Origin: Bacteroidetes bacterium SW_9_63_38 | Lineage (GTDB): Bacteria; Bacteroidota; Rhodothermia; Rhodothermales; Salinibacteraceae | Length of the DNA: 64,000 bases | Direction of reading: 5' to 3' | Assembly (NCBI GenBank): GCA_003022435.1 | Contig: PXUA01000001.1 | Coordinates: forward strand, 1-64,000 | Shown here: in pieces, positions 1-64,000 of the stretch | Position numbering within the stretch: position 1 is the first letter of the stretch | Layout: each line of letters begins with the position of its first letter | The notes under the pieces: generated by a model | What the model was told of the DNA's origin: nothing | The model's database searches: none | The model's input: the letters and a program-made list of their open reading frames with translations, nothing else | Position numbers and translations under genes: made by a program

Positions 1-384
1 CCGGCCTGCACGGCCGAATCGTCGGGCGTGCACTTTTCCCGTTCGAGTCGTGAGAAAAAATCAGTCGTCCGGCGATTAATCTCATAAGGTCACAGAGATC
101 GGTGCAAACTTATCCACGTATCGGTATTATCATGACTGAATTATTGTGACTGAGTACTAGTGGTGCGTCGCGATTCCCGGGTCGAGTAAAGCGCCAGTTG
201 AGGCATGCCCCCAAACCGCTGGAGGACATCTTCGAGGCGTCGTTTTCAATTCGGCACTCGGCCCCTTCGATTCGACCGACCGCTAGCACCGCGGCGGCCG
301 TTTCGCGTCAGGAGCGGCTGGCAGCCCCGCCGTCGCGCATCGCCCACAGCATCATTGAGACTGAGAAGTAGCCCCTTTCCGGCC
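1..384. other. Upstream region of accA, no gene recognised
   Basis: No convincing coding region. The accA frame is open back to position 205, but that stretch translates to an Arg/Pro-rich sequence unlike any AccA N-terminus, so it is treated as leader. A promoter-like motif shared with two other loci lies at 101-130. If it is a promoter, accA has a leader of about 250 nt. Confidence 0.5.
101..130 (+). promoter_or_regulatory. Shared promoter-like motif upstream of accA
   Basis: The core ACTTATCCA at 108-116 followed by CGTATCGGTA at 117-126 matches 8253-8271 upstream of ilvB with one mismatch over 22 nt (105-126 versus 8250-8271). A looser copy lies at 42226-42246. In the two downstream copies the core is preceded by a TTGACG- or TTTACA-like hexamer. 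Promoter or operator function is inference. Confidence 0.35.
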
Positions 385-1401
385 ATGGCCGACGATGACA
401 AGCATTTGCTGGACTTCGAGAAGCCTCTCGTTGAATTGGAGGAAAAGCTCTCGGAAATGCGGGAGCTCAACGAAGAAACGCAGGACGATCTCTCTAGCGA
501 AATTCGTGCGCTGGAGGAGCGGGTGGGGAAGCTTCGAACCTCCATCTACCGCAACCTCACCCGCTGGCAGCGCGTCCAGATTGCCCGACACCCGAAGCGG
601 CCCTACACGCTCGACTACATCGAGGCGCTGACCGATGACTTCATGGAGCTGCATGGAGACCGGCGGTTCAGCGACGACCGCTCGATCATTGGCGGGCTCG
701 CTCGCTTCAACGGCGGACGGTACGGCTACGAAAATCGCACCATCATGGTGATCGGCCACCAGAAGGGGCGCGATACGAAGGAGCGGAAGTATCGCCGCTT
801 CGGGATGCCCAACCCGGAAGGCTACCGCAAGGCCGAGCGCCTGATGAAGATGGCGGCGAAATTCAACAAACCCATCCTGACCCTCCTCGACACGCCGGGT
901 GCTTATCCCGGAATGGGGGCCGAAGAGCGGGGGCAGGCAGAAGCCATCGCCCACAACTTGTTCGAGATGGCGAAACTGCCCGTCCCCATCGTGGCCGTCA
1001 TCATCGGCGAAGGCGCCTCCGGCGGCGCCATCGGCATTGGGCTCGGGGACCGCATCTTGATGCTCGAAAACGCCTGGTACTCGGTCATCGCCCCCGAAAG
1101 CTGTTCGCAGATTCTCTGGCGTTCGTGGGACCACAAGGAGGACGCCGCGCGTGCCCTGAAGCTCACGGCGCCGGACCTCGTGGACGTAGACGTAATCGAC
1201 GAGATCGTGTCGGAGCCGGTGGGGGGCGCCCATCGCGATCCCGACACGACGTTCGCCTCGGTCGGGCAGGCCATCGCGAATGCCCTCCAGGCCCTCGACG
1301 ACGTGGAGGTGTCCACCCTCCTGGACCGTCGTCTCGAAAAATTCGATGCCCTCGGTGCCTACGAGACGGCCGAGCCAATGGCTCCGGCCTCACACCTGTA
1401 G
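385..1401 (+). CDS. accA: Acetyl-CoA carboxylase carboxyltransferase subunit alpha
   Basis: Cytoplasmic alpha subunit of the carboxyltransferase half of acetyl-CoA carboxylase. With AccD it transfers the carboxyl group from biotin to acetyl-CoA, giving malonyl-CoA for fatty-acid synthesis. The 338-residue protein starts with the usual helical N-terminus ([14 protein letters not shown]), then carries the crotonase-fold carboxyltransferase core, including the family stretches [32 protein letters not shown] and [11 protein letters not shown]. The start at 385 is chosen because homologues begin about here and the in-frame upstream extension is Arg/Pro-rich. accB and accC lie at the other end of the window; accD is not present. 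Identification is very secure, the exact start slightly less so. Confidence 0.95.
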
Positions 1402-1434
1402 ATCTCCCCGCTACTCATCCTATTCCTTCGTGCC

Positions 1435-1851
1435 GTGTCGTACGTCTACCCACATCAACACCGCGTCCGGTATCGGGAATGCGACCCGATGGGTGTCGTC
1501 TACCACACGCACTACCTCGATTACTTCGAGGCGGGCCGTACCGAGGCATTGCGCGAGCTGGGCCTGCCCTACCGCTCTCTGGAAGAGAAGGGCATCATTA
1601 TGCCGGTCGTGGAGGCCAACGTCCGCTACCGCGGCCCGGCCCGCTACGACGACCTGCTCGTGGTGAAGGTGGCTTTTGAGACCCCTCCGTCCGTCCGGGT
1701 GCCGATCGACTATACGGTTCATCGCGACGGTGAGGATGAGATTCTCGTGACCGGCCACACGACCCTCTGCTTCATGGATGCGGACCGACGACGCCCCACC
1801 ACGGGCCCCGACATGGTCATCGATACGTTCGAACACGCGCTCTCCGACTGA
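1435..1851 (+). CDS. YbgC/FadM-type acyl-CoA thioesterase
   Basis: Single hot-dog domain of 138 residues starting with GTG. The active-site region DPMGVVYHTHYLDYFEAGR matches the 4HBT/YbgC family signature, in which the Asp is catalytic. Family members hydrolyse short- or medium-chain acyl-CoA thioesters in the cytoplasm; the substrate cannot be read from the sequence. It begins 33 nt after accA on the same strand, so co-transcription with fatty-acid synthesis is likely. A second 4HBT protein is encoded at 25210-25626. Confidence 0.85.
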   Translation: MSYVYPHQHRVRYRECDPMGVVYHTHYLDYFEAGRTEALRELGLPYRSLEEKGIIMPVVEANVRYRGPARYDDLLVVKVAFETPPSVRVPIDYTVHRDGEDEILVTGHTTLCFMDADRRRPTTGPDMVIDTFEHALSD

Positions 1852-1898
1852 TTCTCCCTCGCGTCCCGTTCTGTCCAATGACATTCAGACGCTGAGCC

Positions 1899-3032
1899 GT
1901 GGCCACGCTTCTCTTCCACGACCGCTACCTCGACTACGACTTCGGCCCGGAGCATCCGTTCAGCCCTGTTCGGCAGCAGATGGTCGTGAGCCTGCTTGAC
2001 GCTCTGGGACATCCGGTTGACGCCGCCTCCCCTCCCGTGGCCTCGCGGGGCCACGTGCGCCGGGTGCACAGCGATCAGTTCGTACGCACGGTGGAGGCCG
2101 CCTCCGACGACGGCACCGCTCCAGCACAGGCCTGGGACTACGGGCTCGACACCGGCGACGTGCCCGTCTTCGCGGGCATGGACACTGCCACCCGCGGGCT
2201 CGTCGGCGGCACCCTTCACGGCGCAACCCTTATTGCCGAGGGCACGGCCCACCGCGTCCTTCAACTCGGCGGCGGGCTGCACCACGCCCACCGGGACCGC
2301 GCCTCGGGATTTTGCGTGTACAACGACCTGTCCATCGCCATCGACCAGTTGCGCAATAGTGGTCACCGCGTGGCCTACATCGACATCGACGTGCACCACG
2401 GCGACGGGGTGCAGGCACTTCACTACGACGACCCCGGGGTCCTCACGATCAGCCTGCATGAGTCCGGTCGCTACTTGTTTCCCGGCAGTGGCGCCGTTGA
2501 GGAAATTGGGGCGGACGCCGGCGAAGGATCATCGCTCAACGTTCCCCTGGCTCCACACACCGGACCCGATAGCTACCGCGAGGTGTTCGACCGCGTCGTC
2601 CCGTACGCCCTCAAGCAGTTCGACCCCGACGTGATGGTCGCCCAGTGCGGAGCCGACGCGCACTTTAAGGACCCGCTGGCCGATCTGCTTCTCACCTCTC
2701 AGACCTACGAGTACCTGTTCCAGCAGCTGCTTACGCTGGCGGACGAGCACACTTGCGGGCGACTCCTCTGCACGCTCGGCGGGGGGTACCACCTCGACGC
2801 CGTGAGCCGCATTTGGACCCTACTTGCGCTGGTCGTGCACGACCACGAGCGCCCCTCCGCGCTCCCCGAGGCCTGGCGCGAACGATGGCAGGACCAGATC
2901 AGCGATCCGCTCCCCTCAACCCTCCACGACCCGGAGCCGTCATTCGACGTGACGCGTCGCTCTGCCATCACCGAGAATAATCGTCAGACGAGCAAGCAGG
3001 TACTGGAACTGATGGCGCCGCACTGGTATTAG
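1899..3032 (+). CDS. AcuC-like histone deacetylase family hydrolase
   Basis: A 377-residue arginase/deacetylase-fold enzyme. The zinc and charge-relay elements are visible: GGGLHHAHRDRASGFCVYND around residues 124-143 (catalytic His pair 128-129) and YIDIDVHHGDGVQ at about 160-172 (zinc Asp/His). A LGGGY motif near the end carries the catalytic Tyr. Bacterial members remove acyl groups from small molecules or proteins such as acetyl-CoA synthetase (AcuC); the true substrate here is unknown. GTG start, 47 nt after the thioesterase gene on the same strand. Confidence 0.88.
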   Translation: MATLLFHDRYLDYDFGPEHPFSPVRQQMVVSLLDALGHPVDAASPPVASRGHVRRVHSDQFVRTVEAASDDGTAPAQAWDYGLDTGDVPVFAGMDTATRGLVGGTLHGATLIAEGTAHRVLQLGGGLHHAHRDRASGFCVYNDLSIAIDQLRNSGHRVAYIDIDVHHGDGVQALHYDDPGVLTISLHESGRYLFPGSGAVEEIGADAGEGSSLNVPLAPHTGPDSYREVFDRVVPYALKQFDPDVMVAQCGADAHFKDPLADLLLTSQTYEYLFQQLLTLADEHTCGRLLCTLGGGYHLDAVSRIWTLLALVVHDHERPSALPEAWRERWQDQISDPLPSTLHDPEPSFDVTRRSAITENNRQTSKQVLELMAPHWY

Positions 3033-3165
3033 TGGCCCATTAAACCGAGGATGTCGAGGGCCGCATTGAGAACGATGCCCCGCAGGTGGCCGCCAACGGC
3101 CTGACGGCAATTCATCAGTCGGCTCTTTGCTCGACACGCAAAACTTGATGCATTACTAACCGCTG

Positions 3166-3642
3166 CTACCAAACACTTTCGTCCTGATCGTCGTCCCCCG
3201 ACGGCTCGCGGGACGAGGTCGCCTGACTGTCGTCGGGACGTTCGAGCACGTCAATCCGCACGTCCACGACGCCCTTCTGGATCATCCCGAGCCTCTGTGC
3301 CGCGGCCTTCGACAGGTCGATGATGCGACCGTCCGCGTAGGGGCCGCGATCGTTGATTCGGACCGTCACGGACCTCCCCGTCTTCACTCGCGTCACCCGA
3401 ACACGCGTGTCGAAGGGAAGGCTGGGATGCGCAGCGGTCATCTCGCTGGGATCAAAGGTTTCCCCGTTGGCGGTCGTGCGCCCGGCAAACTTATCCCCGT
3501 AGTAGCTGGCCTCCCCCCGCGTCTGGTCGGGGAGACGGTCGGCCGACTGTCCACTCCCGAGGCAGGCGGTCATCATTGCAAGCAGGCCCACCACGGACGT
3601 GAGCAGGAACAAACGAAGCGACGAGGAGAGCGGAATCGACAT
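3166..3642 (-). CDS. rlpA: RlpA-like septal lipoprotein (double-psi beta-barrel)
   Basis: A 158-residue lipoprotein. The N-terminal hydrophobic segment ends in a lipobox with Cys27 (LLAMMTAC). It is followed by a single RlpA/DPBB domain with the family motifs GEASYYGDKFAGRTTANGE, TAAHPSLPFDTRVRVT, INDRGPYADGRIIDLS and AAAQRLGM. The conserved Glu, His and Asp expected for lytic transglycosylase activity on denuded glycan are present. No SPOR domain follows; the tail is a short acidic region (GDDDQDESVW). It is convergent with the deacetylase gene, and no terminator is obvious in the 133-nt gap. Confidence 0.85.
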   Translation of the reverse strand: MSIPLSSSLRLFLLTSVVGLLAMMTACLGSGQSADRLPDQTRGEASYYGDKFAGRTTANGETFDPSEMTAAHPSLPFDTRVRVTRVKTGRSVTVRINDRGPYADGRIIDLSKAAAQRLGMIQKGVVDVRIDVLERPDDSQATSSREPSGDDDQDESVW

Positions 3643-3945
3643 GAGCCCAAGAAACGTTCAGGTGTGGAGGATTGGGGAAATGACTGATGACTAGCGAATT
3701 CGAAGACTCTGCGTCCGTGGCTATATCCTACACACTCTATATGTCTCTGTGCGTCGGAAGATGCATCCAGGACACGCCGAACGAACTGCACCCGTCACGC
3801 GGAACCAGCGCGTGTCCCCCCATCTAGCCCGTCGCCGTGCTGTTCGCCTCTTCGCCTTTCGTTCTGTTCTCATTCTTACACGCCCCCGACTGCCGAACGC
3901 ACGTCGCCCCTCTTCCGCCTCTCTCCAGACGCTCGTCGACGGCCC
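3643..3945. other. Divergent intergenic region between rlpA and a membrane protein gene
   Basis: About 300 nt separating divergent genes. It must contain promoters for both directions, but no hexamer pair is convincing enough to mark. No ORF, repeat or stable hairpin recognised. Confidence 0.4.
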
Positions 3946-4527
3946 ATGTCTTTATACGAGACTCTCGTGTACGCTGACTTCGTGATCGCCGTCGGACTGC
4001 TCGTCGCCGTCCCGCTGCTTCTCCTGGTCGTCTCCGCGACGCTGCCGCCGGTGCGAGATCGCCTGCTGGTGTACTGGCGCGCGTCGGCACTACTGGGGGT
4101 AACGGTGTACCTCTGGAGCGGGGAGACGCCGATGGGCTTTGCCACCGGCTTTGCGTCGCGAGCCCTCATTCCACTGGCGCTCTGGCGGGGAGATGCCTTC
4201 AAGATTCTCCGCGACCAGCCGATTCCGACCACGCCCGGCTGGCGGGCAGATGCCTTTCGATACTGGCGCGCCATCGCCATTCCGTACTGCGTGTTCGGCC
4301 TCGTGTACATGCTGCCGATTCTGCCCTGCTTCTGGAGCGACGTGACGCCGATGTGTCAGGCCTGGTATCGCCCCCCGCAGCGGTATGCCGCGTGGTTCCA
4401 CCCCGACGTGGACTCGATCTGGCTGGCTCGGTACGGATGGGTGGGCCTGGGCGTCTACGCTGCGTACCTGCTTTCCACGGCTATGCGCCTGCAACGCGAC
4501 CTGATCGAACGCCATCGGTCGTCATGA
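3946..4527 (+). CDS. DUF3177-like integral membrane protein
   Basis: A 193-residue protein with about four or five hydrophobic segments (for example residues 9-31, 43-60, 104-125 and 163-181). The stretch RDRLLVYWRASALLGVTVYL followed by ALIPLALW resembles the DUF3177 family known mainly from cyanobacteria. That assignment is from memory of the family pattern and not certain. Function is unknown. It lies upstream of the CcmF-type gene on the same strand, with a 195-nt gap, so a role near cytochrome assembly is possible but unsupported. Confidence 0.6.
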   Translation: MSLYETLVYADFVIAVGLLVAVPLLLLVVSATLPPVRDRLLVYWRASALLGVTVYLWSGETPMGFATGFASRALIPLALWRGDAFKILRDQPIPTTPGWRADAFRYWRAIAIPYCVFGLVYMLPILPCFWSDVTPMCQAWYRPPQRYAAWFHPDVDSIWLARYGWVGLGVYAAYLLSTAMRLQRDLIERHRSS

Positions 4528-4722
4528 TTGCCTTCTTCCTCTCAATTGTCCCGCTCCGGCTGTCTCCCTTCCCGGGCCCCCCGGCCCGTCCGAAACGTAA
4601 CAGGGCCCCACAATTCCAGGTGAATCGGACGGCCCCGCCGCCCGTGTCCCCGGAACTGAGAAGCGGCCTTCGATTACCAACTCTTCCTTGCGCTCCTCCT
4701 GATTAGTGCCCTCTCGGCCCCT

Positions 4723-7233
4723 ATGCTGGGATCCGTCGGTGACGTGTTGATTCTCGCCGCGTTCGTGGCGTGCGGCCTGTCGGCGTTCGCGTTCTTCCGG
4801 TCGGCCCGCGCCGACGACGCCTCTGCGACCGCCATCCTCTGGAAGCGGCACGGACGCTGGAGCTGGGGGGCGATGTCCCTGGCCGTCGTCGCGGCATCGG
4901 GCGTACTCTGGTATCTCCTCCTCAACCACCAGTACCAGTACGCCTACGTCTACAAGAACTCATCGAGCGACCTGCCGCTCCACTACCTCTTTTCGACCTT
5001 TTGGGCCGGGCAGGAGGGCTCGTTCCTGTTTTGGATCCTGATGATGTGTGGGGTGGGATTCGCCCTCATCGCCTACGTGCAACGGGAATACGAGCGGCAC
5101 GTGATGGCCGTGGTGGGCCTCTGTCAGCTGTTCCTCTTGTCTATGATCGTGGGTCTGCAGTTCGGCCCGCTTGAGATCGGAGCTTCCCCGTTTGTCCCAC
5201 TGGCCGAAAAGTTCACGGACGCCCCGATTTTCCAGCAAAATCCCGGCTTCGTGCCGGCCGACGGACAGGGCCTCAACGACCTGCTCCAAAACCCGTGGAT
5301 GACGATCCACCCACCGTTCCTGTTCATGGGCTTCTCGGCGATGGTGGTGCCGTTTGCCTTCGCCATCGCCGCCCTGTGGCGCCGGAAGTACACCCAGTGG
5401 GTGCGCCCCGCCCTCCCGTGGACCCTCTTCGCCGTCGCCATCCTGGGCGTCGCCATCACGATGGGCGGCTACTGGGCGTACGTCACCCTCTCATTCGGCG
5501 GCTACTGGGCCTGGGATCCCGTCGAAAACTCGTCGCTCGTGCCCTGGATCGTGGGCGTGGCCGCCTTCCACACGATGCTCGTGCAAAAAAAGAGCAGCGC
5601 GGGGCAGAAAGCCTCCCTCCTGCTCTCGATCGCCGCTTACATCCTAGTCATCTACTCGACCTTCCTTACCCGCAGCGGCATCCTAGGCGACGTGTCGGTC
5701 CACTCGTTCGTAGACCTCGGCCTCTACAACCAGCTGCTGCTCTGGATTGGCACTATCGGGGTGTTCGGCGTCGGCCTCTTCATCTACCGATTCAACGAGC
5801 TGCCAGCCCCCGACAAAGAACCGCGCATCCTCTCGCGTGAGTTCATGATCCTGTCGGGGGCCACGCTGCTCTGCACTACCGCCGCGGTGATTATCCTCGG
5901 CACCAGCGCTCCCATTTTCGGCCGGATTTTTCGGGACAACCCCTCGGCCGTGCCCCAGGAGTTTTACAACGAGTGGACCCTCCCGCTGGCCCTGGGCTTC
6001 GTCTTCCTCGCAGGCCTCGGCCAGCTCTTCTGGTGGAATAAGATGGACGTGGAGAGCCTGAACCGGGTGCTCCTCAAACCGGTGGCACTCGCCACGGTGT
6101 GTACGATCGCGGTCTTGATTCTTACCCCGTTTGCAGAGCAGACCATTCTCCTCCCCGCCGATCCGGCCGGAACCACGCGCACAGCCTCGGCGGGTCTCAC
6201 CAGCAGCCTCTCTCAGTTCTGGGCCACCTACGGGCAGGCCCTCCAGCTCTTGCTGCTCCTGTTCGTGAGCTTCTTTGCCCTCTTCGGCAACGGCGCGGTG
6301 CTGTGGCGCGTGCTGCGCGGCAATCCGCGCATGGCGGGCGGGGCCATCGCCCACGTCGGCCTGGCCATCGCCTTTCTCGGCCTCATCGCATCGAGCGGCC
6401 TTGACCGCGCACTGCCTCGGGTGGGCACGACCCCGTCGGCCGACGAAGAGGAGATGCCGCGCGAGAACTTCGTGGTAGCCAAGGGCCAGACCCGCATGGT
6501 CAACGGCTATCGCGTCACGTACGCCGGGAAAACGAAGACCGAGCGTGGACGGGGACAGTACATCATGGACGTAACCGACCCGAAGAACCGCTCCTTCACG
6601 CTTACGCCCGTCGCCTACCAGGGCAGCGGCGACCAGTGGTTCATGCACCCGGACGTGAAGGCCTTCATCGAGAAAGACATTTTTCTGTCGGTGACGCCGA
6701 AGGAGGCCACCGGAATGGGATCGAAGGAGGAGCCGGGCGGCGGGGAATTTCAGCTTTCGCGCGGCGATTCCACGACGCTCGGCGACCGCGAATTCGCCGT
6801 AGCGTTCGACGGCTTCTCGGTCCTCAAGGGACCGAAGCAGATGATGTCGGGACAAAATACACCCATGCCGGATCGCGTGCCGGACGACGCCCAGATGGCT
6901 GTAGGCGCCAACCTGCGCATCACGAACCTCCAGACGGAGGACACCCGCTCCATCATGCCGATCTATATGGTGATGGGCGACAACAGCCAGCAGTACCTTG
7001 AGACCAAAATCCCGGACTGGAACCTGCGGATGTCATTTACGGAAATGAACGCCAGCAACGGCAAGGCCTCCTTTGCCGTGGAGGGCGTCGACGTAATGCC
7101 CGAAAACTGGGTGGTGGTGCAAGCCTACACGAAACCGCTCATTAGTCTTCTTTGGATCGGCATTATCGTCATGACGGTCGGCTTCGTGGTCTCCATCGGC
7201 CGCCGCGTTCAGGACATCCGGTTCCGTCGGTAG
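4723..7233 (+). CDS. ccmF: CcmF/CcsA-type cytochrome c haem lyase
   Basis: An 836-residue polytopic membrane protein of the haem-handling family. The diagnostic tryptophan-rich periplasmic loop is present as GGYWAWDPVENSSLVPWI, with LLQNPWMTIHPPFLFMGF and TRSGILGDVSVHSFVD, the conserved regions around haem-ligand histidines. A large periplasmic domain lies between about residues 560 and 810, before a final transmembrane helix. CcmF attaches haem to the CXXCH motifs of apocytochromes c in the periplasm. No ccmE, ccmG or ccmH gene is adjacent, so the rest of the pathway must be elsewhere. Confidence 0.9.
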   Translation: MLGSVGDVLILAAFVACGLSAFAFFRSARADDASATAILWKRHGRWSWGAMSLAVVAASGVLWYLLLNHQYQYAYVYKNSSSDLPLHYLFSTFWAGQEGSFLFWILMMCGVGFALIAYVQREYERHVMAVVGLCQLFLLSMIVGLQFGPLEIGASPFVPLAEKFTDAPIFQQNPGFVPADGQGLNDLLQNPWMTIHPPFLFMGFSAMVVPFAFAIAALWRRKYTQWVRPALPWTLFAVAILGVAITMGGYWAYVTLSFGGYWAWDPVENSSLVPWIVGVAAFHTMLVQKKSSAGQKASLLLSIAAYILVIYSTFLTRSGILGDVSVHSFVDLGLYNQLLLWIGTIGVFGVGLFIYRFNELPAPDKEPRILSREFMILSGATLLCTTAAVIILGTSAPIFGRIFRDNPSAVPQEFYNEWTLPLALGFVFLAGLGQLFWWNKMDVESLNRVLLKPVALATVCTIAVLILTPFAEQTILLPADPAGTTRTASAGLTSSLSQFWATYGQALQLLLLLFVSFFALFGNGAVLWRVLRGNPRMAGGAIAHVGLAIAFLGLIASSGLDRALPRVGTTPSADEEEMPRENFVVAKGQTRMVNGYRVTYAGKTKTERGRGQYIMDVTDPKNRSFTLTPVAYQGSGDQWFMHPDVKAFIEKDIFLSVTPKEATGMGSKEEPGGGEFQLSRGDSTTLGDREFAVAFDGFSVLKGPKQMMSGQNTPMPDRVPDDAQMAVGANLRITNLQTEDTRSIMPIYMVMGDNSQQYLETKIPDWNLRMSFTEMNASNGKASFAVEGVDVMPENWVVVQAYTKPLISLLWIGIIVMTVGFVVSIGRRVQDIRFRR

Positions 7234-7276
7234 AACGCGCTCACGGTCTGACGTCCTGCGACTGATCTCCTTCCCC

Positions 7277-7729
7277 ATGCTGACTGTCCGCGACCACATC
7301 GATATCGCCGCGTCGGTCGAGAAGGCGTTCGCGTATATGGACGCCCCCGCCCACCAGACAGATATTACTCCCAGCCTTACTCGGTCGTCTCTCGTTGAGC
7401 GGCTTCAGAATGGCGGATCGCGGGCCGCATACACCTACCGTGTCGTCGGCCTTTCCCTTTCCGGGGAGGTCCGCGCCACCGACTACGTGCCGAACGAACG
7501 GATCATCTGGACGATGTCGGGCGCCCTCCAGGGCACAATCCGATGGTACTTTGCGCAAAGCAACACCTCGCACACTCGATTCACGTACGCCGCTACGTAC
7601 GCCCTCCCGGGACCCGCCGTGCTCCATCCCGTACTCACCCCTCTCGTGCGGCGCTACAACGAACGTGAACTGGCACGTCTCCTGCGCAACTTGAAAGCAG
7701 AGTTGGAGAACAGGCCCTCAAACGTGTAG
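7277..7729 (+). CDS. SRPBCC-fold (polyketide cyclase/START-like) protein
   Basis: 150 residues with the opening typical of SRPBCC/Polyketide_cyc2 proteins (VRDHIDIAASVEKAFAYMD), a central beta-rich region (TDYVPNERIIWTMSG) and a C-terminal amphipathic helix. The fold forms a hydrophobic ligand pocket; the ligand is unknown. It follows ccmF by 43 nt on the same strand and may be co-transcribed with it. The next gene downstream is more than 800 nt away. Confidence 0.7.
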   Translation: MLTVRDHIDIAASVEKAFAYMDAPAHQTDITPSLTRSSLVERLQNGGSRAAYTYRVVGLSLSGEVRATDYVPNERIIWTMSGALQGTIRWYFAQSNTSHTRFTYAATYALPGPAVLHPVLTPLVRRYNERELARLLRNLKAELENRPSNV

Positions 7730-7927
7730 ATATCGTAACTTCCTCTTCTTTTCTCGAGCCTGTTGGGAAGGAAAAGATGGAATCTTTTTCGCCCTTCTCG
7801 TCTACAAGGAAGTAAATTTTCGAGATCGTCCCGTTCTCTGGAAAGCCTCCGGACCGGGAGCGCTTTCTTTCGGGTCTTCGGGGGGATCTTCCGCTTTCAG
7901 TTGCCATACATTTCCCGTCCTCTGCAC

Positions 7928-7956
7928 TTGACAGGAAATGCTGCATCCCTTTACGT
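7928..7956 (+). promoter_or_regulatory. Candidate sigma-70-like promoter for the ilv leader
   Basis: A perfect TTGACA at 7928-7933 is followed, after 17 nt, by TTACGT at 7951-7956. The -35 box is exact and the -10 is weak. A start near 7963 would place the leader ORF start at 7994 about 30 nt downstream. Inference from consensus only. Confidence 0.4.
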
Positions 7957-7993
7957 GGGACCATCCTCCGTTACACAACCCTTTGTGCTCGCG

Positions 7994-8272
7994 ATGTGTA
8001 CCACACCCGACCAGACGACCACGTCGGCCTCGGGGGCTTTCGCCCCGACTCGGGGGCGTACGGCGACGAGCACAAGGGCGATCACACTTGAAGGGATTGC
8101 CGATCCGGGACGAGTCCCCCGAGTTACGGGGCTCGTCCTTCTTCTTATTGTTGCGATTCTTCCGGGCTACCGATCCGTGAAAACGTACGTAAACCATTTT
8201 TCCCGAGAGATGCGGACCGCGTACAGCCGCAAGCAAGAAGCGGAGTTTACAAACTTATTCACGTATCGGTAA
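7994..8272 (+). CDS. Candidate ilv leader ORF with Leu/Val/Ile codon run
   Basis: A 92-codon ORF starting ATG at 7994. It opens Thr-rich (MCTTPDQTTTSAS). Codons 46-55 read CTC GTC CTT CTT CTT ATT GTT GCG ATT CTT, that is Leu, Val and Ile in nine of ten positions. This resembles the control-codon run of enterobacterial ilv leader peptides. It could instead be a tiny membrane protein, since the run is also a hydrophobic segment. Against a classical leader: it is long, and the stop lies about 110 nt beyond the codon run. Confidence 0.35.
   Translation: MCTTPDQTTTSASGAFAPTRGRTATSTRAITLEGIADPGRVPRVTGLVLLLIVAILPGYRSVKTYVNHFSREMRTAYSRKQEAEFTNLFTYR
8030..8152 (+). promoter_or_regulatory. Putative transcription attenuator of the ilv cluster
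   Basis: Four segments can pair in exclusive ways. Segment 1:2 is a hairpin TCGGGGGC-TTTC-GCCCCGA at 8030-8048. Segment 2:3 pairs ACTCGGGGG (8048-8056) with CCCCCGAGT (8116-8124), nine perfect base pairs. Segment 3:4 is the terminator at 8108-8138 plus U-rich tail. Forming 2:3 removes the 5' arm of the terminator. The logic is that of amino-acid operon attenuators; folding was done by eye only. Confidence 0.45.
8108..8152 (+). terminator. Rho-independent terminator-like hairpin in the ilvB leader
   Basis: GGACGAG (8108-8114) pairs with CTCGTCC (8132-8138), and CCCC (8116-8119) with GGGG (8128-8131), around a short loop with a single bulged T. The tail TTCTTCTTATTGTT (8139-8152) is U-rich. 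The position inside a leader, some 400 nt before ilvB, favours a regulatory (attenuator) terminator. Confidence 0.5.
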
Positions 8273-8275
8273 CAG
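8246..8275 (+). promoter_or_regulatory. Shared promoter-like motif upstream of ilvB
   Basis: TTTACA at 8246-8251 and TAACAG at 8270-8275 are separated by 18 nt. The intervening ACTTATTCACGTATCGG is nearly identical to the motif at 108-124 before accA, and is related to 42226-42242 before the 94-residue acidic protein gene. It could be a second ilvB promoter downstream of the attenuator. Confidence 0.35.
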
Positions 8276-8280
8276 CCGGC

Positions 8281-8461
8281 GGCCAATCCCTTCACCTCGA
8301 TGACTCCAGGCATCGTGCGTTGCTGAGGGGATTGGCCCCTCCGGAGAGGTTTTTCCCCTCCGACCGATGCCTGCCCCCGTCGAATCATGATGCGAGGTTC
8401 TTGAAGCGTTCGCGAGATCCGAAGCAGATCTCGATGCCTCCTGGGGGCGATGCAGGCATGC
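8281..8461 (+). promoter_or_regulatory. Second block of competing hairpins before ilvB
   Basis: GGCCAATCCC (8281-8290) can pair with GGGATTGGCC (8328-8337). AGGCATCG (8308-8315) can pair with CGATGCCT at either 8365-8372 or 8432-8439, which interleaves with the first stem. A small CCTC/GAGG hairpin (8338-8349) is followed by five T. CGAGATC (8413-8419) pairs with GATCTCG (8427-8433). Such dense exclusive pairing suggests a regulatory leader; no known riboswitch or T-box core is recognised. Confidence 0.4.
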
Positions 8462-8549
8462 TGGCACGGATTTGGAGTTCGGTCGGGCCGGAAGTCGCAG
8501 TGTGCATCCACACGTGCGCCGCTCTCCACACGATAGGTTCCTGCTACCA

Positions 8550-10340
8550 ATGCCTTCCAAGACCCTGCAGTCCAACGAAGCCGCCGCCACCGCCAACGGG
8601 GCGACGGACGCACCGACCCTCAAGGGCTCCGAGATTTTTGTTCGTTCCCTTGAAGAACAGGGCGTCGACCGCGTTTTCGGGCACCCCGGCGGCGCGGTGA
8701 TCAAGATCTACGACGCCATGGAGCGGATTCAGCCCTCCTTCGAGCACGTGCTCGTCCGGCACGAGCAGGGCGGCACGCACGCGGCGGAGGGCTACGCGAA
8801 GGCCACCGGCCGCGTCGGCACGGTCCTCGTCACCAGCGGCCCCGGGGCCACGAATACCGTCACGGGGATCGCCGATGCGTACATGGACTCGGTGCCCATT
8901 GTCGTCTTCACCGGACAGGTACCCACCCACCTGATCGGAAACGACAGTTTCCAGGAGACGGACACGACCGGCGTTACTCGCAGCATCACGAAGCACAACT
9001 TTCTGGTGCGGGACGTCCATGAGCTGGCGCCGACCATTAGGGAGGCCTACCACATTGCTCGTACCGGCCGGCCCGGCCCGGTCGTCGTCGATATCCCGAA
9101 GGACGTGCAGATGAATGAGGCGCCGTTCCACTACCCGGACGAGCCCCACCTCCCGGGCTACAGCGTACCGGGCAAAGCCGCCCCAAAGCAGATCGACCGC
9201 GCGGCCAAGATGATCCAGGATGCAGAGCGTCCGCTTCTGTACGTAGGCGGCGGCACCATTAATGCCGACGCCCCGGAGTACCTGACGGAGCTCGCCCGGA
9301 AGACGAACATCCCGGTCACGACGACGCTGCACGGGCTCGGCGCCTTTCCGGAAACCGACGACCTGTCGCTCGGCTGGCTCGGCATGCACGGCTTCTATCA
9401 CGCGAATCAGGCCGTGCAGAACGCCGACCTCATTATGGCCGTGGGTGCCCGGTTCGACGATCGCGTGACCGGCAAGGTGGACGCCTGGGCTCCGAAGGCG
9501 AAGATCATTCACGTCGACATCGACCCGTCGTGCATCTCCAAGAACGTGTACGCGGACTGCGCCGTCATCGGCGACGCCCAGAAGGTGCTCCAGCAGTTGC
9601 TGCCGAAGGTGGAGCCGAAGGACACCTCCGACTGGCTCGACCAGATTGAGGGATGGCGCGACGAGTGCCCGCCCTACAGCTACGAGGACCCCGAGGAGGA
9701 TAAGCTGGTTGCCCCGCAGCACGTCATTGAGCAACTCTATGAGAAGACAAAGGGCGACGCGGTCGTGGTCTCGGACGTGGGCCAGCATCAGATGTGGACG
9801 GCTCAGCACTACAAGTTCGGGCGGACACGCTCCCACATCACGTCCGGCGGCCTCGGCACGATGGGCTTCGGTATGCCGTCGGCGATGGGGGCCGCCTTTG
9901 GGATGCGCGAAGGGCGCGACCTGCCGGTGGTCTGCATTAGCGGCGACGGCGGCTTCGTGATGAACGCGCAGGAACTCAGTGTGGCCGCGGCGCACGGCCT
10001 TCCGCTCAAGATTGCTGTGCTCAACAACGACTTTCTGGGCATGGTGCGGCAGTGGCAGTCCCTCTTCCACGATGATCGCTTCAGCCACACCGACCTCAAG
10101 TCGACCAATCCGGACTTCGTAAAGCTGGCCGAAGCGCATCACTGCGTCGGACTGCGGGCGACCTCGAAGGACCAGGTCGACGAGGTCATTGAGGAGGCTT
10201 GGTCTATCAACGACCGGCCCGTGCTCATGGAATTCCCGGTGCCGAAAAAGGAGATGGTCTTCCCGATGGTGCCGTCCGGAGCCGCCAGCGACGAAATGCT
10301 CACTCGGATGTTCGACAAGGAGGAGATGGCGGCGGAGTAA
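8550..10340 (+). CDS. ilvB: Acetolactate synthase large (catalytic) subunit
   Basis: Condenses two pyruvates to 2-acetolactate, or pyruvate with 2-oxobutyrate to 2-aceto-2-hydroxybutyrate: the first common step of valine, leucine and isoleucine synthesis. The 596-residue protein has the ThDP-enzyme order: N-terminal PYR domain (GVDRVFGHPGGAVIKIYDAM, catalytic Glu in VRHEQGGTHAAEGYA), a central FAD-binding domain, and a C-terminal PP domain with the ThDP motif GDGGFVMNAQEL through NNDFLGM. The ATG at 8550 was chosen because the upstream open frame shows no family similarity. It heads the ilv/leu cluster and is followed by its regulatory subunit gene. Confidence 0.95.
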   Translation: MPSKTLQSNEAAATANGATDAPTLKGSEIFVRSLEEQGVDRVFGHPGGAVIKIYDAMERIQPSFEHVLVRHEQGGTHAAEGYAKATGRVGTVLVTSGPGATNTVTGIADAYMDSVPIVVFTGQVPTHLIGNDSFQETDTTGVTRSITKHNFLVRDVHELAPTIREAYHIARTGRPGPVVVDIPKDVQMNEAPFHYPDEPHLPGYSVPGKAAPKQIDRAAKMIQDAERPLLYVGGGTINADAPEYLTELARKTNIPVTTTLHGLGAFPETDDLSLGWLGMHGFYHANQAVQNADLIMAVGARFDDRVTGKVDAWAPKAKIIHVDIDPSCISKNVYADCAVIGDAQKVLQQLLPKVEPKDTSDWLDQIEGWRDECPPYSYEDPEEDKLVAPQHVIEQLYEKTKGDAVVVSDVGQHQMWTAQHYKFGRTRSHITSGGLGTMGFGMPSAMGAAFGMREGRDLPVVCISGDGGFVMNAQELSVAAAHGLPLKIAVLNNDFLGMVRQWQSLFHDDRFSHTDLKSTNPDFVKLAEAHHCVGLRATSKDQVDEVIEEAWSINDRPVLMEFPVPKKEMVFPMVPSGAASDEMLTRMFDKEEMAAE

Positions 10341-10347
10341 AATTTCT

Positions 10348-10420
10348 CGTATTGCGTATCGCGTATTGCGTATTTGGAGCCCTCACCGCAGGAATACGCA
10401 ATACGGAATACGCAGTACGC
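10348..10420 (+). repeat. Quasi-palindromic CGTATTG element between ilvB and ilvN
   Basis: The left arm at 10348-10375 consists of CGTATTG-type units. The right arm at 10392-10420 consists of the complementary AATACG-type units. Together they can form an imperfect stem of about 28 bp with a 16-nt loop. It belongs to the intergenic family seen also at 16835-16902, 17429-17474, 18100-18142 and 58033-58113. Confidence 0.75.
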
Positions 10421-10474
10421 GCCTCCGCTCCCGCCTCCCCGTTCGACGCTGCCTCACTGCATAGCTCTTCCCCC

Positions 10475-11128
10475 ATGTCCCACGACGAAAAAACCCTCAC
10501 GCTTCAGCAGATTCGCCGCAAGCGCAAGTTTGGCGAGGCAATTCTGCCGGAAGAGGAGGACGAGACCGAGCAGGAACATCGGCACATTATTGCCGTGACG
10601 CTCGAAAACACGATTGGTGCCCTCAACCGCGTCACGAACTTGTTTTCGGCGCGCGGTTTCAATCTGGAGAGCGTGGCCGTCGGCGAGACGGAAGATCCGT
10701 CCATCGCCCGACTCACCCTCGTCACGGTGGGCAACGACCGCATCGTGGCGCAGATTACGCGCCAGCTCGACGGCCTCGTGAATACCTACGACATCACCGA
10801 CCTCACCGACGCCGAGCACGTCGAACGAGAGCTGTGCCTGCTGAAGGTCCAGTACACGTCCGACACGCGGTCGGAAATCCTCGACATTAAAGATATTTTC
10901 CGCGGACGCGTGGTGAATGTGACGCCGGAAACCATGATTCTTGAGGTGACGGGGCCGAACAAAAAGATCAACGCCTTCATCGGAATGATGGAGGCGCATG
11001 GCATCGAGGAGGTCGCTCGCAGTGGACAGGTCGCCATGCACCGGGCCCTCCAGTACGAAGCTCCAAACCCGCTGGCGTCCTCCGACTCGGAGGTGGCTGG
11101 CGACGGGGCTCCGGCTTCCGACGAATGA
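10475..11128 (+). CDS. ilvN: Acetolactate synthase small (regulatory) subunit
   Basis: A 217-residue regulatory subunit that binds IlvB and normally confers feedback inhibition by valine. Residues 29-105 form the ACT domain (HIIAVTLENTIGALNRVTNL, FSARGFNLESVAVG), followed by the ALS_ss C-terminal region (ELCLLKVQ through GQVAMHR). It is longer at the N-terminus than the enterobacterial form (acidic stretch EEEDETEQE) and has a C-terminal acidic tail, common in halophiles. The start at 10475 is downstream of the palindromic element; the frame is open further upstream only because the repeat lacks stops. Confidence 0.94.
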   Translation: MSHDEKTLTLQQIRRKRKFGEAILPEEEDETEQEHRHIIAVTLENTIGALNRVTNLFSARGFNLESVAVGETEDPSIARLTLVTVGNDRIVAQITRQLDGLVNTYDITDLTDAEHVERELCLLKVQYTSDTRSEILDIKDIFRGRVVNVTPETMILEVTGPNKKINAFIGMMEAHGIEEVARSGQVAMHRALQYEAPNPLASSDSEVAGDGAPASDE

Positions 11129-11205
11129 TTTGACTTTGGTTCTGGACGGTGCGGCTGTGTTCCGCCGCCCAGTCACTCACCCTCTCCGCAACGAACTCCG
11201 TCTCT

Positions 11206-12249
11206 ATGAAAGTTCACTACGACGCCGACTCCTCCATCATTCAAGACAAGCAGGTGGCCGTGATTGGGTACGGCAGTCAGGGCCATGCCCACGCGCTCAA
11301 CCTCCACGACAGTGACGTGGACGTGGCCGTAGGCTTGCGCGATGGCTCCTCCTCCCGCGAGAAGGCCGAGCAGCAGGGCCTCACGGTGATGGGCATTTCC
11401 GAGGCCGCCGAGTGGGGGAACGTGGTGATGTTCCTCATCCCCGACCAGCACCAGAAGGACGTGTACGAGGAGCACCTCGCAGACAATATGACCCCGGGTA
11501 CGGCACTGGGCTTCGGGCACGGCTTCAATATTCATTACGACCGCATTGAGCCGCCCGAGGTCGTGGACGTGTTTATGGTCGCACCGAAGTCGCCCGGCCA
11601 CCTCGTCCGGCGCACCTACACAGAAGGCAGCGGCGTGCCGTGCCTCGCCGCCGTCGCCCAGGACGCCTCCGGCGGCGCCATGAAGCTGGCCGTGAGCTAC
11701 GCCGACGCCATCGGCGGCACGCACGCCGGCGTTATCGAAACCACGTTCAAGGACGAGACCGAGACGGATCTCTTCGGCGAGCAGGCGGTCCTCTGCGGCG
11801 GCTCACAGGCGCTTATTCAAGCTAGCTTCGAGACGCTGGTCGATGCCGGCTACCCCCCCGAGCTCGCGTACTTCGAGTGTATGCACGAGCTGAAGCTCAT
11901 CGTCGACCTCTACTTCGAGGGTGGGCTGGAGTACATGAACTACTCCATCAGCGACACCGCCGAGTACGGCAACTACACCCGCGGCCCGCGCGTTATCGAC
12001 GACGACGTGCGGGAAGAGATGCAAGACATTCTGGCGGAAATCCAGTCCGGCGAGTTCGCCGACGAGTGGATCGAAGAGTACGAAAACGGAGCTCCGAACC
12101 TTCTGGAGGCCCGCGAAAACCTCAAGGAACATCAGATCGAACAGGTGGGGCGGAAGCTCCGCGGCATGATGCCCTGGCTCGACGGCGACGACGGATCGGA
12201 GGACGGCGAAGCTGCCGACGCCGAAGAAGCCGCCACGGAATCCGCATAG
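11206..12249 (+). CDS. ilvC: Ketol-acid reductoisomerase
   Basis: Isomerises and reduces acetohydroxy acids with NADPH and Mg2+, the second common branched-chain step. The 347-residue protein starts with the Rossmann motif [16 protein letters not shown]. It continues with the KARI knotted domain, including metal-ligand regions ([22 protein letters not shown] and the Glu-rich [16 protein letters not shown]). Length fits class I. The last 25 residues are an acidic low-complexity tail. It lies 77 nt downstream of ilvN in the same transcriptional direction. Confidence 0.95.
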
Positions 12250-12272
12250 CGCTCAAGCGATGGAGATGTGAA

Positions 12273-12315
12273 GGCGCCCCGCGCCACAGGCATAACCTTC
12301 GGCCCCCGGGGCGCC
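12273..12315 (+). other. GC-rich hairpin between ilvC and leuB
   Basis: GGCGCCCCG (12273-12281) is perfectly complementary to CGGGGCGCC (12307-12315), a 9-bp stem with a 25-nt loop. No U-tract follows (TCCCCTCTGG), so it is not a standard terminator. It may affect mRNA stability or partial termination. Confidence 0.45.
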
Positions 12316-12343
12316 TCCCCTCTGGAATCTTACTCCTTCCCTT

Positions 12344-13441
12344 ATGTCCACTCCCCGATACAACATTGCCTGGCTTCCCGGTGACGGCATCGGGCCGGAA
12401 GTGACCCGCGAGGCTCTCCGCGTGCTGGAGGCCGCCGGGTCGGCCTACGGCTTCTCGATTGCCGCCGAGGAGCACCCGGCCGGCGGCGCGGCGATCGACG
12501 ACACCGGCACCCCGCTTCCGGACGACACCCGCACGGCCTGCCAGAACAGTGACGCCGTGCTGCTCGGCGCCGTCGGCGGCCCGAAGTGGGACGACCTCAC
12601 GGGCGACCAGCGTCCGGAGAGCGGCCTGCTGGCTCTCCGCAAAGCCCTCGCCGTCTACGCCAACCTCCGGCCCGTGATGGTGCCGGAGAGCCTGGCCGAC
12701 GCCTCGCCCCTCCGCCCCGACCGCGTGGCGAACACCGACATCCTCTTCGTCCGCGAGCTCACCGGCGGCATCTACTTCGGCGAGCCCGAAGGCCGTACCG
12801 AGGACGGAGCCGTGAGCACGATGGTGTACTCGGAAGACGAGGTCGAGCGCATCGCCCACGTTGCCTTCAAACGTGCGCAGCGCCGCGGCGGCCACGTAAC
12901 GTCGATCGACAAGGCGAACGTATTAGAGGCCTCGCAACTGTGGCGTTCGGTCGTGACCGACGTCAAGGAGGAACATTATCCGGACGTGGAGCTGCGCCAC
13001 CTGTACGTCGACAACGGTGCCATGCAGGTCGTCCAGGACCCGCGGCAGTTCGGCGTGGTCCTGACCGGAAACCTCTTCGGCGACATTCTCTCGGACCTGG
13101 CCGCCGCCCTGCCCGGCTCGCTCGGCCTGCTGCCCTCCGCCAGCGTCGGCGGCACGGTGGGCCTCTTCGAACCGGTCCACGGCAGCGCCCCGGACATTGC
13201 CGGCCAGGACCTCGCCAACCCCATCGCTGCCATTCTGAGCAGTGCCCTGCTGCTCGACGAAGTCGACGAACCGGGCGCCGCCACCGCCGTCCGACAGGCC
13301 GTAGACGCAACGCTCGACGACGGCCTGCGCACCGGCGACCTCGCAGGCCCGGACAGCGACGCTGCCTCAACGACCGACTTCGGCCGCCACGTGGCCGACC
13401 GGATCGCTGCGCCTGCTTCCAAAAACGCTGCAGCATCATGA
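12344..13441 (+). CDS. leuB: 3-isopropylmalate dehydrogenase
   Basis: Oxidises and decarboxylates 3-isopropylmalate to 2-oxoisocaproate using NAD+ and a divalent cation. The 365 residues show the beta-decarboxylating dehydrogenase pattern: PGDGIGPEVTREALRVLE near the start, substrate-binding RKALAVYANLRPV, and the metal and NAD region GNLFGDILSDLAAALPGSLG through FEPVHGSAPDIAGQ. It precedes leuA, leuC and leuD. Its TGA overlaps the ATG of a small ORF (13438-13605) in the leuB-leuA gap. Confidence 0.95.
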   Translation: MSTPRYNIAWLPGDGIGPEVTREALRVLEAAGSAYGFSIAAEEHPAGGAAIDDTGTPLPDDTRTACQNSDAVLLGAVGGPKWDDLTGDQRPESGLLALRKALAVYANLRPVMVPESLADASPLRPDRVANTDILFVRELTGGIYFGEPEGRTEDGAVSTMVYSEDEVERIAHVAFKRAQRRGGHVTSIDKANVLEASQLWRSVVTDVKEEHYPDVELRHLYVDNGAMQVVQDPRQFGVVLTGNLFGDILSDLAAALPGSLGLLPSASVGGTVGLFEPVHGSAPDIAGQDLANPIAAILSSALLLDEVDEPGAATAVRQAVDATLDDGLRTGDLAGPDSDAASTTDFGRHVADRIAAPASKNAAAS

Positions 13442-13605
13442 CGGACACACGCATCCCGGACGGTCCCCCGCTCGTTCTGACAACTGGGAAACGCCAACTA
13501 CGGGGCCGGATGAGTCTTCGACTTATCGGGCGCCCGGCCGCCGCCCAACGACGGGCGACCGGGCGCGTCTCCACTCCCCTGCGTTCCGACCGACCCCCAT
13601 TTTGA
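13438..13605 (+). CDS. Small ORF between leuB and leuA, possible leader peptide
   Basis: A 55-codon ORF that overlaps the leuB stop by ATGA and ends 12 nt before the leuA start. It contains PPLVLTT and, after an internal ATG at 13510, MSLRLIG with codons CTT CGA CTT ATC. A 13-bp hairpin (13531-13565) follows immediately. This is the geometry expected of a leucine-sensing leader, but the codon enrichment is modest and no homologue is recognised. It may simply be untranslated spacer. Confidence 0.3.
   Translation: MTDTRIPDGPPLVLTTGKRQLRGRMSLRLIGRPAAAQRRATGRVSTPLRSDRPPF
13531..13565 (+). other. Strong hairpin upstream of leuA
   Basis: CGCCCGG (13531-13537) pairs with CCGGGCG (13559-13565), and CGCCC (13542-13546) pairs with GGGCG (13553-13557) around a short loop. 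It ends about 50 nt before the leuA start. No U-tract follows. It could sequester or expose the leuA translation start, or act as a pause or processing site. Confidence 0.45.
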
Positions 13606-13616
13606 CGCCCCTGACT

Positions 13617-15263
13617 ATGACTGACCACGTCACCATTTTCGACACCACCCTGCGCGACGGCGAACAGGCGCCCGGGGCCTCCATGACCGTCGACGAGAAG
13701 GTCCGCATCGCTCGGCAGCTTGCCACGCTCGGCGTGGATGTGATCGAGGCGGGCTTCCCAGTGTCGTCCCCCGCCCAGACCGACGCCGTCGAGCGGATCG
13801 TTGCCGAGGTGGACGGCCCCGTCACCTGTGCCCTCGCCCGCACCATCGACGCCGACCTCGAAGCGGCCGGCGAGGCCCTCGACGGCGGCACCGACACCCG
13901 CGTGCACACCTTCATCGCCACGAGCGACGTGCACATCAAGGCCAAGTTCGACAAGCTCGGCGACACGATGGCCGAAAAGCAGCGGGCCATCATCGAACGG
14001 GCCGTCGAGGCCATCGAGCACGCGCTCACCTACACCGACAACGTCGAGTTCAGCGCCGAGGACGCGGGCCGGACCGACACGGGCTTCCTGCGTGAAATCG
14101 TTCAGGAAGCCGCCAAGGCCGGTGCTACCACCCTCAACATTCCGGACACGACGGGCTACTGCACCCCGAGCGAATATACCGACCTGTTGACGACGGTGCG
14201 TGACTCCCTCCCCGAGCCGGAGAAGATCACCCTCTCCACCCATTGCCACGACGACCTTGGGCTGGCCACGGCCAACACGCTGGCCGGGGTGAAGGCTGGC
14301 GCGCGTCAAGTGGAGTGCACGATCAACGGCATCGGCGAGCGGGCCGGAAACGCCGCTCTGGAGGAGATTGCGATGGCCCTGTCAGTGCGCGACGACGACT
14401 TCAAGGCCAGCACCGGCATCAACGCCAAGCACCTGACCCGCACCAGCCAGATGGTCTCGGCGGCCTCCGGCTTCCCGGTGCAGCCGAACAAGGCCATCGT
14501 GGGCAGCAACGCCTTCAGCCACGAGGCGGGCATCCACCAGCACGGCGTGCTCAAGGAGCGGTCGACCTACGAAATCATGTCGGCCGAAGACGTGGGGCAG
14601 GACACCGAACAGATTAAACTGGGCCGCCACTCCGGTCGCCACGGCCTCTTCAACCGGCTCGAAGCACTCGGCTATGACGTTCCCGAGGATGAGCAGTCCG
14701 AGATTTACCAGCGGTTCCTGGACCTTGCCGACCGGAAGAAGGAAATCTTCGACGAGGACCTGGAGAACATGATGGACGAGGTCCGGAAGGACAATCTGCC
14801 GTCCCAGTCCGGCGATGCACTCCCGAGTGCGGCCTCCGGCGACGAGGCGGTTGTGGCCTACAAGCTGGAGCACCTGTCAGTCCAGATCGAAACGGATCAG
14901 GACCCGCAGGTCACGCTGCGTCTCCGCCGCCTGGACAGCTCCATCCGAGAGGAAGAGGCCACCGGCGACGGCCCAGTCGAAGCCGTGTACCGCGCCATCG
15001 ACCACGCCGTCGACCAGCCGCACACGCTGGCCGAGTACTCGATTCGCTCCATCTCGGAAGGGGCCGACGCGCAGGGGGAGGTGGAGGTGCGCATTCGCTA
15101 CGGCGAAAATCACTTTTCGGGACGCGCTCGCAATACCGACGTCATCCGCGCCTCGGCTGAGGCCTACGTCAATGCCCTGAACCATCTTGCGGCGGCCCAG
15201 GCCGACGCCGAGTCGATCGAGTTCGTCCAGAACGGGATTATGAACGCCTACAACGGCGACTGA
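13617..15263 (+). CDS. leuA: 2-isopropylmalate synthase
   Basis: Condenses acetyl-CoA with 2-oxoisovalerate, the committed step of leucine synthesis. The 548 residues contain an HMGL-like TIM barrel ([32 protein letters not shown] with metal-binding His residues; [13 protein letters not shown]) followed by the LeuA dimer and C-terminal allosteric domain (from about residue 395) that normally binds leucine for feedback inhibition. The ATG at 13617 is preferred over the TTG five codons upstream. Full length, no lesions. Confidence 0.95.
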
Positions 15264-15355
15264 TTCCTGATGCGGGATCCCTGATGCATGACGTACCACG
15301 GGAGCGCCCTCCGCAACGACGGTTCCATCACGCATCACGATTCACGCATCCCATC
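15264..15355 (+). repeat. GATGC/GCATC-type quasi-palindromic spacer between leuA and leuC
   Basis: Left units read CCTGATGCGGGATCCCTGATGCATGACG and right units CATCACGCATCACGATTCACGCATCC, roughly complementary in inverted order. Same design as the CGTATTG elements but with a different unit sequence (GTGATGC flavour, also at 18100-18118 and 25046-25087). Confidence 0.55.
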
Positions 15356-15402
15356 CGACGCGACGATCTCTTTAGCTTTACGGATCTGCCTACTGCCACA
15401 CA

Positions 15403-16812
15403 ATGTCCACCGGCACCCTTTACGACAAAGTCTGGGACCAGCACACTGTTCGCGAACTCCCCACGGGAGAAACGCAACTGTTCGTGGGCCTGCACCTGAT
15501 CCACGAGGTGACGAGCCCCCAGGCCTTCGGCATGCTCGAAGAACGTGACCTGTCGGTGGCGTTTCCCGAGCGGACGTACGCCACCACCGACCATATCATT
15601 CCGACGGCCGACCTGGCGCGTCCCTTTGAGGACGACGAGGCCGAAACGATGCTGCAGGTCCTGGAGCAAAACACGGCGGACTACGACATCACCTTCTTCG
15701 ACCCCGACTCCGGGGCGCAGGGCATCGTGCACGTCGTGGGGCCGGAGCAGGGCCTGACCCAGCCCGGCATGACCATCGTGTGCGGCGACTCGCACACCAG
15801 CACGCACGGCGCATTTGGGTCCCTTGGCTTCGGCATCGGCACGAGCCAGATCCGAGACGTGCTGGCCACGCAGTGCGTGGCGATGGAGAAGCAGGACGTG
15901 CGCCGCATCCAGGTGAACGGCTCGCTCGGGACGGGCGTGTATGCGAAGGACATCATCCTCAAGATTATCGGCGAGCTTGGCGTCGAGGGCGGGATTGGCT
16001 ACGTCTACGAGTACGGCGGGCCCGCGATTGAGGCGCTGGACATGGAGGGCCGCATGTCGATCTGCAACATGAGCATCGAGGGCGGGGCCCGCGCCGGCTA
16101 CATTAACCCCGACTACAAGGCGTTCGAGTGGCTGAAGGACCGGCCGCACGCACCTACCGGCGACGCCTGGGACCGTGCCGTCGACTGCTGGGAAGCCATC
16201 CGGACCGACGACAACGCCACCTACGACGACGAAGTGACGTTCGACGGAGACGCCATCGAGCCGATGGTGACGTGGGGCATCACGCCGGGGCAGGCCCTCG
16301 GCATCTCGGAACGCATTCCGGACCCCGAGTCGCTGCCGTCCGGTCAGAAAGAAACGGCCAAGAAGGCGCTGTCTCACATGGACCTGGAGCCGGGCCGCAC
16401 CATGCAGGGCGTGAACGTGGACGTGGCGTTCCTCGGCTCCTGCACCAACGCCCGCATGTCGGACCTCCGCGAGGCTGCTTCGCTCTTGGAGAATATTGGC
16501 CGCCCCGTGGCCGACGACGTCCGCGCGATGGTGGTTCCGGGCTCGCAAGGGGTCAAGAAACAGGCCGAGGAGGAAGGCCTGGCCGACATCTTCCGCAGCG
16601 CCGGCTTCGACTGGCGCGGCGCCGGGTGCTCGATGTGCCTGGGCATGAACGAGGATCAGCTGCAGGGCCGCGAGCTCTGCGCCTCCTCCTCCAACCGCAA
16701 CTTCATCGGCCGCCAGGGCAGCAAGGACGGCCGCACCGTGCTCATGAGCCCGGCAATGGTGGTGGCCGCGGCCGTGGAAGGGGAGGTCACAGACGTACGG
16801 ACGTTGATGTAG
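15403..16812 (+). CDS. leuC: 3-isopropylmalate dehydratase large subunit
   Basis: The [4Fe-4S] subunit of isopropylmalate isomerase, which with LeuD converts 2- to 3-isopropylmalate. The 469-residue bacterial-type protein carries the aconitase-family signatures [20 protein letters not shown] and [16 protein letters not shown]. The paired cluster cysteines lie in [13 protein letters not shown]. In most bacteria leuC and leuD are directly adjacent; here they are separated by 663 nt containing two palindromic elements and an opposite-strand four-helix-bundle gene. Confidence 0.95.
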
Positions 16813-16834
16813 GCAGAGCGTTGTGCCGGAAGCT

Positions 16835-16902
16835 CGTACTGCGTATTTCGTATAGCGTATCGACACAGCCTTTAACCACGGAATACGGGACACGCAATAC
16901 GA
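16835..16902 (+). repeat. Quasi-palindromic CGTATT element after leuC
   Basis: Left arm CGTACTGCGTATTTCGTATA from 16835, right arm GGAATACGGGACACGCAATACGA at 16880-16902, an imperfect inverted repeat with a 19-nt loop. It borders the 3' end of the four-helix-bundle gene; a related half-element borders its 5' end at 17429-17474. Confidence 0.7.
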
Positions 16903-16927
16903 AAAGGGCTAAGTCATATGCAATAGG

Positions 16928-17401
16928 TCAAGACGCAAGTGGAACATTTTCGAGGACTTTGTCCTGATCGGACAGGAAACACGATGGCTCCGGTTCGCGA
17001 ATTTCGCCGCCGCGTTGCTTCGGAATGATTGCGAGAAGCAACCGAACAATTTCCGACATGAATGCAAGACGGTGCTGGGTGACCTCGTCCCCGAGCACGA
17101 ATCGTCCCTTGAAATACCAGTCCTTACTTTCTCGGGCAGATCCCAGAGCATACTCGTAGAAGCGAGCACGGTCCTTCCCGGTTCCTCTTGAATAGCCTTC
17201 CGCAATATTGGCCCCAACGGATCCGACGGCACGATACAGTTGGTCAGCAAGTGACTTCGTCCGGTCCTCATCTCGAAGTGTCCCGGCATCCCGCAAGGAG
17301 ACATCCGAGGCAAATAGACTCACCCGATACACACGCATTCCTCGGAGCGGTTCGTCCCGAATCGTATCCGGCACCTGCTTTTTCCAGGCAGAAAATGTCA
17401 T
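16928..17401 (-). CDS. Four-helix-bundle protein (S23 / 23S rRNA intervening-sequence family)
   Basis: A 157-residue protein with the hallmark SVGANIAEGYSRGTGKDRAR and FYEYALGSARESKDW of the S23/IVS four-helix-bundle family. The family is named for ORFs in 23S rRNA intervening sequences and includes relatives of Avd from diversity-generating retroelements. Its function as a free-standing protein is unknown. The start at 17401 (MTFSAWKKQVPDT) is chosen; the frame is open further upstream only through the palindromic repeat. It is inserted on the opposite strand between leuC and leuD and flanked on both sides by CGTATT-type repeats, suggesting acquisition as a unit. Confidence 0.8.
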   Translation of the reverse strand: MTFSAWKKQVPDTIRDEPLRGMRVYRVSLFASDVSLRDAGTLRDEDRTKSLADQLYRAVGSVGANIAEGYSRGTGKDRARFYEYALGSARESKDWYFKGRFVLGDEVTQHRLAFMSEIVRLLLAIIPKQRGGEIREPEPSCFLSDQDKVLENVPLAS

Positions 17402-17428
17402 AGGACGTACGGTCGCGGGTCGACAGAA

Positions 17429-17474
17429 CGCGAAATACGCAATACGCAACACGCAATAAACACGCAATACGCAT
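17429..17474 (+). repeat. CGTATTG half-element before leuD
   Basis: Tandem right-arm units (AAATACGCAATACGCAACACGCAATAAACACGCAATACGC in alternation) with no matching left arm next to it. The complementary left-arm sequence is found on the far side of the four-helix-bundle gene, at 16835-16860. It ends directly at the leuD start codon. Confidence 0.7.
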
Positions 17475-17475
17475 T

Positions 17476-18093
17476 ATGAGCACCACGACGGACAAAACCG
17501 TAACTTCCGTTCGCGGTCCCGGCGTCCCCGTCCGCGGCAACGACATCGACACCGACCAGATCATCCCGGCCCGGTTCATGAAGGAGGTCACCTTCGACAA
17601 CATGGGCGACTACGCCTTCTACGACGCCCGGCGGAACGATGACGGCGAGTGGAACGACCACGCCATCAACCGGCACCCGAACGGCGAGATCATGGTCGTC
17701 AACCAGAACTTTGGGTGCGGCTCCTCGCGGGAGCACGCCCCGCAGGCCCTCATGCGCTGGGGGATCAAAGGGCTCGTCGGGGAGTCGTTCGCCGAGATTT
17801 TTGCCGGCAACTGCCAGGCCCTCGGCCTCCCCACGGCCACGGCCAACGCGGACACCGTCCAGTGGATCATGGATCAGGTCGAGGCCGACCCCACGGTCGA
17901 ACTTACGATCGACGTGGACGAGGAGACGGTCACCGTCGGGGACGAAACGGTAGAGGCCAACGTCAGCGACGCCCAGCGGGAGGCGCTGCTCCAGGGCGTC
18001 TGGGACACCACCGCCCTCATGAAGAGCTTCATGGATGAGGTGCGCGAGACGGCGGACTCGGTCCCGTACCTGAATGGATTTGCCGAGTGCTGA
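17476..18093 (+). CDS. leuD: 3-isopropylmalate dehydratase small subunit
   Basis: A 205-residue swivel-domain partner of LeuC. The family motifs GNDIDTDQIIPARFMKEVTF near the N-terminus and NFGCGSSREHAPQAL at about residues 78-92 (substrate-binding loop) are intact. The ATG follows the palindromic half-element with almost no spacer, so the repeat forms the 5' end of the leuD leader. The C-terminal third is longer than in the archaeal-type small subunit, matching the bacterial heterodimeric enzyme. Confidence 0.94.
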   Translation: MSTTTDKTVTSVRGPGVPVRGNDIDTDQIIPARFMKEVTFDNMGDYAFYDARRNDDGEWNDHAINRHPNGEIMVVNQNFGCGSSREHAPQALMRWGIKGLVGESFAEIFAGNCQALGLPTATANADTVQWIMDQVEADPTVELTIDVDEETVTVGDETVEANVSDAQREALLQGVWDTTALMKSFMDEVRETADSVPYLNGFAEC

Positions 18094-18099
18094 AGGGCA

Positions 18100-18142
18100 G
18101 TGAAACGTGATGCGTGAGGTGCAACGCGTATTCGTATTGCAA
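18100..18142 (+). repeat. Mixed GTGATGC / CGTATTG element after leuD
   Basis: Reads GTGAAACGTGATGCGTGAGG followed by CGCGTATTCGTATTGC, so it joins the two unit flavours of the intergenic family in one element. It lies in the 93-nt gap before the broken isochorismatase-family gene. Confidence 0.55.
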
Positions 18143-18186
18143 CAGATACACTTCATCCGTCCTGACTCTCGAACTCCGCGTCGCTC

Positions 18187-18773
18187 ATGACGCAGGCATA
18201 CACGACTCCAGATCCGGCCCGGTCGGTATTACTGACCATTGACGTGCAGCGGGACTTTTCCGTGCCGGGCGCGTCTGCGTATGTGGAAGGCACAGAGGCG
18301 GCAGTCTCTTCTCTCCAGCAGGTGCTTGACGCCTTTCGGGCGCACGGCCGTCCCATCGTGCACGTGGTGCGGCTCTATCGGGCCGACGGCAGCAACGTGG
18401 ACGCCTGTCGCCGACGAGACATTGAGACGGAGGCGCAGGTCGTGGAGCCGGGGACGAAGGGAGCGGAGCTCGTGGATGCATTGAAACCGAAGCAGGAGGT
18501 CACGCTGGATGCCGAAACGTTGCTTTCGGGAGGGATCTGAATACTCTTATCGTTACCGGCTGCAACTTTCCCAACTGTCCCCGAACGACAGTGTACGAGG
18601 CCAGCGAGCGCGATTTTCGAATCGTGCTGATCCCGGAAGCGGTGTCCGGCACCTACGACCGCGGAAGGGAGGAGCTGGAAAATATTGGTGTGCGTCTCAT
18701 GAATCCTCGGGAGTGCCGAGACTGGTTTTCGGAAAGGCGTCCATCGGCCTTCACTGAAAATGACGCGGGATAG
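18187..18773 (+). pseudogene. Broken isochorismatase-family cysteine hydrolase
   Basis: The first frame (18187-18540, 117 residues) gives the isochorismatase N-terminus (SVLLTIDVQRDFSVPGAS, GRPIVHVVRLYRADGSNVD) and stops after LDAETLLSGGI. From 18541 a different frame continues with NTLIVTGCNFPNCPRTTVYE, containing the catalytic Cys region, and runs to 18773. Relative to the family, about 35-45 residues between the two parts (the segment with the conserved Lys) are missing and the frame is shifted. This is most simply an internal deletion. It sits between leuD and the methyltransferase gene. Confidence 0.75.
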
Positions 18774-18815
18774 TGTTGGGGGGGATCGAATCGACACGTA
18801 CTCAGCGCTTCGAAC

Positions 18816-19526
18816 ATGCAGAAGTCTTCTGTCGACGACATTCGAGCCCGGTTTGACGAGGACGTAGAGCGGTTCTCCTCCCTCGACACCGGGCAAGAGA
18901 GTATGGTGGACGCCCGTACCCTCCTGGACCGCACGACGGAGGCCGCCGCGGCGACGACGCCCAACGCCACCCACCTGCTCGACGTGGGCTGCGGGGCCGG
19001 CAACTACAGCCTCAAGCTCCTGCAGCACCTCGATGATCTGCATGTGGACCTCGTCGACCTGAGCCAACCGATGCTCGACCGGGCCGTGGACCGGGTGAGC
19101 GCGGCCACCGACGGCACGGTGCGTCCCTTCCAGGCCGACATCCGCGAGCTGTCGCCGGCCCCGGAGCAGTACGACATCATTATGGCGGCCGCGGTGCTCC
19201 ACCACCTGCGCACGGAGGCGGAGTGGACCGCCGTCGCCGGAAAGCTGTATGAGGCCCTCCGTCCCGGCGGTGCCGTCTGGGTGGCCGACCTCGTGGACCA
19301 CAGCACGGCCCCCGTCCAGGACCTGATGTGGGACGCATACGGCTCGTACCTTGAGGACCTCGACGGGGAAGCGTATCGCGAGCGCGTGTTCAGCTATATT
19401 GAGCAGGAGGACACCCCGCGTCCCCTCCTGGAGCAGATCGACCTCTTTCAGGCCGCCGGATTCGACGACGCCGAGATTCTGCACAAAAACGCTACGTTCG
19501 GGGCCTTCAGCGTGATCAAGAGATAG
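18816..19526 (+). CDS. Class I SAM-dependent methyltransferase
   Basis: 236 residues with the SAM-binding motif I (HLLDVGCGAGNYSLKLLQHL at about 47-66), the acidic end of beta-2 (VDLVDLSQPML), and motif IV region (YDIIMAAAVLHHL). It resembles small-molecule methyltransferases of the Methyltransf_11/25 type; the substrate is unknown. It is co-oriented between the branched-chain genes leuD and ilvD without an obvious role in that pathway. Confidence 0.8.
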   Translation: MQKSSVDDIRARFDEDVERFSSLDTGQESMVDARTLLDRTTEAAAATTPNATHLLDVGCGAGNYSLKLLQHLDDLHVDLVDLSQPMLDRAVDRVSAATDGTVRPFQADIRELSPAPEQYDIIMAAAVLHHLRTEAEWTAVAGKLYEALRPGGAVWVADLVDHSTAPVQDLMWDAYGSYLEDLDGEAYRERVFSYIEQEDTPRPLLEQIDLFQAAGFDDAEILHKNATFGAFSVIKR

Positions 19527-19621
19527 CCCCGCTTTCCTTCCCTCTTCTTCCATTGGAGGCTCCGACCTGTAAAAAAGCGGCCGCCTCCAACCACCCATAC
19601 TGCCACCTTTCTACGGGATTT

Positions 19622-21361
19622 ATGCCAGACGAATCATCGAACGGACACTCGCCGAAAATCCAAAGCCAGGAGGTCACCGACGGGTTCTGGTGTGCCCCCT
19701 CCCGCGCCATGTTTCGGGCCATGGGGTACGACGACGCGGACCTGAAGCAGCCGCTGATTGGCATTGCCAACCCGGCGGCCGACATCACCCCCTGCAACGT
19801 CCACCTCGACCGGATTGCCGACGAGGCCGGCGCGGCGCTGGACGAGGCGGGCGGCACGCCCATTGAGTTCGGCACCATTACGGTGAGCGACGGCATCTCG
19901 ATGGGCACGGAGGGCATGAAGGGCTCGCTCATCTCCCGCGAGGTCATTGCCGACTCGGTGGAGCTCGTGGCCTTTGCGGAGCGCCTCGACGGCCTCGTCA
20001 TCCTGGGCGGGTGCGACAAAAACATGCCGGGCATGATGATGGCCGCGATCCGGGCCGACCTGCCGAGCGTCTTTCTGTACGGCGGCTCGATCATGCCGGG
20101 CAACCATCGGGGGCAGGAGATCACGATCCAGAACGTCTTTGAAGCGCGCGGGGCGGTGGCCTCGGGCGACATGACGGAAGACGAACTCGACGAGATGGAG
20201 CGGCACGCCTGCCCGGGCGCCGGCTCCTGCGGCGGCATGTTTACCGCCAACACGATGGCCTCGATCAGTGAAGCCATCGGCTTTTCGCCGCTGGGCAGTG
20301 CGAGCCCGCCCGCCGAGCACGAGTCGCGCGACCGCGTGGCCCGCGAGGCCGGGACGCTGGTCGTGGAAGCCCTGAAAGAGCGGCGCTGCCCGTCGGACTT
20401 CCTGACGAAAAAGTCGTTCGAGAACGCAATCGCCCTCCAGGTCGCCGTGGGTGGCTCGACGAACGGCGTCCTGCACCTGCTGGCAATGGCCGCGGAGGCC
20501 GGCATCGACCTCTCGATCGACGAGTTCGACGAGATCAGCCAGCGCACGCCGAAGATCGGCGACTTCCAGCCCGGCGGGCGGCGCGTGATGAACGACCTTC
20601 ACGAGGTCGGCGGTGTGCCCGTCATCCTGAAGGAGCTGCTCGATCACGACCTGCTGCACGGCGACGCCCGCACCATCACCGGCGAAACCATCGGCGAAGC
20701 GATCGATCGGGTCGATCCCCCCTCGATTGCGGAGCTCGATGTCGACTACCTCTATACGGTCGACAGCCCGAAGAACGAGGAAGGCGCCATTCGTATCCTC
20801 ACCGGCAACCTTGCGCCGCAGGGCTCGGTACTCAAAATCACGGGGGCTGACGACCTGCGGTTCGAGGGCACCGCCCGCGTGTTCGAGAACGAGGAAGAAG
20901 CGACCGCCCACGTTCAGAAGGGCAGCATTCAGTCCGGGGACGCCATCTTTATCCGCAACGAGGGGCCGACCGGCGGACCGGGCATGCGCGAGATGTTGGG
21001 CGTGACCGCGGCACGGGACGGGCAGGGGCACGCCGAGGACGTGGCGCTCATCACCGACGGGCGGTTCTCCGGCGCCACGCGAGGCCTCTCCATCGGGCAC
21101 GTCGCCCCCGAGGCGGCCGTCGGCGGCCCAATCGCGGCGGTACAGGACGGCGATCCGATCATCATCGACATCCCGAACCGGACGCTTCGCCTCGGCATTC
21201 CCGACGAGGAGCTGGAGGCGCGACTCGAAGACTGGTCGCCGCCCGAGCCGAATCACACGACCGGCGTCCTTGCCAAGTACGGCGCCCTCTTCGGCTCCGC
21301 GGCGAACGGCGCCGTTTCGCAACCGCACCTTACGAACGACCCGACTCCCTCCTCGGCTTGA
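19622..21361 (+). CDS. ilvD: Dihydroxy-acid dehydratase
   Basis: Dehydrates dihydroxyisovalerate and dihydroxymethylvalerate to the 2-oxo acids, the third common branched-chain step. 579 residues; iron-sulfur cluster cysteines are visible in GGCDKNMPGMMMAAIR and HACPGAGSCGGMFTANTM. The C-terminal swivel region carries GRFSGATRGLSIGHVAPEA, whose Ser is catalytic in the family. The start at 19622 (MPDESSNGH) is chosen over the longer open frame from 19553. The gene is followed by cimA after 85 nt. Confidence 0.95.
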   Translation: MPDESSNGHSPKIQSQEVTDGFWCAPSRAMFRAMGYDDADLKQPLIGIANPAADITPCNVHLDRIADEAGAALDEAGGTPIEFGTITVSDGISMGTEGMKGSLISREVIADSVELVAFAERLDGLVILGGCDKNMPGMMMAAIRADLPSVFLYGGSIMPGNHRGQEITIQNVFEARGAVASGDMTEDELDEMERHACPGAGSCGGMFTANTMASISEAIGFSPLGSASPPAEHESRDRVAREAGTLVVEALKERRCPSDFLTKKSFENAIALQVAVGGSTNGVLHLLAMAAEAGIDLSIDEFDEISQRTPKIGDFQPGGRRVMNDLHEVGGVPVILKELLDHDLLHGDARTITGETIGEAIDRVDPPSIAELDVDYLYTVDSPKNEEGAIRILTGNLAPQGSVLKITGADDLRFEGTARVFENEEEATAHVQKGSIQSGDAIFIRNEGPTGGPGMREMLGVTAARDGQGHAEDVALITDGRFSGATRGLSIGHVAPEAAVGGPIAAVQDGDPIIIDIPNRTLRLGIPDEELEARLEDWSPPEPNHTTGVLAKYGALFGSAANGAVSQPHLTNDPTPSSA

Positions 21362-21446
21362 AGCACCTGTACAGCCCGAGCGCGTGACCGATGACAACGC
21401 TCCTTCGATCCACCTCACGCCCACACTCCCATACGCCCACACTGCG

Positions 21447-23051
21447 ATGACGGTCGAACTCTTCGATACCACGCTCCGCGACGGCACTCAAGGCGAACAC
21501 GTCACCCTCTCGGCCCGGGACAAGGTGCGTATTGCTCAGAAGCTGGAGGCCTTCGGCATTGATGTCATTGAGGGCGGATGGCCGGGCTCCAACCCGAAGG
21601 ATCAGGCCTTCTTCGACGAGGCGCAAACGATGGAGTGGGATCAGACGTCCATCTGCGCGTTCGGCTCGACCCGGCACGCGTCCTACGCCCCCGACGAGGA
21701 CCCGAACCTGCAGGCCCTCATCGACGCGGAGACGGACGTGGTCTGCATCTTCGGGAAATCGTGGACTCTGCATGTGGAGCAGGCCCTCGACATTCCCCTG
21801 GAGCAGAACCTGGACCTCATCCGGTCCTCCGTGGCCTTCCTGCGGGAGCACGGAAAGCGTGTGATCTACGATGCCGAACACTTCTTCGACGGATACGCCG
21901 ACAATCCGGAATATGCCCTGAAGACCCTCCGGGCCGCTGAGAACGCGGGGTCCGATACGCTCGTGCTCTGCGACACCAACGGGGGCACACTCCCTCACGA
22001 CCTGCGGGACATCGTGGAGACTGTCCACGGCGAGTTGGATACCACACTGGGCATTCACGCCCACAACGACGGCGGGTGCGCCGTCGCCAATAGCCTCGCT
22101 GCCGTCCGGGCGGGCGCCCGGCACGTCCAGGGCACCATCAACGGGCTCGGCGAACGCTGTGGCAACGCCGACCTCTGTTCCGTCATCCCCGACCTGCAGC
22201 TCAAGATGGGGATCGACTGTGTAACCGACGAACAATTGGGGACCCTCGCGGACCTGTCGCGCTTCACAAATGAGGTTGCCAACCTCGACCCGGTCGACGG
22301 CGCCCCGTACGTGGGCCGCAGTGCCTTTACGCACAAGGGCGGTATTCACGTCTCGGCGGTGATGAAAGAGCCGAGCACCTACGAGCACGTGGAGCCGGAG
22401 GCTGTGGGAAACCGGCGCCGCGCCCTCGTCTCCGACATGTCCGGCAAGAGCAATATCCGCTACAAGGCCGAGGAGCTGGGCATCGACCTCGACTCCGAAG
22501 ACGCGGCTCAGGCCGTCGAGCGGATCAAGAAATTAGAGCACATGGGCTACGAGTTTCAGGGCGCCGAGGCGTCGTTCGAGCTCCTGTTACGCACCATCCA
22601 GAGCAACATGCCCGACTTCTTCGAGCTCGACCGCATGCGCGTGTGGAGCGGCCAGGACGACGACAGCAACCAGACGGTGGAGGCCTCCCTCGCCTTCTGC
22701 GTGCAGGACCAGCGGACGCTGGCCGTGGCGGAAGGCAACGGCCCCGTCGACGCCCTCTCCAGTGCCATGCGCAACGGGCTGGAGTCGTTTTATCCCTACC
22801 TCGACGCGGTCTACCTGACCGACTACAAGGTGCGCGTGCTCACGCCGCAGGACGGCACTGCGGCCACCGTGCGCGTTCTCATCGAACATAGCGACGGCTC
22901 GGAGACCTGGAATACGGTGGGCGTCTCCTCCAACATCCTCGATGCCAGCTGGCAGGCCCTGGCCGACGGCGTGCGGTACTACCTGCTGCACTCGCCGGAC
23001 ACGAACCGCGCGGCGTCCGATCCAGCCGACGTAGCGACGGCTTCTTCTTAG
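21447..23051 (+). CDS. cimA: Citramalate synthase
   Basis: A 534-residue HMGL-like enzyme of the CimA type. It condenses pyruvate with acetyl-CoA to (R)-citramalate, which LeuCD and LeuB convert to 2-oxobutyrate for isoleucine. Features: [20 protein letters not shown], the CimA-typical GIDVIEGGWPGSNPKD, metal-binding HAHNDGGCAVANSLAAV, GLGERCGNADLCSV, then a C-terminal LeuA-like regulatory domain (from about residue 395). The GGWPGSNPKD segment separates it from LeuA, homocitrate synthase and NifV. Last gene of the + strand ilv/leu run, and the route to isoleucine that avoids threonine deaminase. Confidence 0.92.
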   Translation: MTVELFDTTLRDGTQGEHVTLSARDKVRIAQKLEAFGIDVIEGGWPGSNPKDQAFFDEAQTMEWDQTSICAFGSTRHASYAPDEDPNLQALIDAETDVVCIFGKSWTLHVEQALDIPLEQNLDLIRSSVAFLREHGKRVIYDAEHFFDGYADNPEYALKTLRAAENAGSDTLVLCDTNGGTLPHDLRDIVETVHGELDTTLGIHAHNDGGCAVANSLAAVRAGARHVQGTINGLGERCGNADLCSVIPDLQLKMGIDCVTDEQLGTLADLSRFTNEVANLDPVDGAPYVGRSAFTHKGGIHVSAVMKEPSTYEHVEPEAVGNRRRALVSDMSGKSNIRYKAEELGIDLDSEDAAQAVERIKKLEHMGYEFQGAEASFELLLRTIQSNMPDFFELDRMRVWSGQDDDSNQTVEASLAFCVQDQRTLAVAEGNGPVDALSSAMRNGLESFYPYLDAVYLTDYKVRVLTPQDGTAATVRVLIEHSDGSETWNTVGVSSNILDASWQALADGVRYYLLHSPDTNRAASDPADVATASS

Positions 23052-23082
23052 TCAACAACGTTCATGCGGAGGGGCCTCCCCA

Positions 23083-23568
23083 CTACGGTTCTCGCCGCTC
23101 CTCGGATGCAGGCGGGACGGCCTCCACGTTTGCACTGGGCACGGAGTCGCCCGACGGCGACGCGTCCATGTCCATCGTTGGATCCGCGTCTTGCCGTCGC
23201 TGGACTGCGTCTTTCCAGGCGGCATTGAGCAGGTCGTAGTCCCGCGCCTGCCACTCGTCGGACACGCCCTCCACGCACTTGAAGCCGTAGTGGACCGGGG
23301 ATAGGCTCGCCCGCGGAGCACTCGACATGGTGATGAGGTGCGACCGCCCGAGCCCCAGCCGAAACTCGCCGTGGAGCTGTCCCAGAATGCAGTGCTGCCC
23401 ATCCCCGAGCTCAAGCGTATCGGAGTCGACGCGGCGATACCATTCGGGGTCGACCTCATCCAAATACGTTGCGCCGCGGTCCACACGTTCGCGGGCCTTC
23501 TCGGCGGTGATGCGACGCCTACGTCCAGCCTGCCACCACTCTCGTACGCGCTCCAAAAAAGTCAACAT
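23083..23568 (-). CDS. Conserved hypothetical protein with CILGQL motif
   Basis: A 161-residue basic-then-acidic protein. The core GATYLDEVDPEWYRRVDSDT followed by LELGDGQHCILGQLHGEF resembles a family of small uncharacterised proteins I recall from actinobacteria and their phages (W..RVD.DTLDL....C.LGQL.G.Y). After a variable middle it ends in a disordered acidic tail. The start is uncertain: an ATG at 23601 would add 11 residues. Convergent with cimA, with a 31-nt gap. No function is proposed. Confidence 0.5.
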   Translation of the reverse strand: MLTFLERVREWWQAGRRRRITAEKARERVDRGATYLDEVDPEWYRRVDSDTLELGDGQHCILGQLHGEFRLGLGRSHLITMSSAPRASLSPVHYGFKCVEGVSDEWQARDYDLLNAAWKDAVQRRQDADPTMDMDASPSGDSVPSANVEAVPPASEERREP

Positions 23569-23694
23569 AGGACGAAGAGACTCAGATAAAAAGACGATCA
23601 TGTATGTACCCAGAGACCCCGTGGGAGATCCTGGGTCCCCGCCCACAGCCCCCGTTTCAACGAGACGAGGACGTAACGAGGATACGCATGGCGT

Positions 23695-23982
23695 CTAGCC
23701 CCGCGCATTCAGCGCCATGTCGACAAGCGCCCGATGAGCATCTTCGGGGGTATGGAGCGTCGTGTCGAACTCAATCCGGATTTCTTTCGAATCGTCGTTG
23801 CCAACCGTGACATCCAGGGTGATGCCCTCCGAATCGATGCCGGTCATGCGAGCGGACGTGGCTCCGGCGGCCCCGGCGTACACCTGAGCGAACAACAACA
23901 GATCATCCTCATGCTCGTCGTTCATGTGGTCGATAATCCGGGCCGCGTCTTCTTCGGAAAGAACGTGATCACGCTGCTCCAT
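23695..23982 (-). CDS. DUF2470 domain protein
   Basis: 95 residues made almost entirely of a DUF2470 domain, recognised from DAARIIDHMNDEHEDDLLLFAQ and the following beta strands (TSARMTGIDSEGITLDV). The domain occurs as the C-terminal part of HugZ-type haem-utilisation proteins and as a stand-alone small protein. It may bind haem or flavin partners, but that is inference from domain context. Divergent from the thioredoxin-TPR gene, with about 190 nt between. Confidence 0.75.
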   Translation of the reverse strand: MEQRDHVLSEEDAARIIDHMNDEHEDDLLLFAQVYAGAAGATSARMTGIDSEGITLDVTVGNDDSKEIRIEFDTTLHTPEDAHRALVDMALNARG

Positions 23983-24172
23983 CGGCTCACGTAGGAACGG
24001 TCGATGACGAGTTGGTCGAGCATGAAGTTATATCCCCAACGTGCACGCCCGGGGCGATGTTGACAAAAACCCTGGAATGCAAAACTCCCGTTAGCCGGAA
24101 GCAAAACCGGTTTCGTTGCGTCTAAGCTCCCGGATGGACGGTTGTTTTCCACTCACAGCTTTCGTGTCGATT

Positions 24173-24985
24173 ATGTCGTACGAGGTGGACGACTTTCAGC
24201 AGGATGTCATCGAGGCCAGCGACGACGCTCCGGTGCTCGTCGACTTCTGGGCGCCGTGGTGCGGGCCGTGCAAGCAGTTGAGCCCGGTGCTCGAATCGTT
24301 GGCCGAGGCCCACGACGACTGGGCGCTCGTCAAGGTCAACGTGGACGACAATCAGGAGCCGGCACAGGCCTACGGGGTCCGTGGCATTCCGGCGGTCAAG
24401 CTGTTCGTGAATGGAGAGGTAGCGGCCGAATTCACCGGAGCGAAGCCCAAACACGCGATCGAGTCGTGGCTGGAGGAGCACATGCCGAGCGAAGCGAAAA
24501 GCCGCATTGCAAAGGCGAAAACGGCTCTCGACGAAGGCCGGCACGAGGACGCCGAGCAGTTGCTGTGGCCGGTGCTCGAAGACGATCCGGAGCACGACGA
24601 GGCCCAGGTGCTTCAGGCACGGGCGCTGGCGTTCAAGGATCCGACGCGTGCCCAGGCGCTGGCCGACGCTGCCGACGTGGCCGATCCGACCCTCCGTCAG
24701 ATACGCGACGCCGTCGAGACGGTCGCCCGACTGCTAGAACTGGGCGAAAGTCCGTCCGACCTCCCGGAGGGCGATGCCCGCAACGACTATCGGGCTGCCC
24801 TCGACGCGCTGACGAATCAAGACTTCGACAGCGCCATCGATCACTTCATCGACGTGGTCCGCGTGAACCGCGATTATGACGACGACGGCGCGCGGAAGGC
24901 GTGCGTGGCCCTCTTCACGCTGCTCGGCGAGGACCATCCCGTCACGCAGGACCACCGTCGCACCTTCGACATGGCGCTGTACTAA
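24173..24985 (+). CDS. cnoX: Thioredoxin-TPR co-chaperone (CnoX/YbbN-like)
   Basis: A 270-residue protein: an N-terminal thioredoxin domain with intact WCGPC at residues 29-33 and cis-Pro in VRGIPAVKLF, followed by about 160 residues of TPR-like helices (DEGRHEDAEQLLWPVLEDDP and RAALDALTNQDFDSAIDHFI). This is the CnoX architecture, which in proteobacteria protects chlorine-stressed proteins and hands them to chaperones. Enterobacterial CnoX has lost the second Cys; here both are kept, so redox activity is likely. The ATG at 24173 gives the family N-terminus. Confidence 0.85.
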   Translation: MSYEVDDFQQDVIEASDDAPVLVDFWAPWCGPCKQLSPVLESLAEAHDDWALVKVNVDDNQEPAQAYGVRGIPAVKLFVNGEVAAEFTGAKPKHAIESWLEEHMPSEAKSRIAKAKTALDEGRHEDAEQLLWPVLEDDPEHDEAQVLQARALAFKDPTRAQALADAADVADPTLRQIRDAVETVARLLELGESPSDLPEGDARNDYRAALDALTNQDFDSAIDHFIDVVRVNRDYDDDGARKACVALFTLLGEDHPVTQDHRRTFDMALY

Positions 24986-25045
24986 TATTGAGATAGCAAT
25001 TGTCGAGGGACGTGTCTCAATGAGTCGGGATGATGGTTCTTCCCA

Positions 25046-25087
25046 ACATGACGTGATGCATGATGTGAAACGTGGTGCGTGAGCACC
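25046..25087 (+). repeat. GTGATGC-type low-complexity element
   Basis: ACATGACGTGATGCATGATG followed by GTGAAACGTGGTGCGTGAG, the same unit flavour as 15264-15355 and 18100-18118. It lies in the gap between the CnoX-like gene and the second thioesterase gene, which run in the same direction. Confidence 0.5.
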
Positions 25088-25209
25088 AGCGTTGCACAAT
25101 GCCACGTCTTTCATGGATCTCAGACGCCCCTCCAGTAGCAGTCCCGTCTGGTTATGCCGAATGCCGGCTGCCGATTCACGCTCCTCGATCCCAAGCCACA
25201 GCGCTTCTG

Positions 25210-25626
25210 ATGCCGTCTCCTCTTGAGGAACTACCTGATGCCCCTCAGCACGTGCACGCAACGGAGGTGTCTCTTCGTTGGGGCGACCTCGACGCTGCCG
25301 GCCACGTCAACAACAGCCGCTTCTTCACCTACTTTGAGGCGGCGCGCGTCGACTGGCTCGCGACGACGCTCGACGGCCCACTCTTTACGGAGTCCGGGCC
25401 GGTGGTCGCGCACGCAACCTGCGACTTCAAGCAGCCACTCACGTACCCGGCTACGCTCACGATCGACGTATGCGCCCCCCCGCCCGACAACTCAAGCCTC
25501 AGAAATGTCTACGACGCCGTCCTAAAGCGCTCTGGGGAGCGTGTGGCCACCGGCACGGCGGTGCTCGTGTGGGTGAGCGTGGACACGGGCGAGACGGTCC
25601 CGGTCCCGGACCTGGGACTGCGGTGA
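25210..25626 (+). CDS. 4HBT-family acyl-CoA thioesterase
   Basis: 138 residues, single hot-dog domain with WGDLDAAGHVNNSRFFTYFE, the classical 4HBT active-site segment (catalytic Asp, then HVNN). It resembles YbgC/FadM/FatA-like thioesterases acting on acyl-CoA or acyl-ACP; the substrate cannot be inferred. The frame is open 138 nt upstream but the motif spacing supports the ATG at 25210. Convergent with the HD hydrolase gene. Confidence 0.8.
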   Translation: MPSPLEELPDAPQHVHATEVSLRWGDLDAAGHVNNSRFFTYFEAARVDWLATTLDGPLFTESGPVVAHATCDFKQPLTYPATLTIDVCAPPPDNSSLRNVYDAVLKRSGERVATGTAVLVWVSVDTGETVPVPDLGLR

Positions 25627-25758
25627 ACGACGACATCCGCCCTTCTTTTTCCCTCGACGACCGCAGACATACTGCGGCGGCCCTCCCAAATCGTCCGTCC
25701 CGCCGGGCCCCCTGAACCGTCGCGCACTCCCGCTATTGTCCAGGCGCCCGCTTCTCCA

Positions 25759-26430
25759 CTACGCCTCCGCCTCCGTTCCCGTACGCGTCTCGAAGCGCTC
25801 AATCTCTTGCCGCAACCGGTCGCGCATCGGAACGAGGCGGGCATCGTCGTGCCCGGTTGACGCCTCCAGGACGGCCCGGTGGAACCACCGCTGGGCCTCC
25901 GCGTCCCCACTGAGCACGTCGAGAATATCCTCTCCGGCTTCCAGGCTCTGGTTGATCGACCACAGGTTGTGAATCTTATCGGCCAGGCTGATGGCGGTCG
26001 CCTCGGGCAGTCCCGACCGGATGCTTTCCAGGTAGCCGTCTTTCCGATCGCGCCAGGACCGCATCTGGCCGTCGTCGTCCAGCTTCTGCTCCGACACCTG
26101 CGCCACGAGACGCTCGACCTCCGGCCCCACCGCCTCCCGGAGCTGCGTGCGCCGGAGGCGTTGCCCATGCCGGTTCACGTCTTCAATCGCGTCGTGGAGG
26201 TACGCCGCCGCCACCGGGATCTCTCCCCAACCGGCCCGACGCACGATCGAGGCCACCGCCGTTAGATGTGCAATCACCGGAACTCGAACCTCGTCCCCCT
26301 CCGGCACCTCGAACGCCGGATCGCGCCACACGCTCTTTCGGTAGGTGCCGTCGTGCCACTGGGCCGCCAGCTCGACGGCGTGCTCGATAAGTGGACGGAA
26401 CAGGGAGTCGGGCGTCGGTACGTCGTCCAT
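25759..26430 (-). CDS. HD-domain phosphohydrolase (SpoT/MESH1-like)
   Basis: A 223-residue all-helical metal-dependent hydrolase. The HD motif AAYLHDAIEDVNR (His-Asp at 79-80, Glu-Asp at 83-84) and the later ADKIHNLWSI match the hydrolase half of RelA/SpoT proteins and the small ppGpp hydrolases (MESH1/SAH type). There is no synthetase or TGS domain, so it would act, if at all, only in (p)ppGpp breakdown. The substrate assignment is inference from motif similarity. It is preceded by bshC on the same strand, with a gap of 26 nt. Confidence 0.75.
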   Translation of the reverse strand: MDDVPTPDSLFRPLIEHAVELAAQWHDGTYRKSVWRDPAFEVPEGDEVRVPVIAHLTAVASIVRRAGWGEIPVAAAYLHDAIEDVNRHGQRLRRTQLREAVGPEVERLVAQVSEQKLDDDGQMRSWRDRKDGYLESIRSGLPEATAISLADKIHNLWSINQSLEAGEDILDVLSGDAEAQRWFHRAVLEASTGHDDARLVPMRDRLRQEIERFETRTGTEAEA

Positions 26431-26456
26431 GAAACCGGCAAGGACTTAGGGCAAGA

Positions 26457-28094
26457 TTACAACGTGACAATTTGGTGGGCGGACGTGTCGGTACTCAAAG
26501 TCGCCCGCAGGTCCGCAAGCAGATCGGGACTGTACTTGTTGAGATAGTACAGCACGTTGACGGTGCGTTCCTGAAGGGTGCCGCGTGGGCGCAGGTTGAC
26601 CCGAGCCTTCTCCAGTTGCGCCCGCACATCGTCGCGATGCCGCTTCTCGGCCCGCACGGTCCGCTGCTTCAGATCATTCAGTTCCTCCACGACCGCCGCG
26701 CGCGTCGCTTCGGTGGATGCGGAGAGCGTCGAATCCACCTCTTCCACCTCGGGCTTGAGGGCGTTAAGGGCCTTGTGGATGCGGGTGGTCGCCTCCTCAA
26801 ACGCAGCCTCAACGTCTACGTCCATCGTGCCGACGACGACATCCTGAAACAGCGCCTCAAACTGTATACGGAAGTCACAGACCGACAGGTCGTACTTGTC
26901 GAGCACTTTTTGCACTTTGCCCTCGACGAGGCTCACGCTGGCGCGGGGGTGAATCAAGGGCATGTCCAACCCTGCCCAGTCGTAGACCTCTCCGTACTGG
27001 GCGAAGTACGAGACCTCACTCGGACCGGCCACGTAGGCGGCCGTGGGCAGGAGCAGGTCCTGCATCAAGGGGCGCAGCACCACGTTCGGACTGAACCGTC
27101 CGGGCTCCTCATCGAGCCGATCCAGCATCTCGCCCCGCGTGAAGGTGCGCCCGGTGTCGCGCAATTGAAAGTCGTCGCCGAGGTCAATGGGATGGCGGCC
27201 CTCGTCGTTCAGCCAGAAGAGGTTCGTGGGCTGTGCCCGCACCTGGGCGTGATAGCCACGGCCGCGCAACGTCTCGCCGGCCGCCGCTACGCGGGCCGCC
27301 GTGGCCTCCGGCTCCCGCAGTTCGCGTCGAAAAAGCGGACGCGCCAGAGCCTTCAGCCGCTCATCGTCGGGGTTGCAAAACACGAGCCCTTCGTCCGCAA
27401 ACAGCGAGCGAAGGAGACGAGCAAACGCATCTTCGAGGCACGTGCCGGGCTGGTAGGCCGCCCGCACCCGCTCCATGACCGACGGCTTGAAGTCGGAGTC
27501 CGGCAGCACGTCATCGAGACGAGACAGTACGTCGTCAATCTCGTCGGTCAGGTCAAGACGTCCCACCGCTCCGGGATTCGGTCCCACTTCGGGCGCGTAC
27601 GGGAGCGAAACGACTTCATTCCGCCGGAGCACATGCGAGGTGGAAATTTCCTCAAAGTCGTGATCTTCTCCCTCCACCCAGAAGACCGGCACAACCATCC
27701 GCCCCGTCTGCTCCGCCCATTTCTCCGCCAACTGCAGGGTTGTAATCGTCTTGTAGATGGTATACAGCGGGCCGGTAAAAAGGCCCACCTGCTGTCCAGT
27801 CACGACGGCGACGGTATCGGGATCGCGCAGGGCCTCGATGTTCTGCTGCGCGGCCTCGTCCGCCCCCCATGCGGCATTCTGCTCGGCGAGCGCGCTGGCC
27901 AGCACGTCGCGGTCGGCGGGCCGATCGGCAGCCGCCGCGGCCGTCTCGCGCCGCACCGACGGCGTCCGCCAATCGCCGGGGTACAGATCTGCGACCGACG
28001 GGAAGTTAGAGCAGTAATCGGCGAACAATTCGGGAAAGGCCCCAAGGTCGGCCGGCGCACACCGACGGGTGGCAGCGGAGACGGAGGTTGACAT
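26457..28094 (-). CDS. bshC: Bacillithiol biosynthesis cysteine-adding enzyme
   Basis: A 545-residue protein with the BshC signatures VVTGQQVGLFTGPLYTIYK, VPVFWVEGEDHDFEEI and a long C-terminal coiled-coil (residues about 400-500). BshC adds cysteine to glucosaminyl-malate in the last step of bacillithiol synthesis, in the cytoplasm. bshB1, for the preceding deacetylation, is at 62443-63210 of this window; bshA is not seen. A strong terminator on the same strand separates it from the upstream BFN gene, so it has its own promoter between 28094 and 28163. Confidence 0.92.
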   Translation of the reverse strand: MSTSVSAATRRCAPADLGAFPELFADYCSNFPSVADLYPGDWRTPSVRRETAAAAADRPADRDVLASALAEQNAAWGADEAAQQNIEALRDPDTVAVVTGQQVGLFTGPLYTIYKTITTLQLAEKWAEQTGRMVVPVFWVEGEDHDFEEISTSHVLRRNEVVSLPYAPEVGPNPGAVGRLDLTDEIDDVLSRLDDVLPDSDFKPSVMERVRAAYQPGTCLEDAFARLLRSLFADEGLVFCNPDDERLKALARPLFRRELREPEATAARVAAAGETLRGRGYHAQVRAQPTNLFWLNDEGRHPIDLGDDFQLRDTGRTFTRGEMLDRLDEEPGRFSPNVVLRPLMQDLLLPTAAYVAGPSEVSYFAQYGEVYDWAGLDMPLIHPRASVSLVEGKVQKVLDKYDLSVCDFRIQFEALFQDVVVGTMDVDVEAAFEEATTRIHKALNALKPEVEEVDSTLSASTEATRAAVVEELNDLKQRTVRAEKRHRDDVRAQLEKARVNLRPRGTLQERTVNVLYYLNKYSPDLLADLRATLSTDTSAHQIVTL

Positions 28095-28150
28095 GCAAAA
28101 CGAAGAGTCGGGTGAAACGAACGATCGAGACCGGGATGGACGCGCTCCTT

Positions 28151-28199
28151 GTCAATAGAAAAGGCGAAGCCGAGAGGGACCGTCCCTCGCGGCTTCGCC
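28151..28199 (-). terminator. Rho-independent terminator between the BFN gene and bshC
   Basis: GGCGAAGCCG (28163-28172) pairs with CGGCTTCGCC (28190-28199), and GAGGGA (28174-28179) with TCCCTC (28183-28188): a 16-bp stem with one mismatch and a 3-nt loop. Read on the minus strand it is followed by TTTTCTATTG. It ends transcripts coming from the BFN gene. Confidence 0.85.
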
Positions 28200-28255
28200 G
28201 CACTCCGTCGTCACATCAGATCGCAACTCGTTAGTCGAGATGCGCGCATCAACAT

Positions 28256-28870
28256 CTAATTCTGGTTTTGCTCTTGCTCCTCCTGCTTCAGGCGCTGGAT
28301 TTCGTCGCGCAACTCGGCGGCGCGCTCGTAGTCTTCTTCGTCGACAGCCTCCTCCAGCTGTTTCTGCTTACGTTCCAGCTCGGTGCCGCCGGCTTCTTCT
28401 TCCTCTCCCCCGGCCGAGGCCTCTTCCGCCTGCTGGGTGATGGAGGAGATGCCGGACTCGTCCTCGGCTACGATGCCGGCCTCGTCGAGCACCATCGGCG
28501 CCACGTAGATGGGGGCGTCCACGCGCACGGCGAGCGCCACCGCGTCGCTGGGTCGTGAGTCGAGCTGATGCTCTTCTCCGTCGTGCCGGTACCGAATCTT
28601 GGCGAAGAACGTGCCTTCACGGAGCTCATCGATGACGACCTCCGTGACCTCCACCTCCAGTTCCTCAAACGTGTCCCGCAACAGGTCGTGCGTCATCGGC
28701 CGGGGCGGCTGGATCTTCTCCAACTCCAGCGCAATTGCCTGTGCTTCGAACGCACCGATGATGATCGGTAGACGGCGATTCCCCTCTACTTCGCCCAGCA
28801 CGAGCGCGTAGGCGCCACCGCTGGAGGGACTCGTAGAGAGACCGATGATGTCAACGCGGGTAAAATCCAT
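28256..28870 (-). CDS. Bifunctional nuclease (BFN/DUF151) domain protein with UVR motif
   Basis: 204 residues: an N-terminal BFN domain (VDIIGLSTSPSSGGAYALVL, RLPIIIGAFEAQAIALELE, RPMTHDLLRDTFEEL, DSRPSDAVALAVRVDAPIYV), then a Glu-rich linker, and a C-terminal UVR-type coiled segment (LEEAVDEEDYERAAELRDEI). DUF151 proteins of plants show RNase and DNase activity; the bacterial role is poorly known. The UVR motif usually mediates binding to UvrB or Clp-type partners. The start is taken at 28870 because the open frame upstream lacks similarity. Confidence 0.82.
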   Translation of the reverse strand: MDFTRVDIIGLSTSPSSGGAYALVLGEVEGNRRLPIIIGAFEAQAIALELEKIQPPRPMTHDLLRDTFEELEVEVTEVVIDELREGTFFAKIRYRHDGEEHQLDSRPSDAVALAVRVDAPIYVAPMVLDEAGIVAEDESGISSITQQAEEASAGGEEEEAGGTELERKQKQLEEAVDEEDYERAAELRDEIQRLKQEEQEQNQN

Positions 28871-28961
28871 CGCGATCTCAGTGTATTCAGAAGAAGCATC
28901 TGACACTCGAAAAGCCCACAGGGCAACGCCGCCTGTCGCAAAATAAAAACAGCTTCCCCCC

Positions 28962-30086
28962 CTACGCATCGCCGTCTGAAACACTCGAATAGAGCGTCTT
29001 CTCCAACGCAGCCAGAAACGCCTTGTTCTCCGCTCGGGTGCCTGCGTTGACGCGCAAATACCCCTCCAATTCCGGGTATCCGCCCATGTTGCGGACGAGC
29101 ACACCGCGGTCGATCAACGAGTCTTGCAACGGGTCCGCCGCCATCGGGGTCGTGAAGATCACGAAATTTGCCTGCGTGGGCACGACCTCTACCCCATCCA
29201 TCGTCTTCAGCGCCTCCACGACCTCGGTGATGGACACCTGTAGCTGACGCACCCGTTCCTCAACGAGACCCCCCCGCCGGAGAAGCGCAAGCGCTGTTCG
29301 CTCTGTAAGGCGATCTACCATGAAGGGGAGCCGGGCCTTCATGAGCTCGCGCACCACCGGGGGCTGCGCCACAAGGTACCCAATCCGCGCTCCTGCCAGC
29401 CCGAAGGCCTTCGACATCGTGCGGAGCACCATCACATTCGGGTGTTCGTCCATCAGCTCTACGGCTGAGGCCTCTGAGTTGAACTCGACGTACGCCTCGT
29501 CGACCACGACGACGCCCGGCGACGCCGCGGCGATGCGCTCAGTTTCGGAAAGCCGCAGGGCCCGCCCCGTCGGGTTGTTGGGGGTGGCAAGGACAGTAAG
29601 CCGGGCTCCGGTCTTCTGGACGGCCGTCACGAGCCCCTTGGTGTCGAAGCGCAAGTCGTCGCGCGGCGGCACCTCAGTGAGGGTCGCATCTTGCAGGCGC
29701 GCAACCTTTTTGTACAGTGAGAACAGGGGCCGGGGCAACACCATCGGCGTGCCCGGGTCCAAAAACGCCAGTCCGAAGGTGTACGTGAGTTCATTCGACC
29801 CGTTGGCGACGATAATCGACTCCGGGGACACCCCCTCTCGTTCCGCCAGGGCCTCGCGCAGTCGGGTCGGCTGCTCGTTCGGATACCGGTTCCATTCGAT
29901 ATCCTCCACCTCCTCCTGCAGCTCGGCCTTCAGATCGTCGGGGAGATCGAAGGGGCTTTCGTTCTGATTGAGCTTGACCTCGATGTCGGGCGGGCTGTCC
30001 ACCACGTACTCGCTCCGCTCCCGTACGGCAGGGCGGATGCAGTCAATGACATCGTCGGTCGAGGTTACGGAAGTCTCAACGGCCAT
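28962..30086 (-). CDS. hisC: Histidinol-phosphate aminotransferase
   Basis: A 374-residue PLP-dependent class I/II aminotransferase converting imidazole-acetol phosphate to histidinol phosphate. Visible: LNQNESPFDLPDDLK, ANGSNELTYTFGLAFL, PNNPTGRALR, VVDEAYVEF and the PLP-lysine region TMSKAFGLAGARIGYL. It follows hisD on the same strand; the other his genes are not in the window. The open frame extends 70 codons upstream, but the HisC N-terminus fits the ATG at 30086. About 206 nt separate it from the hisD stop. Confidence 0.93.
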   Translation of the reverse strand: MAVETSVTSTDDVIDCIRPAVRERSEYVVDSPPDIEVKLNQNESPFDLPDDLKAELQEEVEDIEWNRYPNEQPTRLREALAEREGVSPESIIVANGSNELTYTFGLAFLDPGTPMVLPRPLFSLYKKVARLQDATLTEVPPRDDLRFDTKGLVTAVQKTGARLTVLATPNNPTGRALRLSETERIAAASPGVVVVDEAYVEFNSEASAVELMDEHPNVMVLRTMSKAFGLAGARIGYLVAQPPVVRELMKARLPFMVDRLTERTALALLRRGGLVEERVRQLQVSITEVVEALKTMDGVEVVPTQANFVIFTTPMAADPLQDSLIDRGVLVRNMGGYPELEGYLRVNAGTRAENKAFLAALEKTLYSSVSDGDA

Positions 30087-30292
30087 GGGACCGAGGGCTG
30101 TTGTCGGTTGAGGTTCAATCAGCGATGGGCGGCTCTTCTGCTTGTCGGCCGTCCAGGCTGCCCCATACGGTGTGGGTGTATGCGCGTCTGCAAAACCGTC
30201 TCGGCCCGACGTACGAGTCAATGCTACGAACGACGGTGGACCAGCCGTATCGGCACCCAACATACTGCCGGGGTCGGCGAATGTCTCACGCG

Positions 30293-31609
30293 TCACGACT
30301 TTTTCGAACCGGCTTTGTTCTCCTTCTCAGCCCGGTTGATGCGGGCGCGAATGGCATCAGCGTGGGCCTGTAGTCCTTCCGCCTCGGCCAACGTGACGAT
30401 GTGGTCGCCGGTCTGTCGGAGACGCTCTTCCGTGTAGGAGAGCACGGACTGGGTCCGCACGAAGTCGTGCACGCCAAGGGCGGACGCGTGACGGGCGGTG
30501 CCGCCGGTCGGCAGCACGTGGTTGGGTCCGGCAAAGTAGTCGCCCACGGGTTCGGACGAGTACTCGCCGAGAAAAAGCGCCCCGGCGTGGCGGATCCGGG
30601 TCATGGTCTGCCAGGGATCGTCCACATGCAGCTCCAGGTGCTCCACGGCGAGCGTGTTCATGAGGGTAACGGCCTCGGCCATCGTGTCGGTCACGATGCA
30701 GGCGCCGTAGTCGCGGAGGGCCTGCTCGATCACATCGGCCCGAGGGAGGTCGGGCACCCGGGCCGCGACCTCGTCCTGCACAGCCTCGGCCAGCGGACGG
30801 TGCGGGGTGAGGAGAAGGGCAGAGGCGCGCACGTCGTGCTCCGCCTGTGACAGCAGGTCCGCCGCCACGAACGCGGGGTCGGCCGTATCGTCGGCCAGGA
30901 CGCCGATTTCACTGGGGCCGGCCACCGAGTCGATGCTCACGCGCCCGAACACCTTTTTCTTCGCCGCGGCCACGTACGCGTTGCCCGGCCCCACGATCTT
31001 GTCGGCCCCCGCCACGGTGTCGGTGCCGTAGGCGAGCGCTCCCACGGCCTGCGCGCCGCCGATGGCGTAGACGTGCTCGATGCCGAGGAAGGCGGCGGTG
31101 GCCAGGACGAGCGGGTGCGGCCGCCCATCCTCCTGCGGCGGCGAGACAAGGTGGAGTTCGTCCACGCCGGCCACCTGTGCCGGAATGGCGTTCATCAGGA
31201 GGCTGGACGGGTAGAAGGCGGTGCCGCCCGGCACGTAGAGCCCCACCCGCTCCATCGGCACCACGCGCTGGCCCAAGATGACGCCGTCGCCGTCGTCCGT
31301 AAACCACGACTCCTGCACCTGCTTCTCATGGAAGGCGCGGATGTTGTCGGCGGCGTCGGCAATTGCGGTGCGCAGGTCGCCCTCCAGCGCGTCGGAGGCC
31401 TCCTCGAGCACGGACGGCGGAACCTTTACCGGATCGGGGATCACGCCGTCGAATTTTTCGGTGAGTGCCTGCACGGCCGCGTCGCCGTCGGTGCGCACCT
31501 GAGCGAGGATGTCGTCGACCGTCGCGTCCACCTCGCCGCTGAAGGTGGCGTCGCGGCTGAGGATGGCGTCGAGGCGGTCCGTGTCGTCGGGGAGGAGAAG
31601 GGGGATCAT
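30293..31609 (-). CDS. hisD: Histidinol dehydrogenase
   Basis: A 438-residue zinc and NAD-dependent enzyme catalysing the last two oxidations from histidinol to histidine. Signatures: VPGGTAFYPSSLLMNAIPAQ, GPGNAYVAAAKKKVFGRVSI, AGPSEIGVLADDTADPAFVA, DLLSQAEHD and NHVLPTGGTARHASALGV. The first gene of a hisD-hisC unit transcribed leftwards, with its promoter expected in 31610-32005. Confidence 0.95.
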   Translation of the reverse strand: MIPLLLPDDTDRLDAILSRDATFSGEVDATVDDILAQVRTDGDAAVQALTEKFDGVIPDPVKVPPSVLEEASDALEGDLRTAIADAADNIRAFHEKQVQESWFTDDGDGVILGQRVVPMERVGLYVPGGTAFYPSSLLMNAIPAQVAGVDELHLVSPPQEDGRPHPLVLATAAFLGIEHVYAIGGAQAVGALAYGTDTVAGADKIVGPGNAYVAAAKKKVFGRVSIDSVAGPSEIGVLADDTADPAFVAADLLSQAEHDVRASALLLTPHRPLAEAVQDEVAARVPDLPRADVIEQALRDYGACIVTDTMAEAVTLMNTLAVEHLELHVDDPWQTMTRIRHAGALFLGEYSSEPVGDYFAGPNHVLPTGGTARHASALGVHDFVRTQSVLSYTEERLRQTGDHIVTLAEAEGLQAHADAIRARINRAEKENKAGSKKS

Positions 31610-32005
31610 TCGCGTGTGTGCGTCAAGGCATTTGTATGTGGAGCCGTGCTCTAGCCTAACCGAGTGTCCCTATATCCGAGAGGGCACGTATGTTCTGTGC
31701 TGTGCGTTGGAAGATTGGCAAATTGCAGAAACAGCGTGGAAAGCGAATCAGGAGATCACAGGCTGGCCTATGGGGATGATACGGACCGTATTCGAAAATG
31801 TCGGGATGCTGGAGACGATGCCCACCCTGAAGGAGCGAAGCTTTCCCGAAACGTTCTCACGCGAGACGGTGAATGTGAAAACGTTATGAGCAGGAAAATC
31901 TAGTCGCACAGGGAGACCTCCTTCGTTTGGTAACAGACATTTCGAACTGGAACCGGTACAAGAACGCTCCCTTCCCTCCACGGACCCACATACGGACAGA
32001 CGCCC
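31610..32005. other. Intergenic region upstream of hisD, no feature recognised
   Basis: About 400 nt, locally less GC-rich than neighbouring genes. Open frames cross it on both strands but none shows a family pattern or typical codon use. No strong hairpin or repeat was found. It should contain the hisD promoter (minus strand) and the 3' untranslated end of the purine phosphorylase gene. Confidence 0.4.
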
Positions 32006-32833
32006 TCACCCAACGCGCACAATCTCCCGAACGAGCTCCGCCAGCTCATCTCGCACCCGCTCCCCCACCGCCAGCACGTCGTCGTGGTCGAGTTTTTCGT
32101 CCGAAATGCCCGCCGCCGGATTGGTGATGGTCGAGAGACCCACCACGGCCATGCCGAGCCGCCATGCCTGAATGGCCTCCGGCACCGTGCTCATTCCGAT
32201 CGCGTCCGCCCCCAGTCGCTCCAGCGCCCGGATTTCGGCCGGCGTTTCGTAGCTGGGACCGCGTGCCCAGGCGTAAACCCCGCGCCGCACATCGAGCCCC
32301 AAATCGAGGGCTCGCTCTTCGGCCCGGTCGGTCCACGCCGGGTCGTAGCACGGTCCCGGCGGATTCTCTGCAGCCCTTTTCTCGTCCCCGTCCGGGCTCG
32401 CAAACGCCAGGTTGAGGTGATCCGTGATGAGCATGAGCGTCCCGGGCCGAAACGTCCGGTTGATGCCCCCCGCCGAGTTGGTGACCACCATTTGCTCCGC
32501 CCCCAGCGCGTGCACGAGCCGCACCGGAAAAACGAGCCGCTCCACCGGGTACCCCTCGTACAGATGCACGCGCCCCTGCACGAAGACGACGGACGTGCCC
32601 TCCAGCGTGCCAACCACGAGCCGTCCTTCGTGCCCCTCCACCGTGGATTCGGGATACCCGGGAATGTCGGCCGCGGGCACAAAGGTGGTGTCGGCCGCCG
32701 CTTCCGCCAACGCCCCGAGGCCCGATCCCAGGATCAGTGCCACCTCCGGCGCCTGCTCCGTGTGCCCCCGCACGGCCGCCACGGCCTCATCGAGATCGTC
32801 GGGGGCCGAATGCACGTCCAGTGAAGAGTTCAC
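32006..32833 (-). CDS. punA: Purine-nucleoside phosphorylase (trimeric PunA type)
   Basis: Cleaves purine nucleosides with phosphate to free base and (deoxy)ribose 1-phosphate. 275 residues from a GTG start. Signatures of the trimeric PNP/MTAP family: ILGSGLGALAEAA, YPVERLVFPVRLVHALG, VVTNSAGGINRTFRPGTLM, LITDHLNLAF, GPSYETPAEIRALERLGADAIGMSTVPEAI and the C-terminal Asn in STITNPAAGIS. An in-frame start at 32890 would add 19 residues of non-conserved sequence. Confidence 0.92.
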   Translation of the reverse strand: MNSSLDVHSAPDDLDEAVAAVRGHTEQAPEVALILGSGLGALAEAAADTTFVPAADIPGYPESTVEGHEGRLVVGTLEGTSVVFVQGRVHLYEGYPVERLVFPVRLVHALGAEQMVVTNSAGGINRTFRPGTLMLITDHLNLAFASPDGDEKRAAENPPGPCYDPAWTDRAEERALDLGLDVRRGVYAWARGPSYETPAEIRALERLGADAIGMSTVPEAIQAWRLGMAVVGLSTITNPAAGISDEKLDHDDVLAVGERVRDELAELVREIVRVG

Positions 32834-32875
32834 AGTACCTGTTGTCCAACTGCCAAAGCGAACGCATCCCCCCTC

Positions 32876-32936
32876 ACGTTCAACACGCAACGGTCAACGC
32901 AAAACGCCAAACGCACAACACGCCAACGCACAACCC
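32876..32936 (-). repeat. CAACGC-type low-complexity element
   Basis: Tandem degenerate units around CAACGC / AAACGCC / CACAACACGCC on the + strand, filling the gap between the permease and phosphorylase genes, which are both on the minus strand. It looks like another flavour of the intergenic family; a partner arm is not evident. Confidence 0.45.
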
Positions 32937-32937
32937 C

Positions 32938-34179
32938 TCACGACGAGCTCCGCAGGATGCGATAGTTGTGCAGGCTCCAGAGCACCTGTTCTACCACCAC
33001 CCGCACCGTCGTGGTGAGCGGGATAGCGATGAGCATGCCGATGATGCCCCCGAGCCGCGCCCCGATGAGCACCACAAACAGGATGACGAGCGGATGCGCC
33101 TTCGCCGCCCGCGAAAAGATGATCGGCTGCAGCAGCACGTTGTCCGCCAGCTGCGTGAGCGCCATCGCCAGCGCCACCCAGGGCACCAGCACAAAGTTTC
33201 CAGTCTGAGCAATGCCGACGAGCGTCCCGCACACGAACCCCAGAAACGGCCCGAAGTAGGGAATCGTGTTCGCAAGCCCCGTGAAGATGCCGATCGCAAT
33301 TGCGTTTTGGAGTCCCACGCCCCACAGTAGCACCGACGCAATGACCGCGATGGAGGTGCACTGGATGAGCAGCGCGCTGAGGTACCGTCCGATGTTGCCC
33401 TCCACCTTGTCCAGAATCGCAAGAGTGACCTCGAAGTACTGGTTGGGCACCAGCCACAGGAGGCTCCGCCGAATTTCGAGGCCATCCTTCAGCAGGAAGA
33501 ACGTGACGAAGGGAATGATGACGACCGCGTAGACAATGTTTGTGAACAGCGCCACGACGGAGCTCACCGTCCCGGCCACCTGATCGCCCTTCACCAGATC
33601 GCCCTGCATGAGCGCCTGGGCCATTCGCTCCACGTTGTCGACAATGACGCCCGGCTCGATCGGGGTCACCTGCCGCACCCGATTTTCGACGTAGGTCGCC
33701 ACATCCGTCGCCAGATCGACGCTGATCAGTTGCGAGAGCTCCTGCACCTGCTGCCCCACAAACGGCACGATCGATGTCACGATGACAGAGACCGCCCCGA
33801 GCAGGAGCACGAAAGAGCCCAGGATGGCGGACACCCGCCGCAGCCCGTGACTCTGGAGCCAGTCCACGACGGGCCGGAGCAGGTAGGCGAGGACGCCCCC
33901 CACGACGAGGTACAGCACCAATCCGGCAAAGTACCAGAGGAGCCACCCCACGATTCCAGCGGTGGCCGCCCCCAGAAGAAAGCGGACGATACGATCGAGC
34001 GTGTAGACGGACTCGTTCCCACCCGACGGACTCGACCGCACGTTGTCCGCTTCCTCCGTCGGGGACACAGCGGGAGGAGACTCGTCTCGGGCTCGGTCCT
34101 CGTCCCGCGACACGGCCGTCCGCTCGTCTCGGGCCGCAGGTCCGGACGTCGGGGAAGACGGATCGGTGGAATCGGGCAT
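32938..34179 (-). CDS. AI-2E family transporter (PF01594)
   Basis: A 413-residue integral membrane protein. An acidic, disordered N-terminus of about 60 residues (many Asp, Glu, Ser, Pro) precedes about seven or eight transmembrane helices. The family C-terminal half includes TGLANTIPYFGPFLGFVCG, LADNVLLQPIIFSRAAKAHP and GGIIGMLIAIPLTTTVRVV. Family members have been linked to export of AI-2, Na+/H+ antiport or unknown solutes; the substrate here is undetermined. It starts 58 nt after the recX stop on the same strand. Confidence 0.85.
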   Translation of the reverse strand: MPDSTDPSSPTSGPAARDERTAVSRDEDRARDESPPAVSPTEEADNVRSSPSGGNESVYTLDRIVRFLLGAATAGIVGWLLWYFAGLVLYLVVGGVLAYLLRPVVDWLQSHGLRRVSAILGSFVLLLGAVSVIVTSIVPFVGQQVQELSQLISVDLATDVATYVENRVRQVTPIEPGVIVDNVERMAQALMQGDLVKGDQVAGTVSSVVALFTNIVYAVVIIPFVTFFLLKDGLEIRRSLLWLVPNQYFEVTLAILDKVEGNIGRYLSALLIQCTSIAVIASVLLWGVGLQNAIAIGIFTGLANTIPYFGPFLGFVCGTLVGIAQTGNFVLVPWVALAMALTQLADNVLLQPIIFSRAAKAHPLVILFVVLIGARLGGIIGMLIAIPLTTTVRVVVEQVLWSLHNYRILRSSS

Positions 34180-34237
34180 GAGGCAGAGGGCAAGAAGCGA
34201 CACGAAGATCGGAGACCGGAGCAATGCCCCGGTGCGT

Positions 34238-34915
34238 TTACCCGCGTCCGGCGTCTCGTTCGAGGTCGTCAAGAATCGGGTTGATGGTGTCGGACCGGAA
34301 GCCGCGACGCCGGAGGTACCGGTAGAGCTTCTGGCGGCGGCGTCGTGGATCCTCCTCCTTGGACAAGCGCCCCCAGCGTTTTTCGGCGTGCTCGCGCGCC
34401 GCCGCGACTGGATCCTCGTCGGCAAACAAGGCAGCCACTGCATCGTCCGCCACGCGCCGGTCTACGCCGCGTTCCACCAACTCCCGACGGATGCGCACAG
34501 GACCGTACTTCTTACTGGCAAATCGGTTGCGGACGTAATCCTCCGCGTATGCCTCGTCGTCCAGATAACTCAGTTCGTGAAGGCGCTCGACTACGTCTTC
34601 GATCACCGACGACGATGCTTCGGTTTTCCGGAGCTTGCGGCGCACCTCCTCTTCGGTCCGGGGCTTGTGCGCGAGGTAGTTGAGCGCCGTCTGCTTGGCC
34701 TCCACGTATTGCTCGTCGTGCTCGACGGCCCGCTGCTTCTCCGGCGAGAGCGTCATCCCCGTCCGCAGTTCATGCTTCACGACGATGTCCTCGTGCACCC
34801 CAAACACGAACTCCCCGTCCAGAAACACGGACACGCGACTGTCGTCGTGCGTCTGCGGCTCCAGGGCGGTGATCGTGGGAGCGGCATCGTCGGGGGTCTC
34901 GTTGTCAACCATCAT
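34238..34915 (-). CDS. recX: Regulatory protein RecX
   Basis: 225 residues. The RecX three-helix modules are visible: ALNYLAHKPRTEEEVRRKLR, VVERLHELSYLDDEAYAEDYV, KKYGPVRIRRELVERGVD and the C-terminal QKLYRYLRRRGFRSDTI. RecX binds RecA filaments and limits recombinase activity. recA is not adjacent here. The N-terminal 60 residues contain a small beta-rich extension (SVFLDGEFVFGVHEDIV) seen in Bacteroidetes/Firmicutes-type RecX. Either of two adjacent ATGs (34915 or 34912) may start translation. Confidence 0.85.
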   Translation of the reverse strand: MMVDNETPDDAAPTITALEPQTHDDSRVSVFLDGEFVFGVHEDIVVKHELRTGMTLSPEKQRAVEHDEQYVEAKQTALNYLAHKPRTEEEVRRKLRKTEASSSVIEDVVERLHELSYLDDEAYAEDYVRNRFASKKYGPVRIRRELVERGVDRRVADDAVAALFADEDPVAAAREHAEKRWGRLSKEEDPRRRRQKLYRYLRRRGFRSDTINPILDDLERDAGRG

Positions 34916-34981
34916 GCGGACGAACACTGGCGCTGCAGGAAAACGTTCGCGGTTCGTACGAGGCCGCCGCCGGGGAGATTC

Positions 34982-35947
34982 TCAGGTCGATCCGGACGCG
35001 ACGCACTTCTGGATACCAGGCTCTTCGATGTCGCCGACGAAAACGGAGTCGACCGACACGGCCGTCGCGATGCCCAATCCGCCGTCAACGTTGGAAATGG
35101 GCTCGCGCCGCTCGGGATCGGTCCGGGTCTGAGCGTAGTCGGCGAAGGCGTCGTCCCCCCGCACGAGGGTAGCGGTCAGGTCATGGCGAGGCAGCAGATC
35201 GTCCACACTACTGTCGACGGGCACGGCGTAGACTCCCCTCCATCGTCGTCCGCCGTTCACGCGCGAGAAGGCGTCCTCACGTCGCACCTCGTCGGGCTCC
35301 AGGAAAAACCCAATGAGTCGAGACGAAGACGCGGTGGTATCAGGCCGCAGTTGCGCACGCACCCACGCCGTCGTGTCGGTCGAGGCCGATGGGAAGTTGC
35401 TTTCCCAGTGTACGGTTACGTCCATCGGGAAAATGAGGTCGCGCGTAGCGGGAATGTCCAGCGAGTCGCGCCGGAGCGAGTCGACCTGCACCGCCTGCAC
35501 CGGCTCGCTCGGCACCTCCACGCACACCTCCGTAAGATTCATCGAGACGGCAGTGCGGCCCTGCGCCCGTGCCGTGTCCTGTTTCCATCGAACCGTGAGC
35601 GACCACGGCATCCGCGCCTTCACGACGCCGCTCACGGTGGGTTCGTACCGACCGGCCGTCTGATCGTCTTCGTGGTACGGCACGCGCATGTCGTCGTGCG
35701 TGAGCACAACGTCTGCCCCCGTCGCCGCCTTGGACGCTTCTCCTCCATTGCCGGACAGGGCCGTCGTTTGTCGGAGCACAATCGGCGGAAAGGGCTGTCC
35801 CGTTTCCAAAAAGGCCTCCACAACGACTTCGGTCTCGTCGGCCGGAGGACCGCTCCAGTCACACCGGGCCAGCCCCAACAGCAGCCCCGCAGCGAGGAGG
35901 AGTCGCCCCGCCGCAGCCATCCCGAATGTCGCCGAATGCGTATGCAC
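34982..35947 (-). CDS. DUF4249-type lipoprotein partner of a TonB receptor
   Basis: A 321-residue lipoprotein with a signal sequence ending in LLGLARC (Cys29). The following VVVEAFLETGQPFPPIVLRQT matches the start of DUF4249 proteins, which are usually encoded directly downstream of STN-type TonB-dependent receptors in Bacteroidetes. Several Thr/Ser/Asp-rich segments suggest a surface-exposed beta structure. It starts 48 nt after the receptor stop, so it is almost certainly in the same operon. Probable surface lipoprotein helping ligand capture; the ligand is unknown. Confidence 0.75.
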   Translation of the reverse strand: MHTHSATFGMAAAGRLLLAAGLLLGLARCDWSGPPADETEVVVEAFLETGQPFPPIVLRQTTALSGNGGEASKAATGADVVLTHDDMRVPYHEDDQTAGRYEPTVSGVVKARMPWSLTVRWKQDTARAQGRTAVSMNLTEVCVEVPSEPVQAVQVDSLRRDSLDIPATRDLIFPMDVTVHWESNFPSASTDTTAWVRAQLRPDTTASSSRLIGFFLEPDEVRREDAFSRVNGGRRWRGVYAVPVDSSVDDLLPRHDLTATLVRGDDAFADYAQTRTDPERREPISNVDGGLGIATAVSVDSVFVGDIEEPGIQKCVASGST

Positions 35948-35995
35948 GATCGAATAAAGGTCTCACCAAACAGGCTCTGGACGGGGAGGTCGGAA

Positions 35996-38662
35996 TTACA
36001 GCTTCATCTCCAGTTCCAGAAGCGGAAGCAGCGGAAGCCCGCGCTGCGAACTCACGTCGACACCGGTGGACGTCGGCGCATAGGTGCGTCCTCGTTCATT
36101 GACGCGGTTGGTGACGTTGAAGAAATTCACGGACGCCTGCCACCGCGCAGAGAGCATCCGAAACGCATACCCCACAGAGAGATCAAGACGGAAGTACGGC
36201 GACAGTCGCTCATTGTTAACTCGTGGCCGGTGCAGATACGTTGTGGGCGACGACTCGACCGGATCGCCCACCTGGAACCGCGATGCGGGAGCCGATACGG
36301 GGCGTCCGCTCCGCCACTCCGCAGCGAGGGCGGCCTGCCACGACCGCCCAGTCCATCCCAGCGCTCCGCGCAGCGTGACCGGGATGTCCAAATCGGACGG
36401 GCGCCACCGCGGTCCGGACTGAACACGCCCCGGCGCCCGCACGGACGTCCGACTGGTGCCTAGACTCAGTCGCGCCATCCAGGCCTCTCGTTGGTACGTC
36501 GCATTGAGCTCGGTCCCAAACGCTCGCTCCTCCCCCTCCGTGTACTGTCCAAGCAGGGCTCCGACCTCGATGCCCGATCCCTCAATCCCATCTTTTTCCT
36601 GAAACGCATCGGCTGGAGCGAGCAGGTTGCGCGTGCCGCGGAGGTACGAGTCGAGCTCCAGCGTCAGTCCGTCGGTCGGGTGCGTGCGCGCCTCCAGACC
36701 CAGTTGCAGGCCCGTGGCCGGTTGCACGCGCTCGCTGGCCGGCACCCAGCGACTCGATACCAGATCGTAGGCTAGCGACTCCCGATCCCGAATGCGGTGG
36801 AGGTACTGCACGTGCACCCCGGCATTGGCCCGCAGGGTCAGCCATTTCGGATCCACCGTGTAACGAGCACTCAGGCGCGGAGCGACCCGAAAATAATCGC
36901 CGCTGGAGAAATAGCTGGCCCGCACGCCCGGTTGTACCGACCAAGTCGGAGTGGGCGTCCAGGTCTCTTGCAAGTACCCGCTCACCTGCACCGATCCCAG
37001 ATCGCTGTCTTGACGGCGCCGCTCGATGACGTCGGCAGACCGGCGCACCTTGCTGTCGAGCGTACTTGTAAACTGAAGCGTCGATACCTTGAGGCCGCCC
37101 GAGAGCTCATGGCTGAGGGACCGGTGGTAGGTCACGTCCACCTTCACGCCGCCGTCGTGAAGCCGCACCCCGTAATCGGATGCGAGCGACGCGGTCGTGG
37201 TCGGCTGCACGAACGACACTTCCTGCGCCTGATACCCCGAGTAGTACCCTGATGTCGTCACGAAGATGTCGTCGCCGACCAGGTACTGGTGCCGCGCGCT
37301 CACGACACGGTTTTGCCAACTCTGCTTGATCTCAAAAAACAGATCGGCGGGCCGGAGCCAAGAATCGAAGTCGAGCGACAAATCAAAGGGCAGGCGCAGA
37401 TCGAGGGCGTCCCGTCCCTGGTAGTAACTCACCGTAAGGCGATTGTCTTCGTTGAGCCGATGGGACACCTTCGCACTGACATCGTAAAAGTAGTACCCTG
37501 TCCGGAGCGTATCTTGGCGGCCGCTCTCATCCGTCACAGAATGGGTCTGTCCGATAATTTTATCGATGTACGACCGGCGGCCGGACACCATGAACGACGT
37601 GTTATCGCTGATCGGCGCCTCCACCCGGAATCGTCCACTCAGCATGCCGACCCCCACCTCAGCCGAGGGCTGATTTCGACTGCCGTCTTTCATCTGTGCA
37701 TCGACGACCGACGACAGTCGCCCCCCATACGCTACCGGGAATCCCCCCCGATAGAGGTTCGTGTTCTTCAACGTCCCCGTCTGAAACGTCGACACCAGAC
37801 TGAAGGCATGCCAGGGATGATAGACGGGCGCTCCGTCGAGCAGGTAGAGGTTCTGATCGGGATCGGCCCCGCGGACACTCAGTCCCCCGCTGAGGGTGCT
37901 GGTCTTTCGCACACCCGGCGTCCATTGCAGGGCCCGAAACAGATCCGGCTCGGTCAGCGACGGCAACTGGTCGAGGCGCGCCAGATCAACCGACGACATC
38001 CCAGGCACCCGTGCCTCCTGCTCTGCCGTGGTCCCCCCTGCTTCGACAACGACTTCTTCGGACTCGATCGACGCGGACGTAAGAGCAATGCGCCGGGCCT
38101 CCCCGCTTGTGGCCAGAGTAGTGTCCACGGCCCGATAGCCCAGGTAGGAGATCCGCACGTCGTACGTCCCCGACGGGAGGGAAGAGAGGACGAAATATCC
38201 GTCTCGATTCGTCGTGGTCCCCGCCTGTAGATCGGGAAGGTACACGTGCGCTCCCGATAGGCGCTCGCCGGTTTCCGCATCCGCGACGTAGCCGGAAACT
38301 GTCTCGCGCGACGACCTTGAGGCCCCGTCATCGGACGCACGGAGAACAAATTGGCGACGACGGACCCGGTTCGCGGACAACTCCGTGTCCGTGAGCACAC
38401 AGCGCAGCGCCGCTCTCGGATCGGTTCCTATGTAGGTGCAGGACGCAGTGCGCCCTCTCACGAGCCGTTCGGCGTAGACGAGATCGATGCCGCTCTGGGC
38501 CCGAAGGCGGCGCAGCACCGTGTCGAGCGGGGTCTCGTCCGCCTCAATTCGAATCTCTCGCTGGGCCCGGGCCTCCCGACTGACCACTCCGCCCCCGATC
38601 ACGAGCAGAAGGAGGGCGTACACGACTCCCCGATGGAATGCAACCAGTCGATGCAGCACCAC
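35996..38662 (-). CDS. TonB-dependent receptor with STN and carboxypeptidase-like domains
   Basis: An 888-residue outer-membrane receptor. Signal peptide (ALLLLVIGGGVVSREARAQ), then an STN domain (about 35-105: DETPLDTVLRRLRAQSGIDL), then a CarboxypepD_reg-like domain (about 120-205: VSGYVADAETGERLSGAHVY). A plug with RVPGMSSVDLARLDQLPSL and GGLSVRGADPDQNLYLLDGA follows, and finally a beta-barrel ending in a terminal aromatic-poor strand LLELEMKL. The STN domain is the part that signals to FecR. With the FecR and sigma genes upstream it forms a classical cell-surface signalling locus. Probably imports a chelate or oligomer; substrate not inferable. Confidence 0.9.
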   Translation of the reverse strand: MVLHRLVAFHRGVVYALLLLVIGGGVVSREARAQREIRIEADETPLDTVLRRLRAQSGIDLVYAERLVRGRTASCTYIGTDPRAALRCVLTDTELSANRVRRRQFVLRASDDGASRSSRETVSGYVADAETGERLSGAHVYLPDLQAGTTTNRDGYFVLSSLPSGTYDVRISYLGYRAVDTTLATSGEARRIALTSASIESEEVVVEAGGTTAEQEARVPGMSSVDLARLDQLPSLTEPDLFRALQWTPGVRKTSTLSGGLSVRGADPDQNLYLLDGAPVYHPWHAFSLVSTFQTGTLKNTNLYRGGFPVAYGGRLSSVVDAQMKDGSRNQPSAEVGVGMLSGRFRVEAPISDNTSFMVSGRRSYIDKIIGQTHSVTDESGRQDTLRTGYYFYDVSAKVSHRLNEDNRLTVSYYQGRDALDLRLPFDLSLDFDSWLRPADLFFEIKQSWQNRVVSARHQYLVGDDIFVTTSGYYSGYQAQEVSFVQPTTTASLASDYGVRLHDGGVKVDVTYHRSLSHELSGGLKVSTLQFTSTLDSKVRRSADVIERRRQDSDLGSVQVSGYLQETWTPTPTWSVQPGVRASYFSSGDYFRVAPRLSARYTVDPKWLTLRANAGVHVQYLHRIRDRESLAYDLVSSRWVPASERVQPATGLQLGLEARTHPTDGLTLELDSYLRGTRNLLAPADAFQEKDGIEGSGIEVGALLGQYTEGEERAFGTELNATYQREAWMARLSLGTSRTSVRAPGRVQSGPRWRPSDLDIPVTLRGALGWTGRSWQAALAAEWRSGRPVSAPASRFQVGDPVESSPTTYLHRPRVNNERLSPYFRLDLSVGYAFRMLSARWQASVNFFNVTNRVNERGRTYAPTSTGVDVSSQRGLPLLPLLELEMKL

Positions 38663-38895
38663 AGCCCTTTGCCGGATCCGTAGGGACGACGACCGATCCG
38701 CGCGGACGAATGACTAGGATCGAGCGCCGAACGCTCGACACGGGCCACAAACAGGCCGCTCCCGCAGAGATGTCGTTGCGGATCAGGAATGCCGTTTACA
38801 TCGACCGGGCTGTTCTGTTCGGAAGGGACTCGTTCTTCTTCACGATTCCGGCGACACGCCGACCTGAAAGAAGTGAACCTCCGCCGGCGCGCGTC

Positions 38896-40104
38896 CTACG
38901 GACCGGGCACGATGTAATAGGCGTCTCCCCGGCGTTGCACGTCGCCCCCCAGCGTCGTACCAAGCGCCCCGAGCACCTCCTGCACGGGCTGACTGCGCTC
39001 GAACGTGCCGGTCACGGGCTCGTCGGCCAGCGCGTCGGCTACTGTGACCTCCACGTTGTAGTGCCGTCCCAACCGATCCGCAATGTCCGCCATCGGCACC
39101 GACCGGAAGATGAACAGCCCCGTCCAGTCGAGCGCCGTCGTCAGGTCCGTCGGCGTGGGGGACATAGGGGCCCCTCCCTTCGCCACCCAACTCGTTTGCC
39201 CCGGCTTCAGAACGACGGGAGGCGCGTCATCCACCTCCACGGCCTCGACCCGCACTTCTCCGGACGCAAGAACAACCTGCGTGGTGTCGGTCCTCGCGGT
39301 GACCCCGAACTGGGTGCCCAGCACCGCGGCAGTCGCCGTGGGCGTCTCGACAACAAACGACGCGCCCTGAGCCCGCGGCGTCACGTCGAAGAAGGCACGC
39401 CCGTCCGAAAGCGTCACCCGTTGCGACTGATCGTTCGACTGGGAATCATAGGTGAGCGTCGCGTCTCCCACGAGCCGGGCCGTTGTGCCACCGCCCAGAT
39501 CGACGACGCGCGTATCGCCCTCGGCCACCGTCACGGTCGTCGAGTCGCTCTGCGGCCAGAGCCAGAACGCCCCCACGGCCATCCCCACAACCAGCGACAC
39601 CAGCGCAAAACGACGCGACCACCGCGCCGCCCCCGACGCCTCACGGGAGCGCGGGGCCCGCGCCTCCCGCTCTGTCTGCCCCGAGGTCGATCGGTTGTCG
39701 ATGTCGCCGGATGGGACGTCGGCAGCCGTCTCGCGTTCAAGCCCGTGCTCCGCCCAGGCCGTGTCAAAGTCGGCACGTTCTTCTCGAATGCGCTCGACGA
39801 CCTTCTGAAGGGCCGGCCTCTCGTCAATGGCGCAGACTAAGTCGTCCCGGGCGGCGTCGAGGGCCGCCTGCTCGGAATCGGTCAGGGCACCCGCGTCCCC
39901 CTCCTCGTCCAGCACGTACAGGACGAGAAGCCGTCGGTCCGACAGCCGCTCCTCCAGCCGCTCCCGAAGATGGGCTCGGGCCCGCGTCCAGTGCGTCCAG
40001 GTCTTCGCAAGAGCGGGCGTCTCTTCCAACCGCTCCTCCAGCGCCGCTCGCTCCTCGGCCGAAGGCTCGTCGTCGAACAGTAAGGTGTCGAGAACATCCG
40101 CCAT
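38896..40104 (-). CDS. FecR-type anti-sigma factor
   Basis: 402 residues: an acidic cytoplasmic anti-sigma N-terminus (about 1-160, unusually long), a transmembrane helix at about 166-183 (FALVSLVVGMAVGAFWLW), then a periplasmic FecR domain (VTVAEGDTRVVDLGGGTTAR, VLGTQFGVTA, LASGEVRVEAV) and a C-terminal DUF4974/STN-like domain (VPMADIADRLGRHYNVEVTV, VTGTFERSQPVQEVLGAL). It should hold the ECF sigma factor and release it when the liganded receptor touches the periplasmic domain. Start at 40104; the upstream open frame lacks similarity. Confidence 0.88.
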   Translation of the reverse strand: MADVLDTLLFDDEPSAEERAALEERLEETPALAKTWTHWTRARAHLRERLEERLSDRRLLVLYVLDEEGDAGALTDSEQAALDAARDDLVCAIDERPALQKVVERIREERADFDTAWAEHGLERETAADVPSGDIDNRSTSGQTEREARAPRSREASGAARWSRRFALVSLVVGMAVGAFWLWPQSDSTTVTVAEGDTRVVDLGGGTTARLVGDATLTYDSQSNDQSQRVTLSDGRAFFDVTPRAQGASFVVETPTATAAVLGTQFGVTARTDTTQVVLASGEVRVEAVEVDDAPPVVLKPGQTSWVAKGGAPMSPTPTDLTTALDWTGLFIFRSVPMADIADRLGRHYNVEVTVADALADEPVTGTFERSQPVQEVLGALGTTLGGDVQRRGDAYYIVPGP

Positions 40105-40365
40105 GAGTCTTCGAAGTTGCGTCGGTGGGAAAAACCGTCCCTGCGACCCCGCTTTCGGCCGCCAGCACATGCAGGAGTGTTTGATTGATTCTCCCGCCAG
40201 AGTACACTGAGGTAGACGCCCGCTCCGTCCGAAAAGTAACGACGGATCTTAAATTAACGATTACGTCGTATCCGGCAACTCCACGGGGATCCCCCCTGCC
40301 CAGCACCGCCCGAACGCGGGGGCCCGCCTCCGTCAGCGCTCTCGCCGCGGCGGCGTGAACCTCCG

Positions 40366-41268
40366 TCACCCTTCTTGCTCCCGGTACACCGCCTCGATAC
40401 AGGCGCCGAGCGACAGCGCCCAGTCGAACTGAAAGCCTTCAAAACCCTCCAGTGCCTCTTTCTGCTTCATCTCGTCGAGGGAGGCTCCGGCCTGCCGCTG
40501 TTGCTGTACGTACTCGTTGAGCGCCGCGAGGAAGTCGCGCATCACGAGCAGATCATTCCGATTCCCGGCCGGTCCAAATTCCGGATTGGCGTGACCGTGA
40601 ATAATGATCGTATCGTCGGTGCACCGGCCATAGATCGCCTCTAATTCAGCAATCCAATTCTGCGAGTCCGCTCCTGCCTGCACGTCGATGTACGGGTACG
40701 CCCGGTTGAAGACGAGGTCGCCCACGTGCACCACGTTGGCCTTCTCAAAGTGGATGATGGCATCGCCCCGCGTGTGAGCTGGGCCGTGGTATCGGAGGGC
40801 GATGGTCTCGTCTCCGACCGTCTCGGCCCACTCGGTCTCAAACGTCTCGGTCGGGTACGTCTTCGACGCTTCGTCGCCTGCGGACTGTCGCATGAGGGCC
40901 GGCACATTCTCGTGGGCGACAATCCGGTCGGTATGCTCCGCAAAGACCCTGTTTCCGCCGGTGTGGTCGCCGTGGTGGTGGGTGTTGATGACCAGGTCCA
41001 GCGCCTCATCGGTCCGGTCCCGAAGCCCGGACCAGCAGTCCGGCGCCGTCTTTGGAGACTGGGTATCCACAACCACGAGGGCCCCGTTTCGGATGAGCCA
41101 CCCGATGGTGCCGCCCTGAGCACGGAAGGTCCCCACCCCGCGACGCAGGACCGTGAACCCATCCGGGAGGGGTCTAACAGGCGTGCCGCCAGCGCCCCCC
41201 AGGGAGACGGCCGGCGCAGCAGCCAAGGCAGTCGCGAGGGTTTTCAGAAAATGGCGCCGGGAGCACAT
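40366..41268 (-). CDS. Tat-exported metallo-beta-lactamase-fold hydrolase
   Basis: 300 residues. The N-terminus carries a twin-arginine signal (SRRHFLKTLATALAAAPAVS), so export in folded form is predicted. The zinc motif THHHGDHTGG (His97, His98, His99, Asp101, His102) and a second-shell GPAHTRGD, then GDLVFN and HGHANPEFG, are intact. It resembles subclass B3/quinoprotein-relay-type MBL hydrolases of unknown substrate; no evidence that it is an antibiotic-resistance enzyme. It lies between the sigma-factor and FecR genes, on the same strand, an unusual place for an enzyme. Confidence 0.82.
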   Translation of the reverse strand: MCSRRHFLKTLATALAAAPAVSLGGAGGTPVRPLPDGFTVLRRGVGTFRAQGGTIGWLIRNGALVVVDTQSPKTAPDCWSGLRDRTDEALDLVINTHHHGDHTGGNRVFAEHTDRIVAHENVPALMRQSAGDEASKTYPTETFETEWAETVGDETIALRYHGPAHTRGDAIIHFEKANVVHVGDLVFNRAYPYIDVQAGADSQNWIAELEAIYGRCTDDTIIIHGHANPEFGPAGNRNDLLVMRDFLAALNEYVQQQRQAGASLDEMKQKEALEGFEGFQFDWALSLGACIEAVYREQEG

Positions 41269-41365
41269 GCGTTGGATCTAAAACCGTAATGCAAGTCAAA
41301 CGACCCAGGGCATCGCGTACGCTGAGAGGTCTAGAACGAGCCGCACCTTCCTCCAGAACCATTGC

Positions 41366-41406
41366 AAAAGGCCGTTTTCGGCGGCTTGCGTCCCCACCGG
41401 CCTTTT
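41366..41406 (-). terminator. Rho-independent terminator after the ECF sigma gene
   Basis: AAAAGGCCG (41366-41374) is the exact reverse complement of CGGCCTTTT (41398-41406), a 9-bp stem. Read on the minus strand, the 3' side ends in a T4 run followed by GC. It lies 22 nt beyond the sigma stop, implying that the sigma gene can be transcribed alone. Confidence 0.7.
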
Positions 41407-41428
41407 CCCCAACCCGCAGCAGGCCGTG

Positions 41429-41980
41429 TTAAAGTCCAAACCAGAGCAGCGCCAGTACGACGCCGAGCGCGTCCCGCATCTTCTCGAAGGCCCGTTTCAC
41501 CTGCATCTTGACGGCCGCCTCCGTGGTATCGAGCATCTGCGCGATCTCCCGGTAGATGTACCCATACTCCCGAAGTTCCATAATGCGCCGCGCCTTCGGG
41601 GTCAGAACGTCCAGCGCCTTCTCTACGTCGACGTGCGCACTCCGATCCTCCGGATCGGTCGTGCGCTTCGGAGGCAGCTCCGGATCGTAGAGTCTCTCCC
41701 TCATGTCGTAGCGGCCCCGGTAGTAGTCCTGCAACTCGAACAGCGCCGCCTTCATGGAAAACGACTTCAGGCTACCCGGTTTTTCGAGGTCCTCCAGCCC
41801 CTCGTGGACCCGCATGAGCGTGTTCTGGACGAGGTCGTCCACGTCGGTCTCCTTCCCAATCCGCTTGATGAAGTAGCCCCGCAGCACGGGCTCCAATCGC
41901 CGAAGCAGATCGTTCCATGCCCGCTCGTCGCCGTTTTGGGCACGGCGCACCTGCGCGGGATCGAAGGAGGACTCAGCCAT
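41429..41980 (-). CDS. ECF-family RNA polymerase sigma factor
   Basis: 183 residues with sigma region 2 (DERAWNDLLRRLEPVLRGYF through DVDDLVQNTLMRVHEGLEDL) and region 4 (KALDVLTPKARRIMELREYG, IYREIAQMLDTTEAAVKMQV, KRAFEKMRDAL). The last residues are hydrophobic (VVLALLWFGL), an uncommon ending that might touch the membrane or the anti-sigma factor. It heads the signalling locus read leftwards: sigma, MBL enzyme, FecR, TonB receptor, DUF4249 lipoprotein. It probably directs transcription of the receptor genes. Confidence 0.9.
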   Translation of the reverse strand: MAESSFDPAQVRRAQNGDERAWNDLLRRLEPVLRGYFIKRIGKETDVDDLVQNTLMRVHEGLEDLEKPGSLKSFSMKAALFELQDYYRGRYDMRERLYDPELPPKRTTDPEDRSAHVDVEKALDVLTPKARRIMELREYGYIYREIAQMLDTTEAAVKMQVKRAFEKMRDALGVVLALLWFGL

Positions 41981-42342
41981 GAACGCACACCGGAGGCAAG
42001 AAGACGACTGCGGACCATGTACACCCAGGCCGTTTTCGTCCCAAAATCGGCCCGTGACTAGATGAGAACCGACGGAGGTTCGTTCCGTAGGAGTAAAAGT
42101 GGATTCCGCTTTGTGCCCGGACAGACAGGCCTCGGCGTCCCTGGCGATCCGTGGATACGTCTATGAACATACCGCCTGGATCGACAGGGGGCGCGTGCTG
42201 CTGACGTTCAAAACAGACGTTGACGACTTATTCAGGAACCGGTAACACACCGACGCCCTGCCTGTTTGTAACCGTGCTTGCCGCGCACCTACGGGTCTGC
42301 TTTTGTCTTACGAACGTTCCACACAACCCGCGACACACGACT
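41981..42342. other. Divergent intergenic region between the sigma gene and a small acidic-protein gene
   Basis: No coding region recognised. The rightward promoter-like motif at 42220-42248 is the only clear element. A leftward promoter for the sigma gene should lie near 41985-42060, but no hexamer pair stands out. Confidence 0.4.
42220..42248 (+). promoter_or_regulatory. Promoter-like motif upstream of the 94-residue protein gene
   Basis: TTGACG at 42220-42225, exactly 17 nt, then TAACAC at 42243-42248. The spacer ACTTATTCAGGAACCGG is related to ACTTATTCACGTATCGG before ilvB and ACTTATCCACGTATCGG before accA. This copy best fits a sigma-70-like -35/-10 pair, about 95 nt before the start codon. 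Confidence 0.45.
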
Positions 42343-42627
42343 ATGAGCCTGTACGACCTGCACAACGCAAAGCTCAACGAGTTGGAAGGAGAAGGATTTG
42401 CCTACTCCCAGAAAACGGTGTACGGCAAAGCCTACAAGGGAGTCTTCTTCGGGGAGAGCGAAGAAGAGATCGAGAAGCTCGCCGACGAGGAAGACGAGGC
42501 GACGTTCGAAGGCATCCTGTACGACCGTAGCCGAGAGCGCGAGAAAAGCTTTTCGGTTGAGGTCACCGACGTGATCAGCACCCCCTCCGGCGAACGCGCC
42601 GACTTCGTCGCAACGGAAAAGCCGTAG
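42343..42627 (+). CDS. Small acidic conserved-type hypothetical protein
   Basis: 94 residues, rich in Glu and Asp (GESEEEIEKLADEEDEATFE), predicted soluble and mixed alpha/beta, without a signal peptide or membrane segment. No family is recognised. It has its own promoter-like motif upstream and a very strong terminator 26 nt after the stop, so it is probably a monocistronic, well-expressed gene. The high acidity fits a salt-in cytoplasm. Confidence 0.6.
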   Translation: MSLYDLHNAKLNELEGEGFAYSQKTVYGKAYKGVFFGESEEEIEKLADEEDEATFEGILYDRSREREKSFSVEVTDVISTPSGERADFVATEKP

Positions 42628-42653
42628 CGTCCAGGGAGCGCTCTACACATGCA

Positions 42654-42699
42654 CGGAGGTCGTCCCCGGCAGCAGTCGGTGGTCGACCTCCGTTTTTTT
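42654..42699 (+). terminator. Rho-independent terminator after the small acidic-protein gene
   Basis: CGGAGGTCG (42654-42662) and CGACCTCCG (42684-42692) form a perfect 9-bp stem with a 21-nt loop, followed by seven T (42693-42699). It is the clearest terminator in the window; the reverse complement lacks a comparable tail, so it acts mainly on + strand transcripts. Confidence 0.92.
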
Positions 42700-42713
42700 G
42701 TGAGGCATTTCGT

Positions 42714-44006
42714 TCACCGCGGCGCCTCCTGCTTCTGTTCCCGATCGGCTTGATAGCGAAAGTTGTACGTCAGTCCCACCTCGGGTGTCCCCTGCACCAC
42801 GTCCACGCCGCCGAACAGCACCACGCGCTCCCAGTTGGCGGCCATCCCGAACGACACCGCAGGCTGCACCTCGCGCCTCCGCGCCGGGCTGATCTGCACG
42901 CCCACGCCGGCCGCCGGCTGAATGTGAGACGAGAACACGTCGTAGAAGCCGAAGGCCTTCACTGTGAGTTTTTGGTTGCGCCCGTCCTCAATGACGGCAG
43001 AATTCACGGCCGCGTGCAGCTGAACCCCGCCCTTCGCATGCGTGTACCCGGCGGCCAGGCCAATCGGCGTGTCGCCGCGCCCGTAGAGTCCCACCGTGCC
43101 CCCGGCCACCGCTACGAGCCCGACCGCTGCCGCGGCCCCGAGCGCCGGCAGGCGCAGGCTCGTGTCGTCGTCCTCCTCGCCCGACGATGTGTCTTCGTTC
43201 TGCGCGTCCCCCTCGGCCGTCGCTTCGCCGCTCCGCTCCGTCGGAGGCGACCGTGCCTCGGTCTCGTCCCGGCGCGCAGTCGTCCGCGTCTCATCCTCCC
43301 GATCCACGTAGTAGGGATCCGGCCCTACCCGCCACCCGACGAGGATGCGCGCAGTCGTATAGACACTCGGGTCGGATCGGGCCTGCCCCTCGGAATCTCG
43401 CCGGCGCTCGGATCGCCCCTCCGTCGCGGCAGTGAACTCCACCCGTTCCACGACGAGATTACGAAGCCTCACGCCCTGCCGAAGCGCGCGCCGCGCCGTG
43501 GACGCGGGCGTGTCGAGAAAGACGCGGTCGTGCGGCACCGTAACCTGGAAGGGATATGTGCTCGGCGACGGTGTAAGGGCCATACTGTCTATGGCCACAA
43601 TCATGTCCCCCACGTACTCCCCGTCGGCGTGCACCTCAGCCCGGAGTTCGACATTGACCATCCGGAGCCCCCGCGGCGCCCGCCGCCGGGGTAACACCTC
43701 CCCCTCGTGCAGCACACGATCGCCCGGCCGCCACGCGAGCGTAAACGCCCATCGCGACGTAGAATCGCCGGCGACGTAGCGGTAATCGAGCGCCAGTGAG
43801 TCGAGCTCGGGCAGCAGAGACGGCGCCTTCCGCCCCATCTCGTCCAAGAGGCGGGGCAGGGACGCCGGCCAATCGGTGAGCACACTCCGCCCCTGCTGCA
43901 CGCGGGAGTCCGAAGCGGCCGGCCCGATGCGCTGCGCGTACGCCTCGCCCCCCATTCCGACGCCCAACAACACGAGAAGTGCGATGAAAATCCCGGTTCG
44001 GATCAT
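42714..44006 (-). CDS. Exported hypothetical envelope protein
   Basis: 430 residues. A signal peptide (IFIALLVLLGVGMGGEAYAQ) is followed by a region with WAFTLAWRPGDRVLHEGEVL and several beta strands. A highly charged low-complexity linker (about 225-300, repeated Arg/Glu/Asp/Ser) follows, then a hydrophobic Ala/Gly/Val segment (LPALGAAAAVGLVAVAGGTV), and finally a C-terminal beta-rich part with alternating hydrophobics ending VGLTYNFRYQ, which resembles a small outer-membrane barrel. No family recognised. The start at 44006 is chosen for the signal peptide. Confidence 0.6.
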   Translation of the reverse strand: MIRTGIFIALLVLLGVGMGGEAYAQRIGPAASDSRVQQGRSVLTDWPASLPRLLDEMGRKAPSLLPELDSLALDYRYVAGDSTSRWAFTLAWRPGDRVLHEGEVLPRRRAPRGLRMVNVELRAEVHADGEYVGDMIVAIDSMALTPSPSTYPFQVTVPHDRVFLDTPASTARRALRQGVRLRNLVVERVEFTAATEGRSERRRDSEGQARSDPSVYTTARILVGWRVGPDPYYVDREDETRTTARRDETEARSPPTERSGEATAEGDAQNEDTSSGEEDDDTSLRLPALGAAAAVGLVAVAGGTVGLYGRGDTPIGLAAGYTHAKGGVQLHAAVNSAVIEDGRNQKLTVKAFGFYDVFSSHIQPAAGVGVQISPARRREVQPAVSFGMAANWERVVLFGGVDVVQGTPEVGLTYNFRYQADREQKQEAPR

Positions 44007-44162
44007 GGGACCGCCGTGCCAAGTTTGCGGGAAAGTACGTCGTATCACCCAGCCGCGGTCCGGACGCCGCACGTTACACCCAACCCGCACCGAGGCGTAC
44101 CGACGCGTCGACGCTCTGTTGTCGCCGTCGGCAGTATTCTCCCATCGCTTCGGAAGCGGACA

Positions 44163-46007
<1,845 letters not shown>

Positions 46008-46249
46008 ACTGGTATTCGACAATCTGACGGCTAAAGAAATACGTACAGGCAAGCTCTCCCGTAGCCCCCTCCGTTCTTCCCAGTGCGCTCCTACGGACGT
46101 TCCCCCAAAAGGATTACCGCCTTCGCCGAAGAAGTGATGGCTTTCCGGCTGGGAGCATGCCTCCCATCGACCTGTATGTACGGAGCGTCTTATGTACGGA
46201 GCGTCTCGGCCGCACTTCGCCCTCTTCCAGACTCAAGCCTCTGCTCGCA

Positions 46250-46515
46250 ATGGCCTCTTCGAAAAAAGCGATCTACGCCGCTATTCCCGGAAACTTTGCA
46301 ATTGCGGTGACCACGTTTCTGGGCGCGGCGGTGAGCGGAAGTTCAGCGATGTTGACGGAAGGCATCCACTCGCTCGTGGATACCGGCAATGGGGGCCTGC
46401 TCCTGTTCGGCATCCGTCGCAGCCAACGCCCCCCCGGACGATACCCACCCCTACGGATACAGAAAATCGCTCTACTTCTACTCCCTTCTCGTCGCGGTGC
46501 TCATCTTCGGCCACT
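46250..46515 (+). pseudogene. Remnant of a cation diffusion facilitator (CDF) transporter
   Basis: The first frame from ATG 46250 reads KKAIYAAIPGNFAIAVTTFL, SSAMLTEGIHSLVDTGNGGL and LLLFGIRRSQR, the first transmembrane helices of a CDF metal exporter with the metal-site His-Asp region. After about 46430 the frame shifts and the expected continuation DDTHPYGYRKSLYFYSLLVA is read in another frame. Similarity ends near 46510, where the dispersed repeat begins. Less than a third of the usual 300 residues remain, so it is non-functional. Confidence 0.75.
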
Positions 46516-46605
46516 CCGGCGAGTACTCGGTCGCGGCCATCTGGATGGCCTTGCTCCCAGCGCTGCGACTTCGTGGATCTCGTGCAGAAAATGCCGTCTG
46601 GATCG
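46511..46605 (+). repeat. Dispersed repeat copy 1 (junction with the CDF remnant)
   Basis: The segment CCTTGCTC...AGCGCTGCGACTT.GTGGATCTCG.GCA.AAAATG (46549-46594) matches the reverse complement of 59838-59886 at most positions, and weaker similarity extends left to CTCCGGCGAGTACT (46514-46527). The copy includes the palindrome GGCCATCTGGATGGCC at 46535-46550. It starts just where CDF similarity stops. Confidence 0.6.
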
Positions 46606-46790
46606 GGTTTTCCGACGATGGTTCGCCCGTTCCGGCCCGAAAAGTCGCCTATATCCGGCTTTTTTCCCGGCCTCCACCTGTTTTGCATTGACGATGGGTG
46701 TCAAATTCGATACTCATCAATAGTTGGACCGGTGTATTCGTGTCTCGCCGGTCCTCATCCACGGACTCTTTTTCCTTGCCCCCTGTCCAC

Positions 46791-48599
46791 GTGCTGGGAT
46801 TTTCCACGCTACGCTCGTCGGTTCGTCCGTCCTTCGTCATTTTGGGAGCCGCACTGGGCCTCCTGACCTTGTCGGGCTGCGAGACGACCTCGTCTCTCCT
46901 CCCGACCACGACGGAGACCAAAGGAATTCCCAAAGATACGGTTGTCGTCACGACCGACGACAGCACGGCACTTCGTCCCGAGGTGGCCCGGCTGTACGCC
47001 CTGGAAGCCGAACTGCTCTCCGAACAGGATAGCGTCCGAACGGCCCAACTGCTCAACCAGGCGATGTCGGAGCTCGCTACGTTTCTGCGAGACCATCCCG
47101 ACGCCCTGGAAGACGATGCCGTCCGAGACCTGTACAGCGGCCTGACGACGGAGTACCGCCGGTACCACGGATACGGCACCGACCCAGACTCCCTACAAAT
47201 GGCCCGAGGACAAGTCTTCTCGGTCCGGGCGCAGCTGTTTTCCTCCCTCCACGACATCGAAAACCCGCTTCTGGAGGAGAAACCGCCCATTCAGGAGGGC
47301 GACATCACGGAAAGCGAGATCCCGATGCCCTCCAACCGGCTCGTGAACGAGACGATCTCCTACCTCCAGAACGAGCCCGACAAACACGTCGATCGCTGGC
47401 TCCGCCGCGTGCGGGTCTACGGCCCGATGATCGACCACATTCTGGCCGAGGAAGATGTGCCGAAAACGATGAAGTACCTCGCAATGGCTGAGAGCGGCCT
47501 CAATCCCCGAGCACGGAGCTGGGCCGGCGCCGTCGGCATGTGGCAGTTCATGGCCTCCACCGGGCGGCAGTACGGCCTCACCGTTAACGCCTGGGTCGAT
47601 GAGCGACGCGATCCCGAAAAAGCAACCCGGGCCGCGGCCCGTCATCTGCGGGATCTCTACGAGGAGTTTGGGGACTGGCACCTAGCGATGGCGGCCTTCA
47701 ACTGCGGCGCCGGGTGCGTGCGGGGCGCGCTGCGCCGGGCCGACGAGTCGGATCCCTCCTACTGGGAGGCCTACGACTACCTGCCCCGCGAGACGCGGGG
47801 GTACGTCCCCATGTTCGTCGCGGCGGCGCACATCATGCAAAATCCGGAGGCCTACGGCTTCGAGCCCGCCGACCCGGCACCCGCCTTCTCCTACGACTAT
47901 GTCGCCGTCCACGGCAGCATGCTATCGCTCGGCACGCTCGCCGATCTCGCCGGCACGAAGCGACGTGTGCTCGAATCCCTCAACCCGGAGCTTCGGCGCG
48001 ACCGCATTCCCCCGTCTCGGGACCGATATCCCCTCCGCATCCCCCTCGGCACCTATCCACGGTTCGTCTGGAACTACGCCGATCTCCCCGACCGCAAGAA
48101 GCAGCCGGCCACCACCTATCGAGTCCGCAGTGGGGACACCCTCTCCGAGATTGCGGCCCGGTTCGGCGCCTCGACCGCCGCCCTGCAGCGCCTGAACGGC
48201 ATGAGCGACACGATCATCCAGCACGGCGAGCGACTCGTGGTTCCAGTTCAGAATTACGACGGCGCCCTCACGACAAAAACCGACGCGGACCGTCCGATGC
48301 GCGTGCAGTACGGCACCTCGCCGCCCGTCCGTCCCCTCGATCCCATCGACCCCTCCACGGGCCCGACGACCTCCGACGCGGACACGACCTCGTCGCAGAC
48401 GCTTGCCGCTACCGGAACGGAGAACGCCGACCGTGCCGACGAACGCGGTGAGGTCTCCACGACGTATCGTGTGCGGCGCGGCGACACCCTGGACGAGATT
48501 GCCCGCACGTTCGACGTGTCCATTCGCCAGCTCCGCGCCTGGAACGACCTGAACGGAACCCGCATCTACCCCGGTCAGCGCCTCCGGGTCGCCGACTGA
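46791..48599 (+). CDS. MltD-like lytic transglycosylase lipoprotein with two LysM domains
   Basis: 602 residues from a GTG at 46791, which gives a clean lipoprotein signal (VILGAALGLLTLSGC, Cys30). An upstream GTG at 46698 would add 31 residues. A helical region precedes the SLT domain with catalytic Glu in MAESGLNPRARSWAGAVGMW and AMAAFNCGAGCVRGAL, then VPMFVAAAHI. Two LysM modules follow: TTYRVRSGDTLSEIAARFGA and, at the C-terminus, TTYRVRRGDTLDEIARTFDV, separated by a Thr/Asp/Pro-rich linker. It cleaves peptidoglycan glycan strands from the outer-membrane side of the periplasm. Confidence 0.9.
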   Translation: MLGFSTLRSSVRPSFVILGAALGLLTLSGCETTSSLLPTTTETKGIPKDTVVVTTDDSTALRPEVARLYALEAELLSEQDSVRTAQLLNQAMSELATFLRDHPDALEDDAVRDLYSGLTTEYRRYHGYGTDPDSLQMARGQVFSVRAQLFSSLHDIENPLLEEKPPIQEGDITESEIPMPSNRLVNETISYLQNEPDKHVDRWLRRVRVYGPMIDHILAEEDVPKTMKYLAMAESGLNPRARSWAGAVGMWQFMASTGRQYGLTVNAWVDERRDPEKATRAAARHLRDLYEEFGDWHLAMAAFNCGAGCVRGALRRADESDPSYWEAYDYLPRETRGYVPMFVAAAHIMQNPEAYGFEPADPAPAFSYDYVAVHGSMLSLGTLADLAGTKRRVLESLNPELRRDRIPPSRDRYPLRIPLGTYPRFVWNYADLPDRKKQPATTYRVRSGDTLSEIAARFGASTAALQRLNGMSDTIIQHGERLVVPVQNYDGALTTKTDADRPMRVQYGTSPPVRPLDPIDPSTGPTTSDADTTSSQTLAATGTENADRADERGEVSTTYRVRRGDTLDEIARTFDVSIRQLRAWNDLNGTRIYPGQRLRVAD

Positions 48600-48690
48600 G
48601 GCGTGAAGCATGGCGCGTGAGGCGTGAAAGCCTAAGGCGCGATTGAGTCCGTGCACAGCCCCGTACGCCCCCCGTCACGCACCACATATC
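48600..48690. repeat. GCGTGA-type low-complexity element between convergent genes
   Basis: Left part GCGTGAAGCATGGCGCGTGA with GGCGTGAAAG, right part CCGTCACGCACCACATATCA, partly complementary. It lies between the transglycosylase gene and prmC, which converge, and may double as a terminator region although no U-tract is seen. Confidence 0.45.
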
Positions 48691-49570
48691 ACGACTCCCC
48701 CACCGGAACGCGTGCCGTCAGGATGCGCGGGCGGTCGCTCAGATCACAGGCGACCTGCATGTCCACGAGACCGGCCTCGCGAGCCACCTGCGCCGAGGCC
48801 TCCGCGTAGTCGGCGTGCGTCTCCAGCACCACGGCCCCGCCCGGCGTGCAGAGCGCGAACGCCCGCTCGGTCAGGGCGCGGTAGAAGCGAAGCGGGTCCT
48901 CGCCCGCAAAGAGCGCCTCGGGCGGGTCATAGTCTCGGACCGTTGTCGACAGCTGTTCGGCCTCTTCGTTTGGGATGTAGGGCGGGTTCGACACCAGCAG
49001 GTCCATCCGCACATCCGTCCGGGCAGCCGCGTCGGAAAAGAGGTCGACCTCGGCAAACGACACATCCAGCCCCAACTGCCGCGCATTCCGGCGCGCCACA
49101 GCAAGCGCATCGACACTTACGTCCCATCCCTCCACAATCGCGTCCGGACGCTCGGCCTTGAGGGCAAGGGCAATGCAGCCGCTCCCCGTCCCCACGTCGA
49201 GCACTCGCGGTCGCTCGCGGTCTTCAATCGCACGAAGCGCTGCACCGGTGACCCTCTCCGTTTCGGGGCGCGGGATCATTACGGCGGGTGACACCTCAAT
49301 CCGAAGCCCGCGGAAGGACGTGTACCCGAGTACGTGCTGAAGCGGCTCCCCGGCCTCGCAGCGGTTCACCATGCTCCTGAACTCCACCACGGCCTCGCCC
49401 CCAACCGCACGGTCGGCGTGGGCGTACAACTGTCCCCGATCCGTGTCGAGCACCTCCATCAGCAGCCACTCGGCCATGCGACGCGGGGCGTCTTGCCCGG
49501 CGGCCTCAAGACGGGCGGCCGCCCGATCCAGAAGGATCTTCCGCGACGACGCCCGTTCAGAATCACTCAT
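48689..49570 (-). CDS. prmC: Release-factor glutamine methyltransferase
   Basis: 293 residues. Methylates the Gln of the GGQ loop in RF1 and RF2. N-terminal helical domain, then SAM-binding VLDVGTGSGCIALALK and the substrate-amide motif NPPYIPNEEAEQL, the HemK/PrmC hallmark. A conserved YTSFRGLRIEVSPAVMIPRP precedes the catalytic domain. prfA is not adjacent. The acyP gene is 15 nt upstream of its start on the same strand, so the two are probably co-transcribed. Confidence 0.93.
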   Translation of the reverse strand: MSDSERASSRKILLDRAAARLEAAGQDAPRRMAEWLLMEVLDTDRGQLYAHADRAVGGEAVVEFRSMVNRCEAGEPLQHVLGYTSFRGLRIEVSPAVMIPRPETERVTGAALRAIEDRERPRVLDVGTGSGCIALALKAERPDAIVEGWDVSVDALAVARRNARQLGLDVSFAEVDLFSDAAARTDVRMDLLVSNPPYIPNEEAEQLSTTVRDYDPPEALFAGEDPLRFYRALTERAFALCTPGGAVVLETHADYAEASAQVAREAGLVDMQVACDLSDRPRILTARVPVGES

Positions 49571-49584
49571 GGCAGCCGGATCTC

Positions 49585-49893
49585 CTACCGACGGACCCGA
49601 AACGTGTCGAACTCATCCGTGGCATCGTCCCAGTCGGCACTCACGTCGTCAACCCGTGCCATGCGCGGCCCCTCATGGACGGCGCCAAGCAGATCTTCGA
49701 GGGCGCCGCGGGGTCCTTCGGCTTCCAGCCGGACCGACCCGTCCTGCTCATTGCGGACCCAGCCGGTAAGCTCGAGCTGACGGGCCCGCATCTGGGTGAA
49801 ATTCCGAAAGCCAACGCCCTGCACCCGGCCGGTAATCCGGGCCGAAAGACGTTCCTGAGTGTCCGTTTCCATAGGTGTCGTGTCTGTTTCCAT
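49585..49893 (-). CDS. acyP: Acylphosphatase
   Basis: 102 residues with the phosphate-binding loop GRVQGVGFR and catalytic Asn in [17 protein letters not shown]. Hydrolyses acyl phosphates in the cytoplasm. A second ATG at 49872 would give the usual length of about 95; the first seven residues repeat METDT, suggesting a duplicated start. Precedes prmC. Confidence 0.88.
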
Positions 49894-49959
49894 TCACGAA
49901 ACGACGCACATGGGTTAACGCCTGTCGCTCGGGCGGTTTCCGGCATCACTCGGAACAGG

Positions 49960-50175
49960 CTATCCGTCCGCGGGCCGGTCGAGCCGAATGATCCAGGCGG
50001 TGCCGAGGTAGCCGAGAAAGGCCGCCGCCGTCACCGTTACCGCGGCCCGACTCAGTCGCCCCCCTCGCCCCACCACCTCCTCCACCATGAGCATCAGCAC
50101 CAGGAACAGCCCGGACACGACGCAGGCCCCCATGAGCACGTGCCCCCAGGTCCGAAACGCCCGCTCATTGAACAT
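49960..50175 (-). CDS. Small two-helix membrane protein
   Basis: 71 residues from ATG 50175 with two hydrophobic segments (HVLMGACVVSGLFLVLMLMV and AAVTVTAAAFLGYLGTAWII) separated by a basic loop (GRGGRLSR). Short charged ends. No family recognised; coding nature is supported by position in a tight minus-strand series and by the regular hydrophobic pattern. An upstream start at 50208 is possible. Confidence 0.5.
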   Translation of the reverse strand: MFNERAFRTWGHVLMGACVVSGLFLVLMLMVEEVVGRGGRLSRAAVTVTAAAFLGYLGTAWIIRLDRPADG

Positions 50176-50284
50176 GACTTTCCGAGAACGACCTGACAGG
50201 TCTGGCAAACGAGCCCGCTCCCACGAATGCGGCGGGAAAAAACGTCACCGGCCTCCGCAGAATCGCAGACCTGTCCGGTCTCGA

Positions 50285-50878
50285 CTACGCGTAGGTCGGC
50301 TCCGCTCCGGCCGTCCACTTGATGTTGCAGCCCATGGACGGCTTTTGCTCCATCGTGACCGTGCCGGACGCCGGCACCTCGTCGAGCGCCTGCCGGAGGT
50401 CCTCCCCGTGCGGCTCGCCGTGGTCCGGACGGGTGTCGTCGAATCGCCCGCGGTAGACGAGCGTCCGCTCGGCATCAAAGACATAGAAGTCGGGCGTACA
50501 GGCCGCCTCGTACGCCTTCGCAACCTCCTGGCTCTCATCCTGGAGATACGGAAACGGATACTCCTTTTCGTCCGCCCGCTCGGCCATGGCCTCAAACGAG
50601 TCGTCGGGGTACTCCTCCGGGTCGTTGGCACAGATGCCGATGAACTGCACGTCCTGCTCCTGATACTCACGCGCCACGGCCAGAAGCTCGTCCTCCACGT
50701 GCTTCACGTACGGGCAGTGGTTGCACATGAACACAACGACGACCCCCTCCGCGTCGTCGTAGTCTGAAAGGGAGCGTTCATCCCCACCCCGGTCATCCAC
50801 GTCGGGATTCGCGGCGGGCAGCGTAAAGGACGGGGCCGCCTGCCCCAGCTTCATCATCGTCGATTCGGTGACAGACAT
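50285..50878 (-). CDS. Thioredoxin-fold redoxin (AhpC/TSA-like)
   Basis: A 197-residue cytoplasmic protein: APSFTLPAANPDVDDRGGDE, then GVVVVFMCNHCPYVKHVEDE with a CxxC pair (CNHC) at the redox site, then GICANDPEEYPDDSFEAMAE and TPDFYVFDAERTLVYRGRFD. This is the thioredoxin-family pattern of the small AhpC/TSA proteins with NHCPYV. Electron partner unknown. The start at 50878 is chosen because the open frame upstream lacks conservation. Confidence 0.82.
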   Translation of the reverse strand: MSVTESTMMKLGQAAPSFTLPAANPDVDDRGGDERSLSDYDDAEGVVVVFMCNHCPYVKHVEDELLAVAREYQEQDVQFIGICANDPEEYPDDSFEAMAERADEKEYPFPYLQDESQEVAKAYEAACTPDFYVFDAERTLVYRGRFDDTRPDHGEPHGEDLRQALDEVPASGTVTMEQKPSMGCNIKWTAGAEPTYA

Positions 50879-50971
50879 CGTTCGCGTCGCAGTGGTTGAT
50901 GAAGGAATCGTGTGCTTCGGCGTCAACACACATTCGCTGGAATTCAACTCCGTGCGTCGAATGAGGTTCGA

Positions 50972-51571
50972 CTACGCCTCCCTCTCAGGCTCTTCCTGAT
51001 ACAACTCGTGGTCGCGAATGTAGGACCGTACGGCCTCCGGCACGAGGTACCGGATGGAGCGCCCCGCCCGACGGCGCGCCCGAATCTCGGTGCCGGAGAC
51101 TTCCATGACGGGCGCACTCACGAAGTGGACGTGATTCGCAAATCGCGTCTCGGCCACCTGTTCGATCACGCCGGGTCGCTTGTACACAACCAGGGAGGCC
51201 CGCTCGGCAATCTCGTCGGGCCGGTGCCACTCCCCAAAGTGGTCGAGACTGTCGCTGCCAATGACGAGCCCGAAGCCCGTATCCGGATGCTCGTCGTCGA
51301 GCACGCGAAGCGTCTCGACTGTGTACGAAACGCCGGCCCGCTCCACCTCGATGTCGCAGAGCCGAAAAGACGGGTGATCAGCCACGGCGCGCCTCGTCAT
51401 CGCGAGCCGGTGCTCCACGGGCGCCAGCTCGTCGTCGGTCTTGTGGGGCGGCGTGGCATTCGGAATCCACCAGACTTCTTCGAACCCGAACTGATCACGG
51501 GCAATCTCCGCCACGATCTGATGGGCAACGTGCGGGGGGTTGAACGAGCCCCCGAAGAGACCAATGTCCAT
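50972..51571 (-). CDS. nadD: Nicotinate-nucleotide adenylyltransferase
   Basis: 199 residues. Adenylates nicotinate mononucleotide in NAD synthesis. Nucleotidyltransferase motifs GLFGGSFNPPHVAHQ at the N-terminus and SGTEIRARRRAGRSIRYLVP at the C-terminus (the ISSTxIR site), with WWIPNATPPHK and GSDSLDHFGEWHRPDEI between. Start at 51571. bamD lies upstream on the same strand. Confidence 0.93.
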   Translation of the reverse strand: MDIGLFGGSFNPPHVAHQIVAEIARDQFGFEEVWWIPNATPPHKTDDELAPVEHRLAMTRRAVADHPSFRLCDIEVERAGVSYTVETLRVLDDEHPDTGFGLVIGSDSLDHFGEWHRPDEIAERASLVVYKRPGVIEQVAETRFANHVHFVSAPVMEVSGTEIRARRRAGRSIRYLVPEAVRSYIRDHELYQEEPEREA

Positions 51572-51751
51572 GACATTCAGTGTCCAATCCGAGAAGGCGT
51601 TCAGCACTGATGGCTCCGGCAGACGCACGCCCAGGACCGGTCTACGACCATCGAACAATCTGCACAAGGAGAAAAGAGATTCTACCCCCCCCCGAGAGCG
51701 CGATATGCAACGGTCCGCACTCCGCGATGGCGATTTCCTCTTCCACGCTGT

Positions 51752-52612
51752 CTATTTCTCCGCTTCCAACCCCTCATCACCGGTCTCCTGTGCAAGCGAC
51801 TGCTGGTTCTGCTTCTGGACGCGTTCCAGCTTGCGCTCAGCCTCCGACTTGTACTCCCGAGCCTTTTCCAGAAGCGGACTGTCGGGGAAAAGCTGCTTCA
51901 ACTGCGCGTACTGGTCGAGAGCCTTTTGGTAGCGCTCAGCCTGCTTTTTTTGAATACTCCGGTCGGCGTACTCCACGTAGGACCGCAGCGCCCCGAGCAA
52001 CGCGTCGTCCGCCCACGGCGTCTCCGGATACTGGTCGAACAGCGAGCGGTACGATTGGGTCGCGGCCTGCCACATGTCGCGGCGCTCGTAGAGCCGGGCG
52101 GCGTCGTACTGCTTGTGGGCCAGCTTGGCCCGCAACTCGTCGATCTTTGATTTCGCCTCCGATACGAGCTTGTGGTCCGGATACCGGTCAATGAAGAGCT
52201 GAAAACGCTCAATCGCCTTCTTCGTGTCCGACTGGTCGAGATGGTAGTTCGGCGACCGCAGGTAGTAGGACTTTGCCCGCTCGAACTCCGCACGCGGCAC
52301 CCTAGCGTTGTTGCGGTACAACTGGGTAAACCGCTTGAACTCGTTGGCCGCCACGAGGTGCTTCCCGCGCTCACGCTGAGCCATGGCGAGCTTGAACTGC
52401 GCCTCCGGAGCCCACTCGTTCCCCCGCCCGTAATTGAAGACGGTCTGGAAATACTCCACGGCCTTTTTGTAATCCTCCTCCTCGTACTCGGTCATGCCTT
52501 TTTTGTGGGCCGTCTTCGGACTGTTGGCGTCGATCTTGTTCCCGGAGGAGCAACCGACCAACCCGACGAGGGCAACGAGGCTCAGTGCAGAGACGAAAAC
52601 CGATAGACGCAT
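51752..52612 (-). CDS. bamD: Outer-membrane assembly lipoprotein BamD
   Basis: 286 residues. A lipoprotein signal (SLVALVGLVGC, Cys21) is followed by five TPR-like repeats (KGMTEYEEEDYKKAVEYFQT; AQFKLAMAQRERGKHLVAAN; TKKAIERFQLFIDRYPDHKL; AARLYERRDMWQAATQSYRS; and a last one before the basic coiled tail). This is the YfiO/BamD layout; the protein works with BamA in inserting outer-membrane proteins. It is followed on the minus strand by nadD and preceded by the periplasmic-binding/TPR gene. Confidence 0.88.
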   Translation of the reverse strand: MRLSVFVSALSLVALVGLVGCSSGNKIDANSPKTAHKKGMTEYEEEDYKKAVEYFQTVFNYGRGNEWAPEAQFKLAMAQRERGKHLVAANEFKRFTQLYRNNARVPRAEFERAKSYYLRSPNYHLDQSDTKKAIERFQLFIDRYPDHKLVSEAKSKIDELRAKLAHKQYDAARLYERRDMWQAATQSYRSLFDQYPETPWADDALLGALRSYVEYADRSIQKKQAERYQKALDQYAQLKQLFPDSPLLEKAREYKSEAERKLERVQKQNQQSLAQETGDEGLEAEK

Positions 52613-52730
52613 ATGTGAAGGAGAGGTCCGAAGGAATGCTACGATGCTGTCGCAGAACGCGGAGACGAAACGGCACCGGGTGGGGTCTGTTCCTCCGCTC
52701 GCTCTCGACCTACGGGCTTAATCTCGGGGC

Positions 52731-54392
52731 CTACCGCACCGATTCGATGCGGTTGTTGCGGTACCGCTGGAGGAACATGGCCCGGTTCACGTTCTCCTCG
52801 CGGAAGTGGATACGAATGCCGAGCCCTTCGTACGCCACTTCGGTGCGAAGATCCTCGGGGCTGGGTCCGGGCGGGGCCGGCGAGAGCCCCGACAGCACAA
52901 ACTGCGTGATGTCGTAGCCAGTGTAGGCCAGCCGCTGCCCGGGCACGGACAGGTCGTCCGGCGTGTTGCCCGTCAGCATCCGGTAGCGGCGCATGAAGTC
53001 TTGCACCTCGGGCCGGCCCGTCTGCACGTTGAAGTCGTTGGCGTAGGTCGCCGTGAAGGCACTGGCCTCCTGCTTCACGGTGAGGCTGTGCCAGTACGAA
53101 TTGCCCAGAATCCGCGCTTCCGTGTTGAGGCGGCTCATGCCCGTGAGGGCGTCCTGGATTTTGCCGGAGGCGTTGCGCCCGGCAACAGGCAGGTAAAACG
53201 CCTCCGTGGCGGCAAACATGGAATCGGTGATGGTGCTGTCGTCCTGGATAGCCTCCGGAAGCTGCGACCACTTCCGAGGGTTGTCGAGTTTGAGAACGAA
53301 CGGCACTTTGAGATCGTGCTTCTTCGCCGCCGTCCGGAATCCTTTTGCCATCTGACGGCTCGTCGCGTTGCCTTTCTCGTAGATGATCGAGGCCCTCTTC
53401 GTGAGTAGGCTCTGCGCAGCGAAGCGCGCCATGATGCGCCCCCGCAACGGCACCGTCGGGTTGGCCTGGAAGACATGTGTTCGCCCTTTGGAGACGCTGC
53501 CGTCGGTGGCAAGCGGGGCAATCAGGGGCACCCGCGCCCGCTCGGCCGCGCCGCCCGCCGTCCGGGCTGTGCGGCTAAAGAGAGGCCCCAGCACGATGTC
53601 CACACCGTCCGTGGTCACGAGGGAGTCGGTAGCGGCCCGGGCCGATTTTTTCCCGCCGCTCACCGCCCGGAAATGCATCTTGGCCACCCAGTCGGGCCGC
53701 CCCCGCTGCTCAGTCACCACCTTCATCGAGTCAACGCGGACGGTATCGGTCGTCGTCGTGACGGTGGTGCGCCCCTCGGCCTCAGCGAGGCTGTCGTCGT
53801 ACACATCGGCGGTGTTGACCACGTCGAACGAGTCGGTAGACGCCTGAAGGCCCGGCGGGGGCACGAAGCGGCGGCGTAGTCCATTGTGCTCATCCACGGC
53901 CAGCCGAATGCCGTTGAACACCGCCTGCGTGAGCCCCACGTACTCGTCGGCCGTCGGCAGTACAATCCCGATGTGAAGCGTGTCGACCCGTGTCTGCCCC
54001 GCCTTGATCCGCTGCTGGGCCGCCTGCAGGACGTTCCGGGCCTCCTCTCGATACGAGGTCTTCGGGTAACGGTCGAGGAGCGTCGTGAGCGCCGTGACGG
54101 CCTTCTGGTGTTGCCCGAGCCGGAGTAATGCCTTCCCCTGCATCACGAGGGCCGCCGTCGTCTTGCGGTTCAGGCTGTAGTCGCCCACGAGCCGAAAGCG
54201 CTCGGCCGCCTGATCGTAGGCCCCCCGTTCAAAGGCCGACAGGCCCTGCTCGAACATGAGCTCCGCGTCGGGATTGCGCGGAATCGAGTCTCGCCGCGGC
54301 TGAACCTGCGCCTGGGCCGCTCCGACGGTCGCAACCCCGACCACGAGTCCAGCCAGCAGAACACGGAGAATCCCGGAACGGGAGGTCGTCAT
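52731..54392 (-). CDS. TPR plus type-1 periplasmic-binding-fold protein (LpoA-like)
   Basis: 553 residues. A signal peptide (LLAGLVVGVATVGAAQAQ) is followed by a TPR region (residues about 40-130: MFEQGLSAFERGAYDQAAER, VMQGKALLRLGQHQKAVTAL), then a substrate-binding domain of the leucine-binding type (HIGIVLPTADEYVGLTQAVF, GVDIVLGPLFSRTARTAGGA, VFQANPTVPLRGRIMARFAA). This TPR-PBP combination is that of LpoA, which stimulates penicillin-binding protein 1A. No lipobox is seen. It might instead be a soluble receptor. It is encoded just upstream of bamD. Confidence 0.72.
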   Translation of the reverse strand: MTTSRSGILRVLLAGLVVGVATVGAAQAQVQPRRDSIPRNPDAELMFEQGLSAFERGAYDQAAERFRLVGDYSLNRKTTAALVMQGKALLRLGQHQKAVTALTTLLDRYPKTSYREEARNVLQAAQQRIKAGQTRVDTLHIGIVLPTADEYVGLTQAVFNGIRLAVDEHNGLRRRFVPPPGLQASTDSFDVVNTADVYDDSLAEAEGRTTVTTTTDTVRVDSMKVVTEQRGRPDWVAKMHFRAVSGGKKSARAATDSLVTTDGVDIVLGPLFSRTARTAGGAAERARVPLIAPLATDGSVSKGRTHVFQANPTVPLRGRIMARFAAQSLLTKRASIIYEKGNATSRQMAKGFRTAAKKHDLKVPFVLKLDNPRKWSQLPEAIQDDSTITDSMFAATEAFYLPVAGRNASGKIQDALTGMSRLNTEARILGNSYWHSLTVKQEASAFTATYANDFNVQTGRPEVQDFMRRYRMLTGNTPDDLSVPGQRLAYTGYDITQFVLSGLSPAPPGPSPEDLRTEVAYEGLGIRIHFREENVNRAMFLQRYRNNRIESVR

Positions 54393-54461
54393 AACCAGTA
54401 CGGAAAGAAGTCTGCAAAGACGGATGCAACTGCGGCGGCACGGCACGGATCAACCGCGCCG

Positions 54462-56039
54462 TCACTCCCACTCAATCGTGGCCGGAGGCTTTGAGCTCAC
54501 GTCGTAGACAGTTCGGTTGATGCCGGGCACCTCGTTCACGATGCGATTCGACACGTGTCCGAGGAAGTCGTGGGGAAGGTGTGCCCAATCGGCCGTCATG
54601 CCGTCCACACTCGTCACGGCCCGGAGGGCGCACACGTTTTCGTAGGTGCGCTCGTCGCCCATCACGCCGACGCTCTGCACGGGCAGGAGCACGGCGAAGG
54701 CCTGCCACACCTCGTCGTAAAGGTCGTTCTCGCGGAGCTCCTCGATGAAAATGGCGTCGGCCTCGCGGAGCAAATCCAGCCGCTCGGCGGTCACGGGGCC
54801 GAGGATGCGAATGGCGAGGCCCGGCCCTGGGAACGGATGCCGACCCACAATCGGGTCCGGCACGTCGAGCAGGTGCCCGATCTCCCGCACCTCGTCCTTG
54901 AACAGCTCGCGGAACGGCTCGATGAGCTCGAAGTCGAGTTCGTCCGGCAGGCCGCCCACGTTGTGGTGCGTCTTGATCGTCTCGGACGGCCCCTTGAACG
55001 AGACGCTCTCAATGAGGTCCGGGTACAGGGTCCCCTGCGCCAGAAATTCGGGCCGGTGGCCCAGTTCCTCAGCAATCTCGTCGGTCTGCTCCTCGAACAC
55101 GTCGATAAACGTGTTGCCGATGAGGACCCGCTTCTCCTCCGGGTCCACCACGCCGTCGAGCACCTCCAGGAAGCGGTCCGTGGCGTCCTGCGTATGCAGG
55201 TCCATGTCGAAGTGGCCCCGGAACGTCTTCTGCACCTGGCCCCACTCGCCTTTTCGGAGCAGACCGTTGTTCACGAAGATGCAGTGCAGCTGATCGCCGA
55301 GGGCCCGGTGCAGGAGCGCCGCGGCGACCGACGAATCGACACCGCCGCTGAGGCCCAGAATCACGTGTTCGTCGCCCACGCGCTCGCGAATCTCGGCCAC
55401 CTGCTCCTCCACGAACGAGGCCGGCGACCAGTCGCCGCTGCAATCGCAGATCTCGTACGCAAAGTTTTCCAGGATCTGCCGCCCGAAGTCGGTATGCACC
55501 ACCTCCGGGTGAAATTGCACGCCGTAATGGGGCGCGTCGGTGTCGTGGACGGCGGCCACCGGTGCGTTGTCGGTGCTCGCGATGACCTCGTAGCCGTCCG
55601 GCAGATCCGTTAGGTGGTCACTGTGGCTCATCCACACCGCCGATCCGTCGGGCACCTCTGCGAAGAGACGCTCATCCCGCTCGTTCTCCTTTACCTCGAT
55701 GTGAGCACGGCCAAACTCGCGGCGATCGGCCCGTTCGACCTCACCGCCCAGCAGGTGTGCCATGGCCTGCAGGCCGTAGCAGATGCCGAGCACCGGCACC
55801 GGCGTGCCGTCGTCGCGGCGGAGCTCCAGCAGAGCCGAGTCCAGCTTTGGGGCTTCCTCGTCGTACACCGAGCAGGGGCCGCCCGACAGGATGAGGCCGT
55901 GCGGCTTCAGGGCCGCGATCTCCTCCGTGTCGACGGTGCAAGGGACGATTTCCGAGTACACACCGGTTTCGCGAACACGCCGGGCAATGAGCTGCGTGTA
56001 CTGGGACCCGTAATCTAGAATAACGATCGTTTCGTGCAT
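54462..56039 (-). CDS. guaA: GMP synthase (glutamine-hydrolysing)
   Basis: 525 residues. An N-terminal class I amidotransferase domain ([20 protein letters not shown] with nucleophile Cys; [13 protein letters not shown]) is followed by the ATP pyrophosphatase domain ([20 protein letters not shown]) and the C-terminal dimerisation domain ending in [15 protein letters not shown]. It converts XMP, ATP and glutamine to GMP. Full length and intact. The gap to gcvH upstream contains a GAATTTC-type palindromic element. Confidence 0.96.
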
Positions 56040-56158
56040 CGGGACAATCGCGAGTTGCGGATGGCGAATTTCGAATTTCGCAGTGCCGTACTCCGAGAGT
56101 CCTCTTCCTACACGAGGAAGTTCGCATTCGCCACTCGAAATTCGACACTCGAAAATAG
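56040..56158 (-). repeat. GAATTTC-type quasi-palindromic element between gcvH and guaA
   Basis: On the + strand, GGCGAATTTCGAATTTCGCA near 56063-56082 is mirrored by CGAAATTCGACACTCGAAAA near 56135-56154. At the centre is the perfect hairpin CTTCCT-ACACG-AGGAAG (56104-56120). It fills the 120-nt gap between two co-directional genes. Confidence 0.6.
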
Positions 56159-56159
56159 C

Positions 56160-56534
56160 CTAGATGGTGTCGGCGTACGCGTCCGCGTCCATCAGGGCCT
56201 CCAGTTCGTCCTCGTCGGCCAGCTCAAGTTCGACCATCCAGCCGTCGCCGTACGGATCGTCGTTCACGAGCTCCGGGGCCGTCTCCAGCTCGGTGTTTAT
56301 GGTCATGATGGTGCCGCTCACCGGCATGTAGAGCTCCGACACCGTCTTGACGGCCTCCACCGTACCGAACACGTCGTTTTGACCGAACTCCGTGCCTTCC
56401 GGCTCCATCTCAACGAACACAATGTCGCCGAGCTCGCTCTGGGCAAAATCGGTGATGCCGACCCGGGCCGTGCCGTCGTCGAGGCGTAGCCACTCGTGAT
56501 CTTCCGTATAGTACAAACCGTCCGGGGTATCCAT
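56160..56534 (-). CDS. gcvH: Glycine cleavage system H protein
   Basis: 124 residues. Lipoyl-carrier protein shuttling the aminomethyl group between GcvP, GcvT and the lipoamide dehydrogenase. The lipoylation site is Lys63 in GTVEAVKTVSELYMPVSG, flanked by YYTEDHEWLRLDDGTARVGI at the N-terminus. Strongly acidic. gcvP and gcvT are not in the window. Located between accC and guaA; 45 nt after the accC stop on the same strand. Confidence 0.95.
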   Translation of the reverse strand: MDTPDGLYYTEDHEWLRLDDGTARVGITDFAQSELGDIVFVEMEPEGTEFGQNDVFGTVEAVKTVSELYMPVSGTIMTINTELETAPELVNDDPYGDGWMVELELADEDELEALMDADAYADTI

Positions 56535-56579
56535 CCGTCGAAAGCGTTTTGTGTGTAAGCAATTCGCGAACCGGCCCCA

Positions 56580-57941
<1,362 letters not shown>

Positions 57942-58032
57942 GCGGGGTCGGAAGCAGGTTCGGCGTGCAGGCTCTCGGTCGGCGACTGGGGCGTGTTTGG
58001 GCGAAAGAGATGTATGTACGGAGGGTCACAAT

Positions 58033-58113
58033 CCGTATTGCGCCGTATTGCGTATTTCGTAATGCGTACGGGGAACCGGCCTAGGATACGAAATACGGAA
58101 TGCGCAATATCGC
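58033..58113 (-). repeat. Quasi-palindromic CGTATTG element between accB and accC
   Basis: Left arm (58033-58069) of CCGTATTGCGCCGTATTGCG and TATTTCGTAATGCGTAC units, right arm (58085-58113) of GATACGAAATACGGAATGCG and CAATATCG units. The two arms pair imperfectly over about 28 bp. Same family and orientation as the copy between ilvB and ilvN. Confidence 0.75.
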
Positions 58114-58167
58114 CTCCCAAAAGCGCCCCTCCGCTTCGGAATTGAAGCGACGACGGCCGACGCTCTT

Positions 58168-58770
<603 letters not shown>

Positions 58771-58925
58771 CGTCTGGTGGATGTCTTCAAAAGAACCTGC
58801 GGGCCCGCATCCCCTCCATCCCTCCGGCGCCGTATTCGGACCGATGCGGTGCTTGAACAAGCGGACTGCAAGTGGTCGGCGGGCGAGGCCTCCCTCCGAC
58901 ATTAGGAGGCCCTTCGAGCCCCCCG

Positions 58926-59510
58926 CTATACCGTCGGCCCCTCGGCCTCCGACACGCGCGTCTCGTACTCGCCCGTCTTCGTGTTGACGCGGATCACATC
59001 GCCCTCGTTGATGAAGAGCGGCACGTCGACGGTGGCGCCGCTCTGGAGCGTGGCGGGCTTGTCGCCGCCCTGTGCCGTGTCCCCCTTCACGCCCGGCGTG
59101 GTCTCAACAACCTCCAATTCCACCTTCAAGGGCATCTCCGTGCGGAGCGGCTCCTCGGTATCACTCCGGAAGAGAATATCCACACACCCCCCCTCCTTCA
59201 GGAACTCGCGTCCTTCGACCTGATCCGGTGGCATCGAGAATTGCTCGTAGTTCTCGTTGTCCATGAAGTGAAGGCCGTAGTCGTCCTCGTAGAGATACTG
59301 GTGCTCGCGCCGCTCCACACGCACCTCGTCAACCTCGGCCCCGGCCCGGAAGGTCTCCTCCACCTCGTGGCCGTCCTTTACGTTCTTGAGCGTCGTGCGC
59401 ACGAACGCACCCCCCTTACCGGGCTTGACGTGCAGGAAGTCAGCGATCTCCCAGAGATCGTCCTTCCAGATGAACGTCATGCCGTTTCGGAAATCACTGG
59501 TGTCCGCCAT
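58926..59510 (-). CDS. efp: Elongation factor P
   Basis: 194 residues. EF-P relieves ribosome stalling at polyproline. N-terminal KOW-like domain with the modified-loop sequence [12 protein letters not shown]; the tip residue is Lys32, so an EpmA-type lysyl modification (not rhamnosylation of Arg) is expected. Two OB-like domains follow, ending in [20 protein letters not shown]. First gene of efp-accB-accC. Full length. Confidence 0.95.
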
Positions 59511-60152
59511 ACGGGTGTAGCGAGTCCATTCAAAAAGAACGGATGAACAATATATTGCGCCGCGGGCTGTGGTGTCAATGCCCTGCGCCGAGCCGGAAAT
59601 ACGGCCACAACATTTTATGTGAAAACCGGTGCGCCCGCATTGTTGCAGAACGCGGCCGCTCCCATTATTAATTCACGCCCGTAAGAGAGACGTAAATACG
59701 CCTTCAGAACCTGCTTTGTGAGCGGGGACGTCGCCGAGACATGGTGGGCGAAGCCGCAAAATGGTGCCCAGATGCAACCTAGGCACACTGGTGTGCCAGA
59801 GCGGAGCTACCAGGGAGGAGATCTCAGATCTCCAATGCAGAAGCCATTTTGCGCGAGATCCACAAAGTCGCAGCGCCCTGAGCAAGGAGATCCCAGATCT
59901 CCAGCGAAGAAGTACTCCTGGAGCGGCAGTGAACGTCTCGCCAAACAGGTTCCCAATCCTTGGTGCGAATGATTTTCATATTGCCAGAGAGGAGCCTATC
60001 ATCCTTCTGCCAACTGAAGAAACTCGGCCTGATTGAGTAAAGTCATTCCGCCCTTCCGGGCGAGGCATTCTCTGATGACTCCGTAACAACTGGAAGAAGC
60101 AAAATTCCACAATCTGGATTGACACAACCAGGGTCCTATGTATGGTCTATTC
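59511..60152. other. Intergenic region at the edge of the ParA/AlbA_2 island
   Basis: About 640 nt, AT-richer than the flanks. It contains a TATATT-like promoter element for efp near 59550 (minus strand), the palindrome GGCACACTGGTGTGCC (59782-59797), and the dispersed repeat described separately. From 59950 to 60152 no feature is recognised. Confidence 0.45.
59817..59902 (-). repeat. Dispersed repeat copy 2 bounded by GGAGATC palindromes
   Basis: The palindrome GGAGATCTCAGATCTCC (59817-59833) and the near-identical GGAGATCCCAGATCTCC (59886-59902) bound a 52-nt centre. The centre, reverse-complemented, matches 46549-46600 beside the CDF remnant (CTTGCTC, GCGCTGCGACTT, GTGGATCTCG). Two copies in opposite orientation about 13 kb apart suggest a small mobile or once-mobile element. 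Confidence 0.6.
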
Positions 60153-61196
60153 TCACGAATCAGTGTGGCCTTGAGCAGCTAAACGGCTCGGGCGGGTTCC
60201 AATACGCCTGCTTATTTCATCGGCCAAATCCTTGAAATCCGCGTACGTGTCCTTTGCTGCTTGAGCGTGAGCCCCGATTGCACCATCCGCATACTTTAGC
60301 TTAAACATTGGCTTCCGGGCCTCTTGAGCCAATGGCATCAAACTCCGGTAATGCTTCAGCAAGGCAAGACAGTGATGATCGGATCTCACATCCACAGACT
60401 CATCAGGGAGCTCTTCTAATATTTCTTCTCTGTAGACATTAGGCATCCGTCCTATCCAGCGTCTGTATGCCTTCGCAGGCCTATCGAGACGAACCGAGTG
60501 TTGCTGAACGGTATAACCGACAGGTTGCATCTTTCCCTCCGGTAAAGAAAGATCTTGAGCCGGGTTCTTATTCAGACGGTCGTTCCATTGCTCCCTCCAC
60601 TTTCGGAGTGTGGGCCCAAGATTCCGCATTCCCTTAATGGAGAAGAGATCAGGAGCGAGCGGAATTACAACGTAATCAGCAGCAATCAGAGCTGAACGAT
60701 TGATTGCACCCAAATTGGGCCCCAGGTCCATGAGCACCAGATCGGCTTCATGTTGCCGAGCTGCCTGCTGCATGATGCGCCAGAAGGCAGACGCAACTCT
60801 GAATGCTCGTTCCTCTCCGTCCGCACACCTTGGCCAGGCGCCTGCCAACTGATCTTCGAATTTTGAGAGGGAAAGATCTCCCGATAGTAAAGCTAAGTTT
60901 TCGGAGAGAGAATCAGCTTCTATGTGTTCCAAAACCGGGTCCGCCACATCTCCTACTCCCCGAATCAGCGGCTGCACACATTCGTAGATCGTGTCTGCCT
61001 CATCTCCGTACTCAAAAACGACTGATTCGAGACGATCCTCCTTCAGAAACGTCGCCGTCAGGTTTGCCTGCGGGTCTAAATCTGCTGCCAACACCCGCCA
61101 GTCGTTGTCCGCATACATCCAAGCGAGGTGATATATAAGAGAAGTTTTTCCGACCCCTCCTTTATTATTGAAGAATGAGATTACGGGTGCACTCAT
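60153..61196 (-). CDS. ParA-family ATPase
   Basis: 347 residues. Deviant Walker A NNKGGVGKTSL at 10-20, Walker A' region LAADLDPQANLTATFL, and switch II MDLGPNLGAINRSALIAADY, then VVIPLAPDLFSIKGMRNL. This is the MinD/ParA fold used in DNA or protein segregation. No parB or centromere-like repeat is adjacent. The ATG overlaps the stop of the upstream AlbA_2 gene by four nt (ATGA), so the two are translationally coupled. Codon use is less GC-biased than in neighbouring genes, indicating acquisition. Confidence 0.85.
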   Translation of the reverse strand: MSAPVISFFNNKGGVGKTSLIYHLAWMYADNDWRVLAADLDPQANLTATFLKEDRLESVVFEYGDEADTIYECVQPLIRGVGDVADPVLEHIEADSLSENLALLSGDLSLSKFEDQLAGAWPRCADGEERAFRVASAFWRIMQQAARQHEADLVLMDLGPNLGAINRSALIAADYVVIPLAPDLFSIKGMRNLGPTLRKWREQWNDRLNKNPAQDLSLPEGKMQPVGYTVQQHSVRLDRPAKAYRRWIGRMPNVYREEILEELPDESVDVRSDHHCLALLKHYRSLMPLAQEARKPMFKLKYADGAIGAHAQAAKDTYADFKDLADEISRRIGTRPSRLAAQGHTDS

Positions 61197-62242
61197 GACT
61201 CTTTTCGGATCGTGACCAAGACACACGAGTCGTCGAGTGTAAACTCAGGCTTGGGATTGCCATTCTCCTTTAGAGCGCGTCGTGCTGTAGGAATTCCAGC
61301 TCCAAAACGCTGAACGTACCCCAAATTTTTCATCACTTCAGCAAGGTGTGGATTCCGATAGTCCGTGCCCCCCGGCTGTCCAAAATTTTCCTGCGTAACT
61401 TGTCCGAACGGACCACCAGGATTATTGATCTCGACTCGGTCGTTGAACCAAGTCACTCGAACTGGAGCACCTGTCGAATCGTGATCACGATGCAGTATAG
61501 CATTGCGAGCTAGCTGCTGCAATGCGGGAAGCGGATAATTCTGATCACGCTGTTCACGATCTTCCGAAACGAAATCCGACGCTGCCTCCAAGTGCGCACG
61601 CATTTTTTCATCCAGCCGTTCAAGCATTTCAGGGAGCGGACCATCTATTTCAGACTGATCTTTAATTGGATCATCGAGTTCGGTACCGTCTATGCGGAGA
61701 AATTGCACGTAGGCACCCGGCACATATCGTCTCGGATCGACCCCAACGGTAATCACTCCAAGAACAGTCGGAGTAAACTCGGGACCAGGAGTCGCAAACC
61801 GAGCTGAAGCCATTTTTTCCTCGATAGATCGTCCATTAGCATTATCTGAAGGAGAACCAATATTCAGAAGGTACTCTCTCTCGAATAGATCGAGAGCTAG
61901 CTCATTCAAATCTGCTGAAGGAAGCGGACGCAAATCGAAAGAAAGATCGTGAGCACGACGTTTTTCATTAAGACGCCGCTCTTCCTGGTCCGAAGCTACA
62001 CCACGGCGCGGACCGACACGAATCCATACTTTTCCTTTATGGCGAACAGGAGGAGCATCTGAAGGCTTCACAATCACAACAGCAAGATCACATCCGTTTA
62101 TCGTCTTCTTCTGAACAGTCATGGAGGGAAACGGCACGATGTTGCCGTTCGAACGAATGGCAGCCAGTTCTTGAAGATTTTCGTCGGTCGGAGAAAAATC
62201 ACCTGCACAACTACCATCGTCCTCAACACCGACAAATAACAC
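61193..62242 (-). CDS. AlbA_2 (Schlafen-type) putative DNA/RNA-binding protein
   Basis: From the GTG at 62242 the protein has 349 residues: VLFVGVEDDGSCAG, then the rest of the AlbA_2 domain, a central region, and a C-terminal ATPase-like/winged-helix part (NAILHRDHDSTGAPVRVTWF, RVEINNPGGPFGQVTQENFG, PHLAEVMKNLGYVQRFGAGI). The frame stays open upstream to a TAA at 62402-62404 and there encodes the missing start of AlbA_2 (SDRVERKASLSNKSAISKAI, CAFANDLPDHQEPG), yet contains no ATG, GTG or TTG. So either a rare start codon is used or the 5' end is damaged. Forms an operon with the ParA gene. Confidence 0.72.
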   Translation of the reverse strand: MLFVGVEDDGSCAGDFSPTDENLQELAAIRSNGNIVPFPSMTVQKKTINGCDLAVVIVKPSDAPPVRHKGKVWIRVGPRRGVASDQEERRLNEKRRAHDLSFDLRPLPSADLNELALDLFEREYLLNIGSPSDNANGRSIEEKMASARFATPGPEFTPTVLGVITVGVDPRRYVPGAYVQFLRIDGTELDDPIKDQSEIDGPLPEMLERLDEKMRAHLEAASDFVSEDREQRDQNYPLPALQQLARNAILHRDHDSTGAPVRVTWFNDRVEINNPGGPFGQVTQENFGQPGGTDYRNPHLAEVMKNLGYVQRFGAGIPTARRALKENGNPKPEFTLDDSCVLVTIRKES

Positions 62243-62442
62243 ACCTGGCTCCTGATGGTCTGGAAGGTCATTGGCAAAGGCACATATGGCTTTGCTGATG
62301 GCACTCTTGTTTGAGAGTGACGCCTTACGTTCGACTCTATCTGACTCCTGATCGGACAGTAATTCAGAAAGCTCTTGATCCGTCGTGGTGTTGACCTGTT
62401 TTTACGAACCTCTACAATTGAAGAGAAAGAAGTGCGACTCCG

Positions 62443-63210
62443 CTACCGAAACGGCTTTTCTTTGCTCAACACGTCCGGCAGATCTGAGACGCCGAACGGT
62501 CCTTGCCGATAGCGAAACGGCTCGCCGTAAGTGGCCCCCACGCGGTAGCCGTAGGTCCGAGCGCGCGCCTCCACCCACTCAAAGAACTCAGGATTCGATA
62601 CGAACGTCTCCGGCTCGTCCGTCTCCGGCTCGTAGTCCGGGTTGAAGAACTGCGACTTGAAGGCCTGCAGCGCGTCGATGCGCTGATCCCAAACCGACGT
62701 CACGTCCACCACGAGCGTGGGCTCAAACGGAATGGCCTGCATGTAGTGGAGCACATGGTGAGGCCGCCACGGCTCCTGCGCTTCGCCATCGGCCCCTTCC
62801 GTCTCAATCTCTTTCAGCCCGCTGTAGAAAAGGGCGTCGGTGGCCAGGTCCGCCGCATCGCTGTGATCCGGATGGCGCGTGTCCTCGGCGTTGACGAGCA
62901 CGATGTCCGGCCGGTAGCGACGCACCACCTCAATCACACGCCGCTGGTTGGCCTTCGAATTCCGGATGTCGCCGTCCATCATCCCCAGATTCTCGCGGGC
63001 GGACAAGCTCATAATCTCCGACGCCCGGTCGGCCTCCTCCATCCGTAGCTCCGGGGTGCCGCGCGATCCGAGCTGTCCTTTCGTAAAGTCGACGATGCCT
63101 ACGTCATATCCCTGCTGGGCGAGCAGGCACATCGTTCCGCCCGCACACAACTCCACGTCGTCGGGGTGAGCGGCAATAGCAAGCACGTCGAGCGTAGGCG
63201 TGTTGGACAT
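62443..63210 (-). CDS. bshB1: Bacillithiol biosynthesis deacetylase
   Basis: 255 residues of the LmbE/PIG-L zinc deacetylase family. Zinc motif AIAAHPDDVELCAGG near the N-terminus and DTRHPDHSDAADLATDALFY with the second His set. The stretch TKGQLGSRGTPELRMEEADR and the C-terminal GEPFRYRQGPFGVSDLPDVL are BshB1-like. It deacetylates GlcNAc-malate. bshC is in the same window at 26457-28094. The start at 63210 is chosen for the family N-terminus; the open frame continues upstream without similarity. Confidence 0.88.
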   Translation of the reverse strand: MSNTPTLDVLAIAAHPDDVELCAGGTMCLLAQQGYDVGIVDFTKGQLGSRGTPELRMEEADRASEIMSLSARENLGMMDGDIRNSKANQRRVIEVVRRYRPDIVLVNAEDTRHPDHSDAADLATDALFYSGLKEIETEGADGEAQEPWRPHHVLHYMQAIPFEPTLVVDVTSVWDQRIDALQAFKSQFFNPDYEPETDEPETFVSNPEFFEWVEARARTYGYRVGATYGEPFRYRQGPFGVSDLPDVLSKEKPFR

Positions 63211-63773
63211 GGTTGTAAGACGTTGAGTGGCAAAATACGACGTGGAATAATTTTGACGAGGACAAGCAAGACAGTTCCTAGAAATGCCCACGTTCCCATC
63301 CGCACTATTCCGTTTCGTACCGGTGTCAAACCACGATACGCGTTCCCTCCCGCTCGGGCCGGCGTCTTCGGACCCGTCGGACGTGCCCCCGGCCTCCAGG
63401 ACTGTGCTCGCTCCCTCTACCGACGGGCCCGGCGGGACTATCGACAGGCCGGATGTCCGTACGGAAAAACGGACGAAGCGATGCTGGTCTGGCATTCCCT
63501 CTCCGATGATGCGTCCGGGCCGTCGCCCGTAACCGGGAAGAGCGAATCCGGACCGTCCTCTTCCCACTGCAGTGCTCCTCGTACCACTTCCGACCCATGA
63601 TGTCCGGTTTTCCTCCAACGGGGGCGACAGGATCCGTCACACTGTACTTCCCATAACCTTCTAACTCTCAACCCCTTAACGTTTCCCGTTCGAGGAGAGG
63701 GCAGTTCGGCTTGACAAAATCAGCCGTCTACGGAATTCCGCCCTCCCCAATTGGAATCCGTATCAGCACCAAT
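63211..63773. other. Intergenic region between leuS and bshB1, no feature recognised
   Basis: About 560 nt. Frames on both strands are open but lack family pattern or start context. A TTGACA hexamer occurs at 63712-63717, but on the strand opposite to both neighbouring genes and without a good -10 box. It should hold the leuS 3' end signals and the bshB1 promoter. Confidence 0.4.
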
Positions 63774-64000
63774 TTAGCTGGTGACGAAATTGACAATCTG
63801 ACCGGGCACGAAAATCTCGCGCTGAACGGTCGCTCCTTCTAGGTGGCGCGCGACGTTCTCGTTCTCCTTGGCCGTCGCGATGACGTCCTTTTCTTCGGCG
63901 TCGGCGGACACCTCAATGGTGGCGCGCACGGTGCCGTCCACCTGCACGGGCATCTCCACCACCTCCTTGTGGAGCAGCGCTTCTTCGTATTCGGGCCAGT
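63774..64000 (-). CDS. leuS: Leucyl-tRNA synthetase, C-terminal part (runs off the window)
   Basis: The last 75 codons of a longer minus-strand gene. The sequence VVEMPVQVDGTVRATIEVSA, then VARHLEGATVQREIFVPGQI and VNFVTS, is the ending of the class I leucyl-tRNA synthetase after the anticodon-binding domain (usually VQVNGKVR...I.VPGKLVN.V). Start and catalytic domain lie beyond position 64000. The stop TAA is at 63774-63776. Confidence 0.85.
   Translation of the reverse strand, partial: WPEYEEALLHKEVVEMPVQVDGTVRATIEVSADAEEKDVIATAKENENVARHLEGATVQREIFVPGQIVNFVTS

Follow-up and report, generated by a model that had tools for sequence, protein, structure and literature searches.

A conserved leader of branched-chain amino acid genes in Rhodothermales and beyond that probably acts by attenuation at the start codon

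The ilvGMEDA-type attenuators of enteric bacteria combine a leader peptide with Ile, Val and Leu codons, mutually exclusive 1:2, 2:3 and 3:4 pairings of the leader RNA, and a downstream operon for branched-chain amino acids (BCAAs). In the erm translational attenuators, a leader ribosome stalled by an antibiotic refolds the RNA and frees a downstream initiation site. Actinobacterial ilvB leaders, including the Corynebacterium ilvB-II motif, carry I/L/V codons that overlap U-tracted hairpins (PMC1262725, PMC10272879), and in the LEU element upstream of actinobacterial leuA the Leu codon run is itself base-paired to the Shine-Dalgarno box as part of a pseudoknot (PMC1262725). In Flavobacterium psychrophilum, which belongs in the broad sense to the same phylum as the bacterium studied here, structured 5′ regions of amino-acid operons were reported with clues that point to attenuation by leader peptides; the main text of that study describes neither a motif nor an A/B/C/E anatomy, and mentions no ilv leader (PMC9723704).

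The leader analyzed here precedes ilvB in a 64,000-nucleotide stretch of the Bacteroidetes bacterium SW_9_63_38 genome, hereafter the window (Table 1). In our judgment it is probably a conserved, ribosome-mediated attenuator of BCAA synthesis, with the initiation of translation as its main point of action. It resembles the ilvGMEDA type in its leader peptide codons, its pairing topology and the BCAA operon that it precedes, but its 3:4 hairpin lacks a U-tract, an additional helix (E:E′) lies over a start codon, and region 1 of the Salinibacter leaders is located upstream of the control codons. With the erm type it would share the opening of a downstream initiation site by a stalled leader ribosome, although the signal there is an antibiotic and here would be a shortage of Leu/Ile/Val tRNAs. 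A BCAA-codon-rich upstream ORF 5′ of ilvB is common to this locus and the actinobacterial ilvB leaders, whereas the U-tracted terminators are theirs and no curated Rfam family matches the element described here. As in the LEU element, a leader with Leu codons is accompanied by a helix that extends to where translation of the following gene begins, except that there the codon run itself pairs and here a separate segment, E, does so.

Table 1. Features of the ilvB leader region, in window coordinates
Feature	Position	Strand	Remarks
Putative promoter, TTGACA...TTTACGTGG	7928..7958	+	predicted from sequence by upstream-motif comparison
Leader peptide ORF	7994..8272	+	92 codons with the inserted repeat, 58 without
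Region A (1), GAAGGGATTG	8090..8099	+	10 bp with B at 8284-8293
Hairpin P1, GGACGAG...CTCGTCC	8108..8138	+	directly 5′ of the control codons
Control codons, CTC GTC CTT CTT CTT ATT GTT GCG ATT CTT	8132..8161	+	9 of 10 are I/L/V
MITE, 104 bp	8168..8271	+	terminal repeats TACCGATNCGTGA, TA target duplication; inside leader stop codon
Leader stop codon, TAA	8270..8272	+	8 nt 5′ of B
Region B (2), GGCCAATCCCTTC	8281..8293	+	pairs with C (13 bp) and with A (10 bp)
Region E, CAGGCATCG	8307..8315	+	pairs with E′
Region C (3), GAGGGGATTGGCC	8325..8337	+	complementary to B
Hairpin C:D (3:4), GAGGGG-ATTGG-CCCCTC	8325..8341	+	self-complementary end of C
Region E′, CGATGCCTG	8365..8373	+	includes ATG (8367) of the next small ORF
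Second small ORF remnant (MPAPVES)	8367..8390	+	seven codons in this genome
ilvB	8550..10340	+	first gene of the ilvB-ilvN-ilvC-leuB-leuA cluster; IlvB used to find relatives

An earlier note on this DNA had proposed a leader-peptide switch of BCAA genes with 1:2/2:3/3:4 logic, based on an ORF with a run of I/L/V codons. The ORF and its run are present, and a switch of this general kind is supported and conserved across Rhodothermales and beyond; the run of nine Leu/Val/Ile codons in ten had, however, been placed one codon off, at 8129-8158, a stretch that starts with GGG and holds only eight. As judged by comparison, nearly all relatives have an equivalent leader ORF, mostly of about 50-90 codons and with I/L/V codons at its end, and in all leaders the stop codon lies a few nucleotides 5′ of B, such that the cognate codons stand shortly before the stop, as in ribosome-mediated attenuators. 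Among the 16 codons that end the leader, 55-69% are I/L/V codons, versus 17-20% in its earlier part. Within these last 16 codons, Salinibacter leaders use CTT for 77% of Leu and ATT for 100% of Ile, versus 10% and 32% in seven genes of the window, a bias that fits either starvation-sensitive codons or a preference for U-rich sequence, both being compatible with the counts, which do not separate them. The run by itself is not a rare feature, because the 64 kb contain four places where at least nine of ten successive codons are I/L/V. Other such stretches are found at 28253-28291 and 59277-59306 on the forward strand and at about 11443-11475 on the reverse strand. Most Salinibacteraceae and Rhodothermus leaders further carry TTGAC about 250 nt 5′ of region B, followed about 20 nt 3′ by a TA-rich/TGG element. 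The names ilvN, ilvC, leuB and leuA reflect our reading of the translations.

Downstream of the codon run, the relatives share a common order of segments, in which the I/L/V-ending leader ORF and its stop codon are followed by B, a loop containing E, then C, whose self-complementary end forms the C:D hairpin, and E′. Region A, located within the leader ORF, is nearly identical to C, and A and C compete for B; its sequence is constrained, as it also encodes Gly-Ile codons. The helix E:E′ encloses the C:D hairpin and covers the next start codon. We assessed these helices by a swap test, in which each arm is scored with its own partner and with the partners of other genomes, using one genome per genus (18 genera) or, more strictly, one per family (10), relatedness being not fully removed in either version. 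All four helices exceed the swapped pairings over the 18 genera and in the stricter version alike: A:B with p=5e-5 and 8.5e-4, respectively, B:C with p<5e-5 in both, C:D with p=1.5e-4 and 1.1e-3, and E:E′, that is, E with the start-codon region, with p=1e-4 and 1.7e-3. No significant pairing was obtained with control windows displaced by 40-160 nt or with a more upstream region. In an alignment of 29 hits, 8 of the 13 B:C pairs show two-sided changes, and the covariation score was reached by none of 500 shuffles. A:B and B:C, which share B, are thus mutually exclusive covarying 1:2 and 2:3 helices, as in ribosome-mediated attenuators. For matches outside the class Rhodothermia we use, by inference, the name Flavobacteriaceae-type; in 12 such genomes B:C is strong, A:B and C:D are moderate, and E:E′ is marginal (p=0.044).

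What, then, would the switch control? No genus among the 18 has at least 5 T in the 8 nt after the C:D hairpin, so that the 3:4 hairpin is not the U-tracted intrinsic terminator of the ilvGMEDA and trp type. Instead, each of the 18 genera has its E′ either overlapping a start codon or directly next to one, the gene being ilvD in some and ilvB in others, as in the arms GCATAGT:ACTATGC over ilvB and GCGCATGG:CCATGCG over ilvD. In Rhodothermus the pair is CTTCACAGGC:GCCTGTGAGG, with E′ covering GCCTGTGAGG immediately 5′ of the start of ilvB. In Salinibacter, the family f14 and the genome G031, E′ lies over the start of a second small ORF. The partner of the start region, E, is located 3′ of the leader stop codon. 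A helix that sequesters a downstream initiation region, as in the erm type, is therefore found in the 18 genera and is marginal in the Flavobacteriaceae-type leaders. Opening of the start region is predicted to cost 11.1 kcal/mol without B and 6.7 kcal/mol with B, the cost dropping in 18 of 19 cases, and shuffled B accounts for only 0.5 of the 4.4 kcal/mol drop; almost no opening effect is predicted for two genera (G106 and G029). Because no U-tract follows C:D in any of the 18 genera, translational attenuation fits better than a terminator, and sequestration of the start codon appears the better candidate for the output of C:D and E:E′.

Classical transcription attenuation, in which C:D or another downstream signal would end transcription unless B:C forms, is nevertheless the alternative to be weighed most seriously. 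Its 1:2, 2:3, 3:4 topology is that found here, the clues at amino-acid operons in the main text on F. psychrophilum point to leader peptides (PMC9723704), a Rho-dependent ending is possible, and the window copy carries five consecutive T at 8350-8354, which it alone has among the copies compared. Yet a terminator leaves the covarying helix over the start codon unexplained, in addition to the U-tract that C:D lacks in every genus. The control codons, placed in region 1 in ilvGMEDA- and trp-type attenuators, lie in the window 3′ of region A, whereas in Flavobacteriaceae-type leaders A is inside the codon run and region 1 does contain them. On balance, we regard termination as the output as unlikely.

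Alternatively, the RNA could sense the BCAA supply without ribosome stalling, either as a riboswitch or as a leader that binds protein (T-box, ppGpp or another ligand), an idea to which the conservation of the B and C sequences beyond the needs of pairing (GGTCAATCCC / GGGATTGACC) lends some appeal. A search against Rfam 15, comprising T-box, leader families and riboswitches, gave no match at the gathering score and only chance hits at permissive thresholds, and an I/L/V-rich ORF ends at B almost throughout; the constraint on the A sequence, moreover, is due to the Gly-Ile codons that it encodes. Sensing of this kind is very unlikely.

The earlier note had located the regulated terminator further upstream, in a hairpin whose U-tract would be the codon run itself. 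The hairpin (P1) and the U-rich stretch that follows it do exist, and the layout of a codon run overlapping a U-tracted hairpin is not new in itself, I/L/V runs that overlap terminator hairpins being described 5′ of actinobacterial ilvB (PMC1262725, PMC10272879). However, a terminator at P1 cannot sense the control codons, because its decision falls while the RNA polymerase is still on the U-tract, before a ribosome could read them, which is to say that the codons in the U-tract are untranslatable before the termination decision. The region 7700-8600 contains two terminator-like sites versus 1.4 expected in shuffles, which is no excess. Counterparts of P1 in relatives have a mean folding z of -1.26 (18 genera), and its partner-swap p is 0.03 over genera, the test within Salinibacter giving no significance, such that support for P1 across genera is weak to moderate; it may perhaps serve as a pause hairpin. 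On account of this weak conservation and of its logical blindness to codons not yet transcribed, P1 was rejected as a regulated terminator. The pairings that were to accompany it fared no better. The hairpin at 8030-8048, named as stem 1:2, exists, as does the perfect complementarity of 8048-8056 with 8116-8124, named as 2:3; neither the hairpin nor the 9-mer occurs in any of the 17 relatives' leaders, and a perfect 9-bp pairing arises by chance in 7% of shuffles of 7994-8167. Both stems were rejected as not conserved and near chance. What relatives conserve is the codon run and a different set of helices, built from region A and from the segments B, C, D, E and E′ (8281-8373), all absent from that note, as is the 104-bp mobile repeat; A falls within the interval that it covered, 7928-8272, and the other segments lie at or beyond its end. 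Regulated termination at P1 is highly improbable. That the ORF encodes merely a small membrane protein, with the codon run as its transmembrane segment and no regulation, is scarcely credible: an ORF of 50-90 residues does carry a hydrophobic run close to its C-terminus, but between genera its N-terminal part shows no evident relationship, in contrast to the covarying RNA pairings, the end of the run is invariably located shortly 5′ of the stop codon and a few nucleotides 5′ of B, the CTT/ATT bias is strong, and the element lies 5′ of BCAA genes in every match inspected.

As to attenuation at translation initiation, the comparison shows the conserved codon run, the four helices and their placement over the start codon, and the lack of a U-tract, whereas the stalling of the ribosome, the response to amino acids and its direction, and the translational output are what we infer. 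When charged Leu/Ile/Val tRNAs are plentiful, the ribosome would reach the leader stop codon, shield B, and then leave; after its release A:B would form and C would fold with D, and E:E′ would close over the C:D hairpin, burying the next start codon, be it that of ilvB, of ilvD or of the Salinibacter small ORF. When these tRNAs are scarce, the ribosome would stall at the I/L/V run, which lies between A and B, whereupon B would pair with C, breaking C:D, loosening E:E′ and leaving the start codon open. The classical logic applies directly to the Flavobacteriaceae-type leaders, because A is inside the codon run. The Salinibacter leaders need a kinetic argument, because A is upstream of the codons and would not be covered by the stalled ribosome; there, A:B would have to form slowly while the ribosome stands between its arms. 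Rho polarity may contribute on top. Against this explanation, a pseudoknot could accommodate B:C and E:E′ at the same time, no firm role can be given to P1, and the window copy has both the T5 tract and a truncated second ORF.

That second ORF, reduced to a remnant in the window, has 43-64 codons in other Salinibacter and in most cases ends near or overlapping the ilvB start; in a number of leaders (L005, L006, L019, L023 and others) it extends in an open frame from E′ to near or over that start. As a functional peptide it was rejected, since in f14 changes at codon positions 1 and 2 exceed those at position 3, that is, there is no amino-acid selection. Perhaps it is merely a coupling ORF, and in Salinibacter its translation would probably be coupled to that of ilvB.

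The window copy further differs from the other Salinibacter leaders by the MITE, which is absent from them, their stop regions reading ...CCGGGTTAACAG or ...CGGACTAACAA. The insertion adds a net 102 bp, or 34 codons, keeps the frame and restores TAA at 8270, and now forms the last third of the leader ORF; with it present, the pairings A:B, B:C and C:D are all preserved, as is the inner part of E:E′. Nine intact copies, this one counted, and many fragments are found in this genome. Frame 0 of the MITE is open on both strands.

The distribution of the leader was followed with two covariance models, the first built on the B/C region and the second from 29 sequences. The first matched 42 of 114 genomes of the order. 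The second matched 54 of 245 genomes of the Rhodothermia class and, in a sample drawn across the phylum, 35 of 395, of which 12 belong to three families outside the class; it also matched 7 of 40 genomes of the Calditrichota, the phylum to which a genome labelled Caldithrix belongs. All inspected matches lie 5′ of ilvD, ilvB or, once, leuB, and these downstream BCAA genes constitute an independent check, because the model is blind to the downstream gene. Among 80 ilvB loci of many phyla taken as a specificity control, matches were confined to the two from Rhodothermales and that of Caldithrix. The match in G028 is weak, and none was found near ilvB of G027 and G038. Several side observations accompany this survey. 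In G074 the same leader type (L100) lies directly upstream of a leuB-like gene. In Flavobacteriaceae-type genomes (L109-L118), the stretch from C:D to the start of ilvD holds a conserved hairpin, TATATCTGAAG...CAGAGG. Distant IlvB paralogues only, with no close match, and no leader are found in the Salinibacter-genus genome G007, which is 99% complete, and in most genomes of its family that belong to other genera (e.g., G014-G018); such genomes are perhaps BCAA auxotrophs.

A description of this leader was not found in the open-access literature. The broad survey of Lopatovskaya et al. (2010) may have listed some of these leaders, and priority for the flavobacterial part is uncertain. Our confidence is evenly balanced that the leaders form an undescribed family of BCAA attenuators in Bacteroidota (with Rhodothermota) and Calditrichota, with its output at the start codon, a sequestering arm re-formed over whichever gene comes first, and, in the genome studied here, an in-frame MITE absorbed where the geometry tolerates it. 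If so, a single leader design would serve BCAA synthesis in several phyla for which Rfam holds no such system, with control exerted at the start codon and not by an intrinsic terminator. The window copy would add the case of a mobile repeat residing inside a regulatory ORF with the frame, the stop codon and the RNA pairings kept. The family would also offer a simple test of how marine, halophilic and thermophilic relatives of the Bacteroidota sense their amino-acid supply.
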